A DNA stretch of 64,000 nucleotides, from assembly GCA_019636655.1 (NCBI GenBank), contig JAHBXB010000004.1:1-64000 (forward strand), given 5' to 3'. The position numbers and the translations under genes are program-made. Below are positions 1 to 64,000 of this stretch, piece after piece. The notes beneath the pieces are model-generated. The model made no database searches. It was not told the DNA's origin and saw nothing but the letters and a program-made list of their open reading frames with translations. How positions within the stretch are numbered: the first letter of the stretch is position 1; each line of letters starts with the position of its first letter. This DNA is from Phycisphaeraceae bacterium. Lineage in GTDB: Bacteria; Planctomycetota; Phycisphaerae; Phycisphaerales; UBA1924.

Positions 1-796
<796 letters not shown>

Positions 797-886
797 GCGT
801 CCGTGCATCCGCGTGGCCGTGCGGGTGTGGGCATCGTACCACGGAGACCCGCGGCTTGAACCCCAGCGGCTGGCTGATCGGTTCCG

Positions 887-892
887 TAGGCT
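887..892 (+). promoter_or_regulatory. -10-like hexamer TAGGCT, 6 nt before the purB start
   Basis: TAGGCT is separated from the purB ATG by 6 nt, so transcription would start at or next to the A of ATG (leaderless). No Shine-Dalgarno sequence and no clear -35 element are present. The same hexamer at the same distance precedes the radical SAM gene starting at 14796. Confidence 0.4.
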
Positions 893-898
893 TGTGCG

Positions 899-2413
899 AT
901 GCCTCAACCCACCTCCCCGTACGACACCTACACCAGCCCTCTTGCACAGCGGAACGCCAGCCCGGAGATGCTGCGGCTGTGGTCCCCCAGGCACAAGTTC
1001 AACACGTGGCGGCGGATCTGGCTGGCGGTCGCCGAGGCCCAGCACGAGCTTGGGCTGCCGGTGACGAAGGAGCAGGTGGAGGAACTGCGGGCGGTGGTGA
1101 ACCGGCCCGGCGGCATTACGGATGCGGAGATGCAGGCCGCGGAGAAATACGAGCGGGACCTGCGGCACGACGTGATGGCGCATGTGCACGCACTGGGGGA
1201 TTCGTGCCCGAAGGCCAAGGGCATCATCCACCTGGGGATGACGAGCCAGGATGTGGTGTGCAATGCTGACTTATTGTGCATCTTCGAAAGTGCACAGCTG
1301 CTTTGGATCAAGAAGATCCGGCTCATCCAGTCACTCGCGTGCTTTGCGGGTCATACAGCAAAGATCCCCACGCTGGGGTTTACGCACTATCAACCCGCAC
1401 AGCCCCTCACCGTCGGGCGTCGGGCAGCGCAATGGGCACACGATCTGTACAGCTGTCCGATTCGTCCTGCCTCGTGGGCTTACCTTCGCGGATTGCGCGG
1501 TGCGACAGGCACGCAGGCTTCATTCTTAGAGCTGTGCGATGGGGATTCGCGGCGAGTAGATGAACTTGAGATGGCATTCGTTCGGAAGATCTGGAGGGCC
1601 CTGGAGGGATCCCATCTGACTCGGCTGGATTCGAAGCCGCTTCTCTTCAGTCTGACAACACAGACATATCCGCGATTGACCGATTCGCTTGTGCTTTCCG
1701 ATGTTGCAACGCTCGCCTCTGTCCTCTACAAGATCGCCACCGACATCCGCCTCCTCTGCAACCGCAAGGAACTCGACGAACCCTTCGAGACCAAGCAGAT
1801 CGGCTCCTCCGCCATGCCCTACAAGCGCAACCCCATGCGCTGCGAGCGCATCTGCGGGCTCACGCGGTTTGTCATGAACCTCGTCGGCAACGCCTACGAC
1901 ACCGCGGCGACCCAGTGGCTAGAGCGCACGCTCGACGACTCGTCCAACCGCCGCCTGAGTCTCCCCGAGGCCTTCCTCGCGCTCGACGGGGCGCTCGACC
2001 TGATGCACAACGTCGCGAGCGGGCTCATCGTGCACGAGGCGATGGTTAGGAAGAACCTGATGGCCGAGCTGCCGTTCATGGCCACCGAGAACATCCTGAT
2101 GGCGTGCGTGAAGGCGGGCGGGGACCGGCAGCACTACCACGAACTGATCCGCGTGCACGCGCAGGCCGCGGGGGCCCGCGTGAAGGACGAGGGGCTCGAC
2201 AACGATCTTCTCGAGCGTCTGAAGGCCGACCCCGCGTTCCACCCGCCGGCGCTGAAGAACGAACTCGACTGGTCGGGTCTCATGGACCCGATGAGGTACA
2301 TCGGCCGCAGCGTGGAGCAGACGGAGCGGTTCATCAAGGAGGTCGTCGAGCCCCTACGGCAGCAGTACGGCGAGGCGATCGCGAAGCTCGGCGAGAGTTC
2401 GCCGCGGGTGTAG
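899..2413 (+). CDS. purB: adenylosuccinate lyase
   Basis: Cleaves SAICAR to AICAR and adenylosuccinate to AMP, each with release of fumarate, in cytosolic purine synthesis. The 504-residue product belongs to the fumarase/aspartase superfamily; the diagnostic loop GSSAMPYKRNPMRCERI lies near residues 300-316, and HLGMTSQDV and TLGFTHYQPAQPLT form the other conserved blocks. Length and domain order resemble the longer, animal-like PurB subgroup. The start codon has no Shine-Dalgarno sequence but has a -10-like hexamer 6 nt upstream. Odd feature: from about 1262 to 1735 codon choice is relaxed, with many A/T third positions, while both flanks use strongly G/C-ending codons; the protein still aligns with the family through this stretch without a gap. 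Confidence 0.95.
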   Translation: MPQPTSPYDTYTSPLAQRNASPEMLRLWSPRHKFNTWRRIWLAVAEAQHELGLPVTKEQVEELRAVVNRPGGITDAEMQAAEKYERDLRHDVMAHVHALGDSCPKAKGIIHLGMTSQDVVCNADLLCIFESAQLLWIKKIRLIQSLACFAGHTAKIPTLGFTHYQPAQPLTVGRRAAQWAHDLYSCPIRPASWAYLRGLRGATGTQASFLELCDGDSRRVDELEMAFVRKIWRALEGSHLTRLDSKPLLFSLTTQTYPRLTDSLVLSDVATLASVLYKIATDIRLLCNRKELDEPFETKQIGSSAMPYKRNPMRCERICGLTRFVMNLVGNAYDTAATQWLERTLDDSSNRRLSLPEAFLALDGALDLMHNVASGLIVHEAMVRKNLMAELPFMATENILMACVKAGGDRQHYHELIRVHAQAAGARVKDEGLDNDLLERLKADPAFHPPALKNELDWSGLMDPMRYIGRSVEQTERFIKEVVEPLRQQYGEAIAKLGESSPRV

Positions 2414-2423
2414 TCCTTCTCAG

Positions 2424-3515
2424 TCATTGCCCGATCGACTTGTCCATGACATCCATGGCGGTCGCCGCGCACTGGGCGGCCTTGTCCCACGGCACGGGCG
2501 CCGGGGGGCCGAAGGAGTACTTCGCGAACTCCGCCGCGAGCGCCGGGCGTGCGGGGATGTTGTGTGAGTCGCTCTCGGCCAGGAGGCGTTCGCCGGCCGC
2601 GGAGATGAGAAAATCGAGCAGGCGGCGGGCGTTGGCGGGGTTGGGGCCGGCGCGGACGATCGCGGCGGTGTTGGGCGTGGCCATGACGCCGGTAGGAGTG
2701 GCGGCGGCGTCAGCGCCTGCCAGGTTGATGTGCGCCGGCACGGCGTCGATCGGCCAGCCGTTGCGCTGGCCGGCGAAGACGTCGTCGCTGTCGGTCCAGC
2801 CGATGTCGATCTCGCCCGCCGCGGCAGCGCGGACCACGCTCATGTTGCCGTCGTAGAGGCGGACGCCGTTGTCTTTCAGCGAGGCGCCGAGTCGGCTCAG
2901 CGTCTCCTCGCCGTGGAGGGCCATGATGGCGGCGACGTGGCCGCGGGTGGTGCCGAACTGGGGGCGGGCGATTCCGATGCGGCCCTTGAACGCTGGGGAG
3001 GCGATGGCGAAGAGGTCGGGCCCGATGTCGCCGGGCCTGGTCCGGCCGGTGTGGTAGACGATCACGCGGTCGCGGCTGGCAAAGCCGTACCAGTTTCCGG
3101 CGTGGCCGCGGAGCGCGGCCGGCCAGCCGGCGCCGGGGAAGTCGCGCTCGTTGGCCTCGCTGCGGTAGGGCTCGAGGATTCCGGCGTTCGAGAGTTGCAC
3201 CGTGCCCATCGCCTCGCTGGACCACCAGACGTCGGCCCGCGGCGAGCCCTTCTCGGCGATGAGGCGCTGTACAAGCCCGGTGGTCTTGGTGGCCTCGGTG
3301 TCGCCGACGGAGCGGACCTTGATCGAGGTCGCCCGCTCGAAGGGCGAGACGATGAGCGAGAGGACCTCGGGGTCGGCGCTGGAATAGAGGATGACCTCGC
3401 CAGGGCCGCCGGCCGGAGCGCGGTGGCAGGACCACAGCGAGCCCGCGGCGATGGCCGTGGCGGAGGCGGTGAGGAACTCACGCCGGTTCAGGCTGCTGCG
3501 GCGGGGGGAGTTCAC
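2424..3515 (-). CDS. Tat-exported extracellular solute-binding protein (Fe3+/spermidine-type ABC transporter component)
   Basis: Periplasmic or lipid-anchored binding protein of an ABC importer, 363 residues. The N-terminus has twin arginines at residues 11-12 (SLNRREFLTA), a hydrophobic stretch, and Cys30 in a lipobox-like context (SLWSC), so it is probably exported folded and lipidated. The mature part (VILYSSADPEVLSLIV, ADVWWSSEA, YGFASRDRVIVYHT, IGIARPQFGTTRGH) follows the iron-binding FbpA/AfuA-like family of type 2 periplasmic binding folds. Its ATG overlaps the stop of the upstream coiled-coil gene as ATGA, indicating translational coupling. No permease or ATPase gene is adjacent, so the cognate transporter must be elsewhere. 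The substrate is inferred only from family resemblance. Confidence 0.8.
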   Translation of the reverse strand: MNSPRRSSLNRREFLTASATAIAAGSLWSCHRAPAGGPGEVILYSSADPEVLSLIVSPFERATSIKVRSVGDTEATKTTGLVQRLIAEKGSPRADVWWSSEAMGTVQLSNAGILEPYRSEANERDFPGAGWPAALRGHAGNWYGFASRDRVIVYHTGRTRPGDIGPDLFAIASPAFKGRIGIARPQFGTTRGHVAAIMALHGEETLSRLGASLKDNGVRLYDGNMSVVRAAAAGEIDIGWTDSDDVFAGQRNGWPIDAVPAHINLAGADAAATPTGVMATPNTAAIVRAGPNPANARRLLDFLISAAGERLLAESDSHNIPARPALAAEFAKYSFGPPAPVPWDKAAQCAATAMDVMDKSIGQ

Positions 3516-5287
3516 TTCTTCGGCGCGGCTTCGGGGGCCGGAGCCGGGGTCGAGGAGGGAGTCTTGATTTCCTCGGCCTTGGCCTTGGCGGCGAGGCGTC
3601 CGAAGTAGTGCTTGACAGTGTCCTGGTATTCGCGGGGGACGAGGTTGCCCTCGATGGCCTCGGTGGCGCTGCGCTCGGCGGTCTCGACCGCCGCGGCGAA
3701 CTCGGCGTGGGACTCGCCCTTGACCTGGTCACCTTGGACGAGGCGGCTGGAGATGATCGGTCCGCCCTGGTTGCGGGTGCGGGCCTTCTCCTTGGTGAAC
3801 TTGGTCTCGTCCTCTTCCTCGCCGATGTTGCCGCCGCCCATGCTGCGGCCAGGCCCGCCCTGCCCCCACCCCGTGTTCTCGTTCCAGCCCTCTTCCCAGG
3901 GCTTGGTGCCCATCTTGTCGGCGAGGCCGTCGGCGCACTCGCCCATGCCGGGGTTGTCGCAATCGCTGAAGCCGGCGAGTTCGGCGAGGGAGCCGTCGCA
4001 CTCCTGCATCGCGGCGTCGGCCATCGCCATTTCCTGGGCCATCTGCTCGAGCTGGGCCATCTCGTTCATCATCCCCTCGAGCCCCTCCATGCCGTCCTTG
4101 GAGAGGCCCTCCTTGCCCATGCCCTGGGCCATCTGGCCCATGGAGTCGGACATGGACTGGCACATGCCCGCGGCCTGCTGCTGGGCCTTGGCCATCTCCT
4201 CGAGGGCCTGTTTCTGCTCCTCGGTGAGGTTCTGGGCCTCTTCGAGGGCTTTCTTCAGGGCCTCGGGGTTGGAGGCGAGGTTCTTGTCGAGGCCGGCTTT
4301 CTCCAGCGCGTCCTCGAGTTCCTTCTTCTCCTGGGCGAGTTTCGCGAGTTGCTCCTGGAGCGACTTCATCTGCGCGGCGAGCTTGGCCTTCTGGTCCTCG
4401 CTGAGCTGGCCGGACTGCATCTTCTCGGCGAGCTTCTGCAGCTCGGCGGCGGCCTGATCGAAGTTGCCCTTGGAGAGTTGCGAGGCGAGTTCGGAGAGGT
4501 GGCCGTCGCCGGGGGTTCTCAGTTGCTTGAGGTCCTTGCGGATCGCGTCGAGGGACTGGCCCTTCTCGCTGTTCTTGAGGGCCTCGAGCCGTTCCTTCAG
4601 AGAAGTGAGCCGCTTGGCCGCATCGCGCCGGATCTCCTCGGCGGACTTTGCCTCGGGGCGGCCGGAGGCAGAGTCGTCCCCCTTGTCCTTGTCGAGGCCG
4701 AGTTTGGCGATGATGTCGTCGACCTTGGCGGTGGCGGACTCGGCCTGGAACTTGGCCTCGATGATCGCGGTCTGCTGCTCCTTGGCGGCGGCGATGCCCT
4801 TGGCCCGGCCGAACAGGTCGAGGTTGGGCACGGTGAGCCAGACGACCAGCAGCGCCAGCCCCAGGGCCAGCGGCGCCGGCCAGAACCGCGGCGGTGCGAT
4901 CGGGACCGCGCGCCGGACGTTCACGCCGCGGGCCTTGGTGGCGGCGGATTCGACGGCGAGGCGGGACCAGGGATCGTCGTTGCGGGAGATGAAGAGGGCG
5001 GTCGACAGGGTCTCGCGGAGGTCGGCTCCCTCATCGACGCGGCGGGCGACGGCCTGGCGATCGGCCCGGGCGAAGACGGACCACGCGACGGCGCCGACCA
5101 GAACGCCGACGCCGGACCAGCCGGCGACGGTCCACCACGGAACCTCGAAGACCACCGCGCGCTGGGTCAGCCGGAGGGCGATCAACGCGCCGACCGCCAC
5201 GGCGAGAAGCAGGACGAGCGAGTGGACGAACGAGGTCGCCCAGAGCCGCCACGCCGCCAACCGGAGCACGCGAGCAATATCAGACAT
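3512..5287 (-). CDS. multi-pass membrane protein with long coiled-coil domain (DUF4175-like), function unknown
   Basis: About 591 residues from the ATG at 5287 (MSDIARVLRL). Three hydrophobic segments lie in the first 170 residues (FVHSLVLLLAVAVGALIALR; a second around WWTVAGWSGVGVLVGA; a third around LALGLALLVVWLTVP). A Lys/Glu/Gln/Ala-rich predicted coiled coil of some 200 residues follows, then a Met/Gln-rich segment and a Gly-rich tail ending in repeated Ala-Pro. The layout resembles planctomycete proteins found near MoxR/BatA-type gene sets, but no such partners occur here. It is translationally coupled to the downstream binding-protein gene. A sigma70-like promoter lies upstream at 5418-5446. 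I do not recognise a specific function; a scaffold or envelope-tension role is only a guess. Confidence 0.75.
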   Translation of the reverse strand: MSDIARVLRLAAWRLWATSFVHSLVLLLAVAVGALIALRLTQRAVVFEVPWWTVAGWSGVGVLVGAVAWSVFARADRQAVARRVDEGADLRETLSTALFISRNDDPWSRLAVESAATKARGVNVRRAVPIAPPRFWPAPLALGLALLVVWLTVPNLDLFGRAKGIAAAKEQQTAIIEAKFQAESATAKVDDIIAKLGLDKDKGDDSASGRPEAKSAEEIRRDAAKRLTSLKERLEALKNSEKGQSLDAIRKDLKQLRTPGDGHLSELASQLSKGNFDQAAAELQKLAEKMQSGQLSEDQKAKLAAQMKSLQEQLAKLAQEKKELEDALEKAGLDKNLASNPEALKKALEEAQNLTEEQKQALEEMAKAQQQAAGMCQSMSDSMGQMAQGMGKEGLSKDGMEGLEGMMNEMAQLEQMAQEMAMADAAMQECDGSLAELAGFSDCDNPGMGECADGLADKMGTKPWEEGWNENTGWGQGGPGRSMGGGNIGEEEDETKFTKEKARTRNQGGPIISSRLVQGDQVKGESHAEFAAAVETAERSATEAIEGNLVPREYQDTVKHYFGRLAAKAKAEEIKTPSSTPAPAPEAAPKK

Positions 5288-5417
5288 CGCACCCACTCCA
5301 ATACCCCCGTTTTCCCCCAGGCGAGCCCTGGGAACCCATCCTTGTACCACTGTCTTCGGCGTACGGTGCTGGCGGTTCGCTCATTGAGACAGGACTGTGA
5401 CACAAACTCCAAACAAT

Positions 5418-5446
5418 ACCATAACATACCAACTGATGGGTGTCAA
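5418..5446 (-). promoter_or_regulatory. sigma70-like promoter for the 3512-5287 gene
   Basis: On the minus strand TTGACA (5446-5441) is followed after 17 nt by TATGGT (5423-5418): a perfect -35 hexamer, ideal spacing and a 4/6 -10. It lies in a locally AT-rich stretch between divergent genes, with a predicted leader of about 120 nt to the ATG at 5287. Confidence 0.55.
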
Positions 5447-5488
5447 GCCCGGTTTGCCCATTCCGGTCGCCGGGCGGATCATGAGCCC

Positions 5489-6946
5489 ATGAGTCTTCCT
5501 GGCGCCCTCGGTCCCCGCTCCGCCCCCGCCCCGCGGGCGCCTGAGGAGCCCAAGGCGACCCGCAAGGCGGTCGAGGTGGACCGGCTGTTTGCGTGGCAGC
5601 GGGAGAATGACACCCGGGGGCTGCGGTTTCAGTGGGCGTGCGCGGCGGCGAGTTGCCTGATGGTGATGGGGCCGGCCTCGATGGTGGAGTGGGCGCTGGC
5701 GCCGGCGGTGGTGTGCACGCTGATCCGCATCCGCTGGACCTGGCCGATGGCGAACCGGCTGGGTGAGCAGGCGTCGAGCAAGTGGCTGATGGCGTGGATC
5801 GCGTGGTGCGGGGTGGCGATGGCCTGGACGCTCGACCGCACGCAGGGGTTGGACGACTTCGGGACGCTGCGGTTCGCGGTCCTCATCCCGTGCCTGTGGC
5901 CGGCGATGGAGCGGCGCGGGCTGATGGTGCGGTGCCTGATCGCCGGTGCGTTCGCGGCGAACATCGTGCAGTTCCTGTCCGCCGCGGGAGTCGGGTCGTG
6001 GGATGGGATCGGCTGGCTGGTGCGACGATTGACGTGGTCGAGGGACGTTGATCGGCACTCGGCGTGGTGGCAGCCGGTGGTGGGGGGGTCGTTGCTGGTG
6101 GCGGCTCTGGGGATGCATCTGCCCGCGGCGTTCCTGGGGCCGGCGCGGACGCGGATGCTGGGGCTTACCGGGGTGCTCGCATCCGCGGCGGGGATTGCGC
6201 TGACGGGGTCTCGCGGGGCGTGGCTCGCGGCGATGGCGCTGGCGGTGGTGTTCGTGCTGTTCGCGATCAGCCGCGTGGAGGACCGGCGGAAACTGCTTGG
6301 GGTGATCCCGCTCGCGGCGTGCGGGGCCCTGCTGCTGGGGCTTGGGGCGTGGAAGGCCATGGGGCCGGCGCTGGAGCGGCGGTTCAGCACGGGCGTGGCG
6401 GAGGTGCGGGCGGCGCTGGAGCACGGCGACTACACCACGGACACCGGCAAGCGGATCTACATGTTCGAGGTGGGGTGGCACGCGGTGCAGCAGCGGCCGC
6501 TGGTGGGCGTGGGGATCGGCGGGTTCCGGAAGTTTGGGGAACAGGACGCGGCGGCGCACGGGCTGGATCCGGCCGTCGACGGGGTGCACGCCCACGCGCA
6601 CAACACGCCGATGCAGATCATGGTGACGCTGGGCGCTGTGGGGCTAGCGATCGCCGGGACGTCGATCGTGCTGATCGGGCTGGGGGAGTGGCGGCGGCTG
6701 CGGGGCACGGCGAGGCACAGTTACCCGCGGTGGTGCGGCTATGAAGCGGGTCCGGCGTTTGCGCTGCTGGGCCTGTGCATCGCGGGCATCACGGACTCCA
6801 TTCACATCAACCAGCAGACGAGCGCTGTGCTGTACGTGCTGATCGCGCTGTGCACGCCGCTGAGGCCCGTCGCGATGGATGAGGCCGGCGTGGACGCCGA
6901 GAGGGACGAGCAGGGCGCGGATGCCGACGGGCCGGCGGCGCCATGA
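5489..6946 (+). CDS. O-antigen ligase/polymerase-like (Wzy/WaaL superfamily) membrane protein
   Basis: A 485-residue polytopic inner-membrane protein likely to polymerise or ligate an exported polysaccharide. About ten hydrophobic segments alternate with short loops. The family hallmark is a large loop before the last membrane segments containing RPLVGVGIGGFRKFG and then HAHAHNTPMQIMVTLGAVGL, the Wzy_C-type motif; GSRGAWLAAMAL marks an earlier conserved helix. I place the start at the ATG at 5489 (MSLPGALG): further upstream the frame runs antisense to another gene and has no coding character. The ATG of the following glycosyltransferase overlaps this stop by 4 nt, so the pair probably forms an envelope-polysaccharide operon. 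Whether it acts as ligase or polymerase cannot be told from sequence. Confidence 0.85.
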   Translation: MSLPGALGPRSAPAPRAPEEPKATRKAVEVDRLFAWQRENDTRGLRFQWACAAASCLMVMGPASMVEWALAPAVVCTLIRIRWTWPMANRLGEQASSKWLMAWIAWCGVAMAWTLDRTQGLDDFGTLRFAVLIPCLWPAMERRGLMVRCLIAGAFAANIVQFLSAAGVGSWDGIGWLVRRLTWSRDVDRHSAWWQPVVGGSLLVAALGMHLPAAFLGPARTRMLGLTGVLASAAGIALTGSRGAWLAAMALAVVFVLFAISRVEDRRKLLGVIPLAACGALLLGLGAWKAMGPALERRFSTGVAEVRAALEHGDYTTDTGKRIYMFEVGWHAVQQRPLVGVGIGGFRKFGEQDAAAHGLDPAVDGVHAHAHNTPMQIMVTLGAVGLAIAGTSIVLIGLGEWRRLRGTARHSYPRWCGYEAGPAFALLGLCIAGITDSIHINQQTSAVLYVLIALCTPLRPVAMDEAGVDAERDEQGADADGPAAP

Positions 6947-8148
6947 GGATCCTCGTCGCCGCGGGCATGATTTCGTGGCGGCCGTGGGCGGATGGGCCGC
7001 TGGTGGGAGCGATCGTTCGGTCGCTGGCGTCGCGGGGGCACGAGGTGCACGTCGCGGCGGACTCGATCGACGACGATTCGATCCTGGCGGGCGCCGCGGG
7101 GGTCGTTGCGATGCGTCCGCTGGAGGACAACCCTCACCGGAGCGCCGCGAGGTTTGTCCGGTTTGTGCGGTCGCGCCGGCACGAGGTGTCGCCGCGGGTG
7201 ATGCTGTCGTGCTCGCACCTGGTCGGCGCGGAGGTGTGGATGCCGACGGACTTCAGCGCGTGGGCGTGGTTTGCGTCCGTGCGGAGGCAGGCGGGGTGGC
7301 TGCGGATCGGCATGAAGATGGCCAGGCACATCGGGTTGCCGGCTTCGCTGTGGTGCGAGCGGTCGGCGGGGCGGTCGGCAGGGGTCGGGCGGGCGCTGGT
7401 GTCGGGGCCGGGGGCGGCGGCGGACCTGATGCGGTCGTTTCCCGGGCTGGCGTCGCGGGTTGTGCACGTGGGGACTGCGAGCCTGTTGGAGCCGTCGTCG
7501 GCGGAGGAGGCGGGCAGGATCCGGTCGAGGATGCGGACCGCGATGGGGATTGGGCCGGGGGTGCAGATCGTGCTAGTCTCGATCCCCTGGCCGGTGGTGC
7601 ACGATGATCCGCAGTTGACCAACATGCTGGAGGGGCTGCGGCTGCTGGGGGATCGCGGACCGCGGCTGGTGGTGCTGGCCCGCGACGCGGTCGCGGTGCA
7701 CACCGCGGCGTGCCGGGCGGATGTGGATGGGTCGGTGCAGATCCTGGGCCGGGCGGAGGATCCGACCCCCTTGCTGCTGGGGGCGGATGTGGCTCTGTCG
7801 CCGATGGTGCCCCATGGGGGGGTGTTCTGGGCCGGGTCGTTCGGGCGGTTCGCGGCCGATGCGGTCCGGCTTGGGCGGCCGGTGATCGCGGCCCCAGGGA
7901 CGGGCGCGGCGGACGTGCTCGGGGGTGTTGGGATGGCGGGGGCCGGGCTGGTGGCCGGCGGAACGGATGCCAGGTCGTGGGCCGACGCGCTGGCCCATGT
8001 CGGGAGTGACGAGTGGATTGGCGGGGCGACGGCGGCGGCCTCCGGGGCATCGGATTCACTGAGTCTGAACCGGTTTGTGGACCGCCTGGAGGGGGTGCTG
8101 AACGAGACTGCGGGGATTGGAAGAGCGGAAGGCGGCGTGCCGATGTGA
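6943..8148 (+). CDS. glycosyltransferase, GT-B fold (GT4-like)
   Basis: A 401-residue cytosolic or membrane-associated sugar transferase. The N-terminal half begins MRILVAAGMISWRPWADGPL with the Rossmann-like acceptor domain; the C-terminal half carries the donor-binding part (LVVLARDAV, VQILGRAEDPTPLLLGADVA, then GRFAADAVRLGRPVIAAPGT) characteristic of family GT4 (Glycos_transf_1). It is translationally coupled by an ATGA overlap to the O-antigen-ligase-like gene, so both probably act on the same surface polysaccharide. The donor and acceptor sugars are not predictable. It is more divergent from the other glycosyltransferases in the window than those at 19-21.6 kb are from each other. Confidence 0.8.
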   Translation: MRILVAAGMISWRPWADGPLVGAIVRSLASRGHEVHVAADSIDDDSILAGAAGVVAMRPLEDNPHRSAARFVRFVRSRRHEVSPRVMLSCSHLVGAEVWMPTDFSAWAWFASVRRQAGWLRIGMKMARHIGLPASLWCERSAGRSAGVGRALVSGPGAAADLMRSFPGLASRVVHVGTASLLEPSSAEEAGRIRSRMRTAMGIGPGVQIVLVSIPWPVVHDDPQLTNMLEGLRLLGDRGPRLVVLARDAVAVHTAACRADVDGSVQILGRAEDPTPLLLGADVALSPMVPHGGVFWAGSFGRFAADAVRLGRPVIAAPGTGAADVLGGVGMAGAGLVAGGTDARSWADALAHVGSDEWIGGATAAASGASDSLSLNRFVDRLEGVLNETAGIGRAEGGVPM

Positions 8149-8277
8149 GTTCGCTGGTTTGTGGGCCTGGCGGCCGTGGAATTGCCGCGGGCGATCGGGC
8201 CTCGTAGCCTCCACCCTTGCCGCGCGCCCAGCGAGATCACCGGGCGGAAGCGGCCGTCTGAAACGGATTCTCATCAC

Positions 8278-10515
8278 ATGCAGACCGCGTCGTTCGCCGA
8301 GTCGTTGCCGTCCGCCGGGGGTGGATCCGTAGCTGGTGTGCTGACCGCGCACGGTTGGGGCGCAACGGTTGATCCGGGGCGGGACTCACTGCGGCGTCGC
8401 GCGGCGGGGGCGCTGGACCTTGCGGTCGCGTCGTTGCTCGCCAAGCAGAGGACCGCGCGGCCGTGGGGGGCGGCGGAGAACGATCCCGGGGCCGCGACCT
8501 GGTCCGGCCACTGGTGCGCCGAACTGGAAGGGGACTCGATCCTCTCCAGCGAGTACCTGCTGATGAAGTGGATCCTCGGGCAGGAGAACGATGCGCCGGG
8601 GGCTGGGGTGAAGGCGGACCGGCGGACGCTCGAGCGGATCGCCAACCACCTGCGGCTGTCGCAGCGGAGCGACGGGACGTGGGGGCAGTACCCGGGTTCG
8701 CCCGCGGACCTCTCGGCGTGCGTCAAGGGGTATTTCGCGCTCAAGCTGATGGGTGATGCGACGGACGAGCCGCACATGGCGCGGGCGCGGGAGCGCATCC
8801 TGGAAATGGGCGGGGCCGAGGGGATCAACACCTTCTCGATGTTCTACCTCGCGTGCCTGGGGCAGGTGTCGTGGGACGCGTGCCCGGCGATCCCGCCGCA
8901 GATCGCGCTGCTGCCGCGGTGGTTCCCGTTCCACATGGACAAGGTGAGCGCGTGGACGCGGACGATGATCCTGCCGCTCGCGCTGTGCACCGCGCTGCGG
9001 CCCGCGCGGGCCTTGCGGCCGGAGCAGCGGATCGACGAACTGTTCGTGGACCTGGGCGCGGTGCGGCGGCTGAACAAGCCGTGGGATCGGGACGAGCCGG
9101 TCTCATGGACCAACACCTTCCTCGTCGTCGACCGGCTGGTGAAGGCGGCGGACAAGGCGGGGCTGATGCCGTTCAAGTCGCGAGGGATCAAGGCGGCGGA
9201 GCGGTGGATCCGTGAGCGGATGGACCCGGGGACGACCGAGGGGCTCGGGGCGATCTTCCCCCCGATGGTGTACGTGCAGATCGCCTTCCGGGCACTTGGC
9301 TACGGGCGGGATCACCCCGTGATCCGCACGGCCGAGGCGGAACTGGACGCGTTCATGATCGAGGCGCCGCACGCTGATCCGCGGCTGGACCATGTCCGCC
9401 TGCAGCCGTGCTTCTCGCCGGTGTGGGACACGGGGATCGCGCTGTACGCGTTGACGGAGGCGGGGCTGACCGCGGCGAACAGCCCGCAGGTTGCCGCGTG
9501 CTGCCGGTGGCTGCTGGAGCGGCAGGTGCGGATGAACGGGGACTGGGCGCGGAACCTGCGGTCCGAGCACCGGGGGATCCGGCTCGGTGTCGACGCGTGC
9601 GCCTGGGCGTTTGAGTACCGCAACGACTGGTACCCGGATGTGGACGACACAGCGATGGTGGCCAAGGCCTTGTGGCGCGCGGGTGGGGAGGCGAACCGCG
9701 AGGCCGCCCGCAAGGCGTGCACGTGGCTGGTCGCGATGCAGAACGACGACGGCGGATGGGCGGCGTTTGACCGGACCAAGGACCGGCCGTGGATGGAGAA
9801 GGTCCCCTTCGCGGACCACAACGCGATGCAGGACCCCAGTTGCGCCGACATCACGGGGCGCGTGCTGGAGGCGCTGATCACCTGCGGCGTGCCGCGCGAC
9901 AGCGAGGTGATCCAGAACGCGATCCGATACGACCTGGGTCATCAGCGGCCGGAGGGGTGCTGGTGGGGCCGTTGGGGGGTGAACTACATCTACGGCACGT
10001 GGCAGGCGCTCGGCGGGCTGACGTTCGCCGGTGTGCCGCGCGACCACCCGGCGCTGGTGAAGGCGGTGGAGTGGCTCCGGAGTGTGCAGAATGACGACGG
10101 CGGGTTTGGCGAATCCGCCAACACCTACCTCGACGATGCGGACTCGATGCGCGCTCCGCCGGGGCGCGGCGCGAGCACCGCCTCGCAGACGGCGTGGGCG
10201 ATCATGGCGCTGCTGTTTGTCGTGGAGCCGACGGACCGGGCGGTGGAGCGGGCCGTGGCTTGGCTGTGCGACCACCAGTTGGCGTGCGCCAAGCGGCCGT
10301 ACGAGCCCGCACTGATGGCCGACCCGGGAGCGATCGATCCGGGGTCGCGTGACCTGGCGGGGGACGACCACGTCGCGGATCGCGCCGGGGGGTGGAACGA
10401 GCACTGGTTTACCGGGACGGGGTTCCCGCGGGTGTTCTACCTGCGGTATCACTACTACCGGCACTACTTCCCGGTGATGGCCCTGGCGCGGTACCGGCGG
10501 CTGCTGGCGCGGTAA
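8278..10515 (+). CDS. shc: squalene-hopene cyclase
   Basis: Cyclises squalene to hopene/hopanol, the hopanoid precursors that order bacterial membranes; a monotopic membrane enzyme. The 745-residue product has the catalytic Asp motif DVDDTAM at residues 454-460 (D454-V-D-D457) and several QW-type repeats (DGTWGQYPG, DDGGWAAFD, DDGGFGESAN). Usual family length is about 630-730. The start is the ATG at 8278 (MQTASFAESL); the frame stays open upstream but has no family resemblance there. No other hopanoid (hpn) genes flank it. The neighbours are an upstream glycosyltransferase on the same strand, 129 bp away, and a downstream small lipoprotein gene. Confidence 0.93.
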   Translation: MQTASFAESLPSAGGGSVAGVLTAHGWGATVDPGRDSLRRRAAGALDLAVASLLAKQRTARPWGAAENDPGAATWSGHWCAELEGDSILSSEYLLMKWILGQENDAPGAGVKADRRTLERIANHLRLSQRSDGTWGQYPGSPADLSACVKGYFALKLMGDATDEPHMARARERILEMGGAEGINTFSMFYLACLGQVSWDACPAIPPQIALLPRWFPFHMDKVSAWTRTMILPLALCTALRPARALRPEQRIDELFVDLGAVRRLNKPWDRDEPVSWTNTFLVVDRLVKAADKAGLMPFKSRGIKAAERWIRERMDPGTTEGLGAIFPPMVYVQIAFRALGYGRDHPVIRTAEAELDAFMIEAPHADPRLDHVRLQPCFSPVWDTGIALYALTEAGLTAANSPQVAACCRWLLERQVRMNGDWARNLRSEHRGIRLGVDACAWAFEYRNDWYPDVDDTAMVAKALWRAGGEANREAARKACTWLVAMQNDDGGWAAFDRTKDRPWMEKVPFADHNAMQDPSCADITGRVLEALITCGVPRDSEVIQNAIRYDLGHQRPEGCWWGRWGVNYIYGTWQALGGLTFAGVPRDHPALVKAVEWLRSVQNDDGGFGESANTYLDDADSMRAPPGRGASTASQTAWAIMALLFVVEPTDRAVERAVAWLCDHQLACAKRPYEPALMADPGAIDPGSRDLAGDDHVADRAGGWNEHWFTGTGFPRVFYLRYHYYRHYFPVMALARYRRLLAR

Positions 10516-10613
10516 CTGCGAAACACGGGCGTCCCGGCGGTTTCTCGGACGTGGGAACACCAGGAAACGCGGCGAATCCGGTGCGTTGGGCTACCGCTTG
10601 GCGGCGGGCGCTG

Positions 10614-10619
10614 TAGATT
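10614..10619 (+). promoter_or_regulatory. -10-like hexamer TAGATT upstream of the lipoprotein gene
   Basis: TAGATT ends 8 nt before the ATG at 10628, placing a predicted transcription start within 1-2 nt of that codon. This favours 10628 over the in-frame ATG at 10640 as the start. Confidence 0.35.
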
Positions 10620-10627
10620 CCTCAAGG

Positions 10628-10999
10628 ATGGCGGCTCGCATGATCCAGATTGGAACGGTGGCGCTGGCGGGCGCTTTGCTCGCGGCGTGCGACGTGCCCG
10701 AGCGGTCCCGCCGGCCCGCGGTGGCGGGGCAGGGCTTCGCGGCGGGCGCGATCGTGCTGGCCCCCGAGGCGGTGCCCGAGGTCGATGAGTACTCGTACGA
10801 GGACGCGTCGAGGCGCGACGGCGCGCTGGCGGTACGCGAGGGAGCGACCGGGCCGCTGCTGGCCTCGCAGGAGTGGCCGCAGTCGCCGGGCCCGTCGATC
10901 ACCGACAGCTGGTATGTGTTCTACCCGTCGCAGCCGCAGACATCGGTGTACTTCCTGCGGCCATACGAGCGGTACCGGCCGCGGCGGTACGGGTACTAG
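10628..10999 (+). CDS. small putative lipoprotein, function unknown
   Basis: About 123 residues. The N-terminus is MAARMIQIG followed by the hydrophobic VALAGALLAAC, a clear signal-peptidase II lipobox ending at Cys. The mature part is short, rich in Pro, Ser, Tyr and Arg, and ends in a Tyr/Arg-rich tail (PYERYRPRRYGY) that may be a surface-contact segment. There is no recognisable domain. An in-frame ATG at 10640 is an alternative start. Its stop codon TAG overlaps the stop of the convergent membrane-protein gene by two bases. Confidence 0.6.
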   Translation: MAARMIQIGTVALAGALLAACDVPERSRRPAVAGQGFAAGAIVLAPEAVPEVDEYSYEDASRRDGALAVREGATGPLLASQEWPQSPGPSITDSWYVFYPSQPQTSVYFLRPYERYRPRRYGY

Positions 11000-12204
11000 C
11001 GCTCAGAGCCTTCGAGTGCCTCGCGCTGCCCGGGTGTGAGGTGGGGATCGTTGGCCGCGACCCAGCGGCGCAGCGCAAGGACCTGCCCGGGGTTTTTGCT
11101 CGCGTTCGCCGCGTAGTCCGAGCACGCCCGCTCGATGACGGCGCCGGCATCGGCTGCGTCAGTGATCGATGGGATGCCCGCGAGCTGTATCCAGGCCTTT
11201 CGCAGGTAGAGGCCGCGGACCCACTCGGGAGTTGGCGCGGAAGAAACGACGGCAAGCACCTCCTGCAGGGGCGGACCCGGCTCGGCGTAGGCTGCACGCG
11301 GCGGCGCTTCCCACACCGGCGGGAAGTCGCGGCGATCGTGGCGGGACATCTCGGCGATCGCTTCGGCGACGCTGCCGGCGCGAAAGAGAGTCTCGACCGT
11401 GTGGCGGTGGTGCTGTTCGGGTTGGACCAGCTCCAGCACCGGGAGCCAGACAATGACAGAGACCGCCGCGAGGATCAGCAGTCCCCGCGGGGGGCGGAGC
11501 GGGCTCTGCATCTGTACCTGCCAGGCTCCGCGGAACCAGGCCAGGCTGATCGCCGCCGCGATGAAGAGGACCGGGGCGGCGAAAAACGAGAGGGTGTGGA
11601 CCATGGTCCGGATTTCAGCGAGCAGTACATCCTCCGGCGAGTACTGCATCCCGCCCATCATGTCGACGATTGGCCCCGGCATGGCGATGGCGGCGGCCAG
11701 CAGCGCGGCGTTGGCCACACACAGCACGACGAGGAGCACAGGTACCAGCCTCGCCGCGAAGATCACGGTCAGCACCCAGACCATGAGCGCCACCCGCCAG
11801 AGGGAGACGAAGGCGAGTGTCCAGGCATTGGCCTCGATCGCATCAACGGGCGTCAGGAACCGCTCGTATGGCACGGCGTACAGCCACGCCAGGGGAGCGG
11901 TCATCCAGAAGAGCCCGAGGAACGACAGGTAGCCGTCTAAGAACTTCGGCACGCCTCGCTTGGTGAGCGCCACGATTCCCCAGATGAGCGAGTACAGGAG
12001 CAGCGAGTTGCCGACCGAGGCGGCGAACCCCCGCAGGAGCACGGTCGGCTCGGCGGGCAGGTAGGCGCCGTCGTAGTTGCGAGCCAGGCCCGCCGAGAGC
12101 ACGAACATGGCTCCGATGGCCAACGACCAGCGCGTCGAGGCAATCTCCATGATCGCTTCGCGTGAGCCGAGGAGATAGCGAAGGAGAGTCGCGGGCTTCA
12201 TCAT
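10996..12204 (-). CDS. multi-pass membrane protein, paralogue A of a tandem pair, function unknown
   Basis: 402 residues. The N-terminal half has about seven hydrophobic segments, with PYERFLTPVDAIEANAWTLA between them; a soluble C-terminal region of about 130 residues follows, containing SVAEAIAEMSRHDRRDFPPV and WVRGLYLRKAW. It is clearly homologous to the gene immediately upstream (12263-13489): the first ~140 residues are almost the same, while the C-terminal parts are much more diverged. Codon use is less G/C-biased than in the flanking housekeeping genes. Both paralogues and the radical SAM gene run in the same direction and probably share a transcript. No family name is recognised. Confidence 0.75.
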   Translation of the reverse strand: MMKPATLLRYLLGSREAIMEIASTRWSLAIGAMFVLSAGLARNYDGAYLPAEPTVLLRGFAASVGNSLLLYSLIWGIVALTKRGVPKFLDGYLSFLGLFWMTAPLAWLYAVPYERFLTPVDAIEANAWTLAFVSLWRVALMVWVLTVIFAARLVPVLLVVLCVANAALLAAAIAMPGPIVDMMGGMQYSPEDVLLAEIRTMVHTLSFFAAPVLFIAAAISLAWFRGAWQVQMQSPLRPPRGLLILAAVSVIVWLPVLELVQPEQHHRHTVETLFRAGSVAEAIAEMSRHDRRDFPPVWEAPPRAAYAEPGPPLQEVLAVVSSAPTPEWVRGLYLRKAWIQLAGIPSITDAADAGAVIERACSDYAANASKNPGQVLALRRWVAANDPHLTPGQREALEGSER

Positions 12205-12262
12205 CGGCGCTCCGGCCCGGTGCAGCGTCCGTACCGAACACGGCGCGGCCTACGGCACGGTT

Positions 12263-13489
12263 TTACTCGTCGTACGACTCCGCGGGAAGTGATGCTTCGA
12301 GCGCGATCAGAAGGCCGCGCTGCTCGGCTGACAGCCGGTCATCATGGGCGATAATAAAGGACAGACCCGCCCTGGGAAAGGTCGCCTGGGGCAGGTAAGG
12401 CGATTTGCACAGGAACTCGATGTTCCTATCGATGTTGTCGTCCACGGGCTGGAGCGTCGCGTATCGCATCGCCGCGCGCCACGCCTTGTGTACGTAGATC
12501 TCCCGAACCCACGCCGCGGGTTGGCTCGCCGACATAGCGGCCTGCACTTCGAGGAGGCCCGGAGCCGGCTCGGCGAAACCGATACGCGGAGGGATGTCCC
12601 AGACCGGTGGGAAGTCGGTCCGCCTGGAGGCGGAGAGTGCGGCAAGGCCCTCGGCAACTCTTCCCCCGCAAAGTAGCGATTCGACCAGGTATCGACGCCC
12701 TTGCTCGGGCTGCGTGACGGCCAGGGCCGGGGCCCATGCGATGATGGAGAGAGCCCCGAGTACGAGCAAGCCCCTTGGTGCAGCAGCGACCCGCCGCGGG
12801 GGTTCCTGCCATGAGCCGCGAAGAGATGAGACTCCGATGATCCCGGCGATGATCCACACCGGTCCAGAGTAGACGGCCACGACTTGCACCCAAACGTTCA
12901 GCGACGCAAGCAAGCCGTCCTCCGGCGTGTGCTGCATCCCGCCCATGATGTCTACGAGCGGCGCGGGCATGTACACGGCGGCCGCCAGCACGATCGCGTC
13001 CGCAAGGGGCAGCATCAGGCAGAGAACAAGAAACGGCGGAGCCGCAAACAGCACCGCAAGGACCCGGGTCATCAGGACCACCCGCCAAAGGGAAACGAAG
13101 GCGAGGGTCCAGGCGTTGGCCTTGATCGCCTGCACAGGCGTCAGGAATCTCTCATACGGCACGGCGTAGAGCCACGCCATAGGAGCGGTCATCCAGAAGA
13201 GCCCAAGAAAGCAGAGGTACCCGTGCAGAAACCCCGGCACTTGTCCTTTCCACAGCCGAACAACGAGCCAGACGAATCCAAAGAGCACCAGGGAATTGCC
13301 GATCGACGCGGCAAGGCCGTGCAAGAGCACCGTCCACTCGGCGGGCAGGTAGGCGCCGTCGTAGTTGCGGGCCAGGCTTGCCGAGAGCACGAACATGGCT
13401 CCGACGGCCAGCGACCAGCGCGTCGAGGCAATCTCCATGATCGCTTCGCGTGAACCGACGAGGTAGCGAAGGAGCGTGCGGATGTTCAC
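12263..13489 (-). CDS. multi-pass membrane protein, paralogue B of a tandem pair, function unknown
   Basis: About 408 residues from a GTG start at 13489. The start rests on two facts: GTG overlaps the stop of the upstream radical SAM gene as GTGA (translational coupling), and from it the product begins (M)NIRTLLRYLVGSREAIMEI, aligning with paralogue A (MMKPATLLRYLLGSREAIMEI) without overhang. The N-terminal half is polytopic; the C-terminal part includes GGRVAEGLAALSASRRTDFP and WVREIYVHKAWR, matching paralogue A at lower identity. A role linked to the coupled radical SAM protein is possible but is only inferred from operon structure. Confidence 0.75.
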   Translation of the reverse strand: MNIRTLLRYLVGSREAIMEIASTRWSLAVGAMFVLSASLARNYDGAYLPAEWTVLLHGLAASIGNSLVLFGFVWLVVRLWKGQVPGFLHGYLCFLGLFWMTAPMAWLYAVPYERFLTPVQAIKANAWTLAFVSLWRVVLMTRVLAVLFAAPPFLVLCLMLPLADAIVLAAAVYMPAPLVDIMGGMQHTPEDGLLASLNVWVQVVAVYSGPVWIIAGIIGVSSLRGSWQEPPRRVAAAPRGLLVLGALSIIAWAPALAVTQPEQGRRYLVESLLCGGRVAEGLAALSASRRTDFPPVWDIPPRIGFAEPAPGLLEVQAAMSASQPAAWVREIYVHKAWRAAMRYATLQPVDDNIDRNIEFLCKSPYLPQATFPRAGLSFIIAHDDRLSAEQRGLLIALEASLPAESYDE

Positions 13490-14796
13490 ACCGGAGCCTC
13501 CGAACGCCGGGCCCACACGGACTGCCGAATCCCGAGGCGGCGCTTCGTCGGCTCGGGACCGAAGGTCGTCTGAACGAGCGATCTGAACGCGGATTCGAGT
13601 TGCTCGACGGACAGCCGCTCGGGCTGGAACGTGGCGTCAAAGAGCGTGTAGGACTCCCAGCCGCGGTCCCCCAGCAACCGGCCGCGGCGCTCCAGGGCGT
13701 GCCGCATCGGCGTGCCCGGGAAGGGCGTTGCGAGCGTGAGCTGGACGTCGGCGAAGGGCGCTGCGGCGAGGAACTCGGCGAGCGCGCCGATCGAGTCCAG
13801 GTCCTCCCCCGCTCCGCCGACGACAAAGCACGCGATCACCGCCACGCCGTGGTCCTGGATCCGCTGCACCGCCTCCATCACCCTTGGCAGCGGAGCCGCT
13901 TTGGCGCCGAGCCCCACGAACCGGGAGACGATCGACTCCACGCCGACAAGCACCTGGACGCATCCCGATGCCGCAAGCCGGTCGAGGATCTCCGGCCGCT
14001 CGCCGATCCGCCAGTCCGCCTCGGTGAAGTACCTCACGCCGGATCGCTCCAGCACGCCCAGCAGCTCGCCGGCGTCCCGCCGGCCGGCGAACGTGTTGTC
14101 GTCCGCCAGTTCGAGCACCGGCCGGCGCACCCTCGATCGGATCGCATCGAGTTCCCGCTCGATGCACGCGGCGGGCTTCTCGCGAAACGGCCCGAGCAAC
14201 CGGCTCGCGCCGCAGAACTCGCACGCGAGAGGGCAGCCGCGCGCGGTCTGGAGCGTGAACCGCGGACGCTCCCGCGGACCAAGCAGGTCGTATCGAGGGA
14301 TCGGCGATTGGGCGAGATCGAACGGCCGGGTCGGGCGGTAGACCGGGCGGAGCGACCCCGACTCGGCATCGCGGAGCACCTCGAGCCACGACGACTCGCC
14401 GTCGCCGACGACCACCGCGTCGGCGTGAGCGGAGGCCTCTTCCGGGCACATCGAGGCGTGAAGACCGCCGATGACGACCCGGATTCCCTCGCCGCGGAGG
14501 GCATCCGCGAGCGCGTACGCCTCGGTGATCGAGGCGGTCAGGGCGGAGATCGCGGCGAGGGCGGGGCGTTCCGCGAGCACGGCGGCGACAAGTTGTTCGT
14601 GTACCACCGGCGCATCGTGGTACGAGATGGTCCATCGGTCCGGCGTCATTCCCGCGAGGGTGAGCAGCCCGAGCGCGGGGAGCGCGGCGATCGCCTGGCC
14701 GCGTGAGTGCAGACCGGGAAGAGCCATGCCCAGGGCGATCATCTCGCTCTCGCGCACTCGAACACCAGAGAGCGCAATCATGGCAAGATGGGGCAT
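13486..14796 (-). CDS. B12-binding-domain radical SAM protein
   Basis: 436 residues. The N-terminal third is a cobalamin-binding-like Rossmann domain (LGLLTLAGMTPDRW, VRVVIGGLHASMCPEEASAH, ADAVVVGDGESSWLEV). The [4Fe-4S] motif CPLACEFCG (CxxxCxxC) lies near residue 190, followed by the TIM-barrel blocks ELADDNTFA, VQVLVGVES and FVVGGAGEDLDS. Such proteins use radical chemistry, often methylation of lipids, hopanoids or natural products; the substrate here is unknown. The ATG has no Shine-Dalgarno sequence, but a TAGGCT hexamer sits 6 nt upstream. It is translationally coupled to the downstream membrane-protein gene. A hopanoid-modifying role is conceivable because squalene-hopene cyclase is 3 kb away, but that is speculation. 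Confidence 0.85.
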   Translation of the reverse strand: MPHLAMIALSGVRVRESEMIALGMALPGLHSRGQAIAALPALGLLTLAGMTPDRWTISYHDAPVVHEQLVAAVLAERPALAAISALTASITEAYALADALRGEGIRVVIGGLHASMCPEEASAHADAVVVGDGESSWLEVLRDAESGSLRPVYRPTRPFDLAQSPIPRYDLLGPRERPRFTLQTARGCPLACEFCGASRLLGPFREKPAACIERELDAIRSRVRRPVLELADDNTFAGRRDAGELLGVLERSGVRYFTEADWRIGERPEILDRLAASGCVQVLVGVESIVSRFVGLGAKAAPLPRVMEAVQRIQDHGVAVIACFVVGGAGEDLDSIGALAEFLAAAPFADVQLTLATPFPGTPMRHALERRGRLLGDRGWESYTLFDATFQPERLSVEQLESAFRSLVQTTFGPEPTKRRLGIRQSVWARRSEAPV

Positions 14797-14802
14797 GGCC
14801 GT

Positions 14803-14808
14803 AGCCTA
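14803..14808 (-). promoter_or_regulatory. -10-like hexamer TAGGCT before the radical SAM gene
   Basis: On the minus strand TAGGCT ends 6 nt before the ATG at 14796; same hexamer and spacing as before purB. Predicted leaderless start. Confidence 0.4.
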
Positions 14809-15015
14809 ACGGGCGGGAGCGAGGCGTGCGTGCCCGGCGCATACAGCACGACGCCGCGGCCGGGTCTGTACGCCGCCAGCATGCAACGAGTTGCGGAGGT
14901 GGCGGCGGGTGCGGGTGGAGGATCTGGGAGATCGGGGCGAGGGCCGGCCGGGGCGAGAGAAAGCCAAGGACCGCGCCAACGACGGGACCAAGCGCTAAGC
15001 GGGTTCACGACCGGC

Positions 15016-17124
<2,109 letters not shown>

Positions 17125-17364
17125 CGTGCGGACTCCGTTCCCGAGGCACCCGCGTGAACAGATGCGGCGTGCGGTGACCAGAGCGTGGGCCGTCACACAA
17201 GAACGCGGTCGACGCGGTCAGGCGCCGGCCCGTCACTCGAATCCTCGCCGGGTCAAGTCCAGACCCGCAAACCCCTTGGCCGCACCGGCAAGCCGGAGCG
17301 ATTATCCAAAGGCTATCGGCACGAGAGGGGGCGGCGAAGAAGCACCGGTCCCCCCGATCTTGCG

Positions 17365-17410
17365 ATTATACGAACGAACCCCCGGATCGGATCACCGATT
17401 TGGTCCGATC
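17365..17410 (-). promoter_or_regulatory. candidate prkA promoter with overlapping inverted repeat
   Basis: TATAAT is read on the minus strand at 17370-17365, a perfect -10. The -35 position at 17-nt spacing reads GATCCG and falls inside a perfect 7-bp dyad: GATCGGA at 17385-17391 and TCCGATC at 17404-17410, 12 nt apart. This looks like an operator at a regulator-dependent promoter. The predicted leader to the prkA ATG is about 230 nt. Confidence 0.4.
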
Positions 17411-17478
17411 AGCCCATCCAAGCCGTGTCTCTCCGTGCCCGCGGCCCGGGCAAGCATGCGTCGACCCGCGGGGGACTG

Positions 17479-17507
17479 TTGACCCGATGTCCGGGCATGG
17501 TTAGCGT
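17479..17507 (+). promoter_or_regulatory. sigma70-like promoter for the methyltransferase gene
   Basis: TTGACC (17479-17484), a 17-nt spacer and TAGCGT (17502-17507) form a 5/6 -35 and a weak -10. The predicted leader to the GTG at 17591 is about 77 nt. Confidence 0.4.
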
Positions 17508-17590
17508 CTGTGGGCCATCGGGCTCGAAAGGATGCGAGCCGCGGGCGTGCTGACCTGTTCGCCCTGCTGGTCCTCTGTGGAGTGCTGAGA

Positions 17591-18397
17591 GTGTCCCTCC
17601 GGTCCAAGATGCAACGGATTGTCGACGCCACCCCGACCTGGATGCGGCTGCGCGCCGAGGAGGAGCCCGTCACCGGCCCCGCCGTGTGGCGCGGCACGCT
17701 GAAGGACGGCTTTGCGTACACCCTTGATGGGCGGTTGCACCCGGCGCTCTCCGAAAAGTACCGTTCCGAACTTCTCTACTGGCACTCTGTCTATCACGGC
17801 GGAAGCGAGGCCCAGTTCGGCGGTCCGTTCCATCAGGTTTACGGGGGCTGGCAGCGCGGCCGGGCCCAGGAGATGGCCGAGTTCCTCGGTCTGGTCGATC
17901 CCGAAGCGTTCAATGCCTGGTGCAGGGAGCGGACGGCCGTGGAGATCGGGGCGGGTCCGTACCCCGCGGTCTCGGTCCTGCCGTGGTGCCGGGCGGTTGC
18001 CGTGGACGCCCTCGCCGATGGGTACACAGCGGAGGGGCTGCTCCCGAAGGAGAGCGCCTCGGTGGTGTACCTGACCGCCGCTGGAGAATCCGTGCCGTTG
18101 CCGACCGCCTTTGCGGACGTGATGGTCGCAGAGAACGCGCTGGACCACGTGGACGAGCCCGAGCGGGTCATGGCCGAGGTGCGGCGGCTGCTCAAGCCCG
18201 GCGGCCACCTCTGGCTGCTGGTGGACCTGATGGACTACAGCGACGCCCTGCACCCCAACCCGTTCTCGGAGCCGGTTGTTCGGGCCCTGCTGCAGCGCCA
18301 CGGCTTCACGGTGGTGAAGGACCGGATCAGCGACCACAAGAGCCACCCCTACGCCTACGGCGAGTACCGCGGCCTGCTCACTCGCAACGCGGACTGA
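17591..18397 (+). CDS. class I SAM-dependent methyltransferase
   Basis: About 268 residues. Motif I is AVEIGAGPYPAV; ENALDHVDEPERVMAEVRRL followed by LKPGGHLWLL is the typical post-I/motif IV-V region of Methyltransf_11 proteins. The N-terminal 90 residues (YRSELLYWHSVYHGGS, YGGWQRGRAQEMAEFLG) resemble sequences preceding methyltransferase domains in polysaccharide or methyl-sugar clusters. I chose GTG 17591 because GGAG lies about 8 nt upstream; an ATG at 17609 and an upstream GTG at 17510 are alternatives. It is followed after 15 bp by trmB on the same strand. The substrate is not predictable. Confidence 0.75.
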   Translation: MSLRSKMQRIVDATPTWMRLRAEEEPVTGPAVWRGTLKDGFAYTLDGRLHPALSEKYRSELLYWHSVYHGGSEAQFGGPFHQVYGGWQRGRAQEMAEFLGLVDPEAFNAWCRERTAVEIGAGPYPAVSVLPWCRAVAVDALADGYTAEGLLPKESASVVYLTAAGESVPLPTAFADVMVAENALDHVDEPERVMAEVRRLLKPGGHLWLLVDLMDYSDALHPNPFSEPVVRALLQRHGFTVVKDRISDHKSHPYAYGEYRGLLTRNAD

Positions 18398-18401
18398 CCG
18401 C

Positions 18402-18407
18402 TAGACT
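18402..18407 (+). promoter_or_regulatory. -10-like hexamer TAGACT, 5 nt before trmB
   Basis: TAGACT and a 5-nt gap directly precede the trmB ATG, in the 15-bp interval after the methyltransferase stop. This suggests an internal leaderless promoter for trmB; no Shine-Dalgarno sequence is present. Confidence 0.4.
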
Positions 18408-18412
18408 CGCCC

Positions 18413-19114
18413 ATGTCGTTCGGATTGGCCAAGGGGCGTGAGTTTGACAGCACCGGCATCGCCGTCACGGACGCCGATCTGCCCCCGCTCCCCGACTCGG
18501 TCCTCGCCGATCCCGAAGCGGGCCGAATCGATCCGCGTGCGTGGTTCCCCGACCCGTCGCGAGAGTTCGAGATCGAGATCGGGTGCGGCAAGGGGACCTT
18601 CCTGGTCCAGCAGGCGGCGATCCAGCCCCAGACCAACTTCCTCGGGATCGAGTGGGCCCGCGAGTTCTTCCAGTACGCCGCGGACCGCGTCCGGCGTAAC
18701 GGCCTCCGGAACGTCCGGATGCTCGGGACCGACGGCACGGAATTCCTCCGCTGGCGCGTCCCCGGGTCCATCGCCCGCGTGATCCACCTTTACTTCCCCG
18801 ATCCCTGGCCCAAGACGCGGCACCACCGGCGTCGGACCGTGCAGGGCCCGTTCCTCGAGCAGGCCCGGCGTGTGCTGCTGCCGGGGGGCGAGCTGCGCAT
18901 CGTCACCGACCACGACGAGTACTGGCAGTGGATGCAGCGAGAGTTTGCCCTCGTCACCGGCCCGGATGCGACGCCGGAGCGGAGGTTCGAGCGGAGAGAG
19001 TTCGAACGACCGCCTTCCGCCGGTGAGGGCGAACTGGTTGGGACCAACTTCGAGCGCAAGTACCGGCGCGAGGGGCGTCCGTTCAACGCGGTGGTGCTCC
19101 GCAAGCCGGACTAA
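18413..19114 (+). CDS. trmB: tRNA (guanine-N7-)-methyltransferase
   Basis: Methylates N7 of G46 in tRNA variable loops using SAM. The 233-residue product has motif I EIEIGCGKGTFLVQQA, GIEWAREFFQYAADRVRRNG, and the diagnostic TrmB block HLYFPDPWPKTRHHRRR, followed by LLPGGELRIVTDHDEYWQWM. Length and order are normal for the family. The N-terminus is about 40 residues longer than minimal TrmB. Its stop overlaps the end of a convergent glycosyltransferase gene by 4 nt. The start is set by family alignment and by the TAGACT hexamer 5 nt upstream. Confidence 0.93.
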   Translation: MSFGLAKGREFDSTGIAVTDADLPPLPDSVLADPEAGRIDPRAWFPDPSREFEIEIGCGKGTFLVQQAAIQPQTNFLGIEWAREFFQYAADRVRRNGLRNVRMLGTDGTEFLRWRVPGSIARVIHLYFPDPWPKTRHHRRRTVQGPFLEQARRVLLPGGELRIVTDHDEYWQWMQREFALVTGPDATPERRFERREFERPPSAGEGELVGTNFERKYRREGRPFNAVVLRKPD

Positions 19115-20292
19115 CCGATCGAGCCGCGGGACCGCGTGTACCTCGAATAGATCTCGACGGACTTGCGCGCGATCTCCGGCCAGGTGTAGTCCGCCATCAC
19201 CATCGCCCGTGCCCGCTTCCCCATCTCCGCGGCGGCGGCCGGGTCCGAGAGCACCGCGGCCAGCGCCTCGGCCAGTCGATCCGCGTCCAGCGGGACTACG
19301 TGCCCCGCCTTCCCCGCGGCGACCTCCGGGAAGTTGCAGTGCTCGGACAGCACCATCGGGCACCCCGCCGCCATCGCTTCCAGCACGGCGATGCTGAACC
19401 CCTCCTCGCGGCTGGGGAGGCAGAAGCACGCGGCATCCACAAGGGCGCCGAGTTTCTGGGCCCCGTAGATCGGCCCGGGCAGGTGCACGCGCCCCTCGAG
19501 CCCCGCGCCGCGGATCCTCCTCTCGAAGTCCTCGCGGCACCCCTCATCGGGCCCGGCCACCACCACCCTCGCGCGAGGCTGCCGCGCGGCCATCCTGATG
19601 AACGCCTCGGCGAGGAAATCCAGCCCCTTGCGCTCCTGAAGCCGGGCGAGGAACAGGATGTACGGGTCGTCGCCCAGTTCCGGGTGGGCCGCCCGGAAAT
19701 CGCCCTTTGCCGGCAGCGGCTCGACCTCCTGCACGAAGATCCCATTGGCGAGGATCTCGACCGGGCAGCGCAGCGCGAGCGGTCCGATCAACGCCGCCTC
19801 GGTCTGGTTCAGCGCGTGGATCGCCGCCGCACGGTCGAGCATTGTGCGGTACCCCAGCGCGAGCGCGATCCTCTTCTTGAGGTGCTTCTGGCGAAGCGAC
19901 CACGGCGAGAGCGTGCTGTGGGGTGCGAGCAGGTACGGCACCCCCGCACGCCGCGCCGCCGCGGCAGACACGCGGACGATCGGCAGCCACACCTCGTGGA
20001 GGTGGACCATGTCGAACCCGCTGATGATGGTGTCGAGGGTCCGTCGCGCCCCGCGTGCCGTCGCCCGCTGGAGCAGCCCCCGCCCGGGGTCGCACTCGTG
20101 CCGCACCACGCGGTCAAACCCTGGAACGACCGAGAGGAACCTGCCGACCCGCCCGTCCGTGTCGTCCACGCGGTGGCACAGGATGTGGGCCTCGTGCCCC
20201 GCCGCGGCCTGGGCCGCAGCGAGGCGCACCACCACCGCCGGCGGTCCGCCGCGAACAGGATCGAGTGACTCGGTAACGTGCAGCAGGCGCAT
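19111..20292 (-). CDS. GT4 family glycosyltransferase, paralogue 1
   Basis: 393 residues from the ATG at 20292 (MRLLHVTESLDPVRGGPP). GT-B fold: N-terminal acceptor domain with VVVRLAAAQAAAGHEAHI and FDMVHLHEVWLPIV; donor domain with PYILFLARLQERKGLDFLAE, HLPGPIYGAQKLGALVDAAC and the nucleotide-sugar motif CLPSREEGFSIAVLEAMAAG (ExxxxxxxE). It is clearly paralogous to the divergent gene at 20416-21600; they share LKKR/LKKK, GPIYG, FCLPSREEGFS and HCxFPEVA. Upstream in-frame sequence has no coding character. It probably builds surface polysaccharide; sugars unknown. Confidence 0.87.
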   Translation of the reverse strand: MRLLHVTESLDPVRGGPPAVVVRLAAAQAAAGHEAHILCHRVDDTDGRVGRFLSVVPGFDRVVRHECDPGRGLLQRATARGARRTLDTIISGFDMVHLHEVWLPIVRVSAAAARRAGVPYLLAPHSTLSPWSLRQKHLKKRIALALGYRTMLDRAAAIHALNQTEAALIGPLALRCPVEILANGIFVQEVEPLPAKGDFRAAHPELGDDPYILFLARLQERKGLDFLAEAFIRMAARQPRARVVVAGPDEGCREDFERRIRGAGLEGRVHLPGPIYGAQKLGALVDAACFCLPSREEGFSIAVLEAMAAGCPMVLSEHCNFPEVAAGKAGHVVPLDADRLAEALAAVLSDPAAAAEMGKRARAMVMADYTWPEIARKSVEIYSRYTRSRGSIG

Positions 20293-20415
20293 TGGATCGT
20301 CGTGGCACCGGGGCCGCGAAGTGTATCGGCACACCCGCCGGGCCGATGGTGATGATTCAGCGGACGGACCCTTGTCCGGGCGGGGCCTAGCGTTGGGCCG
20401 CTCTCGATCAACCTC

Positions 20416-21600
20416 ATGCACATCGTCCACGTCATTGACGCTCTCGACCCAGCCCACGGCGGTCCCTCGGTGGTCTGCACCGCGCTCGCCGCGGCGCAGG
20501 CCGGGCTGGGTCACCGGCTGACGATCGTCTCTTTCGACAAGCCCGGCGCGGCCGAGCGGACCGGCCGAATGCTGGCGGCAACCCCGGGCATCGACGGCGT
20601 CGATGTCAGGCTCTTGCCAAGGCCAAGAGGGTTCGGCGCGGTGCTCGCGACGCCCGCCAGGCGGGAACTGCGGTCGCTGCTCGCCTCCGCCCAGTGGACT
20701 GTCCTGCACGGCGTGTGGGACCCGGTCCTGCTCGCCGGCGCGAACGAATCACGCCGGGCCGCCGTTCCCTACTGCGTCGTGCCCCACGGCATGCTCGAGC
20801 CCTGGTGCATGTCGCAGAAGTGGCTGAAGAAGAAGGCCTCGCTCCTGGTCGCCACACGCCGGATGCTCAACTCCGCCGCGTTCCTCCACGCCCTCAACCC
20901 CGACGAGGTCCGTGGCATGATCCCGCACCGACTCAGCCCGCCGGTGCACGTGATCCCAAACGGCGTGTTCCTCGAGGAGGTCGATCCGCTTCCCCCACCG
21001 GGGGCGTTCAGGTCCGCGCACGCCACGGTCGGTGATCGGCCCTACATCCTGTTCCTCAGCCGCATCCATTTCCGCAAGGGGCTGGACCACCTGGCCGATG
21101 CGTTCGCGATATTGGCGAAGCATGATCCCGGTGTGGCGCTGGTGGTCGCCGGCCCGGACGATGGCGAGCGGGGCCCGTTCGAATCGCGGATCGCCAGGCA
21201 CGGCCTCGCCGATCGGGTGCTCCTGACCGGCCCGATCTACGGCCGCGACAAGTTCGCCGCGTTCGCCGATGCCGCCTGCTTCTGCCTCCCCAGCCGCGAG
21301 GAGGGCTTTTCAATGGCGATCCTCGAGGCCCTTGCGTGCCGCACGCCGGTCGTCATCTCGGACCACTGCCACTTCCCGGAAGTGGCCGAGGCGGGGGCGG
21401 GCGAGGTGGTGCCGCTCACGGCCGAGGCGCTCGCCGCGGCGCTGGCCCGGGTCCTCCAATCACCGGAGAGGGCCGAAATGGGGCAGGCTGGCCGGCGGCT
21501 GATCGAGCAGCGGTACACCTGGCGGGCCATCGCGGAGCAGTCGCTGGGGTTCTACCAATCCGCGGCGGGTACCGCCGCGCCGGCATCACCTCGCACGTGA
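20416..21600 (+). CDS. GT4 family glycosyltransferase, paralogue 2
   Basis: 394 residues, GT-B fold. The N-terminus MHIVHVIDALDPAHGGPSVV parallels the divergent paralogue. The donor domain includes PYILFLSRIHFRKGLDHLAD, LTGPIYGRDKFAAFADAACF and CLPSREEGFSMAILEALACR with the EGFSMAILE catalytic/donor loop. The 123-bp divergent gap to paralogue 1 contains a TAGCGT hexamer at 20388-20393 that could serve as -10. The 3' end overlaps the convergent glycosyltransferase gene by 15 nt. It likely acts in the same polysaccharide pathway as its paralogue. Confidence 0.87.
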   Translation: MHIVHVIDALDPAHGGPSVVCTALAAAQAGLGHRLTIVSFDKPGAAERTGRMLAATPGIDGVDVRLLPRPRGFGAVLATPARRELRSLLASAQWTVLHGVWDPVLLAGANESRRAAVPYCVVPHGMLEPWCMSQKWLKKKASLLVATRRMLNSAAFLHALNPDEVRGMIPHRLSPPVHVIPNGVFLEEVDPLPPPGAFRSAHATVGDRPYILFLSRIHFRKGLDHLADAFAILAKHDPGVALVVAGPDDGERGPFESRIARHGLADRVLLTGPIYGRDKFAAFADAACFCLPSREEGFSMAILEALACRTPVVISDHCHFPEVAEAGAGEVVPLTAEALAAALARVLQSPERAEMGQAGRRLIEQRYTWRAIAEQSLGFYQSAAGTAAPASPRT

Positions 21601-22782
21601 CGCCGCGCAGTACCGCACCGCCGCCTCCATCCCGTCGACCATGTTCTTCAGCGTAAATCGTTCCATCACGGTCCGGTGGGCCCCGGCGCCCAGGCGGGCC
21701 GAAAGGTCCGCATCACCCAGCTGGCGGTCCAGCACCTGGGCGAGCGAGTCGGCGTCGTCGTGCCGGAAAAGCAACCCGTTCTCGCCCTCGCGGATCGCCT
21801 CGATCTCCGGGTTGTGCGACGCGATGTCGTTCCCGGTGACTACCGGCACCCCGTACCCGAATGCGTGCAGGATGCTCAGGCCGATGTTCGCGGGGTAGCA
21901 GAACACTCGAGACGCAAGGAAGTACCCCGCCAGCCGATCCTCGTCGTAGATCGCCCCCGGGAACTGCACGTTCGCCGCGATCCCCAGCGTGCCGGCCATC
22001 GCGCGGAGACGATCGAGGTCCGGCCCGTTTCCCACGATCACCACCCGCAGCGCCCCGTGCCGGTCCTTGATCTTCGCCGCGGCCTGCAGGAGCAGGTCAA
22101 CGCGGTTGGCCGGGTCCAGGCGCGAGACGAAGAGCACCACCTTGCCCCCCTCGAGCCCCGCCTCGCGCCGAAAAGCCTCCAGCCGGGCTGGCTCGCTGAT
22201 CCAACGCTCCCGCGCCGATTGGATCGGCCCCTGGTCCAGCGCGTTGAGCGCCACGAACACCCGCTCGCGCGGGATGCCCGCCTCGATGACGCGCTCCGCC
22301 GCGGTGTGGTTGTAGAGCAGCACCGCGGTCGCCTCCTTCCCCATCCGCACGCGCAGGCGGAATCGCTTCTCCGACTCGTTCTTGGAATAGCCGTGCCCCC
22401 ACAGCAGCGTCGGCACACCGCGAAGCCGCGCCAGCCGCAGCGCCGGCCAGCCGCTCATGTAGCGAGTGTTCCACGTCATCCCGAGCACATCCGCCACGTC
22501 GCGCGAGGCCGAGCGGGTCTGCGCGGACTGCCAGAACAGCGGCTGGCCTCGCAATCGCAGGTGCCGCATTGGCGCCGATTCCGCAACAAAGCCGTCGGCG
22601 GGGACGTTCTTCAGCCCCGGTTCCTCGCCGTAGAGCAGCCGGAAATCAATTCCCCCGCGAGACGCCATCTCACGGAAGACGGGCACCCGGTACTTGGGCA
22701 GCGCCGGCTGCACGAGGACGAACCGGATCGGTCGCCCGCCCCGCTCCCCTCCCGGTGTCTGATGTGGTTCTGGTGTCCCCAT
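21586..22782 (-). CDS. GT4-like glycosyltransferase
   Basis: 398 residues. The N-terminus (RFVLVQPALPKYRVPVFREM) is typical of a GT-B subgroup that begins 'Q...P.YR.PFF..L'. The donor part includes GKVVLFVSRLDPANRVDLLL, LRVVIVGNGPDLDRLRAMAG, VQFPGAIYDEDRLAGYFLAS and IGLSILHAFGYGVPVVTGND. It is distinct from the paralogue pair to its left. It is transcribed in the same direction as carB, 30 bp downstream of it, so cotranscription is possible although functionally unexpected. It overlaps the convergent neighbour's 3' end by 15 nt. Confidence 0.85.
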   Translation of the reverse strand: MGTPEPHQTPGGERGGRPIRFVLVQPALPKYRVPVFREMASRGGIDFRLLYGEEPGLKNVPADGFVAESAPMRHLRLRGQPLFWQSAQTRSASRDVADVLGMTWNTRYMSGWPALRLARLRGVPTLLWGHGYSKNESEKRFRLRVRMGKEATAVLLYNHTAAERVIEAGIPRERVFVALNALDQGPIQSARERWISEPARLEAFRREAGLEGGKVVLFVSRLDPANRVDLLLQAAAKIKDRHGALRVVIVGNGPDLDRLRAMAGTLGIAANVQFPGAIYDEDRLAGYFLASRVFCYPANIGLSILHAFGYGVPVVTGNDIASHNPEIEAIREGENGLLFRHDDADSLAQVLDRQLGDADLSARLGAGAHRTVMERFTLKNMVDGMEAAVRYCAASRAR

Positions 22783-22812
22783 GGCGAGAGCCGCGGCCGG
22801 ATGGCCCGGCGA

Positions 22813-25800
22813 CTACGTGGCCGCGTGCTCCCGGTTCGCCGCCGGCTTGACCGACACCTCCGCCCCCGAGCGTCGCTCCGCCTCGGCGCGGAAGTCCTGC
22901 ATCGCCGCCACTCCCCAGCCGTGGCCCCGCACCGCCCGGATCGCCCGCACCGCCGCCAGGGCCCCGGTCGCCGTCGTGATCATCGGGACCCCCAGCCGCA
23001 CCGTCGCCGCGCGGATCTTCCCCTCGTCGGTCTGCCACCCTGTCTTCGTCGGCGTGTTGATCACCAGGTGCACCTTGCCGTCGGACATGAGATCGATCAC
23101 GTTCGGCCTCGCCCCCGCGCCGATCTTCTGCAGCACCGTGGTTGGGACGCCCGCGCCGGCGATGACATCGGCGGTCCCGCCCGTTGCGTACACGCCGAAC
23201 CCCAGTTCGTGCAACTCTTTGGCGACCTGAACAATCGCCGCCTTGTCCGAATCCCGCACCGACAGAAACACGCTGCCGCTCGCGGGCAGCTGAATCCCAG
23301 CACCCATCTGGCTCTTGGCGAAGGCAATCGGCAGGCTCCGATCGATCCCCATAACCTCGCCGGTTGATCGCATCTCCGGTCCCAGCACGACGTCCACGCC
23401 CGGGAACTTGCCGAAGGGGAAGACGCTCTCCTTGACCGCGTACGCGCCGGTGTCCGGCACCTCGCGGGTCCCCAGGTCCGCGAGGCTGCGGCCCATCATC
23501 ACCTTCGCTGCGATCCGCGGCCACTGCACGTGCTTGGCTTTGCCGACGAACGGCGCCGTGCGCGATGCACGCGGGTTCACCTCCAGGATGTAGATCCGGT
23601 CCCCTCCGGTCACCATCCCGTTCGCGCCGGGCTGCTGCTGCTTGATCGCCATCTGCACGTTCATCAGCCCGCGCACCCGCAGTTCCCGCGCCAGGTCGCG
23701 GCTGATCCGCTTGATCTCCTCGACAGTCTCCGCGGCGAGCGACCACGGCGGGATCGTGCACGCCGAGTCCCCCGAGTGGATCCCCGCCTGCTCGATGTGC
23801 TCCATCACGCCGCAGACCAGCGCCGTGCCCGGCTCGCCGGGGCCGCCGCCGAAGTCCGCCACGACGTCGACATCCACCTCCGTCGCGTCGTCCAGGAACT
23901 TGTCGATCAGCACCGGGGCGTTCTCGAGCTCCGAGATGTCGACGGCGTTGAGCATGTAGTGCCGCAGCGCCCTCTCGTCGGGGCAGATCTCCATGCCGCG
24001 CCCGCCCAGCACGTACGAGGGGCGGACCAGCACGGGGTACCCGATGCGCCCCGCGATCTCGACGGCCTGCTCCAGCGTCCGAGCAGTCCCGCTCGGCGGC
24101 TTGCTCAGCCCCAGTTTCTCCAGCAGCGCGTCGAACCGCTTGCGATCCTCGGCGAGATCGATCGAGTCCACGCTGGTGCCGATGATCGGGGCGCCGGCCT
24201 GCTCCAGCCCGTGCGCCAGGTTCAGCGGCGTCTGGCCGCCAAACTGGACGATCAGGCCGTGGACCAAGCCGCCTTGAAGTTGCAGCCATGAATCAATGTT
24301 CGACTCGAGTGTTGGAGCAACATCGAGCTTGACATCTCTCCAGCGGCCAGAAGGCCCCGGCTGATTGACAAACGAAGCGAGCCTTGGTTCGTCGCCGGAA
24401 CTGAACGCGATGTTCCAGACACGGCCCGAGTCGTCAACCCCTTCCAACACCGCCGTCTTGATCTCCTGCCCGTCCAATTCTTGGTAACCGCGACCTGCTG
24501 CGAAGATCGCGAGCCTCCGAATCGCCACCGCCTGGAAGGCTGCGCGAATCTGATTCATGAAATCTGATGGCAACCTGCAGATTGCGTCGCCCTTCCAAGG
24601 GGTAGACAGCCTGCTCGGATCGTGTCTGAACGTGTCGTCTACAAGGAGGCTGCGGCCGTCAGTGTGAGTGAAATCGACTACCTCCACCGGCGTGCGGGAG
24701 GTCATTCGATTCAGCCGCTCCACAACATTCAGCACATCCTCCAGCGTCAGCGGCTCGAAGAACAGCAGGTCGCTCGTGTCGTAGTCCGTGCTGACCGTCT
24801 CCGGGTTTGAGTTGATCATCACCGACTCGAAGCCGAGTTCCTTCGCCGCGAACGCCGCGTGGCAGCAGCAGTAGTCGAACTCGATCCCCTGGCCGATGCG
24901 GTTGGGTCCGCCGCCGAGGATGATCACCTTCTTCCTGTCGCTGACGCGGATCTCGTCGTCCGCCGCGGGCTCTTTGTCCGTGCCCACCGCCGCGGCGGCG
25001 GTCTCGTAGGTGCTGTAGTAGTACGGCGTCCGCGCCTCGAACTCCGCGGCGCACGTGTCGACCAGTTTGTACACCGGCTCGACCCCCAGCGCCTGCCGCC
25101 GCCGGCGCACCCGCAGGATCGTGTCCGTCGAGATCGTCCCCAGGTACAGGTTCGCCAGCTGCGCATCGCTGTACCCCATCTGCTTCGCCTCGAACAGCAC
25201 CCCCGGCGGCACCTCGTCCAGGCTCGCAAAGCCGCACAGCACATCCTCGAACTCGACGAGCCTCCTGATCTGGTCGAGGAAGAACAGGTCGACCTTGCAG
25301 AGCGAGCGGATCCGCTCCAGGCTCCACCCCATCTTCATCGCGTAGCGGATGTAGTACAGCCGCCCCTGGCTGGGCACCGCCAGCTTGCGCGTGAGCTTCT
25401 CCTCGGGGATCGGCCACTCCAGCGCCTCCCCGTCGGCCGTCTTAAGCCCCGTGTCGCTCGCCGCGACCGCGGTCCCCGGGTCGAGCATCAACTGGCTCCC
25501 CTCCACCGCGCGCACCGCCGCCAGCCACTTGTCGTTGCGGTCCAGCCCCAGGCCGAACCGCTTGACCTCCATCGACCGGATCGCCTTCTGCAGGCTCTCC
25601 ACGAACGTCCGTCCGATTGCCATCGCCTCGCCGACGCTCTTCATCTGCGTCGTCAGCGTCTCGTCCGCCTCGGGGAACTTCTCGAAGGTCCACCGCGGCA
25701 TCTTCGTGACGACGTAGTCGATCGCGGGCTCGAAGCACGCGCTCGTGGTCCCCGTGATGTCGTTCTTCAGTTCGTCCAGCGTGTAGCCCACCGCCAGCTT

Positions 25801-26814
25801 CGCCGCGATCTTCGCGATCGGAAACCCCGTCGCCTTGCTCGCCAGCGCGCTGGAGCGGGAGACGCGCGGGTTCATCTCAACGACCACCATCTCGAACGGC
25901 TTCTTCCCGTCCGGGCCCGGCGCCGGATCGGGATTCACCGCGAACTGCACGTTGCTCCCGCCCGTCTCGACGCCCACCTCGCGCATGATCGCGAAGGCCG
26001 CGTCGCGCATCGCCTGGTATTCCTTGTCCGTCAGCGTCAGGATCGGCGCCACCGTGATCGAGTCCCCCGTGTGCACCCCCATTGGGTCGATGTTCTCGAT
26101 CCCGCACACCACCACGCAGTTGTCGGCGCGGTCGCGGACGACCTCCAGCTCGTACTCCTTCCACCCCAGCAGGCTCTTGTCGATCTGCACCTGCCCGATC
26201 ATCGACAGCCGCAGCCCGCGGGTCACGATCTCCTCGAACTCCTCGCGGTTGTATGCGATCCCGCCCCCGCTCCCCCCCAGCGTGAACGCCGGCCGGATGA
26301 TCGCCGGCAGCCCGATCGTCCCCAGGAACTCCAGCGCCTCGGCCTGCGTCGTCACCGTCCGGCACGGCGGCAGCTTCAGCCCCACCTTCTCGCATACCTC
26401 CTTGAACGCCTGCCGGTCCTCCGCCCGCCGGATCGCCTCGCGGCTGGCGCCGATCATCTCGATCCCGTGCCGCGCCAGCACCCCGCTGTCAAACAGGGCG
26501 CACGCCGTGTTCAGCGCCGTCTGCCCGCCCAGCGTCGGCAGCAGCGCGTGGATCGGGTCGCCGATCTCCTTCTGCTTCTGGATGATCTTCTCGACCGCCT
26601 CCGGCGTGATCGGCTCGATGTACGTCCGATCCGAAAACTCCGGATCGGTCATGATCGTCGCCGGGTTCGAGTTCACCAGCACGATCCGGTACCCCTCCGC
26701 CCGCAGCGACTTGCACGCCTGCGTCCCCGAATAGTCGAACTCGCACCCCTGCCCGATGACAATGGGACCCGACCCGATGATCAGGATCGTCTTGATGTCG
26801 GTGCGCTTGGGCAT
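22813..26814 (-). CDS. carB: carbamoyl-phosphate synthase large subunit with an internal insertion
   Basis: Makes carbamoyl phosphate for pyrimidines and arginine, working with the CarA glutaminase. The 1333-residue product begins [20 protein letters not shown], has two carboxyphosphate/ATP-grasp halves ([40 protein letters not shown]), an oligomerisation region, and a C-terminal MGS-like allosteric domain ([20 protein letters not shown]). Family length is about 1070-1110. Much of the excess is one insertion at about residues 703-849 (bases 24270-24708), between [16 protein letters not shown] and [16 protein letters not shown], where homologues have only a short turn. The insert uses relaxed, lower-GC codons unlike the rest of the gene. 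It lacks intein ends (no N-terminal Cys/Ser, no C-terminal HN). AAGGAG precedes the ATG. Confidence 0.95.
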
Positions 26815-26943
26815 CGGTCTCCTTCAAGGGCCGTCACGGGCAATGGAGGCGGTCGTCGGCTTTGCGCCGGGCGCAAACTCCGTGACAATACGCGCGATGT
26901 CCCGGAATGTCGCTCGCCCAAGGTTGTCCGCGACCGCCCGCGA

Positions 26944-28131
26944 TCAGCCGCGGTCCCCCGCCTTGAGCTCCTCCAGCAGCACCAGCCCGCGGGCCACCGC
27001 CAGTTCCAGATCCGCGCACACGCTCGTGGGATCGATGACCCCCGCCGCGCCGGCCTGCCGGAGTTGCTCGTACTGCTCCCCGGAGAGCCCGGCCAGCACC
27101 AGGCGCCGCTGCTCGCTGCGGAAGGCGGTCAGCACGGTCCGCAGTTCCAGGGCGGCGTTGCTGTCCAGCCGCGTGACGTCCCCCAGGTCCAGGATCACCA
27201 CCCGCGCCGCCTTGGGCAACCGCTCCGCCCACCCCACCAGGTTCGGCAGCCGGTGCACCGTTCCCTTCCGCGTCGCATCCTTCTTCAGGTGGAACACCGC
27301 CAGTTCCCCCGGCAGCCCCCCGACCGTCCCGTTCGAGATGAGGTCAGACGGCTGGATCTCCGCGATCGGCCTCACCAGATCCTGGTAGACGATCCATACC
27401 AGGAACAGCACCGGCGGGATCATCGCCAGCCGCGGCTCGGCCCAATGGATCAGCGTCCCCAGGAACGCCCCGAACGCGAACGACCCGATGATCGACGCCA
27501 GCAGCACCAGCCGGCGCGGCGTCGGGTGCGTCCGCAGCCCGCGGACCAGCGACCGCATCGACCCCGGCGGCACGTCCCGCGGCCGGTCGACCAGCCACCA
27601 CACAAACTGCACCAGCTCCAGCCCAAGGTCCGTCACCACCCCCGTCACGTGTGTCGTCCGCACCACCCCGCTGCTGATCCGCGTGATCGTCGCGTTCTGC
27701 AGCCCCATCGCCGCGGAGGCCACCCCGGTCATCCAGTAGTGCCCCGCTCCCACCATCGCCCCCGCCGGACCGACCTGCTCGACGCCCACGGCGAACACCA
27801 GCAGCAAGGCCGCCTCGGCGGCCATCGGCAGCACATAGATGGATTCCCACCCCCGCCTCCGGCCCAGTTCCGTCATGACGCCGGACAGGACCGCCCCGAG
27901 CAGGAACGTCCCGAGCAGGAACACGGCGTACCCCGCCAGCGGCCAGGCATCCCCGGATCCCAGCATCCCTTCGGCCATGTCCCGCCCGAGGTTGGACGTC
28001 GTCCCACTGACGTGCGAGGTCACCGATCCACAGACCAGGATCGCGATCAGGTTCGTATACCCCGCCACCCACGCCAATGTCACCGCCAGCCGGGCCTGCT
28101 GGACGAAGGAATGCGCCTGGCCGACAAACAC
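26944..28131 (-). CDS. DUF1275 (YoaK-like) membrane protein fused to a STAS domain
   Basis: 395 residues from a GTG start. Residues 1 to about 250 are a six-helix DUF1275/YoaK-like membrane domain (LAVTLAWVAGYTNLIAILVC, TSHVSGTTSNLGRDMAE, GLQNATITRISSGVVRTTHV). Residues about 280-390 form a STAS/anti-sigma-antagonist-like domain (ARVVILDLGDVTRLDSNAAL, ELRTVLTAFRSEQRRLVLAG). STAS domains are familiar on SulP anion transporters, but here one is attached to a DUF1275 domain. No strong Shine-Dalgarno sequence is seen. carB follows downstream on the same strand, with 129 bp between them. Function unknown; nucleotide-sensing control of a small-molecule channel is an inference from domain types. Confidence 0.8.
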   Translation of the reverse strand: MFVGQAHSFVQQARLAVTLAWVAGYTNLIAILVCGSVTSHVSGTTSNLGRDMAEGMLGSGDAWPLAGYAVFLLGTFLLGAVLSGVMTELGRRRGWESIYVLPMAAEAALLLVFAVGVEQVGPAGAMVGAGHYWMTGVASAAMGLQNATITRISSGVVRTTHVTGVVTDLGLELVQFVWWLVDRPRDVPPGSMRSLVRGLRTHPTPRRLVLLASIIGSFAFGAFLGTLIHWAEPRLAMIPPVLFLVWIVYQDLVRPIAEIQPSDLISNGTVGGLPGELAVFHLKKDATRKGTVHRLPNLVGWAERLPKAARVVILDLGDVTRLDSNAALELRTVLTAFRSEQRRLVLAGLSGEQYEQLRQAGAAGVIDPTSVCADLELAVARGLVLLEELKAGDRG

Positions 28132-28473
28132 GGTTCAGCCCCGCGAACCCCTCCCCGTTTCGACCCGACCCTCACCCGCCGACAATAGCCTACCGACGCC
28201 TCCGATAATTCGGTCTGCGGAAAGTCTGACTTAAGTCATTGTGCAATAAGCAGTTGGCCTGCGCAGTCGGGCAATTCGATAACCAACGCAGGCCATGATC
28301 CGGAATTCCGCGTTTCGGCGACCCGGCGAGCGGCCGGTGACGTACCACGGCGTCGCCTGTCATTTGGGCCGATACACCCTATAGGATCCCCCGCGGGCGG
28401 TTCCTTGACGACACCCCCGACATTCCGAGCCCGCCGGCCCCCGGCACGGGGCCCCACCCAGGAGCCGACCCTT
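28132..28473. other. 342-bp divergent intergenic region upstream of glmS with clustered palindromes
   Basis: No gene is seen. The segment 28200-28340 is markedly less GC-rich than its surroundings and holds three dyads, listed separately. I looked for a glmS ribozyme and did not recognise one. A Shine-Dalgarno AGGAG lies 10 nt before the glmS ATG. Confidence 0.5.
28227..28310. repeat. three adjacent dyad symmetries upstream of glmS
   Basis: TGACTTAAGTCA (28227-28238) is a perfect 12-bp palindrome. TGGCCTGCG (28255-28263) pairs perfectly with CGCAGGCCA (28287-28295) across a 23-nt loop. CGGAATTCCG (28301-28310) is a perfect 10-bp palindrome. They could be operators or a leader structure controlling glmS or the divergent DUF1275-STAS gene. 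Confidence 0.5.
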
Positions 28474-30300
28474 ATGTGCGGAATCGTCGCCTACATCGGT
28501 CAAAAGCCCGCTCAACCGATCCTGATCGAGGGCCTCAAACGCCTGGAGTACCGCGGCTACGACTCGGCCGGCGTCGCCATCCTCAACTCCAAGCTCACCG
28601 TCGCCCGCGCCGTCGGCCGGGTCTACCAGCTCGAAGAGAAGCTTGAGAAGATGGGCAGCCTCCACGGCACCCTCGGCATCGCCCACACCCGCTGGGCGAC
28701 CCACGGCGGGGTGACCGAGATCAACGCCCACCCCCACCGCGATGACCGGCACGGCATCGCCGTCATCCACAACGGCATCATCGAGAACTACGCCGCCCTC
28801 CGGACCTACCTGAAGGAGAAGGGCCACGTCTTCCAGTCCCAGACCGACACCGAGGTCATCTCGATGCTCATCTCCGAGCTCTACGAGGGCGACCTCGAGC
28901 AGGCAGTGCAGGCCGCGCTGCGGGAGGTGACCGGGGCGTACGCCCTGGCCGTCATCTGCGAGAAGGAGCCCGACACCCTCGTCGTCGCCCGCAAGGGCTC
29001 GCCGCTGATCGTCGGCGTCGGCGACAAGGAGTTCATCGTCGCCTCCGATTCCTCGGCCATCGTCGCCCATACCACGCAGGCCTTCCACCTCGACGACTAC
29101 AACGTCGTCAAGATCACGCGCGAGGCCTTCAGCACCTCGACGATCCACTCCGTGCCCGTGACCCCCAAGATCATCCAGTTGGAGATGGACCTCCAGGAGA
29201 TCGAGCTCGGCGGCTACGAGCACTTCATGCTCAAGGAGATCCACGAGCAGCCCGCCGCAATCCGGAACTCCTGCCGCGGCCGCTTCGACATCACCGAGGG
29301 CCGCGTCATCCTCGGCGGCCTCTCCACCTTCGCCAAGGAACTCACCCGCGCCAAGCGGGTCATCCTCACCGCCCAGGGCACCGCGCTGCACGCCGCCATG
29401 ATCGGCCGCTACCTCCTCGAGGACCTCGCCAAGGTCACCGCCCAGACGGAGTACGCCTCCGAGTTCCGCTACCGCAACCCCGTCATCGAGGACGGCACCG
29501 TCGTCATCGCCGTCAGCCAGTCCGGCGAGACGGCCGACACGCTCGCCGCGCTGCACGAGGCGAAGGAGCGGGGGGCCCTCGCCCTGGGCGTCGTCAACGT
29601 CGTCGGTTCGACCGTGGCGCGCGATACCGATGCGGGCGTCTACCTCCGCGTCGGCCCCGAGATCGGCGTCGCCTCCACCAAGGCCTTCACCGGCCAGGTC
29701 GCCGTGCTCACGATGATCGCCCTGTTCATGGCGCGCCGGCGCCTCATGTCGGCCGGCGATACCTCCGAACTGCTCAAGGAACTCGACCGAGTCCCCGAGA
29801 AGATCGAGCGCATCCTCGAGCAGGCCCAGCGCATCCGCAAGGTCACCGAGAAGTACGTCGACCGCGAGAACTGGCTCTTCCTCGGCCGCGGCTACAACTA
29901 CCCAACCGCCCTCGAGGGCGCCCTCAAGCTCAAGGAAATCTCCTACATCCACGCCGAGGGCATGCCCGCCGCCGAGATGAAGCACGGCCCCATCGCCCTC
30001 ATCAACGAGGGCCTCCCCGCCGTCTTCATCGCCAACAAGGGCCGCCAGTACGAGAAGGTCATGTCCAACATCGCCGAGGTCCGCAGCCGCGGCGGCCACG
30101 TCATCGCCGTCGCCACCGAGGGCGACGAGCACATCGCCGCCGTCGCCCAGGATGTCCTCTACGTCCCCGACGTCCCCGAGCCCTTGAGCCCCATGCTCAC
30201 CGTCATCCCCCTCCAGCTCATGGCCTACTACGCCGCCCTCCTCCGCGGCCACGACGTCGACAAGCCCCGCAACCTCGCCAAGAGCGTGACGGTGGAGTGA
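28474..30300 (+). CDS. glmS: glutamine--fructose-6-phosphate aminotransferase (isomerizing)
   Basis: Makes glucosamine-6-phosphate from fructose-6-phosphate and glutamine, the entry to UDP-GlcNAc, peptidoglycan and surface polysaccharide. The 608-residue product is normal length. Cys2 (MCGIVAYIGQK) is the N-terminal glutaminase nucleophile; GLKRLEYRGYDSAGVAIL and HTRWATHGG are conserved. Two SIS domains follow (AQGTALHAAMIGRYLLEDLA, VAVSQSGETADTLAALHEAK), then the C-terminal tail KPRNLAKSVTVE. The start is ATG 28474, required for an N-terminal Cys after Met removal and preceded by AGGAG. It converges on a RidA-like gene with a 22-bp gap. Confidence 0.97.
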   Translation: MCGIVAYIGQKPAQPILIEGLKRLEYRGYDSAGVAILNSKLTVARAVGRVYQLEEKLEKMGSLHGTLGIAHTRWATHGGVTEINAHPHRDDRHGIAVIHNGIIENYAALRTYLKEKGHVFQSQTDTEVISMLISELYEGDLEQAVQAALREVTGAYALAVICEKEPDTLVVARKGSPLIVGVGDKEFIVASDSSAIVAHTTQAFHLDDYNVVKITREAFSTSTIHSVPVTPKIIQLEMDLQEIELGGYEHFMLKEIHEQPAAIRNSCRGRFDITEGRVILGGLSTFAKELTRAKRVILTAQGTALHAAMIGRYLLEDLAKVTAQTEYASEFRYRNPVIEDGTVVIAVSQSGETADTLAALHEAKERGALALGVVNVVGSTVARDTDAGVYLRVGPEIGVASTKAFTGQVAVLTMIALFMARRRLMSAGDTSELLKELDRVPEKIERILEQAQRIRKVTEKYVDRENWLFLGRGYNYPTALEGALKLKEISYIHAEGMPAAEMKHGPIALINEGLPAVFIANKGRQYEKVMSNIAEVRSRGGHVIAVATEGDEHIAAVAQDVLYVPDVPEPLSPMLTVIPLQLMAYYAALLRGHDVDKPRNLAKSVTVE

Positions 30301-30322
30301 TTCCGGTCCTGCGGCGGACCGT

Positions 30323-30793
30323 CTACGCGATTCCCGCCGTCGCCACCAGCGCCACCGGCACATCCATCGGCAGCCGCTCTACGCCCATCAGCGACCTTGA
30401 GTGCTTCCCCACGCCCTCACCCAGCGCGTGCAGCATCAACTTCGATGCCCCATCCAGCACCTTCGCCCAATCGCCCCACCCATCGACCGTCTGCATCATC
30501 CCCTGGATGTGAGCGATCCCCGCCACGCGCTCAAACCCCACGGCGCGGTCGAGTTGCGCCAGCACATTGAGCGCGCACAGTCTCGCCGCGAGCACCCCAT
30601 CCTCCGTTGTTACCTCGCGCCCCAGCCGACCGGTCCACCGCGCCCGCCCGCCCTCGACCGGAAACTGGATCGCCACGTACGCCATGTGCCCGACCACCCG
30701 CACCGCCTCGTACGCCCCGCCAGGTCGCGGCGGCTCCGGCAGGGTCAGGCCCAGTTCCGCAAGGTTGGCGCTCACCTCGGCTTTGGTCGGCAT
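30323..30793 (-). CDS. RidA/YjgF-family protein
   Basis: 156 residues. The YjgF/Rid fold is indicated by the N-terminal KAEVSANLAELGLTLPEPPR, GRLGREVTTEDGVLAARLCA, NVLAQLDRAVGFERVAGIAH and the C-terminal DVPVALVATAGI. Canonical RidA hydrolyses reactive enamine/imine intermediates from PLP enzymes, but this subgroup (about 155 residues, starting 'NLAELGLTLP') is of less certain activity, and I do not see the canonical catalytic Arg context. There is no Shine-Dalgarno spacing; TAGAGT lies 6 nt upstream. Confidence 0.85.
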   Translation of the reverse strand: MPTKAEVSANLAELGLTLPEPPRPGGAYEAVRVVGHMAYVAIQFPVEGGRARWTGRLGREVTTEDGVLAARLCALNVLAQLDRAVGFERVAGIAHIQGMMQTVDGWGDWAKVLDGASKLMLHALGEGVGKHSRSLMGVERLPMDVPVALVATAGIA

Positions 30794-30799
30794 CCCCTC

Positions 30800-30805
30800 A
30801 CTCTA
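30800..30805 (-). promoter_or_regulatory. -10-like hexamer TAGAGT before the RidA-like gene
   Basis: On the minus strand TAGAGT and a 6-nt gap (GAGGGG) precede the ATG at 30793. The purine run abuts the ATG with no spacing, so it could not act as a normal Shine-Dalgarno sequence; a leaderless start fits better. Confidence 0.4.
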
Positions 30806-30985
30806 GAGGTTCCGAACACCAACGCGCGTCCGGTGGTTTCCAACCGCATCCCAACCGCGAACGCATAACATCGTTCTGGACGCCGAGCAGCCACCGGCAA
30901 GTCGGGCGACCGCGGCACGGGCAGACCGAGTCCCGCGCTTGCGAACAGATCCGCCCTTCCGCCGGTTCACTTGAGGGGAGCACCG

Positions 30986-33900
30986 ATGACCGACACTCCG
31001 ACCACCCAGCCCGTTCGTACGCGCTCACGCTGGCGCCGTCGCCTCCTCCGCCTCGCCGCGGTGCTCGTCATCCTGCTGATCGCCCTCATCCTCTTTGCTC
31101 CCACCCTCGCCTCGTGGCTCGCCCCCGGCATCATCGAGCGATCCGTCAACGCGGGGATCCCCGGCAAGGTCACGGTGAGCACCGTCAGCGTCGGCTGGTT
31201 CTCCTCAACCCGCCTCGGCCCCATCTCTCTCGCCGACGACAAGGGCAAGCGGATCGCCGATGTCTCCGTGAACTCCCCGATCACCGTCTGGGGCCTGACC
31301 CGCACCGCCCTCTTTGGCCGATCACACATCACCCTCCCCGAGATCGTCATCGCCGGCTCCGCCGATGTCGTGCGCAACCCCGACGGCTCCACCAACATCG
31401 AGCGTGCCCTGGGTCAGGCCCCGGCCAAGCCCTCTCCATCGCCCGCCCCGTCCCCGGCTCCCTCCAAGCCCGCGCCGGCATCCTCCCCGGTTGAGACCGC
31501 CAAGGCCTCGCTCCGGCTCGACAGCCTCAACTTCACCTTCACCGATCTCTCCGCCCCCGCTGACGCCCCCGTCCACAAGGGGCTTGCGCTCAAGGACTTC
31601 GGCGGCCCGGTCGCGGTGGACTACCGCGCCGGCTCCAATGGCAAGCTCAACCTCAAGTCCGATCTCTCCGGCGCCTTCTCCGGCGGCGGTGTGCCTGCCA
31701 CCGCCGAGAAGCAGAAGATCAAGACCGACATCGCCCTCGACCTCAGCCCCTCCGGCGTTCCCATCGCCGGATCCGCGGATGTGGATATCTCCAACGTCCC
31801 CGCCGCGCTCATCGATGTCCTCGCCGATCTCGGCGGCACGCTCTCACCATCCATCGGCCCCATGGTCGATCTCAAGATCACCGCATCGGGCAGCCTCGAC
31901 AAGGCCAACGCCGCGGCGACGCTCACCGCCGCTTCCGCTGGCATCGACCTCGCCGCCGACTACAACGGCTCCCGCCTCATCCTGAGCAAACCCGCCCGCA
32001 TCTGGACCAAGTCCACGCGGTTCCTCTCCGGCGTCCGCGCCCTGCGCCCCTCGCTCGACAAGGCCGGCGCCTCGGTCCAGCTCGATCAGGCCCCCGGCAT
32101 CGATCTCACCATCTCCCGCCTCGACCTGCCGCTGCCCAAGGACATCATCTCCGGCGCCAAGCCCGCCGCCCCCGCATCTCTCGATCTCCGCCTCGCCGTC
32201 ATCTCCGCGTCGATGAAGGTCGATGCGATGTCGGGCAAGGTCGCCGCGGCGCCCCCAGGCCCCGATGGCTCCCTGCCGCCCGCGGCCTGGAGCGCCCTCA
32301 AGACCGACCCCATCGAACTGGTCATCGACTCGGCCGACCTCAACCAGGGCATCGACGTCATCGGCAAGACCGCCGCGACCATCGACTCCAAGCCCGCAGG
32401 CACCCTCTCGATCAAGGCCCACGCCGCGGGCGTCCTCGACGCCTCCGGCAACCCCACGGCCGGCCTCCCCACCAACCTCAACGCCAACATCAGCCTCGCC
32501 GGCGCCGCCACCGCCATCCTTCAGCCCATCGTCGCCGGCCTCGATTTGCCCATCAACCTCGCCGAGGACCTCGGCCCGACCGTCGACGCCAAGCTCACGG
32601 CCTCCGCCTCCGGCTCCGCCGGCAAGGGCGGCCTTCCGCCCATCGATGCCGCGCTCTCCCTCCAATCCGACAACGCCAACGCGAACGCCGCTGTCCGTCT
32701 CGAGGACCAGGTCGTCAAGACCCGCGGCGACGCCATAACGCTGAGCATCCGTTCCGCCGGGCCGCTCGTCCGTCGCTTCCTGGCGCGCGGCGCCCAGCCC
32801 GCGCCGGAGGTCACGGGCCCCTTCGGTCTCGAACTGACCGTCAAGGACCTCGCCGCCCCCATCGACGATCGCGCGAGCAACCCCGCCGCCATCGCCGCCG
32901 CCGTCGGCCTCAAGGTGACGGACGTCTCCTTCCGCCCCGCCGCGGCCGCCGCGCCCTCCACACCGCTCCCCACCAACGCCCCCGGCGGTGCCGTGCGCCG
33001 CATCGGCCCCATCCACCTCACGCAGGCCCTCACCACCGTCTCGCTCCCAGGCAACGGCGACGGCCCCAAGCTGACGCTGAACGCCTCGATGGACCACGAG
33101 TCCAAGCCCTTCACCGCCGAGGCAGACCTCGCGCTCCCCACGTTCTTCAAGCACTGGCCGATCGAGAACGGCGACACCGTTGCCATGGTCCGCTCCGTCA
33201 ACGGCATGCGGCCCGCGGGGACCATCAAGGTCGACAAACTCCCCGGCACCCTCGCGCAGTTCGCGCCCGTCCTCTCGCCCCCGGCGATCCCGCCCGCGCC
33301 CGACGACCTCAACGCCCAGATCATGGAGCTCGTCCGCGCCGCCGCGGCCCACCCGACGGACCTCGTAGTCCGCATCGTCCAGCCCAACCCGCCCTCCGGC
33401 CCCGCGCAGACCAACATCACGCTCCAGACCACCGGCGTCGCCGTCAGCACCGTCATCGACGCGTTCCTCACCAACGACCGGGCCGTCCTTCTCAAGCTCT
33501 GGGCCACGACCGGCATCCCCTCGGGCGACGTCCAGCCGGTGCTCACCGCCCTCTCCCCCGCCGGCGGTCCACCGATGCGCCTCCGCGATTCGCTCGCCGC
33601 GACGCTCACCGTCGGCACGCTCTCCGCCCCCTGGAAGCCCGGCGCCGCGGTCCCGGTCGACCTCACCGGCGGCACCATCGATGCGACGCTGGAGACCAAG
33701 GCCATCTCGCTGGACAACGTGATCATCTCCGGCTCGCCGCGCTCCTTCGGCGTTGCGCAGACCACGGTCCACGCCACCGCCCCCGCCGCCGCGATCCTCG
33801 GCGAGATGACCGGGCGCGCCAAGGCCACCCTCGCCACCGTCCTCTCCAACCTCTCCGGTCCCCAGACGGGCGCCATCGCCACAGTCACCGCGGACGCCGA

Positions 33901-35515
33901 CGTGCAGCTCGACAAGCCCGGCGCGCCCACGCTCACCGCCGCCCTCAAGAACCTCAACGCCGCCGTCCTCGACTCGCTGCTCGGCACCGGCGGCGACGTG
34001 GTCGGCGCGCTGGGCAACTCCGGCCAGGTCGCCCTCAAGGTCACGCCCGCTCCCAACGACATCCTCACTATCGAGGCCACCGCCGACGCCCCGCGCCTCA
34101 AGTCCACCCCGATCCGCCTGACCATGACCCCCGACACCATCGCCAGCGGCGGCGATACCAAGGTCACCTGGACCCCTGACCCCGCGTGGCTCTCCACCCG
34201 GTTGTTCCCGCCCGTCGAGGGTGACGCCCCCGCCGACAAGGCGCGGCTCGACACCACCAAGCCCGTGTCGTTCGACCTTTCTCTTGGCCGCATCATCCTC
34301 TCGCGTCCCAAGTCCGAGGGCGAGAAGCAACTGCAGGGCCCCTTCAAGCCCGGCGTCTTCCTCGCCGGCGGCGTCCTCACCTCGCCCAGCATCACCGTCA
34401 TCCCCGGCGAGGGCCGGCCGGCGCTCACCGCCCAGGACATCCGCGCTTCCATGTGGATGGAGGCCGCCAAGCCCGGCATCCTCAGCGCCGACCTCCGCAT
34501 CAAGTCCGTCCTCGATGCCGCCACCGGCGAGGGCAGCCAGCCCTCCGCGCTCACCTGCAGCCTCGCCAACTACGCCGACGCTCGAGGCGTCCTTACCCCC
34601 GACGCCGCCACCATCGACGCCCGCGGCGACGTCCGCAAGTTCCCCTCCCCGCTGCTCGATGCGCTCGCCCACCAGGGCGGCCTGCTCACCGCCGCCCTCG
34701 GCCCGGTCGTCTCACTCACCCTGCAGGCCGACAAGGCCTCCAAGACCGGCGGCGTGATCAAGGCCACCGCCACGAGCGAGCGGGCCACCGTCACCCTCGG
34801 CGGCTCCATCACCGACGCCACCTTCGTCCAGCAGCAGCCCGTCGAACTCAAACTCTCCGAGATCACCGAGGCCCTCACCAGGGAACTCGCAGGCTCCCTC
34901 CCCGTCATCGGCACCCTGCAGAAGTCCAAGGAAGACGCCCCCGCCGTCATCCGCACCGAGGGTCTCACCGTCCCCCTCGACAAGGACCTCTCCAAACTCA
35001 ACGGCGTCATCTCCGTCGACCCGGGCACCGCGAGCTTCGCCACCAGCGGCGCCTTCCAGCGCATCCTCAAGTTCGTCGGCCAGAAGCAGGCCGGCGTCAT
35101 CGGCCAGCGACTCAACCCCTTTGTCGTCCGCGCCCAGCAGGGGAACCTCAACTACGACCGCTTCCAGATCCCCCTCGGCGAGTACACCGTCGAGACCACC
35201 GGCCAGGTCAACCTCGTGAACCGCACCATCAACATCGTGACCTACGCCCCCTTCTTCGCCCTCACCGACGAGGCCGCCGGCGCCTTCAACACCAACATCG
35301 CCGGCACGCTCGGCAAGATCATCCCCGGCAACGCCATCGACCGCCTCACCATGATCCCCATCCGCACCAGCGGCTCGCTCGACAACCCCAAGACCGAGGT
35401 CGACGTCAAGCAGTTCTTCGAGGAGTCGGGCAAGAACCTCCTCAGCGCCCCGGGCAACCTGCTCGAGGGGATCGGCAACCTCATCGATCCCAAGAAGAAG
35501 AAGGACAACCCCTGA
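30986..35515 (+). CDS. large AsmA/TamB-like envelope protein
   Basis: 1509 residues. One membrane anchor near the N-terminus (RRLLRLAAVLVILLIALILF) is followed by SWLAPGIIERSVNAGIPGKV and VGWFSSTRLGPISLADD, as in AsmA-superfamily proteins. A Pro/Ala/Ser-rich hinge (about residues 145-180) leads to a very long beta-rich region of repeated Thr/Asp/Ala/Pro-rich strands. The C-terminus (INRTINIVTYAPFF-like, with MIPIRTSGSLDNPKTEVDVK) matches AsmA C-terminal regions. Relatives form long bridge-like proteins implicated in moving phospholipid between membranes. Start: ATG 30986 with a strong AGGGGAG; a TTG at 30971 is in frame. It stands alone on its strand between a RidA-like gene and a convergent peptidase gene. 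Confidence 0.8.
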   Translation: MTDTPTTQPVRTRSRWRRRLLRLAAVLVILLIALILFAPTLASWLAPGIIERSVNAGIPGKVTVSTVSVGWFSSTRLGPISLADDKGKRIADVSVNSPITVWGLTRTALFGRSHITLPEIVIAGSADVVRNPDGSTNIERALGQAPAKPSPSPAPSPAPSKPAPASSPVETAKASLRLDSLNFTFTDLSAPADAPVHKGLALKDFGGPVAVDYRAGSNGKLNLKSDLSGAFSGGGVPATAEKQKIKTDIALDLSPSGVPIAGSADVDISNVPAALIDVLADLGGTLSPSIGPMVDLKITASGSLDKANAAATLTAASAGIDLAADYNGSRLILSKPARIWTKSTRFLSGVRALRPSLDKAGASVQLDQAPGIDLTISRLDLPLPKDIISGAKPAAPASLDLRLAVISASMKVDAMSGKVAAAPPGPDGSLPPAAWSALKTDPIELVIDSADLNQGIDVIGKTAATIDSKPAGTLSIKAHAAGVLDASGNPTAGLPTNLNANISLAGAATAILQPIVAGLDLPINLAEDLGPTVDAKLTASASGSAGKGGLPPIDAALSLQSDNANANAAVRLEDQVVKTRGDAITLSIRSAGPLVRRFLARGAQPAPEVTGPFGLELTVKDLAAPIDDRASNPAAIAAAVGLKVTDVSFRPAAAAAPSTPLPTNAPGGAVRRIGPIHLTQALTTVSLPGNGDGPKLTLNASMDHESKPFTAEADLALPTFFKHWPIENGDTVAMVRSVNGMRPAGTIKVDKLPGTLAQFAPVLSPPAIPPAPDDLNAQIMELVRAAAAHPTDLVVRIVQPNPPSGPAQTNITLQTTGVAVSTVIDAFLTNDRAVLLKLWATTGIPSGDVQPVLTALSPAGGPPMRLRDSLAATLTVGTLSAPWKPGAAVPVDLTGGTIDATLETKAISLDNVIISGSPRSFGVAQTTVHATAPAAAILGEMTGRAKATLATVLSNLSGPQTGAIATVTADADVQLDKPGAPTLTAALKNLNAAVLDSLLGTGGDVVGALGNSGQVALKVTPAPNDILTIEATADAPRLKSTPIRLTMTPDTIASGGDTKVTWTPDPAWLSTRLFPPVEGDAPADKARLDTTKPVSFDLSLGRIILSRPKSEGEKQLQGPFKPGVFLAGGVLTSPSITVIPGEGRPALTAQDIRASMWMEAAKPGILSADLRIKSVLDAATGEGSQPSALTCSLANYADARGVLTPDAATIDARGDVRKFPSPLLDALAHQGGLLTAALGPVVSLTLQADKASKTGGVIKATATSERATVTLGGSITDATFVQQQPVELKLSEITEALTRELAGSLPVIGTLQKSKEDAPAVIRTEGLTVPLDKDLSKLNGVISVDPGTASFATSGAFQRILKFVGQKQAGVIGQRLNPFVVRAQQGNLNYDRFQIPLGEYTVETTGQVNLVNRTINIVTYAPFFALTDEAAGAFNTNIAGTLGKIIPGNAIDRLTMIPIRTSGSLDNPKTEVDVKQFFEESGKNLLSAPGNLLEGIGNLIDPKKKKDNP

Positions 35516-35530
35516 CCCGCAGTCCCCGCC

Positions 35531-36787
35531 TCACCCCTCCAGCACGAACCGCCTCTCCGCGTACAGCCGCTCGATCCGCTCCAGGTTCACGTCTCCCGCC
35601 GGCAGCCGCTCCGCGAGAGCCACCAGCAGGTCCACCATCCCCTCGAAGTCTGAGAGCGACACGAACTCCCGCGCCGCCCGCGCCGGCCCCAGACGCTCCC
35701 GGTCGTACGTCTCATCCTGCAGCTCAGCCAGATGCGGCATGTTGTGGTAGTTGCCCAGCGGCAGGCACAGGCACGTCGCCGCGTACCCGTACGCCACGAA
35801 CACCGACGCCTCGCACGCCCCGCCCGCCATCAGTTTCCGCTGCCACGCCCGCGTCCCCGCCCCGCATTGGCGCGACGCCGTCTGCGACGCCGCCGGCGTG
35901 GCGGGCCTCGCGAACACCTCCTCCGCCCGCTTCGCGCACGCCGATGTCAGCCACGGCGTGAACACGCTCATCCGGTCGCCCACCCGCACGATCGGCCCGC
36001 CGCCGATCGGCGAGTCCGCGAACGATCGCGAGTTCTCCAGCGCGATCACCCGCGAATCCCGCGGCATCGTCCCCGCCTTGCACGCCGCGATCGCCCCCAC
36101 GAACCCGATCTCCTCCGCCCGCGTCAGCAGCAGCCGGACATCCTGCTCCAGCCGCGCCCCCTCGCGCAGCCGCCGCACCAACACGTCCATCATCCCCAGC
36201 GCCGCGGCGACCGCCGCCAGGTCATCGCACGCGTGCGTGTGGATGCACCCGTCCACGATCTCCGCAGGCGGCAGCGCCCACGTGCCCACGTCGCCCACCC
36301 CAGCGCCGTCCATCGCCCCCGCCACGTCCTCATCAAGTTCCGCGAGGTAGCACTTGTACGCCCCCGTCGGGCTCGTCGTCGGCCCGGTGATCGTCGCCCC
36401 CAGCCGCTCGCCCCCCTCGGTGTGCACCACGATCCGCGCCCCCGCCTCGAAGAACACCTCCATCACCCCGCCGCGGAACGACACCTCCAGCGTCCCCGGC
36501 CCCACGATCCGCTCGACCACGAACGCCGGATGGTCCAAGTGCCCCGTGACGTAGATCGGCGCCCCCGCTTCCCCGTCCTTTTCGCGGCGCCCGGCGAACT
36601 CCACCGTCAGGTTCCCCGCCTCATCCTCGCCGAGCACCAGCTCCGGCCGCTCCCGCACCCAGCCCCGCACCCACTCGATCACCCGCCCCTCCCGCCCCGC
36701 CGCCGTCGGCACCTGCGTCAACTCGGTCAGCCACGCCACATGCTCATCGCGCCACACCGGCCGCTCTGCTGGGGTCTCGCTGCTCAT
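35531..36787 (-). CDS. M42/M20-like metallopeptidase
   Basis: 418 residues. The conserved metal-site blocks are YVTGHLDHPAF (first ligand His/Asp), THACDDLAAVAAAL (bridging Asp) and LTRAEEIGFVGAIAACKAGT (catalytic Glu-Glu), followed by VIALENS and GGACEASVFVAYG, an order typical of M42 glutamyl/leucyl aminopeptidases. An inserted apical domain (about residues 95-170) is also typical. Expected to be a cytosolic dinuclear zinc/cobalt aminopeptidase. The stop is 13 bp beyond the convergent AsmA-like gene. A TACGAT hexamer 6 nt upstream of the ATG suggests a leaderless start. The exact substrate is unknown. Confidence 0.8.
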   Translation of the reverse strand: MSSETPAERPVWRDEHVAWLTELTQVPTAAGREGRVIEWVRGWVRERPELVLGEDEAGNLTVEFAGRREKDGEAGAPIYVTGHLDHPAFVVERIVGPGTLEVSFRGGVMEVFFEAGARIVVHTEGGERLGATITGPTTSPTGAYKCYLAELDEDVAGAMDGAGVGDVGTWALPPAEIVDGCIHTHACDDLAAVAAALGMMDVLVRRLREGARLEQDVRLLLTRAEEIGFVGAIAACKAGTMPRDSRVIALENSRSFADSPIGGGPIVRVGDRMSVFTPWLTSACAKRAEEVFARPATPAASQTASRQCGAGTRAWQRKLMAGGACEASVFVAYGYAATCLCLPLGNYHNMPHLAELQDETYDRERLGPARAAREFVSLSDFEGMVDLLVALAERLPAGDVNLERIERLYAERRFVLEG

Positions 36788-36793
36788 GGCCCG

Positions 36794-36799
36794 ATCGTA
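36794..36799 (-). promoter_or_regulatory. -10-like hexamer TACGAT before the M42-like peptidase
   Basis: TACGAT and a 6-nt gap precede the ATG at 36787 on the minus strand. The surrounding GAACATACGATCGGGCC closely resembles GAACGTACAATCGGGCC before nadE. Confidence 0.4.
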
Positions 36800-36833
36800 T
36801 GTTCAGTTCACCCGCCGCCAGCCCCGCCGCGTC

Positions 36834-37628
36834 TCACGCCTCCCCGCGGTCTGCGCGCCGCACGCGCCGCTCCGGCATGCTCCACCCCGTCTCGCGCATG
36901 TAGATCGCCTCCAGGTCCGCCACGATCTCCCGCGCCGACATCCCGCGCTTCCCGTACTCGATCACCGGCAGAAACCGCACGCGCGACCGGCTGAACGTCA
37001 GCAGGCTCCCCCACGCCGTCTTCGCCGGGGGCGTCCCGTCGATGATCACCGGTAGCACCGACGCCCCCGTCCGCTTCACCAGCAGCCCCACCCCCGGCAG
37101 GAACGGCATCAGCCTACCCCGCGGCCGCTCGATCGCCCCTTCCGGAAACAGCCCGAGCACGCCCCCGCTCTCAAGGTGCCGCATCGCCTCGCGCGCCGAG
37201 AGCGCATCGCCCGATGGTTCGTTCGCCGGCCCCCCGACCCGCCCCACCGGGATCACCTCCACCCACGTCCACACGAACGCCAGTTCCGGCAGAATCATGT
37301 CCCGCGCCATCATCCATCGGATGAAGAACCGGCACTGCGACTGCACCAGCAGCGGATCCACCCCCGCCGTGTGGTTCGCCACCACCACCAGCCCGCCCGT
37401 CGACCCCGGCCCATTCGGCACGCGATACCCGTGCTCGGCCCGCGGTACATGCTCCAGCCCCTCCACGCGCAGCCGGTGCACGAGGCGCGAGTGCAGCCTG
37501 ATCAGCGCAAAGCCGACCGCCGTCTCCACGTCGCCGCGCGGACTGTGCCGCATCAGCCAGCACGCCGTAGCGAACGCCAGCCACACCCCCGCTCCGACCC
37601 CGGACCAGATGAGCCAGCCGTCACCCAT
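36834..37628 (-). CDS. PlsC-like 1-acyl-glycerol-phosphate acyltransferase family protein
   Basis: 264 residues. One N-terminal membrane segment (LIWSGVGAGVWLAFATACWL) precedes the acyltransferase domain with catalytic motif VVVANHTAGVDPLLV (HX4D), the substrate motif GGVLGLFPEGAIERPRGRL (FPEG), and VLPVIIDGTPP. Expected at the inner membrane transferring acyl groups to lysophosphatidate or a related acceptor. It is 46 bp upstream of the M42-like peptidase on the same strand. The lipid acceptor is uncertain, since many PlsC-like paralogues act on other lipids. A TAACAT hexamer lies 9 nt before the ATG. Confidence 0.87.
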   Translation of the reverse strand: MGDGWLIWSGVGAGVWLAFATACWLMRHSPRGDVETAVGFALIRLHSRLVHRLRVEGLEHVPRAEHGYRVPNGPGSTGGLVVVANHTAGVDPLLVQSQCRFFIRWMMARDMILPELAFVWTWVEVIPVGRVGGPANEPSGDALSAREAMRHLESGGVLGLFPEGAIERPRGRLMPFLPGVGLLVKRTGASVLPVIIDGTPPAKTAWGSLLTFSRSRVRFLPVIEYGKRGMSAREIVADLEAIYMRETGWSMPERRVRRADRGEA

Positions 37629-37637
37629 GCAGGCCGG

Positions 37638-37643
37638 ATGTTA
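37638..37643 (-). promoter_or_regulatory. -10-like hexamer TAACAT before the PlsC-like gene
   Basis: On the minus strand TAACAT ends 9 nt before the ATG at 37628, giving a predicted leader of only about 2 nt. Confidence 0.3.
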
Positions 37644-37700
37644 GCACTCGCAAACTCAAAGGGAAGGGCGAGTAGCGGCGAACTCTCGCTTCGAACGCTG

Positions 37701-37724
37701 TAATCTGGAGCGAAGAAGAGGGAG
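37701..37724 (+). promoter_or_regulatory. -10-like TAATCT and Shine-Dalgarno for the methyltransferase cassette
   Basis: TAATCT at 37701-37706 would start transcription near 37713. AGAGGGAG (37717-37724) is an unusually strong ribosome-binding site 5 nt before the TTG at 37730 and decides that start over the ATG at 37766. Confidence 0.4.
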
Positions 37725-37729
37725 TCAAC

Positions 37730-39334
37730 TTGCACTTTGGCGGTCAGGTACGTATTCTGTCAGGAATGGGCAATAAGGCCACACGCAAGTTGACGACTCC
37801 TGAGAAGGCCGCTGCACCCACCGCGGCCAAGCCTGCTCCCGCTGTAACGCACGGCCGCCCCTCGGCGCTGCTCGATACCCGCGTCATCTATTGCGGCGAC
37901 AACCTGGAACAACTCGCGAAACTCCCCGACACCTGCATCGACCTGATCTACATCGACCCGCCTTTCAACTCAAACCGCAACTACGAAGTCTTCTGGGGCG
38001 AAACCAAGGAGAAGCGATCCTTCGAGGACCGGCACGCCAGCACGCAGGCGTACATCGACTACATGCGGCCGCGCTGCGTCGAACTCGCACGCGTCCTCAA
38101 AAGGACCGGTTCGTTCTACTACCACTGCGACTGGCACGCCTCGCACTACGTCAAGGTGATGTTGGACCAGCTATTCGGGGAAACCAACTTTCACAACGAA
38201 ATCGTTTGGAAGCGTAACACTGCCCACTCCAACGCGAAACAAGGCGCAAAGGAATATGGACATGTTCACGACGTTCTATTCTATTATACAGGAGGCGCTG
38301 AGAATTGGACTTTCAATACACAGTATGTTCGGTACAGTGACGAGTACATCGAAAGTCACTATCGCTACATCGAAGAAGGGACAGGACGGCGTTACCGCAA
38401 GGGCGACCTGACCGCCAACAAGGGCGGTGGCGATACCGAGTATGAATGGACCGGGCCAAATGGGCGTAAGGTCAGGCCTTACGCTGGTCGCTACTGGGCG
38501 TACTCGAAGTCCAAGATGCTGGACTTTGAGAGGCAGGGGCGGCTCGTGTACACGTCAACGGGGATGCCAGAGTACAAGCGGTATTTGGACGAGATGCCCG
38601 GTCAAGCCCTTGGCGATGTCTGGGATGACATCGACCCGATCAACTCACAGGCGCAGGAGCGATTGGGTTACCCGACACAGAAACCCCTCGCTTTGCTCGA
38701 TCGGATCATTCAGACTCACAGCAACCCCAACGACATTGTCCTCGACGCGTTCTGCGGATGCGGTACTGCCCTCGTTGCGGCTCAGATCCTCGGAAGGCAG
38801 TGGATTGGGATTGATATTTCGCCCACCGCCTGCCGAGTTATGGCCAAACGCCTCCGCGATGTCTGTAGGATGCGAGAGAGCGAACCTGGCCACCGAGCCC
38901 ACGACCCCAACTCCTTCATCGTCCGCGATCTGCCGTGGACGATCGACAAGCTCAAGGCCATCCCCCCATTTGAGTTCGAAAACTGGGCTGTGATCGGCCT
39001 CGGTGGCATTCCAAACAAAGTACAGGTTGGCGACATGGGCATCGACGGTCGCATCTTTCCGGTTGGCACCAAGCCCTCAGACGCCAACAGTATGTTCGCG
39101 GGTGACTGGTTCCCCATCCAGGTCAAGCAGATAGAGCGCGTCGGTCGCCCCGATATCGACGCGTTCGAGGCCGTTATGGAACGCGAGGACCGGCAGCGCG
39201 GGTTCTTCGTTGCGTTCTCCTTCTCCTCCGACGCAGCATCCGAATGCGCTGCTTACCACAAACGGTCAGGTCGTATTATTAAGCTCATTACTGTGCAGGA
39301 AATCCTCGACCGCGACCACGTGCAGAAGATGTGA
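37730..39334 (+). CDS. beta-class DNA methyltransferase with C-terminal Mrr-like restriction-endonuclease domain
   Basis: 534 residues from a TTG start with a strong Shine-Dalgarno. Residues 50-160 carry motif IV DLIYIDPPFNSNRNYEVFWG (DPPF at 76-79); residues 160-310 are a variable target-recognition-like region; then TQKPLALLDRIIQ and motif I LDAFCGCGTALVAAQ (339-346). DPPF before motif I marks the beta class of N6-adenine or N4-cytosine amino-methyltransferases. The last ~120 residues contain VQVGDMGIDGRIF (Asp439) and FPIQVKQIE (Gln464/Lys466), the Mrr_cat-type PD-(D/E)xK arrangement with Gln in place of Glu. One polypeptide thus may modify and cut DNA. Composition shifts from host-like to AT-richer at about 38180. 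A RelA/SpoT-domain gene follows 6 bp downstream. Confidence 0.88.
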   Translation: MHFGGQVRILSGMGNKATRKLTTPEKAAAPTAAKPAPAVTHGRPSALLDTRVIYCGDNLEQLAKLPDTCIDLIYIDPPFNSNRNYEVFWGETKEKRSFEDRHASTQAYIDYMRPRCVELARVLKRTGSFYYHCDWHASHYVKVMLDQLFGETNFHNEIVWKRNTAHSNAKQGAKEYGHVHDVLFYYTGGAENWTFNTQYVRYSDEYIESHYRYIEEGTGRRYRKGDLTANKGGGDTEYEWTGPNGRKVRPYAGRYWAYSKSKMLDFERQGRLVYTSTGMPEYKRYLDEMPGQALGDVWDDIDPINSQAQERLGYPTQKPLALLDRIIQTHSNPNDIVLDAFCGCGTALVAAQILGRQWIGIDISPTACRVMAKRLRDVCRMRESEPGHRAHDPNSFIVRDLPWTIDKLKAIPPFEFENWAVIGLGGIPNKVQVGDMGIDGRIFPVGTKPSDANSMFAGDWFPIQVKQIERVGRPDIDAFEAVMEREDRQRGFFVAFSFSSDAASECAAYHKRSGRIIKLITVQEILDRDHVQKM

Positions 39335-39340
39335 GCCGAC

Positions 39341-40408
39341 ATGGATTATCCGCCGGTTCCAGAGGAGTCCAAAGGAAGGATCGATGCCGTTGGCAAGCTG
39401 CTGGCGTCAGATACCGAGTACATCGGTGGGATTGAGTATGCAAGACAACTGGTTTCTCAATGGCGCGGGGCACACCTGTTTCCGCTTCGTGCGATCGCCG
39501 ACGATCTCAATCACAGGCTTGCTCGACTAGGCATTGAGGCGATCGTATCTCTTCGACTCAAGCGATTGTTCCGAATACGCGATAAGCTCCGACAATTCGA
39601 CGAAATGAGACTGACGCGTATGCAGGACGTTGGCGCTCTCCGAGCGGTTGTTTCCGGCGTTGCTGACGTTCGTCGACTCGAACAGGATTACATTTTTAAC
39701 CCATCAACACCCTGCTCGGATATCGTTCGCGTGGACGACTACATCGCATCGCCTAAGCCGAGTGGATACCGCAGCCTTCATATCGTGTTTAGGTACCACG
39801 ACAAAGTGCCATCTCGCTACGACGGAATGCGAATTGAACTTCAGGTGCGGACTTCGTCTCAGCACCTATGGGCCTCAGCCGTAGAGGTCACTGGTCTTTG
39901 GACAGGCTCGCAGTTGAAGTATGACGAGGGCGATCCTGCGTGGGGTGAGTTCTTCCAATTCGCCGCCGAAGCGATCGCCCGTCGCGAGGGATGCGATCGT
40001 TCGGCGAAATTCTCCGGAGATGACGACAGTGTAATCCTGGATAAGTTGCGGAACGCAGAGCGATCGGTCGGTGCGATTGATCGCTTGCGATCACCACTCT
40101 GTACGGTGTCTGATGCCCACGTCAACGTCGACACCGACCATGCCCGGGGGAAAGAGATAGTCCTCCTAGAACTAAGCATGGAGCCGCTCGATTTGCGAAG
40201 TACGATCTATAAGGAAGAAGAATACACGCAAGCTCTTCAGGCATACGCCGATGCGGAGCAGCGACAGACACTTGCCGAGGACAATACTTCTGTTGTGCTT
40301 GTTAACGTGAACTCAGTGATCAGTCTTCGTGATGCATACCCAACATTTTTCCTTGATACCTCACGCTATGCCGACTTAATTGACAATATAATGAATACTG
40401 ATTGGTAA
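39341..40408 (+). CDS. RelA/SpoT-domain (nucleotide pyrophosphokinase-like) protein
   Basis: 355 residues. A RelA/SpoT synthetase fold occupies about residues 65-185: SLRLKRLFRIRDKL (basic ATP-site helix), MQDVGALRAVV (Asp96, Mg ligand in the family), VDDYIASPKPSGYRSLHIVF (Tyr143, the base-stacking Tyr) and RIELQVRTSSQHLWA (Glu166, catalytic Glu position). All key positions look intact. No HD hydrolase, TGS or ACT domain is present, so it is a small single-domain type with about 60 residues before and 170 after the core. Such enzymes make (p)ppGpp/ppApp or act as toxins that pyrophosphorylate tRNA. Its position 6 bp after a methyltransferase-nuclease gene and its foreign, lower-GC composition suggest a defence or addiction role. 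No adjacent antitoxin is seen. Confidence 0.85.
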   Translation: MDYPPVPEESKGRIDAVGKLLASDTEYIGGIEYARQLVSQWRGAHLFPLRAIADDLNHRLARLGIEAIVSLRLKRLFRIRDKLRQFDEMRLTRMQDVGALRAVVSGVADVRRLEQDYIFNPSTPCSDIVRVDDYIASPKPSGYRSLHIVFRYHDKVPSRYDGMRIELQVRTSSQHLWASAVEVTGLWTGSQLKYDEGDPAWGEFFQFAAEAIARREGCDRSAKFSGDDDSVILDKLRNAERSVGAIDRLRSPLCTVSDAHVNVDTDHARGKEIVLLELSMEPLDLRSTIYKEEEYTQALQAYADAEQRQTLAEDNTSVVLVNVNSVISLRDAYPTFFLDTSRYADLIDNIMNTDW

Positions 40409-40414
40409 GTACAT

Positions 40415-40430
40415 CGGGGAGCTTGCCCCG
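40415..40430 (+). terminator. GC stem-loop after the RelA/SpoT-domain gene
   Basis: CGGGG-AGCTTG-CCCCG forms a perfect 5-bp stem with a 6-nt loop, 7 bp after the stop codon. No U-tract follows, so it is only a possible terminator or mRNA-end structure. Confidence 0.3.
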
Positions 40431-40503
40431 TTCGGCCCTGGCGAGGCAGGTCGATGGTACTTGCAAGAGTGATACTCCGAGCCTCAGGCGATGGGTGCCT
40501 AGC

Positions 40504-40509
40504 TATCAT
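40504..40509 (+). promoter_or_regulatory. -10-like hexamer TATCAT, 5 nt before rarA
   Basis: TATCAT (5/6 to consensus) and a 5-nt gap (CCCCC) precede the rarA ATG; a leaderless start is predicted, as for trmB. Confidence 0.45.
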
Positions 40510-40514
40510 CCCCC

Positions 40515-41897
40515 ATGTCTGATCTCTGGGCGAGCAAACGAAAAGAGGCCGTCCGCAAGGTCGAGCCCCTCGCCGTCCGCATGCGGCCCCGCACCTTCGA
40601 CGAGGTCGCCGGTCAGCGCCACATCCTGGCCCCGGGCAAGCTCCTCCGCCGGATGCTCGATGCCGACGCCCTCACCAGCCTGATCCTCTTCGGCCCCCCG
40701 GGCACCGGCAAGACCACCCTCGCCGAGGTCATCGCCGCCCACACCAACCGCCACTTCGAACGCGAGAACGCCGCCGGCGTCGGCGTCGCCCGCATCCGCG
40801 AGATCATCCAGAACGCCGCCGAGCGCCTCGCCAACTCCGGCCGCCGCACCGTCCTGTTCCTCGACGAGATCCACCGCTTCTCCCGCGCTCAGCAGGATGT
40901 TCTCCTCGGCGACGTCGAACGTGGCCTCATCACCCTCATCGGCGCCACCACCGAGAACCCCCTCTTCTCCGTCAACTCTGCCCTCGTCTCCCGTTCCACC
41001 CTCCTCCGCCTCGAGCCCCTTTCCGAAGACGACGTCATCGCCCTCCTCCGCCGCGCCATCGCCGACCCGGTCCGCGGCTACGGCTCCACGCCCATCACCG
41101 TCACCGACGATGCCCTCCGCGTCTGGGCCATCAAGAGCGACGGCGACGCCCGTCGCGCCCTCACCGCCCTCGAAGTCGCCGTGCTCTCACAGGGCAAGGG
41201 CGGCGACCCGAGCCACCTCCTCATCGACCGCGCCGCCGCCGAGGAGTCCATCCAGCAGAAGGCCGCCGTCTACTCCGGCTCCGGCGATGAGCACTACGAC
41301 TCCATCTCCGCCATGATCAAGTCCGTCCGCGGCAGCGACCCCGACGCCGCCGTCTACTGGATCGCCCGCATGCTCGACGCCGGCGAGGACCCGCGCTTCA
41401 TCTGCCGCCGCCTCGCCATCCTCGCCAGCGAAGACATCGGCAACGCCGACCCCCGCGCCATCATGGTCGCCGCCTCCTGCTGGGAACTCGTCGAACGTAT
41501 CGGCATGCCCGAGGCCCGCATCACCATCTCCCAGACCGCCATCTATCTCGCCCTCGCCCCCAAGAGCAACGCCTCCTACCTCGCCATCGACGAGGCAATG
41601 CAGGACGTCAAGGAGGGCCGCACCATCCCCGTTCCCGTCTTCCTCAAGGACGGCAACGTCCGCAAGCCCATCACGATGAGCGAGGGCGGCGGCGAGGCCC
41701 TCGGCGCCCAGTCCGGCGCCGGCCAGACCTACGTCTACACCCATGACGTCGCCCCCACCGCCGGAGTCGGCGGCGTCTCCGGCCAGGACTACCTCGGCGT
41801 TGACCGCGAGTACTACCGCCCGACCACCCTCGGGGCCGAGAAACTCCTGAAAGAGCGGCTCGAAGCGATCAAGGCCGCCCGCCGCGGAACGCCGTGA
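40515..41897 (+). CDS. rarA: replication-associated recombination protein RarA (MgsA family AAA+ ATPase)
   Basis: 460 residues. Acts at stalled replication forks, related to clamp loaders and interacting with SSB. The N-terminus PLAVRMRPRTFDEVAGQRHI is diagnostic; Walker A is FGPPGTGKTTLAEV (about 59-72), Walker B VLFLDEIHRFSRAQQDVLLG, sensor 1 LIGATTENPLFSVNSALVSR, and the C-terminal MgsA_C part includes KSVRGSDPDAAVYWIARML, ASEDIGNADP and YLALAPKSNASY. Length is normal. It lies just downstream of the methyltransferase/RelA-SpoT cassette, but its G/C-ending codon usage is host-like, so it is likely the resident flank, not part of the cassette. Confidence 0.95.
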   Translation: MSDLWASKRKEAVRKVEPLAVRMRPRTFDEVAGQRHILAPGKLLRRMLDADALTSLILFGPPGTGKTTLAEVIAAHTNRHFERENAAGVGVARIREIIQNAAERLANSGRRTVLFLDEIHRFSRAQQDVLLGDVERGLITLIGATTENPLFSVNSALVSRSTLLRLEPLSEDDVIALLRRAIADPVRGYGSTPITVTDDALRVWAIKSDGDARRALTALEVAVLSQGKGGDPSHLLIDRAAAEESIQQKAAVYSGSGDEHYDSISAMIKSVRGSDPDAAVYWIARMLDAGEDPRFICRRLAILASEDIGNADPRAIMVAASCWELVERIGMPEARITISQTAIYLALAPKSNASYLAIDEAMQDVKEGRTIPVPVFLKDGNVRKPITMSEGGGEALGAQSGAGQTYVYTHDVAPTAGVGGVSGQDYLGVDREYYRPTTLGAEKLLKERLEAIKAARRGTP

Positions 41898-41977
41898 ACC
41901 CGCCCGAGCCCTCTCGCGGGCGACGCTAAACTCCGGCCGATTCCCCCCGCCGGGAATCCCGACCCGGAGACCCCTCC

Positions 41978-42775
41978 TTGGACGACATGCTCGCGGTTCA
42001 GATTGGTGTGCCCCTCCTGCTCGTTGCCTGCCTCCTCGCCTCCGTCGAGATCGGCTACCGCGTCGGCCGCCGCCGCCTCCGCGGCTCGGACTCGGTCAAG
42101 GTCTTCGAGACCGGCGCCATCCAGGGCGCGATGCTCGGGCTCCTGGGCCTGCTCCTGGGCTTCAGTTTCGCCGGCGCCGCCGGGCGGTTCATCGAGCGGC
42201 AGGACCTCATCAGCCGCGAGGCCAACGCCATCGGCACCGCCTACCTCCGCTCCGACCTGCTCGATGAGACCCACGGCGCCGCCCTCCGCGCCGCCCTCGC
42301 CGCCTACGTCGACCACCGCGTCGTCACCTCGCGATCCCTCCAGCGCGGCCTCACCACCCAGGCCGCAGCCGAGATCGCCGAGTTCCACCGCCGCCTCTGG
42401 CGCGCGGCCCGCGCCGGCGTCGAGGCTCGCCCGCCGACGATGGTCCTCGTCATCGGCTCGGTCAACGAGGTCATCGACCTCCACGCCGCGCGCATCGCGG
42501 CCGGACGCAAGCACCTCCCCGCCCTCGTGCTCGCCCTGCTCCTGTGCTGCTCCATCCTCTCTCTCGGCGTCATGGGCTACGCCGGCGCCCTCTCCAGGCA
42601 CCGCAACACGACGATGACCTCCGTGATCGCCATCCTCATCGGCGCCGCCCTCTGGACCACCATCGACCTCGATTGGTCCCGCATTGGCCTCATCCGCGTC
42701 TCCGACTCCGCCCTCGTCGAACTCCAGGGCGCCATCTCGGATCAGGAGAAGACCGCCTCCCACACGCCCGCCTGA
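41978..42775 (+). CDS. bestrophin-like (DUF4239) membrane protein
   Basis: 265 residues from a TTG (ATG at 41987 is an alternative). Four hydrophobic segments: VPLLLVACLLASVEIGYRVG, GAMLGLLGLLLGFSFAGAAG, LPALVLALLLCCSILSLGVM and TMTSVIAILIGAALWTTIDL. RQDLISREANAIGTAYLRSD after the second is the DUF4239 signature. Function is unknown; a channel-like role is suggested by distant bestrophin resemblance. GGAG about 10 nt upstream supports the TTG start, and TAAACT at 41927-41932 could be its -10. A zinc-ribbon membrane-protein gene follows after 43 bp. Confidence 0.8.
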   Translation: MDDMLAVQIGVPLLLVACLLASVEIGYRVGRRRLRGSDSVKVFETGAIQGAMLGLLGLLLGFSFAGAAGRFIERQDLISREANAIGTAYLRSDLLDETHGAALRAALAAYVDHRVVTSRSLQRGLTTQAAAEIAEFHRRLWRAARAGVEARPPTMVLVIGSVNEVIDLHAARIAAGRKHLPALVLALLLCCSILSLGVMGYAGALSRHRNTTMTSVIAILIGAALWTTIDLDWSRIGLIRVSDSALVELQGAISDQEKTASHTPA

Positions 42776-42806
42776 TCCACCCGCCGCCGCGCCCGGCGCC
42801 TTCCCA

Positions 42807-42812
42807 TACCCT
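42807..42812 (+). promoter_or_regulatory. -10-like hexamer TACCCT before the zinc-ribbon gene
   Basis: TACCCT and a 6-nt gap precede the ATG at 42819; the same hexamer lies 7 nt before thiL. Confidence 0.3.
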
Positions 42813-42818
42813 CCACGC

Positions 42819-43448
42819 ATGGCCGCCCGCCTCACCTCCACGCGCCGCCTCGCACGCTTCGCCGCGATCCTCATCCTCCTCGGCCTCGCCACCACCGTCC
42901 TCCTCGCCTGGCTTCCCTCCCTCTTCCCAATCTCCGGCGCCGTCGAGTCCCGCATGAGCGTCGATCCCGACCGCCGCGCCGACTACGTCTGGGTCGTCCT
43001 CGAAGACTCCGGCGTCTGGTACTCCAGCTTCACCCACGGCCGCTACCGGCGCGAGTCCCTCTCCGCCGCCACCCCGGAACTCGATCCCGCCTCCATCCCC
43101 GCCTGGGTCGCCCCGCGACCGGAATCCGGCGCCCGCGCCACCGTCGCCTTCGGCCTCCCCTTCCGCTCCCTCAAGTGGGTCAGCGAACGCGGCCAGCCCA
43201 ATGCCCTCAACCTCCCCGGCCTCGGCGCACTCCCCTGGGTCCCCATTTGGCCCGGCCTGCTCGCCGACACCGCTCTCTGGTCCATCGCCTTCGCCGCCCT
43301 TGTCGCCCTCGTCCACCTCCCCGCCCGCTGGCTCCGCCGAAGCCGCGGCCGCTGCCCTCGCTGCGGCCACGACCTGCGCGGGGCCGGGAGCTCGGTGTCG
43401 GGATGCTCCGCATGCGGATGGAATATGGAGGCGCGGCGCACGAAGTGA
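42819..43448 (+). CDS. small membrane protein with C-terminal zinc ribbon (family member 1)
   Basis: 209 residues from ATG 42819 (MAARLTSTRRLARF). N-terminal membrane helix (FAAILILLGLATTVLLAW), an extracytoplasmic region of about 100 residues with the family motif FGLPFRSLKWVS and PIWPGLLADTALWSIAFAAL leading into a second helix, then a cytoplasmic zinc ribbon RGRCPRCGHDLRG...GCSACGWN with four Cys. It belongs to the same uncharacterised family as the proteins at 59.2-63.9 kb but has a degenerate second half of the ribbon motif (SACGWN in place of CPECG). Its 3' end converges on the lipoprotein gene with a 12-bp gap. Confidence 0.75.
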   Translation: MAARLTSTRRLARFAAILILLGLATTVLLAWLPSLFPISGAVESRMSVDPDRRADYVWVVLEDSGVWYSSFTHGRYRRESLSAATPELDPASIPAWVAPRPESGARATVAFGLPFRSLKWVSERGQPNALNLPGLGALPWVPIWPGLLADTALWSIAFAALVALVHLPARWLRRSRGRCPRCGHDLRGAGSSVSGCSACGWNMEARRTK

Positions 43449-43460
43449 GCCGCCACCGAA

Positions 43461-44690
43461 TCACTCCCGCCTGGGCTTTGGCACGACCATCGCCAGGTCG
43501 CCCTCCACGAGAACCCCCTTCTCCATGCCCATCTGCTTGAGGGGCCAGAGTTGCTCGGTCAGCGCGTCTCGAATGGCCGTGCCGCGCATGGACGGGCGGG
43601 CGTTTGATAACTCCCGTTGCGTTCGTGCCTCAACGCGAGCGGCGTACGAGAGGATCGATTGGCGTGCCAACTCCTTGGACACGCCGAGCTCCACGGCGCG
43701 ACCCAGAGCCCAGGCCCGGTACGCCGGCGGCCGGTCCCCGTCTTCCAGGGCCCAGTTGAGCAGGGTTTCGCTGCCCTGCTGCGCGCGGATCAATGACGCC
43801 GCCTCGTGCAAACGCCATGCAAGATCCTTGGACCCGGCGTTCTCCGCCCGCGCCAGGCCGATCTCGATCGCAGCAAGTGACCCGGCATCTCCCCGCTGCG
43901 CCAGCGCCTGGACCTGGCCGATCGGAAACTCACGGAGATCGACGATGTTGGCGGCCGCGGACACCTCTGATCGCAACGCACCGAGCTCCGGCGCCTGGAG
44001 CGCATCGGCGATGCACCACCCGATGAGATCCCGGTGGCCTCCGTGCCGGCGGACGAATGCCATCGCTGCCCGGCTCCTCGCGCCCGCATCGACGGGCCAC
44101 GAGCAAAGCCGCTCCGCAACCCCCGGCAATGCATCGATCGACAGCCACGACGAAACACTGACCTTGCACAAGAGTTTCCACGAGGCGTCCGACACGCTCG
44201 GTGCCTGAAGCCGCGGGCAGTCAGCGAGCCGATAGAGCGCAACTTCCAGGCACACCGCAAGATCCCCGCGATTCCCGTCCTCTGCGACTTCCGCGGAAGC
44301 CCACTCCGCGGCGAGGTCAACAAGCCGACGCAGGTCCGCTTCGGGCGCGAGCCTGCAGAGTTCGCTCGCCAGCGACGTGCGAACAAGCGGATCGGCATCC
44401 CGAGCCGCGATCAGGGTCAGGACTTCTCCCCATGGCACGGCGTGCCCCTGTGAGTTCGCAGTCCGAATCGAACTCAGCAGCAAGTCAAGGGAATCCAGAT
44501 CCACCTTCCCCGGAGCCTGCATAGCCCGGGTCAACTGGGATGACAGCTTCTCCTGAGTCTGGCCGTGACAATCCGAGCACGCGCCAAGCAGCACAAGGCA
44601 GGCGAGAGCCGAAAGCCCAACGGGCCGAAGGCTCCGGCAATGGATCGCGCCAAACCTGGCAAACGCGGAGGGTTGATGAGCCCGTTGCAT
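43461..44690 (-). CDS. putative lipoprotein with helical-repeat-like body, function unknown
   Basis: 409 residues. After a basic N-terminus comes a signal peptide LSALACLVLLGAC with lipobox Cys. The mature part is rich in Ala/Leu and Arg, reading as paired helices (VRTSLASELCRLAPEADLRR, SLAAIEIGLARAENAGSKDL), suggestive of HEAT- or TPR-like repeats, but no repeat is regular enough to name. Codon choice is visibly less G/C-biased than in rarA or glmS, consistent with a poorly expressed or laterally acquired gene. It is divergent from the 5-formyl-THF cyclo-ligase gene with a 200-bp gap. Confidence 0.65.
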   Translation of the reverse strand: MQRAHQPSAFARFGAIHCRSLRPVGLSALACLVLLGACSDCHGQTQEKLSSQLTRAMQAPGKVDLDSLDLLLSSIRTANSQGHAVPWGEVLTLIAARDADPLVRTSLASELCRLAPEADLRRLVDLAAEWASAEVAEDGNRGDLAVCLEVALYRLADCPRLQAPSVSDASWKLLCKVSVSSWLSIDALPGVAERLCSWPVDAGARSRAAMAFVRRHGGHRDLIGWCIADALQAPELGALRSEVSAAANIVDLREFPIGQVQALAQRGDAGSLAAIEIGLARAENAGSKDLAWRLHEAASLIRAQQGSETLLNWALEDGDRPPAYRAWALGRAVELGVSKELARQSILSYAARVEARTQRELSNARPSMRGTAIRDALTEQLWPLKQMGMEKGVLVEGDLAMVVPKPRRE

Positions 44691-44890
44691 CGGCGGTGCC
44701 TCGATATGACCGACCTCCGAATAAGGTACCGGGTCAGTCGAAAGATCGGTTTCGCTGCCCAGGCCGCCGGAGCAAGGGCCGATGAAGTAAGTTCAAATCC
44801 CGCCAATACTTGCGCTCCGCGATCAGCCCGCGTAGTGTGGACTCGAATCTCTGGCCCCGCCACCCCATCCCGGTCGATCTCCCAGTTGGG

Positions 44891-45616
44891 ATGTCCCACG
44901 TCATGACCGACATCGATGCGGAAAAGCAGGCCCTCCGCCGCACGGTCAAGGCCCACCTCACGGCCATGGACCGCGCCGACCACGCCTCCCGCTCCGCGCG
45001 CATCGGCGCCCACATCGTCAACTCCGCCGCATTCCACGCCGCCCGCCTGGTCATGGCCTTTGATCCTCTTGGCGTCGAAGAGGTTGACCCCGCCGACCCG
45101 CCCGGCCCCAAGGGCATCCCCACCGGCGCCGCCTGGGAGCCCGACATCCGCCCCGTTCTGCGGGCCTGCCTCAAACTCGGCAAGAACCTCGCCATCCCCC
45201 GCGTCGACTTCGGCCGCCTCGCCCCCTCCCGCGCCTCCACCCCCGGTGGCGACCCCACCCTCACCCCCGTCCTCATCTCCGACCTCGACAAAGACCTCGT
45301 TCCCGTCGAGCGCGCCCCCAAGGGCGTCAAGGGCCTCCGCCACCCCCGCCCCAGGCTCCCCGAGGCCGATCTCAACCGGATCGACCTGGTCATCGTCCCC
45401 GGCCTGGCCTTCGACCGCGACGGCAACCGCCTCGGCCGCGGCGCCGGCTTCTACGACCGCTTCCTCGCCCGCCGCGAACTCATCGACTTCGGCACGACCA
45501 CCTTCGGCATCACCTTCTGCCTCGGGCTGGTCGCCGCCGTCCCGCACACCAGCCGGGACATCCCCGTGGACGCGGTGATCACCGAAACCGGCGCGATCAC
45601 CACCAAGCCCCAATAG
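44891..45616 (+). CDS. 5-formyltetrahydrofolate cyclo-ligase family protein
   Basis: About 241 residues. Converts 5-formyl-THF to 5,10-methenyl-THF with ATP in folate one-carbon metabolism. N-terminal EKQALRRTVKAHLTAMDRAD, then a middle region with KLGKNLAIPRVDF, and the signature IDLVIVPGLAFDRDGNRLGR followed by GAGFYDRFLARR (the GxGxGYYDR-like motif). About 45 residues longer than typical YgfA. ATG 44891 is chosen; ATG 44903 is an alternative and neither has a good Shine-Dalgarno. In proteobacteria a 6S RNA gene often precedes ygfA; I could not recognise one here. Confidence 0.85.
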   Translation: MSHVMTDIDAEKQALRRTVKAHLTAMDRADHASRSARIGAHIVNSAAFHAARLVMAFDPLGVEEVDPADPPGPKGIPTGAAWEPDIRPVLRACLKLGKNLAIPRVDFGRLAPSRASTPGGDPTLTPVLISDLDKDLVPVERAPKGVKGLRHPRPRLPEADLNRIDLVIVPGLAFDRDGNRLGRGAGFYDRFLARRELIDFGTTTFGITFCLGLVAAVPHTSRDIPVDAVITETGAITTKPQ

Positions 45617-45719
45617 CCCCAGAATGCCCCTCCCGACCCCCGCGCCGCCGTCGCGCCGGACTTTCGCCGACAGTTTGTCCCCACGGGCACACACCGGCCG
45701 ATATCAACGGTTTTGCCGC

Positions 45720-45725
45720 TAGACT
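45720..45725 (+). promoter_or_regulatory. -10-like hexamer TAGACT for the LysM/transpeptidase gene
   Basis: TAGACT within GCTAGACT (also found before trmB) would start transcription near 45732, leaving a short leader that contains GGAGGG about 10 nt before the ATG. This gene therefore appears leadered, unlike trmB. Confidence 0.35.
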
Positions 45726-45749
45726 AACGGGCCACGGAGGGCTCTACGC

Positions 45750-47054
45750 ATGACGCTCGCTTCGCAGTCGGTTCGTCCTGTTCGCACCGCCGGTCCCGGC
45801 ACCAACAACACCCCGCCCCGCGGCCGCCCGTGGTGGGCCCGCGCCCGAACCCCTCGTCAGAACGCCGTCCTCGCCGGCGCCGGCCTCCTCGGTGTGCTGG
45901 CGATCGTGATCGGCGTCAAACTCACCTCCGGTGGCACGCCCAAGAGCGTCGAGGCCGGCACCTCGCCCGGCTCGCTCTCGGTCTCCGACACCGCCTCCAA
46001 GCCCATCTCGTCACCCCCCGCGACCAGTTCGTTGGTCCGCCGCACCCCCAACGCCCAGCCCCAGCCGCCCGTCACCCCCCCGGTGGTGATGGACACCGCC
46101 GGACGCCCGGCCACCGGCACGACCCCCGGCGATTCCGCCCCCGCCGCCGCCGCAACGCCCCTCGCGACGCCGGCCGATTCCGCTCCCGCCCCCGCGGCGG
46201 CGATCCCCTCCCCAGCGGCTACCGAGCTGGCAAGCGAGATCCAGCAGACCATCACCGCCGCCGAGCGCGCCCGCCAGGACGGCAAGTACCTCGAGGCCCG
46301 CATCCTCCTCAACAAGGCCCTCGTCGACCCCCGCACGGCCGACTCCGAGAAGGAGGCCCTCCGCTCCTGGATGGCCGAGATCAACGAGAGCCTCGTCTTC
46401 TCCCCCGCCGTTACCAAGGGCGACCCGCTGACCGACACCTACGTCGTCCAGAGCGGCGACTCCCTCGTCCGCATCGCCGCCCGCCAGGGGCTCGGCGTTG
46501 ACTACCGCTTCATCCAGCGCATCAACAAGATGTCCGATCCCGGCCGCCTCCAGGTCGGCCAGAAACTCAAGGTCGTCCGCGGCCCGTTCCACGTCGTGGT
46601 CGACAAGTCCGCCTTCCGCATGGACGTCTGGGCCGGTTCGCCCCCGTCCCCCGGTAGCCTCGCCAGCCCGTCGAGCCCCGACGGCGTCGAGCCGGATTGG
46701 GTCTACATCCGCTCGTTCAAGGTCGGCCTGGGCGAGCACGGCCTTACACCCGTCGGCGCCTTCATCGTCAAGCCCCGCAGCAAACTGGTGAACCCGCCCT
46801 GGATCAACCCTCGTACCGGCCAGAAGTTCGCCGCCGACGACCCCGCCAACCCAATCGGCGAGCGCTGGATGGGCCTCGAGGGCGTCGACGAGGCGACGCG
46901 CACCGCCGTCGGCTACGGCATCCACGGCACCATCGACCCGTCGAGCATCGGCAAGGAGCAGTCCATGGGCTGCGTCCGCATGGGCTCGAACGACGTCGAC
47001 ATCGTCTGGGAGATGCTGCAGGAAGGCGTCAGCGTCGTCCGCATCGTCCCGTAG
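45750..47054 (+). CDS. LysM-domain L,D-transpeptidase (YkuD family)
   Basis: 434 residues, periplasmic with an N-terminal membrane anchor (AVLAGAGLLGVLAIVIGV). A Pro/Ala/Thr-rich linker (about 65-165) is followed by a TPR-like helical piece (AERARQDGKYLEARILLNKA), a LysM domain (DTYVVQSGDSLVRIAARQGL, INKMSDPGRLQVGQKLKVV) that binds peptidoglycan, and a YkuD catalytic domain ending in YGIHGTIDPSSIGKEQSMGC followed by VRM: the conserved His and Cys of the transpeptidase active site. It probably forms 3-3 cross-links or attaches proteins to peptidoglycan, notable in a planctomycete-like genome where peptidoglycan was long doubted. GGAGGG precedes the ATG. Confidence 0.92.
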   Translation: MTLASQSVRPVRTAGPGTNNTPPRGRPWWARARTPRQNAVLAGAGLLGVLAIVIGVKLTSGGTPKSVEAGTSPGSLSVSDTASKPISSPPATSSLVRRTPNAQPQPPVTPPVVMDTAGRPATGTTPGDSAPAAAATPLATPADSAPAPAAAIPSPAATELASEIQQTITAAERARQDGKYLEARILLNKALVDPRTADSEKEALRSWMAEINESLVFSPAVTKGDPLTDTYVVQSGDSLVRIAARQGLGVDYRFIQRINKMSDPGRLQVGQKLKVVRGPFHVVVDKSAFRMDVWAGSPPSPGSLASPSSPDGVEPDWVYIRSFKVGLGEHGLTPVGAFIVKPRSKLVNPPWINPRTGQKFAADDPANPIGERWMGLEGVDEATRTAVGYGIHGTIDPSSIGKEQSMGCVRMGSNDVDIVWEMLQEGVSVVRIVP

Positions 47055-47064
47055 CGCCGGCGTT

Positions 47065-48780
47065 TCACACGCGGTCCGCCCTGTACCCCTGCGCGATCGG
47101 CATCCGCCGACCCGATCCGAACGCCACGCCCGTCACCTTCAGCCCGGGCGCCACCTGCTTGCGCTTGTACTCGCTGAGGTCGATCATCCGCAGCACGCGA
47201 GAGACCACCGCCGGGTCAAACCCAGTCTCCCGGATGATCCGCGCCGCCGACTCCCGCCGCTCGATGTACCGCTCGATGATCTGGTCGAGCACCTCGTAGG
47301 GCGGCAGGCTGTCCTGGTCGGTCTGGTTCGGCCGCAACTCCGCCGACGGAGGCTTGCTGATCGACGCGGGCGGGATCGGCGGCACGCTCAGCCCCGCGAT
47401 CCCCAGCCTCGCAGGGTTCTGGTTCATCCACCGCGCCAGGCGGTACACCCACTGCTTCCCCACGTCCGCGAGCACCGCCAGCCCGCCGTTCATGTCCCCG
47501 TAGAGCGTGCAGTACCCCACCGCGAGTTCGCTCTTGTTCCCCGTGGTCAGCAGCAGGTGCCCGAGCTTGTTCGAGAGCGACATCAGGATGGTGCCGCGGA
47601 CGCGCGACTGCAGGTTCTCCTCCGCCACGCCCGCCGGCAGGCCCTCGAACGCCGGCGCCAGCGCCCCCTCGAACGCCGCGAACGGCCCCTCGATCGGCAC
47701 CGACAGGTGCGAGATCCCCAGGTTCTCGACCAGCGCCGCCGCGTCGCTCACCGACCCTTCCGACGAATACCGCGACGGCATCGAGACGCCCAGCACGTTC
47801 CTCGCCCCAACCGCAGCCGCGGCGATCACGCCCGTCACCGCCGAGTCGATCCCGCCGGAAAGCCCGAGCACCGCCTGCCTGAACCCCGTCTTCCGCAGGT
47901 AGTCCCGCACGCCGAGCACGATCGCGTCGTACAGCAGTTCCTCCTCCGCCGCGCCCGTGAGCGGATCGGCCACCGCGGCCCCGCGCGAGGCCGGACCGAC
48001 GGGCAGGTCGACGAAGAGCACCTCCTCGACAAACCCGCGCGCAGCGCCGATCAGCCCGCCGTCGGGCCCGAACGCCGCCGCGTGCCCGTCGAAGACCAGC
48101 TCATCGTTCCCGCCCACCTGGTTCACCGCGGCGATGTACACCCCGTGCCGGCGCGCGTGCCCCGTCAGGATCTCCCGGTGCCGGCGTCCCTTGCCCAGCA
48201 CGAACGGGCTCGCCGAGGGGTTGACGATCACGCCCGCGCCGGCCTTCACCAGCGCCTCGACCGGGTCGGGACACTCGAGGTACCTCTCCGCGAATCCGAC
48301 ATCCTGCCCGCGCCACAGGTCCTCGCAGATCGACAGCCCGACCCGCTGACCCGCCACATCGATCACGACGGCGCGGTTACCCGGCACGAAGTAGCGGTCC
48401 TCGTCGAAGACGTCGTAGGTCGGCAGCAGCCGCTTGTCGTGGTACGCCAGCAGCTCCCCGTCGCGGTAGGCGAGCAGGCAGTTGGCGATCCCCTTCCGGT
48501 CCGAGCCCGGCCGGGCGTCCACCGGCATCGGCGCGCCGAAGACCAGCGTGATCCCCGCCGAGTGCTCCGCCCCCAGCGCCCGGGCCTGCCGCACGCAGGC
48601 ATCGATGAACCCCTCTTGCAGCAGCAGGTCCTTGGGCGGGTAGCCGCACAGGCACAGTTCCGGAAAGACCGCGAGGTCCGCCCCGCCCGCGCGCGCCGAG
48701 GCGGCGAACCCCGCGATCTTCGCGGCGTTCCCGGCGAGGTCGCCGACGGTCGGGTTGATCTGGCACAGGGCGGTGCGCAT
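47065..48780 (-). CDS. nadE: glutamine-dependent NAD+ synthetase
   Basis: Amidates deamido-NAD to NAD using glutamine and ATP. 571 residues. The N-terminal nitrilase-fold glutaminase has the catalytic triad Glu41 (FPELCLCGYPPKD), Lys116 (HDKRLLPTYDVFDE) and Cys152 (VGLSICEDLWRG). The C-terminal ATP-pyrophosphatase has the PP-loop LGLSGGIDSAVTGV (308-314) plus TTGNKSELAVGYCTLYGDMN. Length is normal for the fused form. It lies last in a same-strand run after two membrane-protein genes but has its own -10-like TACAAT 9 nt before the ATG, so it may be independently transcribed. Confidence 0.95.
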   Translation of the reverse strand: MRTALCQINPTVGDLAGNAAKIAGFAASARAGGADLAVFPELCLCGYPPKDLLLQEGFIDACVRQARALGAEHSAGITLVFGAPMPVDARPGSDRKGIANCLLAYRDGELLAYHDKRLLPTYDVFDEDRYFVPGNRAVVIDVAGQRVGLSICEDLWRGQDVGFAERYLECPDPVEALVKAGAGVIVNPSASPFVLGKGRRHREILTGHARRHGVYIAAVNQVGGNDELVFDGHAAAFGPDGGLIGAARGFVEEVLFVDLPVGPASRGAAVADPLTGAAEEELLYDAIVLGVRDYLRKTGFRQAVLGLSGGIDSAVTGVIAAAAVGARNVLGVSMPSRYSSEGSVSDAAALVENLGISHLSVPIEGPFAAFEGALAPAFEGLPAGVAEENLQSRVRGTILMSLSNKLGHLLLTTGNKSELAVGYCTLYGDMNGGLAVLADVGKQWVYRLARWMNQNPARLGIAGLSVPPIPPASISKPPSAELRPNQTDQDSLPPYEVLDQIIERYIERRESAARIIRETGFDPAVVSRVLRMIDLSEYKRKQVAPGLKVTGVAFGSGRRMPIAQGYRADRV

Positions 48781-48789
48781 TCGGGCCCG

Positions 48790-48795
48790 ATTGTA
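48790..48795 (-). promoter_or_regulatory. -10-like hexamer TACAAT before nadE
   Basis: TACAAT (5/6 to consensus) on the minus strand ends 9 nt before the nadE ATG, inside the 18-bp gap after the preceding gene. Confidence 0.4.
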
Positions 48796-48798
48796 CGT

Positions 48799-49878
48799 TC
48801 AGCCTCCCGCGGCCGATCCCCGCGCCCCGCCGCGCCCCAGCACGAGCCGGTCGACGCGCAGCCACGCCGCGCTCGCCGCCGCGGCGACCAGCACCACCGC
48901 CGTGTCCGCCGCGCTGACGGCCAGCACCACCGCCGCGAACCCCTCGCTGTGCAGCGCGGCGAAGACGCCGGTGGCGCCCGCCTCTCGCACGCCCAGCGCC
49001 CCCGTCGGCGCCACCGCGCCGATCACGAAGTACGCGCTCGCCCCGAGCACGGCCGTGTCCAGCGACACGTCGCTCCCCACCACGCCGGCCACCACCAGGA
49101 ACCGCGCCGTCTGCACCGCGATGTCCAGCAGCCGCAAACCCACCGCCGGCGCCGCCGCGCCCGGCGAGGCCAGCATTCGCAGCCCCTCGTGGCCCCGCGG
49201 CAGCAGGTGCGACACCGCCCGGCGCACCGGCGCGAAGGGCAGCGACACCGCGATCTTCTCGATCAATGCCCACCCGCCCGGCCGCAGGAACAGTCGCGAC
49301 GACACGATCACGGTCGCCGTCCCGCCCGCGGCGATCCCCAGCGTCGTCGCCCACCACCCCGTCCCGAGCGACCGCTCGTGCGGGAACGCCATGCTCGCCG
49401 TCACGGGTGAGAACACGCCGAGAACGATCAGCACCGCCGCCGCCGCCAGCCACGCCCCGGTCGTAAGCACCGGCAGCCCATCGCGAGCCCGGTGCACCAC
49501 CACGCGCCACAGCAGGCTCAGCTTGAAGGGCGCCAGCCCCAGCAACGTCGCCACCGAGTTCACCGCGACGACATCGACAGGCGGCAGCCGCCTCACCGGC
49601 CGCAGCACGACCCAGAACGCCGCGCCGTTGATGGTCAGCGTCACCGCCGACAGCGCCACCACGCCCGCGATCTGCCCCAGCGAGGCGTTCCCCAGTTTGG
49701 CGAGTTGCTCCCGGTTGCCGGGGCTGAGCGCCCGGGCGGCGCACCACCACAGCAGCCCGATGCACACCGCGAATCCGATCACCTGCACTGCCGCGCGTAC
49801 GACCGACCGGCCCGTCGCGGGCGGTGGTGGAGGTGGGTGGGAGTGGGGGGTCGGTGTCGCGCCGGGCGGATGGTTCAC
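48799..49878 (-). CDS. YbhN/LPG-synthase-TM-like polytopic membrane protein
   Basis: 359 residues from GTG 49878, which overlaps the stop of the upstream gene as GTGA. After a Pro-rich N-terminus come about eight membrane helices (VVRAAVQVIGFAVCIGLLWW; LGQIAGVVALSAVTLTINGA; YFVIGAVAPTGALGVREAGA). The segment near VNSVATLLGLAPFKLSLLWR and the 'P.GALGVREAG' motif match the lysylphosphatidylglycerol synthase TM (UPF0104/YbhN) superfamily, whose members flip or modify lipids. No C-terminal aminoacyl-transfer domain is attached. It is likely cotranscribed with the GT-C-like gene, so it may act in glycolipid export. Confidence 0.75.
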   Translation of the reverse strand: MNHPPGATPTPHSHPPPPPPATGRSVVRAAVQVIGFAVCIGLLWWCAARALSPGNREQLAKLGNASLGQIAGVVALSAVTLTINGAAFWVVLRPVRRLPPVDVVAVNSVATLLGLAPFKLSLLWRVVVHRARDGLPVLTTGAWLAAAAVLIVLGVFSPVTASMAFPHERSLGTGWWATTLGIAAGGTATVIVSSRLFLRPGGWALIEKIAVSLPFAPVRRAVSHLLPRGHEGLRMLASPGAAAPAVGLRLLDIAVQTARFLVVAGVVGSDVSLDTAVLGASAYFVIGAVAPTGALGVREAGATGVFAALHSEGFAAVVLAVSAADTAVVLVAAAASAAWLRVDRLVLGRGGARGSAAGG

Positions 49879-52106
49879 GGGTTCGGGCCCTTGAGTCGCA
49901 GGAGGTATCGGCCCGAATCGGCCCACCCCCGCACCGGTTCGCACCCTTCCTTGATCCACGTCTTCACGGCCTCGGGTGTGACCGCCGGATCGTACCAGCG
50001 GTCCTTCTCGATCAGCCGCTCGAGTTCAGACTGGTTCACCAGCACATACTTCACGCCGCGAGCCCGCAGCGCCTCGGTCCACGCGCCGGGGTCGCCGGGG
50101 TTGGCGCGGATCGCATCGCCCAGCGGCGAGGCGTCCCACGTGGTGTGGTACAGCGTCCGTCCACGCAGGTACAGCGGCGTGGAGTCGCCGAGCAGGTAGA
50201 TCGTCTCGTCCGGATCGATCACCATGTTCGCGTAGATCTCGGGCGTCGGCGCCTCCTGGCGCAGCTGAGCCCGCTCCAGATCGGTGGCGCTCGCGTACGC
50301 ACGATCGAAACTCCCGCCGGTCAGTTCCGCCACGCCCATCGGCAGGAGCACGTTGGGCTTGGCGTCGCGCTGGGATGCGAAGATCAGCGCCGCCTGCGCC
50401 GCCATCGCCAGCGGCAGCGCCGCGCACGCGACCGTCAGCGCCGCCCGCGCCAGCACCCCGGCGCCCGCGCGACGGGTCGTGCCCAGCACCGCCGACACCG
50501 CGAGCCCCACCGCGATCGATCCCGGCACGACCAGCGGCACGAGGAAACGGGATTGCATGTGCGTCGCCGCGGCCCACGACGCGATCGACAGCGCGATGCC
50601 GATCGCCAGGATCGCCGCCGCGTGCCGCAGCGCCGGCCGGGCCGCCGCGATCAGGAGCGCGACCGGAACTTCAAGGAAGAACACCGACCACTGCGCGTGC
50701 GCCATCCCGCGGTCGGCCGACACCAGCACACGGAGCCGGTCCAGCACCGAGCCGCTGAACGCGTGCGCCCCGGCGTAGCGGGCCAACTGCTCTTCCGACC
50801 AGTGGCCGGGTCCGAGCAGCGACGCGCCGAACGGGAAGAACGCGTTCCCGCACGCCGCGATGTTCCGCGCCAGCCACGGCATCATCACCGCGAGGCCAGC
50901 AACGGCCCCGACCGCCACCGCCGCCGGCCACCGCCGCGCCGGCATTAGGCCCAGCAGCGCTGCGCCCACCCACGGTGTGACGACCATCGCCGCCGTCGGC
51001 TTGGCCGAGCACGCGGCGCCGACCAGCATCCCGGCGAGCAGGCCTCGCACGAGCGTCGACAGGTCGCGGTCTGCGGCCACCAGCAGGGCCGCGGCGCCCA
51101 GCGCCGTGGTTGCCATCTCGTTGTACGCCAGCGAGCCGACGACGATGACCCAGGGGATCGAGATCACCATCGCGCCCGCGATCGCCGCCGCGGGTACTCC
51201 GGCGCGGTCCGGCTCGGGCCCAGGCTTCGCCGCCTCTAGCCCCTGCCGCCGCAGCAGCACCAGCGTGCACCGCGCGGCGAGCAGCGCCGTCATCGCGGCA
51301 AGCCCGGCGTGGAGCATCTGGCACGCCACCACGCCCACGCCCTGCTCGCCGACCAGCGGCGCCGAACCACGCCGCGCATCGATCGGTCGCGCGAGCCCGG
51401 CGAGGTGCAGGTACGCCCCCTCGACGTACCCCGGCAGGTACGAGTAGACGCTGTGCTCCAGCGGCCTCAGCGCGGCGCCGGTCTCGGCCCACTCCCGCGG
51501 CAACTGGAGGTGGTACGACATCGCGTCGAACCCCCCTTTCTCGCTCTCCCACAGCCATCCCGGTGGCGAACTCGCGGCGACCAGCAGCACCGCCAGCCCG
51601 GGGATCCCCAGCATCACCCAGCCCGGCATCACCGGCCACTTCTCGGGACGCAACTCGCCCCGCACCACCTGGTCCGCCAGCAGCGCCAGCCCGATGCCGA
51701 CGGAGACCCACGCCGCGACCGCCGCCCGCGGGCCCGAGAGCAGGCCGGCCATGCCGAGCACCTGCGAGAGCACCAGCATCAGCGCCAGCCCGACGCCGGC
51801 CTGGATCCAGAGCCGCGACGGCGAAGCCTTATAGAGGAACGAGAGCAGACGCCCGAATCCGAACGCGGCCCCCAGGTAGGCCGCGCCGAGCCCTCCCGAG
51901 ATGATCACCGACCAGTACGCCGACGCCGCCGCGGCGATCCGCAGGCGGGTCTCCGCTTCGGGGTGCCCTCGCGGCACATCAAACCCGCCCAGCGAGGCCA
52001 GCGGAGCCAGCAACAGGATCAGCAGCACCGCGGAGCCGACCGGCCCGAGCCACTTCCCAAACACGCTCTGGAGCCGGTCGATCACGCCAAGCAGTGTAAT
52101 GACCAC
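49875..52106 (-). CDS. large polytopic membrane protein, probable GT-C-fold glycosyltransferase
   Basis: 743 residues from a GTG. About twelve membrane helices, with the loop KGGFDAMSYHLQLPREWAET after the early helices resembling the acidic catalytic loop of dolichol-/polyprenyl-phosphate-dependent GT-C enzymes (GT39/ArnT-like). The soluble C-terminal ~170 residues (ETIYLLGDSTPLYLRGRTLY, GVKYVLVNQSELERLIEKD) are typical of this group. It probably transfers a sugar from a lipid carrier on the outer face of the inner membrane. Its stop overlaps the GTG of the flippase-like gene. It is divergent from the Fur-family gene. The assignment rests on topology and one loop. Confidence 0.7.
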   Translation of the reverse strand: MVITLLGVIDRLQSVFGKWLGPVGSAVLLILLLAPLASLGGFDVPRGHPEAETRLRIAAAASAYWSVIISGGLGAAYLGAAFGFGRLLSFLYKASPSRLWIQAGVGLALMLVLSQVLGMAGLLSGPRAAVAAWVSVGIGLALLADQVVRGELRPEKWPVMPGWVMLGIPGLAVLLVAASSPPGWLWESEKGGFDAMSYHLQLPREWAETGAALRPLEHSVYSYLPGYVEGAYLHLAGLARPIDARRGSAPLVGEQGVGVVACQMLHAGLAAMTALLAARCTLVLLRRQGLEAAKPGPEPDRAGVPAAAIAGAMVISIPWVIVVGSLAYNEMATTALGAAALLVAADRDLSTLVRGLLAGMLVGAACSAKPTAAMVVTPWVGAALLGLMPARRWPAAVAVGAVAGLAVMMPWLARNIAACGNAFFPFGASLLGPGHWSEEQLARYAGAHAFSGSVLDRLRVLVSADRGMAHAQWSVFFLEVPVALLIAAARPALRHAAAILAIGIALSIASWAAATHMQSRFLVPLVVPGSIAVGLAVSAVLGTTRRAGAGVLARAALTVACAALPLAMAAQAALIFASQRDAKPNVLLPMGVAELTGGSFDRAYASATDLERAQLRQEAPTPEIYANMVIDPDETIYLLGDSTPLYLRGRTLYHTTWDASPLGDAIRANPGDPGAWTEALRARGVKYVLVNQSELERLIEKDRWYDPAVTPEAVKTWIKEGCEPVRGWADSGRYLLRLKGPNP

Positions 52107-52129
52107 GCGCTCGCCGGGCCGGGTCGAGA

Positions 52130-52135
52130 TACGAT
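52130..52135 (+). promoter_or_regulatory. -10-like hexamer TACGAT before the Fur-family gene
   Basis: TACGAT lies 1 nt before an ATG at 52137 but 7 nt before a second in-frame ATG at 52143. The spacing seen elsewhere in the window (5-9 nt) favours a leaderless start at 52143. Confidence 0.4.
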
Positions 52136-52142
52136 CATGCCG

Positions 52143-52631
52143 ATGCCGGGCGGCGAGGTCGACGACAACACGGGCTATTCACGGGCGCCGGCGATGCGCA
52201 TCATCGAGCCACTGTGCGCCGTCTTCCGGCGCAAACTCAAGAGCGTCGGCCTCAAGTACACCCCCGAGCGGGCCCAGATCCTCGACGCGATCATCCAGTG
52301 GGAGGGGGTCTTCCAGGCCGAGGAACTGCTCGAGTCCATGAAGCGGGCGGAGTTCCGCGTCAGCAAGGCGACGATCTACCGCACCATCAAGCTGCTCGCC
52401 GAGGCGGGGATCATCCAGCAGGTGCTCTTCGACGCCGAGCACGCTCACTACCACCTGGCCTACGGCAAGTCCGCCACGGGCCTGCTGGTGAACGTGGACA
52501 CCAGGGAGATCACGGCGATCGAGGTGCCGGAGATCGCGGCGATCCGCGACCGGATCTGCCGCGAGAACGGCGTTGTGCCCGAGGGGCACCGCCTGGTGGT
52601 GTACGCGAAGTCGCAGCCGGCCCGCGGATAA
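52143..52631 (+). CDS. Fur-family transcriptional regulator lacking the structural zinc cysteines
   Basis: About 162 residues. Winged-helix DNA-binding domain: LKSVGLKYTPERAQILDAII, FQAEELLESMKRAEFRVSKA, TIYRTIKLLAEAGIIQQVLF. The dimerisation/metal domain follows with EHAHYHLAYGKSATGLLVNV. In typical Fur/Zur/PerR, a CxxC pair sits right after the His cluster; here the position reads G-K-S-A-T, and no second CxxC occurs. The His cluster (HAHYH) remains, so a regulatory metal site is possible. It converges with the exbD genes with 6 bp between stops, in line with control of TonB-type uptake, though which metal is sensed is unknown. Confidence 0.87.
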   Translation: MPGGEVDDNTGYSRAPAMRIIEPLCAVFRRKLKSVGLKYTPERAQILDAIIQWEGVFQAEELLESMKRAEFRVSKATIYRTIKLLAEAGIIQQVLFDAEHAHYHLAYGKSATGLLVNVDTREITAIEVPEIAAIRDRICRENGVVPEGHRLVVYAKSQPARG

Positions 52632-52637
52632 TGCGGC

Positions 52638-53174
52638 TCACGGAGCCGGTGGAGTCGCGGACCCGGCGGCGGGCCGGGCCTCGCGTGCCACGCCGATGCC
52701 GACCTTGGTGATGTTGGCCGCCTCGCAGGATTCGTGGACCCGGATCACGTCGCGGTAGGGGACGCGCGGCGTCGGGCGGATCATCACCTCGATCTTGTCC
52801 GGATCGGCGCCCGGGCCGATCGCCGCGATGCGGTCGACCAGTTCCTGCACGGGGCGGCGGTCGAGGCCCAGTTCGCAGGAGACGACAGTCTCGCCCTGAT
52901 CGTCGATGTCCATGACGATGTTGATGCGGGTGGGGGGGAGTTCGAGCGGGTCCTTGGGCGCATTGGACTTGCCCGGGCCGCCCTCGACCGGGATCGCGGC
53001 GCGGAGGAACCACTCCTCGCCGACGAAGGCGGCGCTGGCCATGAAGAAGATCAGGATGACCATCACGATGTCGACCATCGGGGTCATGTTGGGGCCGAAG
53101 TGGGTGGACCACTTGTGGAGGGCGTCGCGGCGGGCGTACCCGCCCCCGCGCCGTCGGCGTGCGGCCTCGCTCAT
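52638..53174 (-). CDS. ExbD/TolR family protein (second copy)
   Basis: 178 residues from ATG 53174. A basic N-terminus precedes one membrane helix with the family motif FGPNMTPMVDIVMVILIFFM (Asp in the helix is the proton-path residue), followed by a periplasmic domain (RINIVMDIDDQGETVVSCEL, RPTPRVPYRDVIRVHESCEA). The ATG overlaps the stop of the first exbD as ATGA. The periplasmic domain is longer than in classic ExbD. It probably forms a heteromeric stator with the upstream ExbD and ExbB to energise TonB- or Tol-dependent processes. Confidence 0.87.
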   Translation of the reverse strand: MSEAARRRRGGGYARRDALHKWSTHFGPNMTPMVDIVMVILIFFMASAAFVGEEWFLRAAIPVEGGPGKSNAPKDPLELPPTRINIVMDIDDQGETVVSCELGLDRRPVQELVDRIAAIGPGADPDKIEVMIRPTPRVPYRDVIRVHESCEAANITKVGIGVAREARPAAGSATPPAP

Positions 53175-53611
53175 GATCGCTTCTCCGTGGCGAGGCGGAC
53201 CGACTTGGCCCCGGCCTTGCCGCAGGCGCGGAGGATGGGCTCGACAGCGCCGTAGGAGAGCTCGCGGTCGGCCCGGATCTCGACGGCGGTGGCGGGGCGG
53301 TCCAGCAGGCGACCGCGGATGATGGCCTCCAGTGCGTCGGCGTCGCGGACGTCGCGGCCCGCGACGGTGACGCGGGCCGCGCCGCCGAGCCACGCCGTTT
53401 CCCCGGGGTCAACGGTGGTCACATCGACGATGAGCGGATCCGTCGCCCGGACCTTCTCCCCCACCTTGGTCTCGGGGAGCCGCACCTGCTGGCCGCGGTC
53501 CGATGCGAGCTTCCCGACGAGCAGGAAGAAGATGATCAGGCACATGACCACGTCGATCAACGGCGTGACGTTGATCGGCTCGAGCTCAAGATGGCGGCGG
53601 CGCAGTCGCAC
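53171..53611 (-). CDS. ExbD/TolR family protein (first copy)
   Basis: 146 residues from a GTG. MRLRRRHLELEPINVTPLID begins the family motif, with the helix VVMCLIIFFLLVGKLA carrying the conserved Asp just before it. The periplasmic part (VTVAGRDVRDADALEAIIRG, VEIRADRELSYGAVEPILRA) is ordinary ExbD. It lies 39 bp after exbB and is translationally coupled to the second exbD. Confidence 0.88.
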   Translation of the reverse strand: MRLRRRHLELEPINVTPLIDVVMCLIIFFLLVGKLASDRGQQVRLPETKVGEKVRATDPLIVDVTTVDPGETAWLGGAARVTVAGRDVRDADALEAIIRGRLLDRPATAVEIRADRELSYGAVEPILRACGKAGAKSVRLATEKRS

Positions 53612-53650
53612 GGCGGGTGCTGGGCTCCTCGGGGCGTGGGTGCTGGTCCC

Positions 53651-54508
53651 TTAGCGGGCGACCGGGCCCGGGCGTGCCGGCATCGGCTGGGCGGAGCGGG
53701 CGGGTGTGGCCTGGCCGTCAAGCCGGCGCAGGTCGGCGCCGGAGGGGAGCATCTCGACGAGTTCGGCGGCGACGACGGTCGCTTGCGTACACAGGCGGTC
53801 GACGCGGGTGCGGTAGAACCCGAAGACCACCAGCGCCGGGACGGCGAGCAGCAGGCCCATGAGGGTGTGGAAGAGGGCCTTCGAGATACCCAGCGAGAGG
53901 GTCGCGGGGCTGGCGGTGCCGCCGGCCTGGCCCAGCGCGGCGAAGGCGATGACCATGCCCCACACCGTGCCGGCGAGGCCCAGCAGCGGGCCGAGGTTGC
54001 CCAGGATGTTCAGCGGCTCGATCTTGCGGAACCAGCGGGAGGACTCCTCGGACGCCGCGAGTTCGGCGGCCTCGCGCTGTGAGTCCTTGGTGTCGCCGCC
54101 CTTGGTCATGGCGGACTGCACGACGCGGCTGATGAACGCGTCGTCCTCGCTCACGAACTGCCGGACCTGCCCCCACTGGCCCGCGGCGGCGAGGCGGCGC
54201 AGGGCCTCCTCGGACTCCGGCGGCGCGATGGTGCCCTGCCGGATCTCGATGAAGGCCATGATGATCACCGCCCAGGCGACCAGCGACGCGGTCACGAGCA
54301 GGATGGTGAACAGGTCAAAGGACTGGCGGAACAGGTCCCAGAGCGTGACGTTCTGCGGGCCGGCGGCCTCCGCGGCGGGGGTCGCTCCACCCGTCTGGGC
54401 CATGGCCCAGACGCCGAGGGAGAGGACGGTTCCGACGAGGAGGACGCTGCGGATCGGTGCACGGAGCGAGGCCCGCGCGCGCGGTGCGAGGTGATTCATA
54501 GCGGCCAT
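53651..54508 (-). CDS. MotA/TolQ/ExbB proton channel family protein
   Basis: 285 residues. A signal-like N-terminal helix (SVLLVGTVLSLGVWAMAQTG) is followed by the first ExbB helix (LFTILLVTASLVAWAVIIMA), a cytoplasmic loop with DDAFISRVVQSAMTKGGDTK, and the two-helix channel (LNILGNLGPLLGLAGTVWGM; LGISKALFHTLMGLLLAVPA) with the conserved Thr and Gly residues. The extra N-terminal helix is common in three-gene exbB-exbD-exbD operons of planctomycetes and Bacteroidetes. GGAG is well spaced from ATG 54508. First gene of the operon, 54 bp after tsaE. Confidence 0.9.
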   Translation of the reverse strand: MAAMNHLAPRARASLRAPIRSVLLVGTVLSLGVWAMAQTGGATPAAEAAGPQNVTLWDLFRQSFDLFTILLVTASLVAWAVIIMAFIEIRQGTIAPPESEEALRRLAAAGQWGQVRQFVSEDDAFISRVVQSAMTKGGDTKDSQREAAELAASEESSRWFRKIEPLNILGNLGPLLGLAGTVWGMVIAFAALGQAGGTASPATLSLGISKALFHTLMGLLLAVPALVVFGFYRTRVDRLCTQATVVAAELVEMLPSGADLRRLDGQATPARSAQPMPARPGPVAR

Positions 54509-54562
54509 TCTACACTCCGTTGGGGTCGGGTTGGACGCCGGTCGCGGGTACGGCCTGTCGCG

Positions 54563-55291
54563 TTAGCGGGACGGGCCGTGCGCCTCGGGGCCCTGCAGGT
54601 CCGGGTCATCGGCGTCGTCGGGCAGGATGTCTCTGCTGACCCGATACGCACCGGTCAGCCAGCGGTTGAGGTCGGCCATGCGGGCGCGTTCGTCGGCGAA
54701 GGGGAATGTCGGGCTGTCAGGGGGGACGGGGCGGCCGGTGATGGAGCAGCGGACCCAGCCGGCGGGGAGCGGCGCGCCCGGCGGCAGGAGCGCCGCGAAC
54801 CCGGGGCGGGCGGACCAGGAGTCGGGGAGATCGAGTTTGATCAGGCGCGAGGTCTCGCCGGTCGGGGTGAGGTGGATGTCGGCGCGGGACTGGCCCGCGG
54901 GGAGGGCGGGCTCGATGCGCTTGGCCCACTCGATGACGACGACGCCGGAGCCGTCGGTGACGCGGTCCCAGCCGAGGGAATCCAGTTCATCGGCGCCGGC
55001 GAGGCGATAGGCGTCGACGTGGAACAGGGAGGGGCCGGCGGTGGGTTGGGTAGGGGGGGAGGGGGGATGGGGGGGGTCGGGCCGGTACTCGTGGACGATG
55101 ACGAAGGTGGGGCTGGAGACGATGGACTCGGCGATCCCCATGCCGCGGGCGATGCCGCGGACCAGGCGGGTCTTGCCGGCGCCCAGTTCGGCGTGGAGCC
55201 CGACGATGTCGCCGGGACGGAGGATGCGCGCGAGGGCGGCGCCAAGGGCGATGGTGTCGTCTTCGGAGTTGGAGGTGTGGGTGATGACCAT
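54563..55291 (-). CDS. tsaE: tRNA threonylcarbamoyladenosine biosynthesis ATPase TsaE with degenerate YacG-like C-terminal extension
   Basis: The ATPase that supports TsaB/TsaD in making t6A37 of tRNA. 242 residues from ATG 55291. Walker A is HAELGAGKTRLVRGI (residues 33-47), followed by SSPTFVIVHEY and LFHVDAYRL, which are diagnostic. A Pro-rich loop is inserted at about 70-85. The core ends near residue 155. Residues 180-220 (VRCSITGRPVPPDSPTFPF, ADERARMADLNRWLTGAYRV) match the small zinc protein YacG (FPFCSERCRMIDLGRWL-type), except that three of the four zinc Cys are lost. Such a fusion is not a standard TsaE feature. thiL lies 25 bp upstream on the same strand. Confidence 0.92.
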   Translation of the reverse strand: MVITHTSNSEDDTIALGAALARILRPGDIVGLHAELGAGKTRLVRGIARGMGIAESIVSSPTFVIVHEYRPDPPHPPSPPTQPTAGPSLFHVDAYRLAGADELDSLGWDRVTDGSGVVVIEWAKRIEPALPAGQSRADIHLTPTGETSRLIKLDLPDSWSARPGFAALLPPGAPLPAGWVRCSITGRPVPPDSPTFPFADERARMADLNRWLTGAYRVSRDILPDDADDPDLQGPEAHGPSR

Positions 55292-55316
55292 GGGGAGGTG
55301 GACGGGGGTGTGGACT

Positions 55317-56228
55317 CTAGTGGTCCGCGTGGTCGTAGCCGAGGGTGGAGATGTCGATCGGCGGGGTGCCCGGTTCGAGGGCGACGCAGCCGTGGCCGGG
55401 GGTGACGCGGCCGATGCGGGTGACGGGCGTGCCCGCGAGGCGATCCGGGACCGGGGCACCGGGGGCGGCGGCGAAGAGGAGTTCGTAGTCCTCGCCATCG
55501 GAGGCGGCGCGGCGCCAGTCGGCGAGGCCGTCGGACCGGGGGATGGCGGGGGCGTCGATCTCGATGCGGGTGCCGGAGGCGAGGGCCATGCGGCCGGCGT
55601 CGCGCCCGAGGCCGTCGGAGAGGTCCATCATGGCGTGGAGCGAGTCGCCGAGGGCCGCGAGGAGGTCGGCGACTTCGCGGAGGCGGGGCTCGAAGGAGAG
55701 GTGGCGGCCGGAGGCGAGGGCGTTGCCGAGTTTTCCGGTGACGTAGAGGTCGTCGCCGGGGCGGGCGCCGGAGCGGAGGATGGGGCGAGCGATGGGCTGG
55801 CCGACGATGGTGACGGTGAGGGAGAGGCGGGGCGCGGGGTGGTCCGCGCCCCACATCGCGATGTCGCCGCCGACCAGGGGGCAGCCGAAGTGGCGGGCCC
55901 AGCGGGCCATGGCGTCGAAGAGGGCGTCGGCGTGGGGGTGGGCGTGGGGGAGCAGGGCCGCCGCGAGACCCCATCGCGGCGAGCCGGCCATCGCGGCGAT
56001 GTCGCTGACGGTGCGGGCGATCGCCTTGCGGGCGATGAGGTCGATCGGGGTGTCCGGGGCGAAGTGGCGGGACTCGACGAGTTGGTCGACCTTCAGGAGG
56101 AGGGGGTCGCCGGAGTGGGAGCGGACGACAGCGCAGTCGTCGCCCGGGCCGACGATGATGTCGGGATCGAGGGCGGCGAGAGAGCCGGAGCGGCCGTAGA
56201 TGTGGGCGAGGAGGTCGGACTCGCGCAT
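55317..56228 (-). CDS. thiL: thiamine-monophosphate kinase
   Basis: Phosphorylates thiamine monophosphate to thiamine diphosphate. 303 residues from ATG 56228 (MRESDLLAHIYG). PurM/ThiL-type ATP fold with IIVGPGDDCAVVR (nucleotide/Mg Asp pair), KVDQLVESRHF, KAIARTVSDIAAMAGSPRW, MDLSDGLGRDAGRMA and SDGEDYELLFAA, in the correct order. Normal family length. It overlaps the end of the HAF-protein reading frame by 136 nt in another frame. TACCCT lies 7 nt before the ATG, giving a possible leaderless promoter inside the upstream gene's 3' end. tsaE follows after 25 bp. Confidence 0.93.
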   Translation of the reverse strand: MRESDLLAHIYGRSGSLAALDPDIIVGPGDDCAVVRSHSGDPLLLKVDQLVESRHFAPDTPIDLIARKAIARTVSDIAAMAGSPRWGLAAALLPHAHPHADALFDAMARWARHFGCPLVGGDIAMWGADHPAPRLSLTVTIVGQPIARPILRSGARPGDDLYVTGKLGNALASGRHLSFEPRLREVADLLAALGDSLHAMMDLSDGLGRDAGRMALASGTRIEIDAPAIPRSDGLADWRRAASDGEDYELLFAAAPGAPVPDRLAGTPVTRIGRVTPGHGCVALEPGTPPIDISTLGYDHADH

Positions 56229-57400
56229 ATGGGGAAGGGTAGTGGGGGACTCGATGGGCCATTCGAACTCGTCACGCTCGCCTTGCCGGCGCGAGAGCGA
56301 CGGGGTGAGAACATCAACGCGGCGGTGAGCCACATCGTGTTTGGAGTGGGGATGGACACCACATATCCCAAGGGCTCGCTTCCACCGAGGCGTCCCCACC
56401 CGGCGAAGGTGGTGCCGTCGGCGGAGACGGCCTGGGCGGTGTCGAAGAGCCAGCCCGAGGGGAACGAGACGCCGTTGGCGGTGAGGTAGGTGGACAGCAG
56501 TTCGGTGCCGCGCTCCGGCGTCCAAACGAATGCAACCTCGCCGGCGCCGACAACTGCCGCACCCGCGACCACGGTTCCCAGGTCGTTGAGTGCGTACGGC
56601 GCGATGGAGTTCCACCCGTTGCGCGGCAGGGCTGAAACTTCCCCATCCACCCAAATTGCGAGTTCCGATCCGGATTTTCCAACGATGATCGAGCCATCAT
56701 TGTTGACCGCCGAGGCCTGCGAGTGGCGCCCCACGGTGCCCGGCAACTGGGGCAGGACTGTCACCCCCTGGTCCGCGGTCCACATCAGGGCATCAGAGTT
56801 GAACCCCGAGAAGCCGACGATGGTGCTGCCGTCGCGGCTGATGCCGGTGGCCTCGCTGTAGCCGTCGCCGGGGCTGGTGAAGCCGAGGTTCTGCATCCCG
56901 GTTTCCTGGGTCCAGCGGAAGGCGGCGCCGATTTGCTGGGCGATTCCCACGGTGCTCTTGCCCACCACGATTGATCCATCACCGCTTACGCCAGCGGCTT
57001 GGGATGCGGTGGCGCCGGGGAGCATGCCGAGTGGCTGGAAGGTCCCCGGACCGCTCCACCGGTAGGCCTGCGCCCCGCTTACCAATCCAGCCTGACCCAC
57101 CACGGTTGTGCCACTGCCGGAGATCGCATACGCAAGGGTGCCGGGCGGCAGGCCTGATTCGAGTCCGAAATCGTTGCGTCCATCCGCAGCCGTCCACGTA
57201 AAGCCCGGCGTCAACTGTGTGCTCACTGAGAACCCAGTAGCGGTGCGTCCGTCCGCGGACAGCCCGTACACGCGGGACGAGGTTGTCCCCGGCGCGGTGC
57301 CGACGAGGTTGAACGAGGGCGTCTGCCCGAGAACACTGAGTGTGCCCAGCGAGCCGACGGCCAGCCCCACCGTGAGAGGAAGGAGGGTCCGGGTGTGCAT
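56093..57400 (-). CDS. secreted HAF-repeat protein with PEP-CTERM-like tail that reads on into thiL
   Basis: 435 residues. Signal peptide TLLPLTVGLAVGSLGTLSVL, then about six HAF-family extracellular repeats with the core 'A.G(I/V)S.DG..VVG.S' (AYAISGSGTTVVGQA, AAGVSGDGSIVVGKS, ATGISRDGSTIVGFS, ASAVNNDGSIIVGKS). Near residue 345-370 comes VVSIPTPNTMWLTAALMF followed by SPRRSR, which resembles a PEP-CTERM sorting signal (P-x-P, short hydrophobic helix, Arg cluster) and would normally end the protein. Instead the frame stays open for about 65 further Ser/Pro-rich residues antisense to nothing but overlapping the first 136 nt of thiL. A lost stop codon or a sequencing frameshift is likely. TAGAGT lies 9 nt before the ATG. 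Confidence 0.75.
   Translation of the reverse strand: MHTRTLLPLTVGLAVGSLGTLSVLGQTPSFNLVGTAPGTTSSRVYGLSADGRTATGFSVSTQLTPGFTWTAADGRNDFGLESGLPPGTLAYAISGSGTTVVGQAGLVSGAQAYRWSGPGTFQPLGMLPGATASQAAGVSGDGSIVVGKSTVGIAQQIGAAFRWTQETGMQNLGFTSPGDGYSEATGISRDGSTIVGFSGFNSDALMWTADQGVTVLPQLPGTVGRHSQASAVNNDGSIIVGKSGSELAIWVDGEVSALPRNGWNSIAPYALNDLGTVVAGAAVVGAGEVAFVWTPERGTELLSTYLTANGVSFPSGWLFDTAQAVSADGTTFAGWGRLGGSEPLGYVVSIPTPNTMWLTAALMFSPRRSRAGKASVTSSNGPSSPPLPFPICASPTSSPTSTAAPALSPPSIPTSSSARATTALSSAPTPATPSS
56236..56241 (-). promoter_or_regulatory. -10-like hexamer TACCCT before thiL
   Basis: TACCCT and a 7-nt gap precede the thiL ATG on the minus strand; no Shine-Dalgarno is present. Confidence 0.3.
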
Positions 57401-57409
57401 ATGGCCTCA

Positions 57410-57415
57410 ACTCTA
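57410..57415 (-). promoter_or_regulatory. -10-like hexamer TAGAGT before the HAF-repeat gene
   Basis: On the minus strand TAGAGT ends 9 nt before the ATG at 57400; the gap contains GAGG, too close to the ATG for a strong ribosome site. Confidence 0.3.
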
Positions 57416-57510
57416 CCACACAACGAACAAACGCCAATACGGATGTGCGATTATGGATAGATGAGAGATACCGGTATCACTCCATCTCCGGTGGTCCGGT
57501 CGCCGGACTG

Positions 57511-58902
57511 CTAGGGCTTGGGGGGCGGTGCGGGGATGAAGACGCCCTCGCCGGGGCCGGGGGTGCCGACGGTGACGGAGCGGACGCGGATGACGCCGTC
57601 GCCGCCGGAGTCTTCCATCTCGAACTCGGTGGTCTCGGCGACGATCTCGTCGCCCTCGTCGGTGGTGAAGGCGATGACGTCGGTGTTGTGGCCGAACGCT
57701 GGGTCGGCGGGGAGGGCGTTGAGTTGGTCGGGGGTGAGGATGGAGGCGAGTTCGGTGTCGTACCTGGAGTCGAGGTCCTTGCGTGCGGTGCGGGCGGTGG
57801 CGAGTTCGCCGTCGTCGGCGCCGCCCATGGGGCGGATCATGAAGGGGAGGCCGAGGGCCTTGCCGTCGGTCTCGGCCTGTTCCTGGGCGGAGGCCCAGCG
57901 GTCGTTGAGGGGTCGGGCGGCGGACTGGTACTTGTCCTTGAGGGCGGCGAGGCGTTCGCGCTGCTGGGGGGTGAGGTCGCGGAGTTTCTCCGCCGCGGCG
58001 AGCTTGCGGGTGACGGGGGAGCGGCCGTAGATCTGGCGGAAGGCGCGGGCCTTGAAGAGCTCGTCGAGTTTGGCCTTGTTCTCGTCGGAGAGTTGGCTGG
58101 CGAGGAGGCGGGCGTAGCGCTGGTTGACCTCGCGGGTCTTGACGCCCTGCTCGCGTTCGCGGGTCATCTGGGCCTGGGCCTTCTCGGGGTCCATGCGCAT
58201 GACGGGGGCGTCGTCCTTGGCGTCGCGTTCGCGCTCCTGGAGGACGCGGTCCATGGCGAGTTCGTACTCGTCGAGGGTGCCTTTGACGGCGGCGAGTTCG
58301 TCGGGGGGGAGTTTCAGGGAATCGATCAGGGAGACGAGGTCGACGGCGGCGCCGCTGACGAGGCTGAAGCGCAGGAACTGGTCGCGGCGGCGGACGCGCT
58401 CGAAGGCGGGCCATCGCTCGGCCTGCTCGGGGGTGAGGAGGGACTGGATGTCGGTGAGGAGGGTCTTCTCGCTGGCGGCGGTGCGCTCGGCGTTCTTGGC
58501 GACGAGGGCTGGGATCTTGTCGTTGATGGCGGAGAGGTCGCCCTTGCCGAGGCCGGCCTCGAGGGGGGCCATCTGGTCGCGCATCTCGCGGGAGGCGGCG
58601 CGGATTTCCTGGGAGTAGACATCGAAGAGGGCGTTGGCGGCTTCGGCCTGGTTCTGGTCGAGGCCGAGGGGCTTGATGGCGCGTTCGAAACTGGCGCGGG
58701 AGATGCCGCCGCCGGCACCGCGTGCGCCGCCGCCGCCGATGCGGATCGCGACCTGGGCGTCGGCGGCGGGGGTGAGGGCGAGCGGGGCGAGGCCCGCGGC
58801 GGCGATGAGGGCCGCCGCGGCGGCGCGGCCGAGGCGGGCGAGTGGCGAGGCGGGGGAGGGGCGGGGAGAACGGAGCGGGTGGGCGGGCTGGGTGGTGGGC
58901 AC
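57511..58902 (-). CDS. secreted Spy/CpxP-like protein with LTXXQ motifs, function unknown
   Basis: 463 residues from GTG 58902, chosen because AAGGAG lies 6 nt upstream; an ATG at 58944 is in frame. Signal peptide AAAAALIAAAGLAPLALTPA with cleavage after ADA, a Gly/Arg-rich patch, then a mainly helical body. Repeated LTPEQ/LTPQQ motifs (SLLTPEQAERWPAFE, DLTPQQRERLAALK, SILTPDQLNALP) are the hallmark of the periplasmic chaperone-like LTXXQ (Spy/CpxP) group. The C-terminus is acidic then Pro-rich. It is much longer than Spy, and such long forms are common in planctomycetes. A role in envelope protein quality control is inferred only from the motif. Confidence 0.75.
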   Translation of the reverse strand: MPTTQPAHPLRSPRPSPASPLARLGRAAAAALIAAAGLAPLALTPAADAQVAIRIGGGGARGAGGGISRASFERAIKPLGLDQNQAEAANALFDVYSQEIRAASREMRDQMAPLEAGLGKGDLSAINDKIPALVAKNAERTAASEKTLLTDIQSLLTPEQAERWPAFERVRRRDQFLRFSLVSGAAVDLVSLIDSLKLPPDELAAVKGTLDEYELAMDRVLQERERDAKDDAPVMRMDPEKAQAQMTREREQGVKTREVNQRYARLLASQLSDENKAKLDELFKARAFRQIYGRSPVTRKLAAAEKLRDLTPQQRERLAALKDKYQSAARPLNDRWASAQEQAETDGKALGLPFMIRPMGGADDGELATARTARKDLDSRYDTELASILTPDQLNALPADPAFGHNTDVIAFTTDEGDEIVAETTEFEMEDSGGDGVIRVRSVTVGTPGPGEGVFIPAPPPKP

Positions 58903-58936
58903 GGTGGGCTCCTTGTCCGGCGCGAGGGCCGGCGTG

Positions 58937-59200
58937 TTACCCATGGATGCGCCGGGGAGAGGGGTCCGTCGGGAAGCGGGAGGGAAAGTGGGGGGCGGCG
59001 GGGAGGGCGGGCGCCGGGAGGAAGCGGAGGAGCGCGATCGCCGCGAGGCGGGCCTGGGTGATGAGGGCCGGCGGGATCGGGGCGCCGTCGGGGGAGAGGA
59101 GGGGGCGGTCGAGGGCGGAGGCGATGCGGAGGAGGGTGTTGATCGCGGTGGCGCGGGGGTTGTCGGAGGGGTCGTGGGTGGAGTCGTGGGAGGGGGTCAT
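58937..59200 (-). CDS. small hypothetical protein
   Basis: 87 residues: MTPSHDSTHDPSDNPRATAI, then a helical NTLLRIASALDRPLLS and ITQARLAAIALLRFLPA. No recognised domain. It is supported by AAGGA 7 nt before the ATG and by same-strand placement 34 bp before the LTXXQ gene; codon-position bias is weakly favourable. It may be a small regulatory or structural protein of the same transcript, or a chance frame. Confidence 0.45.
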   Translation of the reverse strand: MTPSHDSTHDPSDNPRATAINTLLRIASALDRPLLSPDGAPIPPALITQARLAAIALLRFLPAPALPAAPHFPSRFPTDPSPRRIHG

Positions 59201-59263
59201 GGGTTAGTCCTTGGTGGAAGGGGATGTTGATGGGGGAGAGGATGGGGTGAATGAGGGGGGAGA

Positions 59264-60664
59264 TCAAGGGGTGTGTGGGGGAGTGTCGCGAAATGGCGCA
59301 CAGGGCGCGGTCGTGCGCTGCTTGTGCGCACGGATTGGGCGCTCGATGGATGCCGGAATCGGCTTGCAGGGTTGTCCGCATTCGGGGCAGGGGGCGGGTG
59401 GGGGAGTGGCGCGGAGGTCGTAGCCGCAGAGGGTGCAGCGGCCGCGGCGTCGGCGGAGGGAGCGGCGGGCGAGGAGCGAGAGTTCGAGGAGGCCGATGGC
59501 GGCGGCGGCGAAGATGAGGGCGTTGGCGAGGAGTTGGGGCCAGCGCGGGGAGCAGGCGATCCAGCGGCGGTTGATGCGATCCCAGGCGGTGTGTCCGGGC
59601 CGTTCGAGAACGCCGGATTTGATCGGTGCGCGGCCGGTGTACCAGACAACCTCCCATGCCGCGAAGGAGCGGAAGGGCCATCCGGTTGTCAGGACCGCCC
59701 ATTCCCCATCGTTGAGACCTGGCTGACGCGGGGTCTTTGAACGAGAGTTGTCGTGGGCGTTGTTGGTGACGACGTTGCGGCACATCTCTTCGACCGGGTC
59801 ATCATCCCAGCATGGTCCGTTGAAGATGGAATAGCACCAGGAGTGCGAGTGCTCGTTGGCGGCGGGAAACGTGGGAACTCTTTCTGGGCCGGGCAGCATG
59901 CCAGGGGCCGCGAGCGCGACGGCGAGGGACAGCCCGATGCCCGCGATGGCGGCGAGGATCCGGGATCGGCGGCGCTGTGCGAGGGTTGGCGCTCGGGGCG
60001 GGCGGTCGGCGTCGAGTCGTGCGCGATCGGTGTTGCCGCATTCGGGGCAGGGGGCCGCGGCCGGGGTGGCGCGGAGGTCGTAGCCGCAATGGGCGCAGCG
60101 GCCGCGGTGCCGGCGGTGGACCCGGCGGACGAAGCGAACAAGTTCGAGCAGGCCGAGGAGGGTGGCGGCGAAGGCGAGAGCGTTGGCGATGAGCTGGGGC
60201 CAGCGCGGGTTGCAGGCGATCCAACTGCGATGGGGCGGAACGAAGGAGCCGGCCGGCGTGGACTTCGGCAACTCGATTACGCCCGAGCGAGTGGATGGGT
60301 GGGACTGGTAGGACTCCCACGCGAACAACGACCGGAGCGGCCAGCCGGTTTCGAGGGCATCAAACCCGTGGTGTGCGCCCATCCAGCCGCGGAGGAACTG
60401 CGACGCTTGGTGGGGCCCTTGCCCGAACGGGGCACCGCGGAGTCGTTCAAGTGCCTGGTCCGGGGACTCCCTGTCGGGGGTGGTCACGCCGCGGTACTCG
60501 GTGAAGAACCAGGACTCGGTGCGCCTGTAGTGGCCTGAGATGAAGGAGGAGGTCTCTGGTGCCGGGATCGTGCTCGGGGCTGCGAGCGCGATGAGGAGGG
60601 AGAGCAAGACCCCCGCGAGGACGGCAAGGATTCGTGGCAGCGAGTTGCGGCGGGCGTGGCTCAT
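59264..60664 (-). CDS. duplicated membrane protein with two zinc-ribbon modules (family members 2 and 3 fused)
   Basis: 466 residues from ATG 60664 ([20 protein letters not shown]); a GTG upstream is in frame. The protein is an internal duplication. Each half has an N-terminal helix ([40 protein letters not shown]), an extracytoplasmic domain with [12 protein letters not shown] or [12 protein letters not shown], a [20 protein letters not shown] or [20 protein letters not shown] block leading to a second helix, and a zinc ribbon ([40 protein letters not shown], each then PECG). No stop separates the halves. The 5' end is divergent from the serine dehydratase gene. Function unknown. Confidence 0.78.
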
Positions 60665-60792
60665 GCGGGGCGATCCGAGCCGGGGCTGCTGGCTCCGCGC
60701 TGGGCTGTGGCGCACGGGCAGGAGAGGATACCGCGCGGGAGCGGGGATGCCGCGTTCGGCGCGGGGTGGCCGGCGTGCCAAGGATGGGAGCG

Positions 60793-62229
60793 ATGGAATC
60801 GATCAGCGTGTTTGACATCTTCAAGATCGGCGTGGGGCCGAGCAGTTCGCACACGATGGGGCCGTGGCGGGCGGCGGAGCGGTTTGTGGCGTGGTGCCGC
60901 GAGATCGGGGTGCTTGGGCAGGTGGTGCGGGTGGAGTGCGACCTGTACGGGTCGCTGGCGAAGACGGGGAAGGGGCACGGGACGGATGTGGCGGTGATGC
61001 TGGGGTTGTCGGGGGAGGATCCGGTGACGTGCGAGACGGGGCTGATCGACGCGAAGGTGGAGGCGATCCGGCAGGCGGGGCGGATCCGGCTGGGGGGCGT
61101 GCGGGGCGTGGAGTTCGAGTTCGCGCGGGACCTGCGGTTTCACCTCGAAGAATCGCTGGCGTTCCACCCCAACGGGATGTCGCTGCGGGCGGTGCTCGAC
61201 GATGGGATGGCGGTGCTGCGGACGTACTACTCGATCGGCGGCGGGTTTGTTGTGGAGGAGGGGCAGGAGCAGGTGACCGGGTCCGCGGCGGTGGTGTTGC
61301 CGTGCCCGATCCAGCGCGGCGGGGATCTCGAGCGGTATAGCCGCGAGCGGGGGTGGAGCATTCCGCGGGTGGTGATGGAGAACGAGAAGGCGTGGCGGGG
61401 CGAGGAGGAGGTGCGCGGGGGGCTGCTGCGGATCTGGCGGGTGATGCAGGAGTGCGTGTACCGCGGGTGCCACAGCGAGGGGGTGCTGCCGGGGGGCTTG
61501 CAGGTGGTTCGGCGCGCGGCGGGGCTGAACCGGAAGTTGCTGTTCGGGCACGGGGCCGGGGTGCGGGAGTACGACGATCTGGACGGGTGGCTGGAGGTGA
61601 TGCGGCACACGGCGAAGGACTTCCAGCAGATCCTGCGGTGGGTGAGCACGTTCGCGCTGGCGGTGAACGAGGAGAACGCGGCGTTCGGGCGGGTGGTGAC
61701 GGCGCCGACGAACGGGGCGGCGGGGGTGATCCCGGCGGTGATGATGTACTACTGGTGCTTCTGCCGCGGGAGCGAGCGTGGGGTGGTGGATTTGATGCTG
61801 ACGGCGGGGGAGTTGGGGAGCATCTTCAAGAAGGGGGCGACGATCTCGGCGGCGATGGGGGGGTGCCAGGCGGAGATCGGGGTGAGCAGCGCGATGGCGG
61901 CGGGGGGGTTGGCGCAGGTGATGGGGGGGAGCGTGGGGCAGGTGCTGATGGCCGCGGAGATCGCGATGGAGCATCACCTGGGGATGACGTGCGACCCGAT
62001 CGGTGGGCTGGTGCAGATCCCGTGCATCGAGCGGAACACGATGGGGGCGATCAAGGCGATCACGGCGGCGCAGATTGCGCTGGAGAGCGACCCGAGCAAG
62101 GCGCGGGTGACGCTGGACGGGGTGATCCGGACGATGTGGGAGACGGCGAAGGACATGGGGAGCAAGTACAAGGAGACGTCGGAGGGAGGGCTGGCGGTGA
62201 ATGTGAGTGTGGGGTTGAGTGAGTGTTGA
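60793..62229 (+). CDS. sdaA: L-serine ammonia-lyase (iron-sulfur, single-chain)
   Basis: Deaminates L-serine to pyruvate with a [4Fe-4S] cluster. 478 residues from ATG 60793 ([20 protein letters not shown]); ATG 60784 is an alternative, with AAGG about 9 nt before the chosen start. The N-terminal beta domain has [20 protein letters not shown]; the alpha domain has [40 protein letters not shown] and [20 protein letters not shown] with the cluster cysteines. Codon usage is strongly G/C-ending. It is inserted between zinc-ribbon membrane-protein genes on the opposite strand, with no functional link evident. Confidence 0.95.
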
Positions 62230-62243
62230 GTGGGAGGGGGGCG

Positions 62244-63029
62244 CTACTTGGTTGGCGCGCCGCATTCGGGGCACGGGGCACCGGTCGGTGTGGCGCGGAG
62301 GTCGTAGGCGCAGTGTGGGCACTTGCCGCGGCGGCGGCGGAGGAAGCGGCGGAGAGGGCCGGGGATAAAGAGCAGGATTCCCCACAGCGACGCAAAGATG
62401 GCGGAATCGGCGATGAGCGCGGGCCAGATCGGGCGGAGGGGGAGGATGGTGTACGAGCCGGTGGCGCGGGCGTTGGGTGTGCCGCGGACGTGATAGCCGT
62501 GCTCGATGGCGGCGCCGATGGAGGCGTTGCCGCGGGCTTGGCTGAGGACGCGATACCAGAGGCAGGGGAAGGGGAAGCCAAAGGCGGCGTCTTCGCCGAG
62601 CGTGCCCGGCGGGGGGAGGGGGGGCGGCTGGGCGAATGTGCCCCAGGATGGAGGTGAGTCGAGCGCGGTGAAGCCGGGTCGCTCCGCGGCGAGCTGGGTG
62701 TGCGTGCGGCGGGCGTCGCTGACGAGTTGATCGGGGGTCTTGGATGGCGCCGGGCGTGCGCCGAGGAGGGCCATGGCGCGTTCGGCGGTGGAGCGTGGCG
62801 GCGGGGCGGCGCTGTCGGCGAGATCGCTCCACCAGATGTCCGCGGCGCCCAGGAGGTGGACCTCGCCGGTGGACCAGGCGCGACCGTCGAGGATGAAAGC
62901 GCGGGCGACGGTGCGAGGGTATTGCGGGAGAGGGCGGAGGCGGGCGAAGGCCAGGGCGATCGTGATGGTGGTGGCCGCGCCGAGGATCAAGGAAAGGGCG
63001 AGCAGGATGGCGCGGCGGCGGAGGGACAC
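62244..63029 (-). CDS. membrane protein with C-terminal zinc ribbon (family member 4)
   Basis: 261 residues from a GTG. N-terminal helix (AILLALSLILGAATTITIAL), an extracytoplasmic domain of about 150 residues with FGFPFPCLWYRVLS in the family's 'G-P-F/R-S' position, RPIWPALIADSAIFASLWGI leading to the second helix, and a C-terminal zinc ribbon RGKCPHCAYDLRATPTGAPC then PECG. Same architecture as the 59-64 kb relatives. It converges with serine dehydratase (14-bp gap) and lies 13 bp downstream of the next family member on the same strand. Confidence 0.75.
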   Translation of the reverse strand: MSLRRRAILLALSLILGAATTITIALAFARLRPLPQYPRTVARAFILDGRAWSTGEVHLLGAADIWWSDLADSAAPPPRSTAERAMALLGARPAPSKTPDQLVSDARRTHTQLAAERPGFTALDSPPSWGTFAQPPPLPPPGTLGEDAAFGFPFPCLWYRVLSQARGNASIGAAIEHGYHVRGTPNARATGSYTILPLRPIWPALIADSAIFASLWGILLFIPGPLRRFLRRRRGKCPHCAYDLRATPTGAPCPECGAPTK

Positions 63030-63042
63030 GGCGAGGTGGAGT

Positions 63043-63921
63043 CTACATGAGGCCAGCGCCGCATTCGGGGCATGGGGAGCCGGGGGGCGTGGCGCGAAGG
63101 TCGTAGGCGCAGGCGGGGCAGAGGCCGCGGCTGCGGCGGGGAATCGAACGCAGTGCTGAGAAGCTAGAGCGGGTTGCCCACGTTGCGAGCATTAAGAATG
63201 CGGTGTAGATGGCGGCGTTGGCAGCGAACGGCATCCAGCGTGGGCGGCAGCACAGGGGCAGTTCATCGTAGGTTCCCGTGAGCGGATTCATCGGCGTCTG
63301 AAGCAGGAAGACGGCGCTCTGCTCCCAGGCGTTCGAAGCGGGGATTCGGTCGGAGCGGCCGACCAGCGACAGGAATGGCCAGCCGATGGCGTAGGCCTTC
63401 GCTGTCCACTGCACAGAGGGGCCTGTGCTCCTGAACCGGGCTTCGCGGTCCGGAACGCCTGTGGGCCAGCGGGCAGGCGCGGTCGCGGCTGGGTAGAAGT
63501 CGAAGACTGAGAATGGCCAGAATGGGTCGTCCTGCGTCGTGACGGCGGGGTCGTAGCTCGTGGCGTCGGGTTCGAAGATGACTCCCGGCCAGTCCATGGT
63601 GCCGATGGAGATCGCGCGCACGCCGGCGTATCGCCGGATCTCAACATTGACGGGGGTGAGAGGAGACTGGGCGCCGTGTAGGCAGAAGAGAAGCAGCCGA
63701 GAGTTCGCATCGGAGTGATCTCGATGCATGTAGACCCAGGCCCACGTCAGGGGGATCTGCATCGCGCAGGCGAACACGAAGCACATGATCGCGAGTTGCG
63801 TAAGGCGGCGCGGCGGGCGAGGGCTCGGTGCGGGCACGCCAGGAAGTGTAACGGGATGTCTTGATCGGCCGGGTGCTTCGAGATCATCGCGAGCGTGGCT
63901 TTCACGCGCGAGTGGAGACAT
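63043..63921 (-). CDS. membrane protein with C-terminal zinc ribbon (family member 5)
   Basis: 292 residues from ATG 63921, only 7 nt after the preceding gene's stop, which supports this start although the first ~40 residues are basic and unordered; GTG 63837 is an alternative. N-terminal helix (LAIMCFVFACAMQIPLTWAW), extracytoplasmic domain with AIGWPFLSLVGRSD, CCRPRWMPFAANAAIYTAFL leading to the second helix, and the zinc ribbon [20 protein letters not shown] then PECG. Function unknown; membership in the local family is clear. Confidence 0.75.
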   Translation of the reverse strand: MSPLARESHARDDLEAPGRSRHPVTLPGVPAPSPRPPRRLTQLAIMCFVFACAMQIPLTWAWVYMHRDHSDANSRLLLFCLHGAQSPLTPVNVEIRRYAGVRAISIGTMDWPGVIFEPDATSYDPAVTTQDDPFWPFSVFDFYPAATAPARWPTGVPDREARFRSTGPSVQWTAKAYAIGWPFLSLVGRSDRIPASNAWEQSAVFLLQTPMNPLTGTYDELPLCCRPRWMPFAANAAIYTAFLMLATWATRSSFSALRSIPRRSRGLCPACAYDLRATPPGSPCPECGAGLM

Positions 63922-63928
63922 GCCGACG

Positions 63929-64000
63929 TCACCCGCCCTGAACTATCCAATGGAGTTTGCCGTTCTTGTCAATGAAGAGGTAGAGCATCCCCATGTCGGC
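63929..64000 (-). CDS. 3' end of a further gene, product unknown
   Basis: The last 23 codons before a TGA read ADMGMLYLFIDKNGKLHWIV then QGG, running off the window edge. The frame lies just 7 nt upstream of the zinc-ribbon gene on the same strand and has sensible amino-acid content, so it is probably the C-terminus of a cotranscribed gene. Too short to identify. Confidence 0.5.
   Translation of the reverse strand, partial: ADMGMLYLFIDKNGKLHWIVQGG

What the first reader, a model, noticed from the sequence alone, without database searches (positions are those of the whole stretch)
24270..24708. About 146-residue, compositionally foreign insertion inside CarB
At residues ~703-849, between ...[14 protein letters not shown] and [13 protein letters not shown], where CarB homologues have a short turn, there is an in-frame insert with relaxed, lower-GC codons. 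It is not an intein (no splice-junction residues). The insert contains [20 protein letters not shown] and [20 protein letters not shown], which I cannot assign. It may be a lineage-specific domain regulating pyrimidine flux, or a recently gained segment.
Basis: partly seen in the sequence, partly recalled or inferred. Interest (0 to 1): 0.6.

Follow-up and report, generated by a model that had tools for sequence, protein, structure and literature searches.

The report
Swappable extra domain in CarB enzyme
A core metabolic enzyme (carbamoyl-phosphate synthetase, CarB) in a family of planctomycete bacteria carries, at one fixed loop, an extra protein domain that is present, absent or replaced by a very different one even between close relatives, which is unusual for a housekeeping gene; what the domain does is unknown.

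Summary
CarB (window 22813-26814, minus; 1333 aa) has an in-frame extra segment of 149 residues (24262-24708). At this site 62 of 66 parsed CarBs from named records have only 15 or 19 residues. Its third-position GC is 0.67 against 0.94 in the rest of the gene.

It is not an isolated oddity. Of 130 family genomes with a readable site, 20 (14 of 62 genera) have 111-226 residues there. Eleven of 19 such segments show kinship to the others beyond every shuffled and real-protein control, so many belong to one orphan domain; strong profile matches were found only in CarB of this family. It turns over fast: CarBs 97-98% identical carry very different segments (18-27% identity) or none. Relatives that keep one version show purifying selection (dN/dS 0.16-0.43, four pairs).

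Best reading: a real, optional, exchangeable accessory domain, probably replaced by homologous recombination through the conserved flanks. Its function is inferred only; nothing found supports pyrimidine-flux control. No intein or known-family match; no usable fold model.

The parts
22813..26814 (-). carB, carbamoyl-phosphate synthetase large subunit, 1333 aa, the only CarB match in this genome at E <= 1e-50
   Evidence: ORF list; Pfam CPSase_L_D1, L_D2, L_D3, MGS; one match in own genome; one CarA match elsewhere in the genome
24262..24708 (-). in-frame accessory segment, CarB residues 703-851
   Evidence: absent from most CarBs examined; E. coli residues 631 and 636 lie on either side
24262..24627 (-). 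part matched by the profile of the family of inserts
   Evidence: the genome search with A1, E 4.9e-21 (the window row is in that profile); leave-one-out scores 34.9 bits and, edges stripped, 30.2
24709..24786 (-). conserved left flank, residues 677-702 ([26 protein letters not shown]), ending in the helix before the insert
   Evidence: alignments A2, A3; helix 691-702 in the model
24217..24261 (-). conserved right flank, residues 852-866 ([15 protein letters not shown]), with the strand after the insert
   Evidence: alignments A2, A3; strand 851-855 in the model

Best explanation
The segment is a real, translated accessory domain on the helix-strand loop of the pre-ATP-grasp part of CarB's second half. 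Most of the comparable segments belong to one orphan domain family that, as far as searched, is confined to CarB of one family of Phycisphaerales-type planctomycetes. Shown: same site, kinship of at least 11 of 19 segments, presence/absence and replacement between near-identical CarBs, purifying selection where a version is shared. Inferred: versions are exchanged mainly by homologous recombination through the conserved flanks, so that alleles, empty ones included, circulate in the family. Inferred and weaker: since no residue is invariant and the conserved core of CarB is intact, the domain acts as an interaction surface on CPSase rather than as an enzyme, and its variety is kept up by a changing partner or antagonist or by weak constraint.
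For: Site lengths of 131 CarB loci from 130 family genomes: 20 of at least 100 residues, 19 of 35-99, 92 under 35, range 17-226; 37 loci of other families of the order: 20-32. Leave-one-out profiles: 14 of 19 inserts beat all 500 shuffles and all 630 real-protein fragments; with shared edge residues stripped, 11 of 19 beat both. Window and G200 inserts match directly (E 5e-18) although their CarBs are far apart (distance 0.87). Swaps: G138/G139 CarB 97% identical, inserts 27%; G117/G118 97%, inserts 18%; G140 (98% to G138) and G056 (97% to G117 and G118) have 36 residues instead. Flank DNA is 81-97% identical over the first 40 codons on either side in all 13 pairs compared. Carrier state needs at least 17 changes for 20 carriers among 132 rows; of 11 carrier genera with more than one readable member, 10 hold both states. 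Insert score against CarB distance over 171 pairs: rho -0.01, P 0.87 (pairs not independent). dN/dS of the insert in four pairs: 0.29, 0.43, 0.29, 0.16, with insert dS not far from flank dS. carB of G138 and G140 is a mosaic, one near-identical tract starting about 120 nt from the insert. Of 243 orthologous ORF pairs of G138 and G139, four have a divergent internal window, and only CarB has over 100 residues on both sides.
Against: Eight of 19 inserts do not beat every control once edges are removed: G117 and G167 score like random sequence there (G167 has weak pairwise matches to G200, E 0.002-0.003), G202 is borderline but 73% identical to G016, the rest borderline. Some inserts may therefore be unrelated. 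On the tree only 65 of 129 inner branches are well supported; against the mid-size group the carriers need 11 changes, of which well-supported branches force 6, and 72 of 500 shuffles were as low. Direct signs of recombination come from one pair. No closely similar insert was seen in distant CarBs (best 32%), so no donor is seen. The insert tree has three groups at 80 or more. Folds are unreliable (mean pLDDT 35 alone; 23-41 in the CarB model). Function was not tested at all.
Confidence: 0.62

Rival explanations
1. Tolerated filler: the loop accepts any in-frame DNA, and inserts are neutral passengers that only must not harm folding.
For: The same loop also holds 19 segments of 35-62 residues, several of which look like translated repeats; 2 of 9 of these that I tested (G140, G127) exceed all 20 codon shuffles for 12-mers shared with G138/G139 DNA. 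Low third-position GC suggests weak codon selection. Eight of 19 domain-size inserts are not individually shown to be kin.
Against: Eleven of 19 domain-size inserts are kin beyond all controls, and dN/dS is 0.16-0.43 in the four pairs that share one; random filler would show neither.
Confidence: 0.2
2. Old domain of the family, inherited vertically and lost many times, with long-lived allele lineages and little recombination.
For: All carriers found lie in one family; g17 keeps one version in three species with insert dS like flank dS.
Against: G117/G118 and G138/G139 differ almost wholly in the insert with flank dS of 0.32-1.35, which needs replacement and not loss; at least 17 changes on the tree.
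Confidence: 0.12
3. Selfish site-specific element that carries its own means of moving into this loop.
For: One fixed site, sharp borders, presence/absence between close relatives.
Against: No invariant residues; no nuclease, intein or transposase family among the matches; no repeat pair at the two borders among those listed in the window (25 of 32 inverted pairs shown); single copy in the genome.
Confidence: 0.04
4. Allosteric domain that tunes pyrimidine/arginine flux.
For: It sits in the second, carbamoyl-phosphate-forming half of CPSase (the role of that half is general knowledge).
Against: Close relatives do without it or have a very different one; no ligand-binding family reaches a cut-off.
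Confidence: 0.02

Closest known systems
Lineage-specific insertional domains of bacterial RNA polymerase (BEAN, HABAS; PMC11515920, abstract and section list seen)
   Same: Extra domain inserted in an essential enzyme, lineage-restricted
   Different: The abstract says their distribution follows the Tree of Life; here presence and version change between species with 97-98% identical CarB
Rickettsia palindromic elements (PMC10969869, passages seen)
   Same: In-frame insertions in genes, including metabolic ones, kept translatable
   Different: Those are about 150 bp, in many genes, palindromic; this is one gene, one site, over 100 residues, without border repeats
Flagellin region of extreme diversity (PMC7018530, start of abstract in a search listing)
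   Same: Conserved part next to a region of extreme diversity in one protein
   Different: Flagellin is surface-exposed, CarB a cytoplasmic metabolic enzyme (general knowledge)

Membership tests
CarB (carbamoyl-phosphate synthetase large subunit) | CPSase L-chain domains D1, D2, D3 and MGS domain | tested here: met
   Pfam above cut-offs
CarB (carbamoyl-phosphate synthetase large subunit) | catalytic activity with the insert in place | not testable with these tools
   one CarB and one CarA match in the genome make it likely
Intein | Hint/intein domain match | tested here: not met
   no such Pfam family to E 1, none in NCBIfam (to E 5, to E 0.1)
Intein | splice-junction residues (Cys/Ser/Thr at the start, His-Asn then Cys/Ser/Thr at the end; recalled) | tested here: not met
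   borders read directly: ERLN-RMTS and [10 protein letters not shown]
PSD2 (DUF1585) | score above the curated cut-off | tested here: not met
   16.2 bits against 25.8, E 0.0085; matched by 1 of 19 members
Rickettsia-palindromic-element-like insertion | same element in several genes | tested here: not met
   single copy by protein and DNA (short DNA matches of 15-32 bases ignored); three weak profile hits outside CarB in 163 genomes judged chance
Family of CarB inserts defined here | leave-one-out profile score above all controls, same site in CarB | tested here: met
   window insert 30.2 bits, best control 9.9

The most novel reading that the evidence does not exclude
A cytoplasmic housekeeping enzyme carries an exchangeable recognition cassette: allelic domains, including empty ones, circulate among species by recombination and are kept diverse by a biotic partner or antagonist (for example a phage protein or a toxin that meets CPSase), much as surface antigens are.
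Probability: 0.17. Interest if true: 0.85.

Novelty: new variant of a known kind. Interest (0 to 1): 0.58.

Why it matters
Inserted domains in core enzymes are often read as stable lineage markers. Here one is present, absent or replaced between species whose enzyme is otherwise 97-98% identical, yet conserved where shared. That gives a natural experiment on why an essential enzyme would need an exchangeable domain, and a caution against using this part of CarB as a marker in this group.

Tried and rejected
Known families: Pfam, NCBIfam and PHROGs give only weak single-member hits, none above a curated cut-off where I saw one; PADLOC none; PDB profile best E 0.17. RNA element: Rfam matches all below gathering scores. 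Phage, plasmid or viral source: none in phages, one E 0.2 match in plasmids judged chance, none in viral contigs. Genome contigs with the insert alone: none; with flanks, 80 CarBs kept of at least 589, 66 parsed, none with a domain-size insert. Profile hits outside CarB (L204, L205, L207, L328) judged chance from low scores and unlike or antisense frames. The weak hits (L002-L006) were not pursued. The first event finder saw no event, not even CarB's; one search replaced it. Origin of mid-size segments from repeats stays a lead: 2 of 9 tested exceeded all shuffles, against DNA of other species. Fold search not run, because neither model of the insert is reliable.

Rows dropped before counts: of 163 family genomes, 130 are in the length table; 4 had no CarB match at E <= 1e-50, 28 with fragmentary or very divergent CarB matches were not fetched, and G159 is cut by a contig end. 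Of the order's other families one fetched copy (L086) did not parse and G099 was not fetched. G201 (run of N inside its insert) was left out of the profiles; its length of 148 includes the N run. Lengths for G055 and G132 were read by eye and entered by hand. L048 was misparsed and corrected. G140's CarB is cut by a contig end.

Full report
What is there. The window codes on the minus strand (22813-26814) for a 1333-residue CarB with the expected domains. Residues 703-851 are an extra in-frame segment; E. coli CarB residues 631 and 636 lie on either side of the place. In 66 of 80 named CarB records where I could parse the site (the 80 were the best of at least 589 stretches), the stretch between the EDV and FGGQT anchors is 15-33 residues long, and 15 or 19 in 62 of 66. 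The segment has relaxed codons: third-position GC 0.67 against 0.94. The genome shows one CarB at E <= 1e-50 and one CarA, so this enzyme is presumably the working one.

Relatives. The insert as a protein finds only itself in its own genome, and as DNA only itself and short chance matches. In 100 relatives it gave nothing convincing (best E 0.004), although five of those genomes (G005, G016, G046, G053, G060) later proved to carry segments at this site: a single sequence is too weak a probe. Searching with the whole CarB told more. I fetched CarB from the order and from the window's family and measured the site. Of 131 loci from 130 family genomes, 20 have at least 100 residues between the anchors, 19 have 35-99, and 92 fewer than 35. 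In other families of the order 37 loci range from 20 to 32. The 20 carriers fall in 14 of 62 genera. Ten of these genera also hold a readable member without a domain-size segment; of the other four, three have one readable genome and one (g17) has it in all three.

One family of domains. Nineteen of the 20 segments were compared by leave-one-out profiles. With edges kept, 14 of 19 beat all 500 shuffles and all 630 fragments of real proteins. With shared edge residues stripped, 11 of 19 beat both sets. The window insert is among the strongest; its nearest kin is G200 (32% identity, E 5e-18), whose CarB is not close (distance 0.87). G117 and G167 score like random sequence, and six others are borderline, though G202 is 73% identical to G016 and both match G108 (E 1e-7 to 3e-6). 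The profile was searched in 163 family genomes, 301 of the order and 392 of the phylum (overlapping sets; 11-28 candidates scored in most genomes); strong matches lie only in CarB of this family. As the profile was built from those inserts, the information is in the absence elsewhere, and very diverged kin could be missed. Four weak matches outside CarB were inspected and look like chance. No known family fits.

Turnover. On a CarB tree made without the insert (quick method, 65 of 129 inner branches well supported), carrier state needs at least 17 changes for 20 carriers among 132 rows; measured against the mid-size group alone, carriers need 11, of which well-supported branches force 6. CarBs of G138 and G139 are 97% identical but their inserts 27%; G117 and G118 are 97% and 18%; G140 (98% to G138, its CarB cut by a contig end) and G056 (97% to G117 and G118) have 36 residues instead. 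Flank DNA is 81-97% identical over the first 40 codons on either side in all 13 pairs compared; in G138/G139 the right flank then falls to 74-82% before rising again. Over 171 pairs of inserts, similarity is unrelated to CarB distance (rho -0.01). By contrast, G016, G202 and G201 share one version, and G138 and G141 another: insert dS is not far from flank dS and dN/dS is 0.16-0.43 over the four pairs (NG86, rough where dS exceeds 1). So the segment is translated and constrained while it stays, and replaced at other times. Between G138 and G140 carB is a mosaic of near-identical and diverged tracts, while the DNA upstream of carB is diverged; this fits homologous recombination within carB.

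How unusual. In 400 kb around carB of G138 and G139, 243 orthologous ORF pairs at 70% identity or more (106,903 residues, stop-to-stop frames) have four divergent internal windows; only CarB has over 100 residues on both sides, the other three being shorter or one-sided. This covers about a tenth of the genome.

Structure. Alone, the insert gives no reliable model (mean pLDDT 35). In a model of residues 1-1195 with 30 rows the CarB core is largely confident and the insert is not (23-41), lying between helix 691-702 and strand 851-855. Both models suggest a long helix, two or three strands and a last helix, at low confidence.

Where the window comes from.

Literature. Searches aimed at an insert in CarB or a variable insert in a housekeeping protein (listings of 1 of 1, 10 of 23, 1 of 2 and 1 of 1 papers seen) returned nothing on a variable insert in CarB; only open-licence papers are held. 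Searches were for comparison. What I saw of each compared paper is given in its field.

Verdict. A genuine, lineage-restricted, exchangeable accessory domain. What it does is open; recognition of a changing partner is the boldest reading that the data allow, tolerated filler the main sober rival.

Noticed in passing
CarB linker between its halves, G050 (L093) and G008 (L048): A second spot, near the start of the second half, has repeat-like insertions in some relatives (translations).
   Followed up: no
family genomes G001, G011, G015, G021, G025, G026, G042, G045, G136, G156, G161: Their best CarB match is far weaker (E about 1e-104 to 1e-118) than in relatives, as if they carry a different or split CarB.
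   Followed up: no
G029 and G097: Each has two CarB-like genes on different contigs.
   Followed up: no
L038 (G060): The longest insert, 226 residues, may hold two units; only its second half was used in the family alignment.
   Followed up: partly
G138 versus G139, ORFs A_53946 and A_251740: Two other conserved proteins differ by internal insertions of some 30-60 residues.
   Followed up: no
several mid-size inserts, e.g. L116, L126, L124, L177: Peptides such as RHSATPPLRHSATSS look like translated DNA repeats placed in the same CarB loop.
   Followed up: partly
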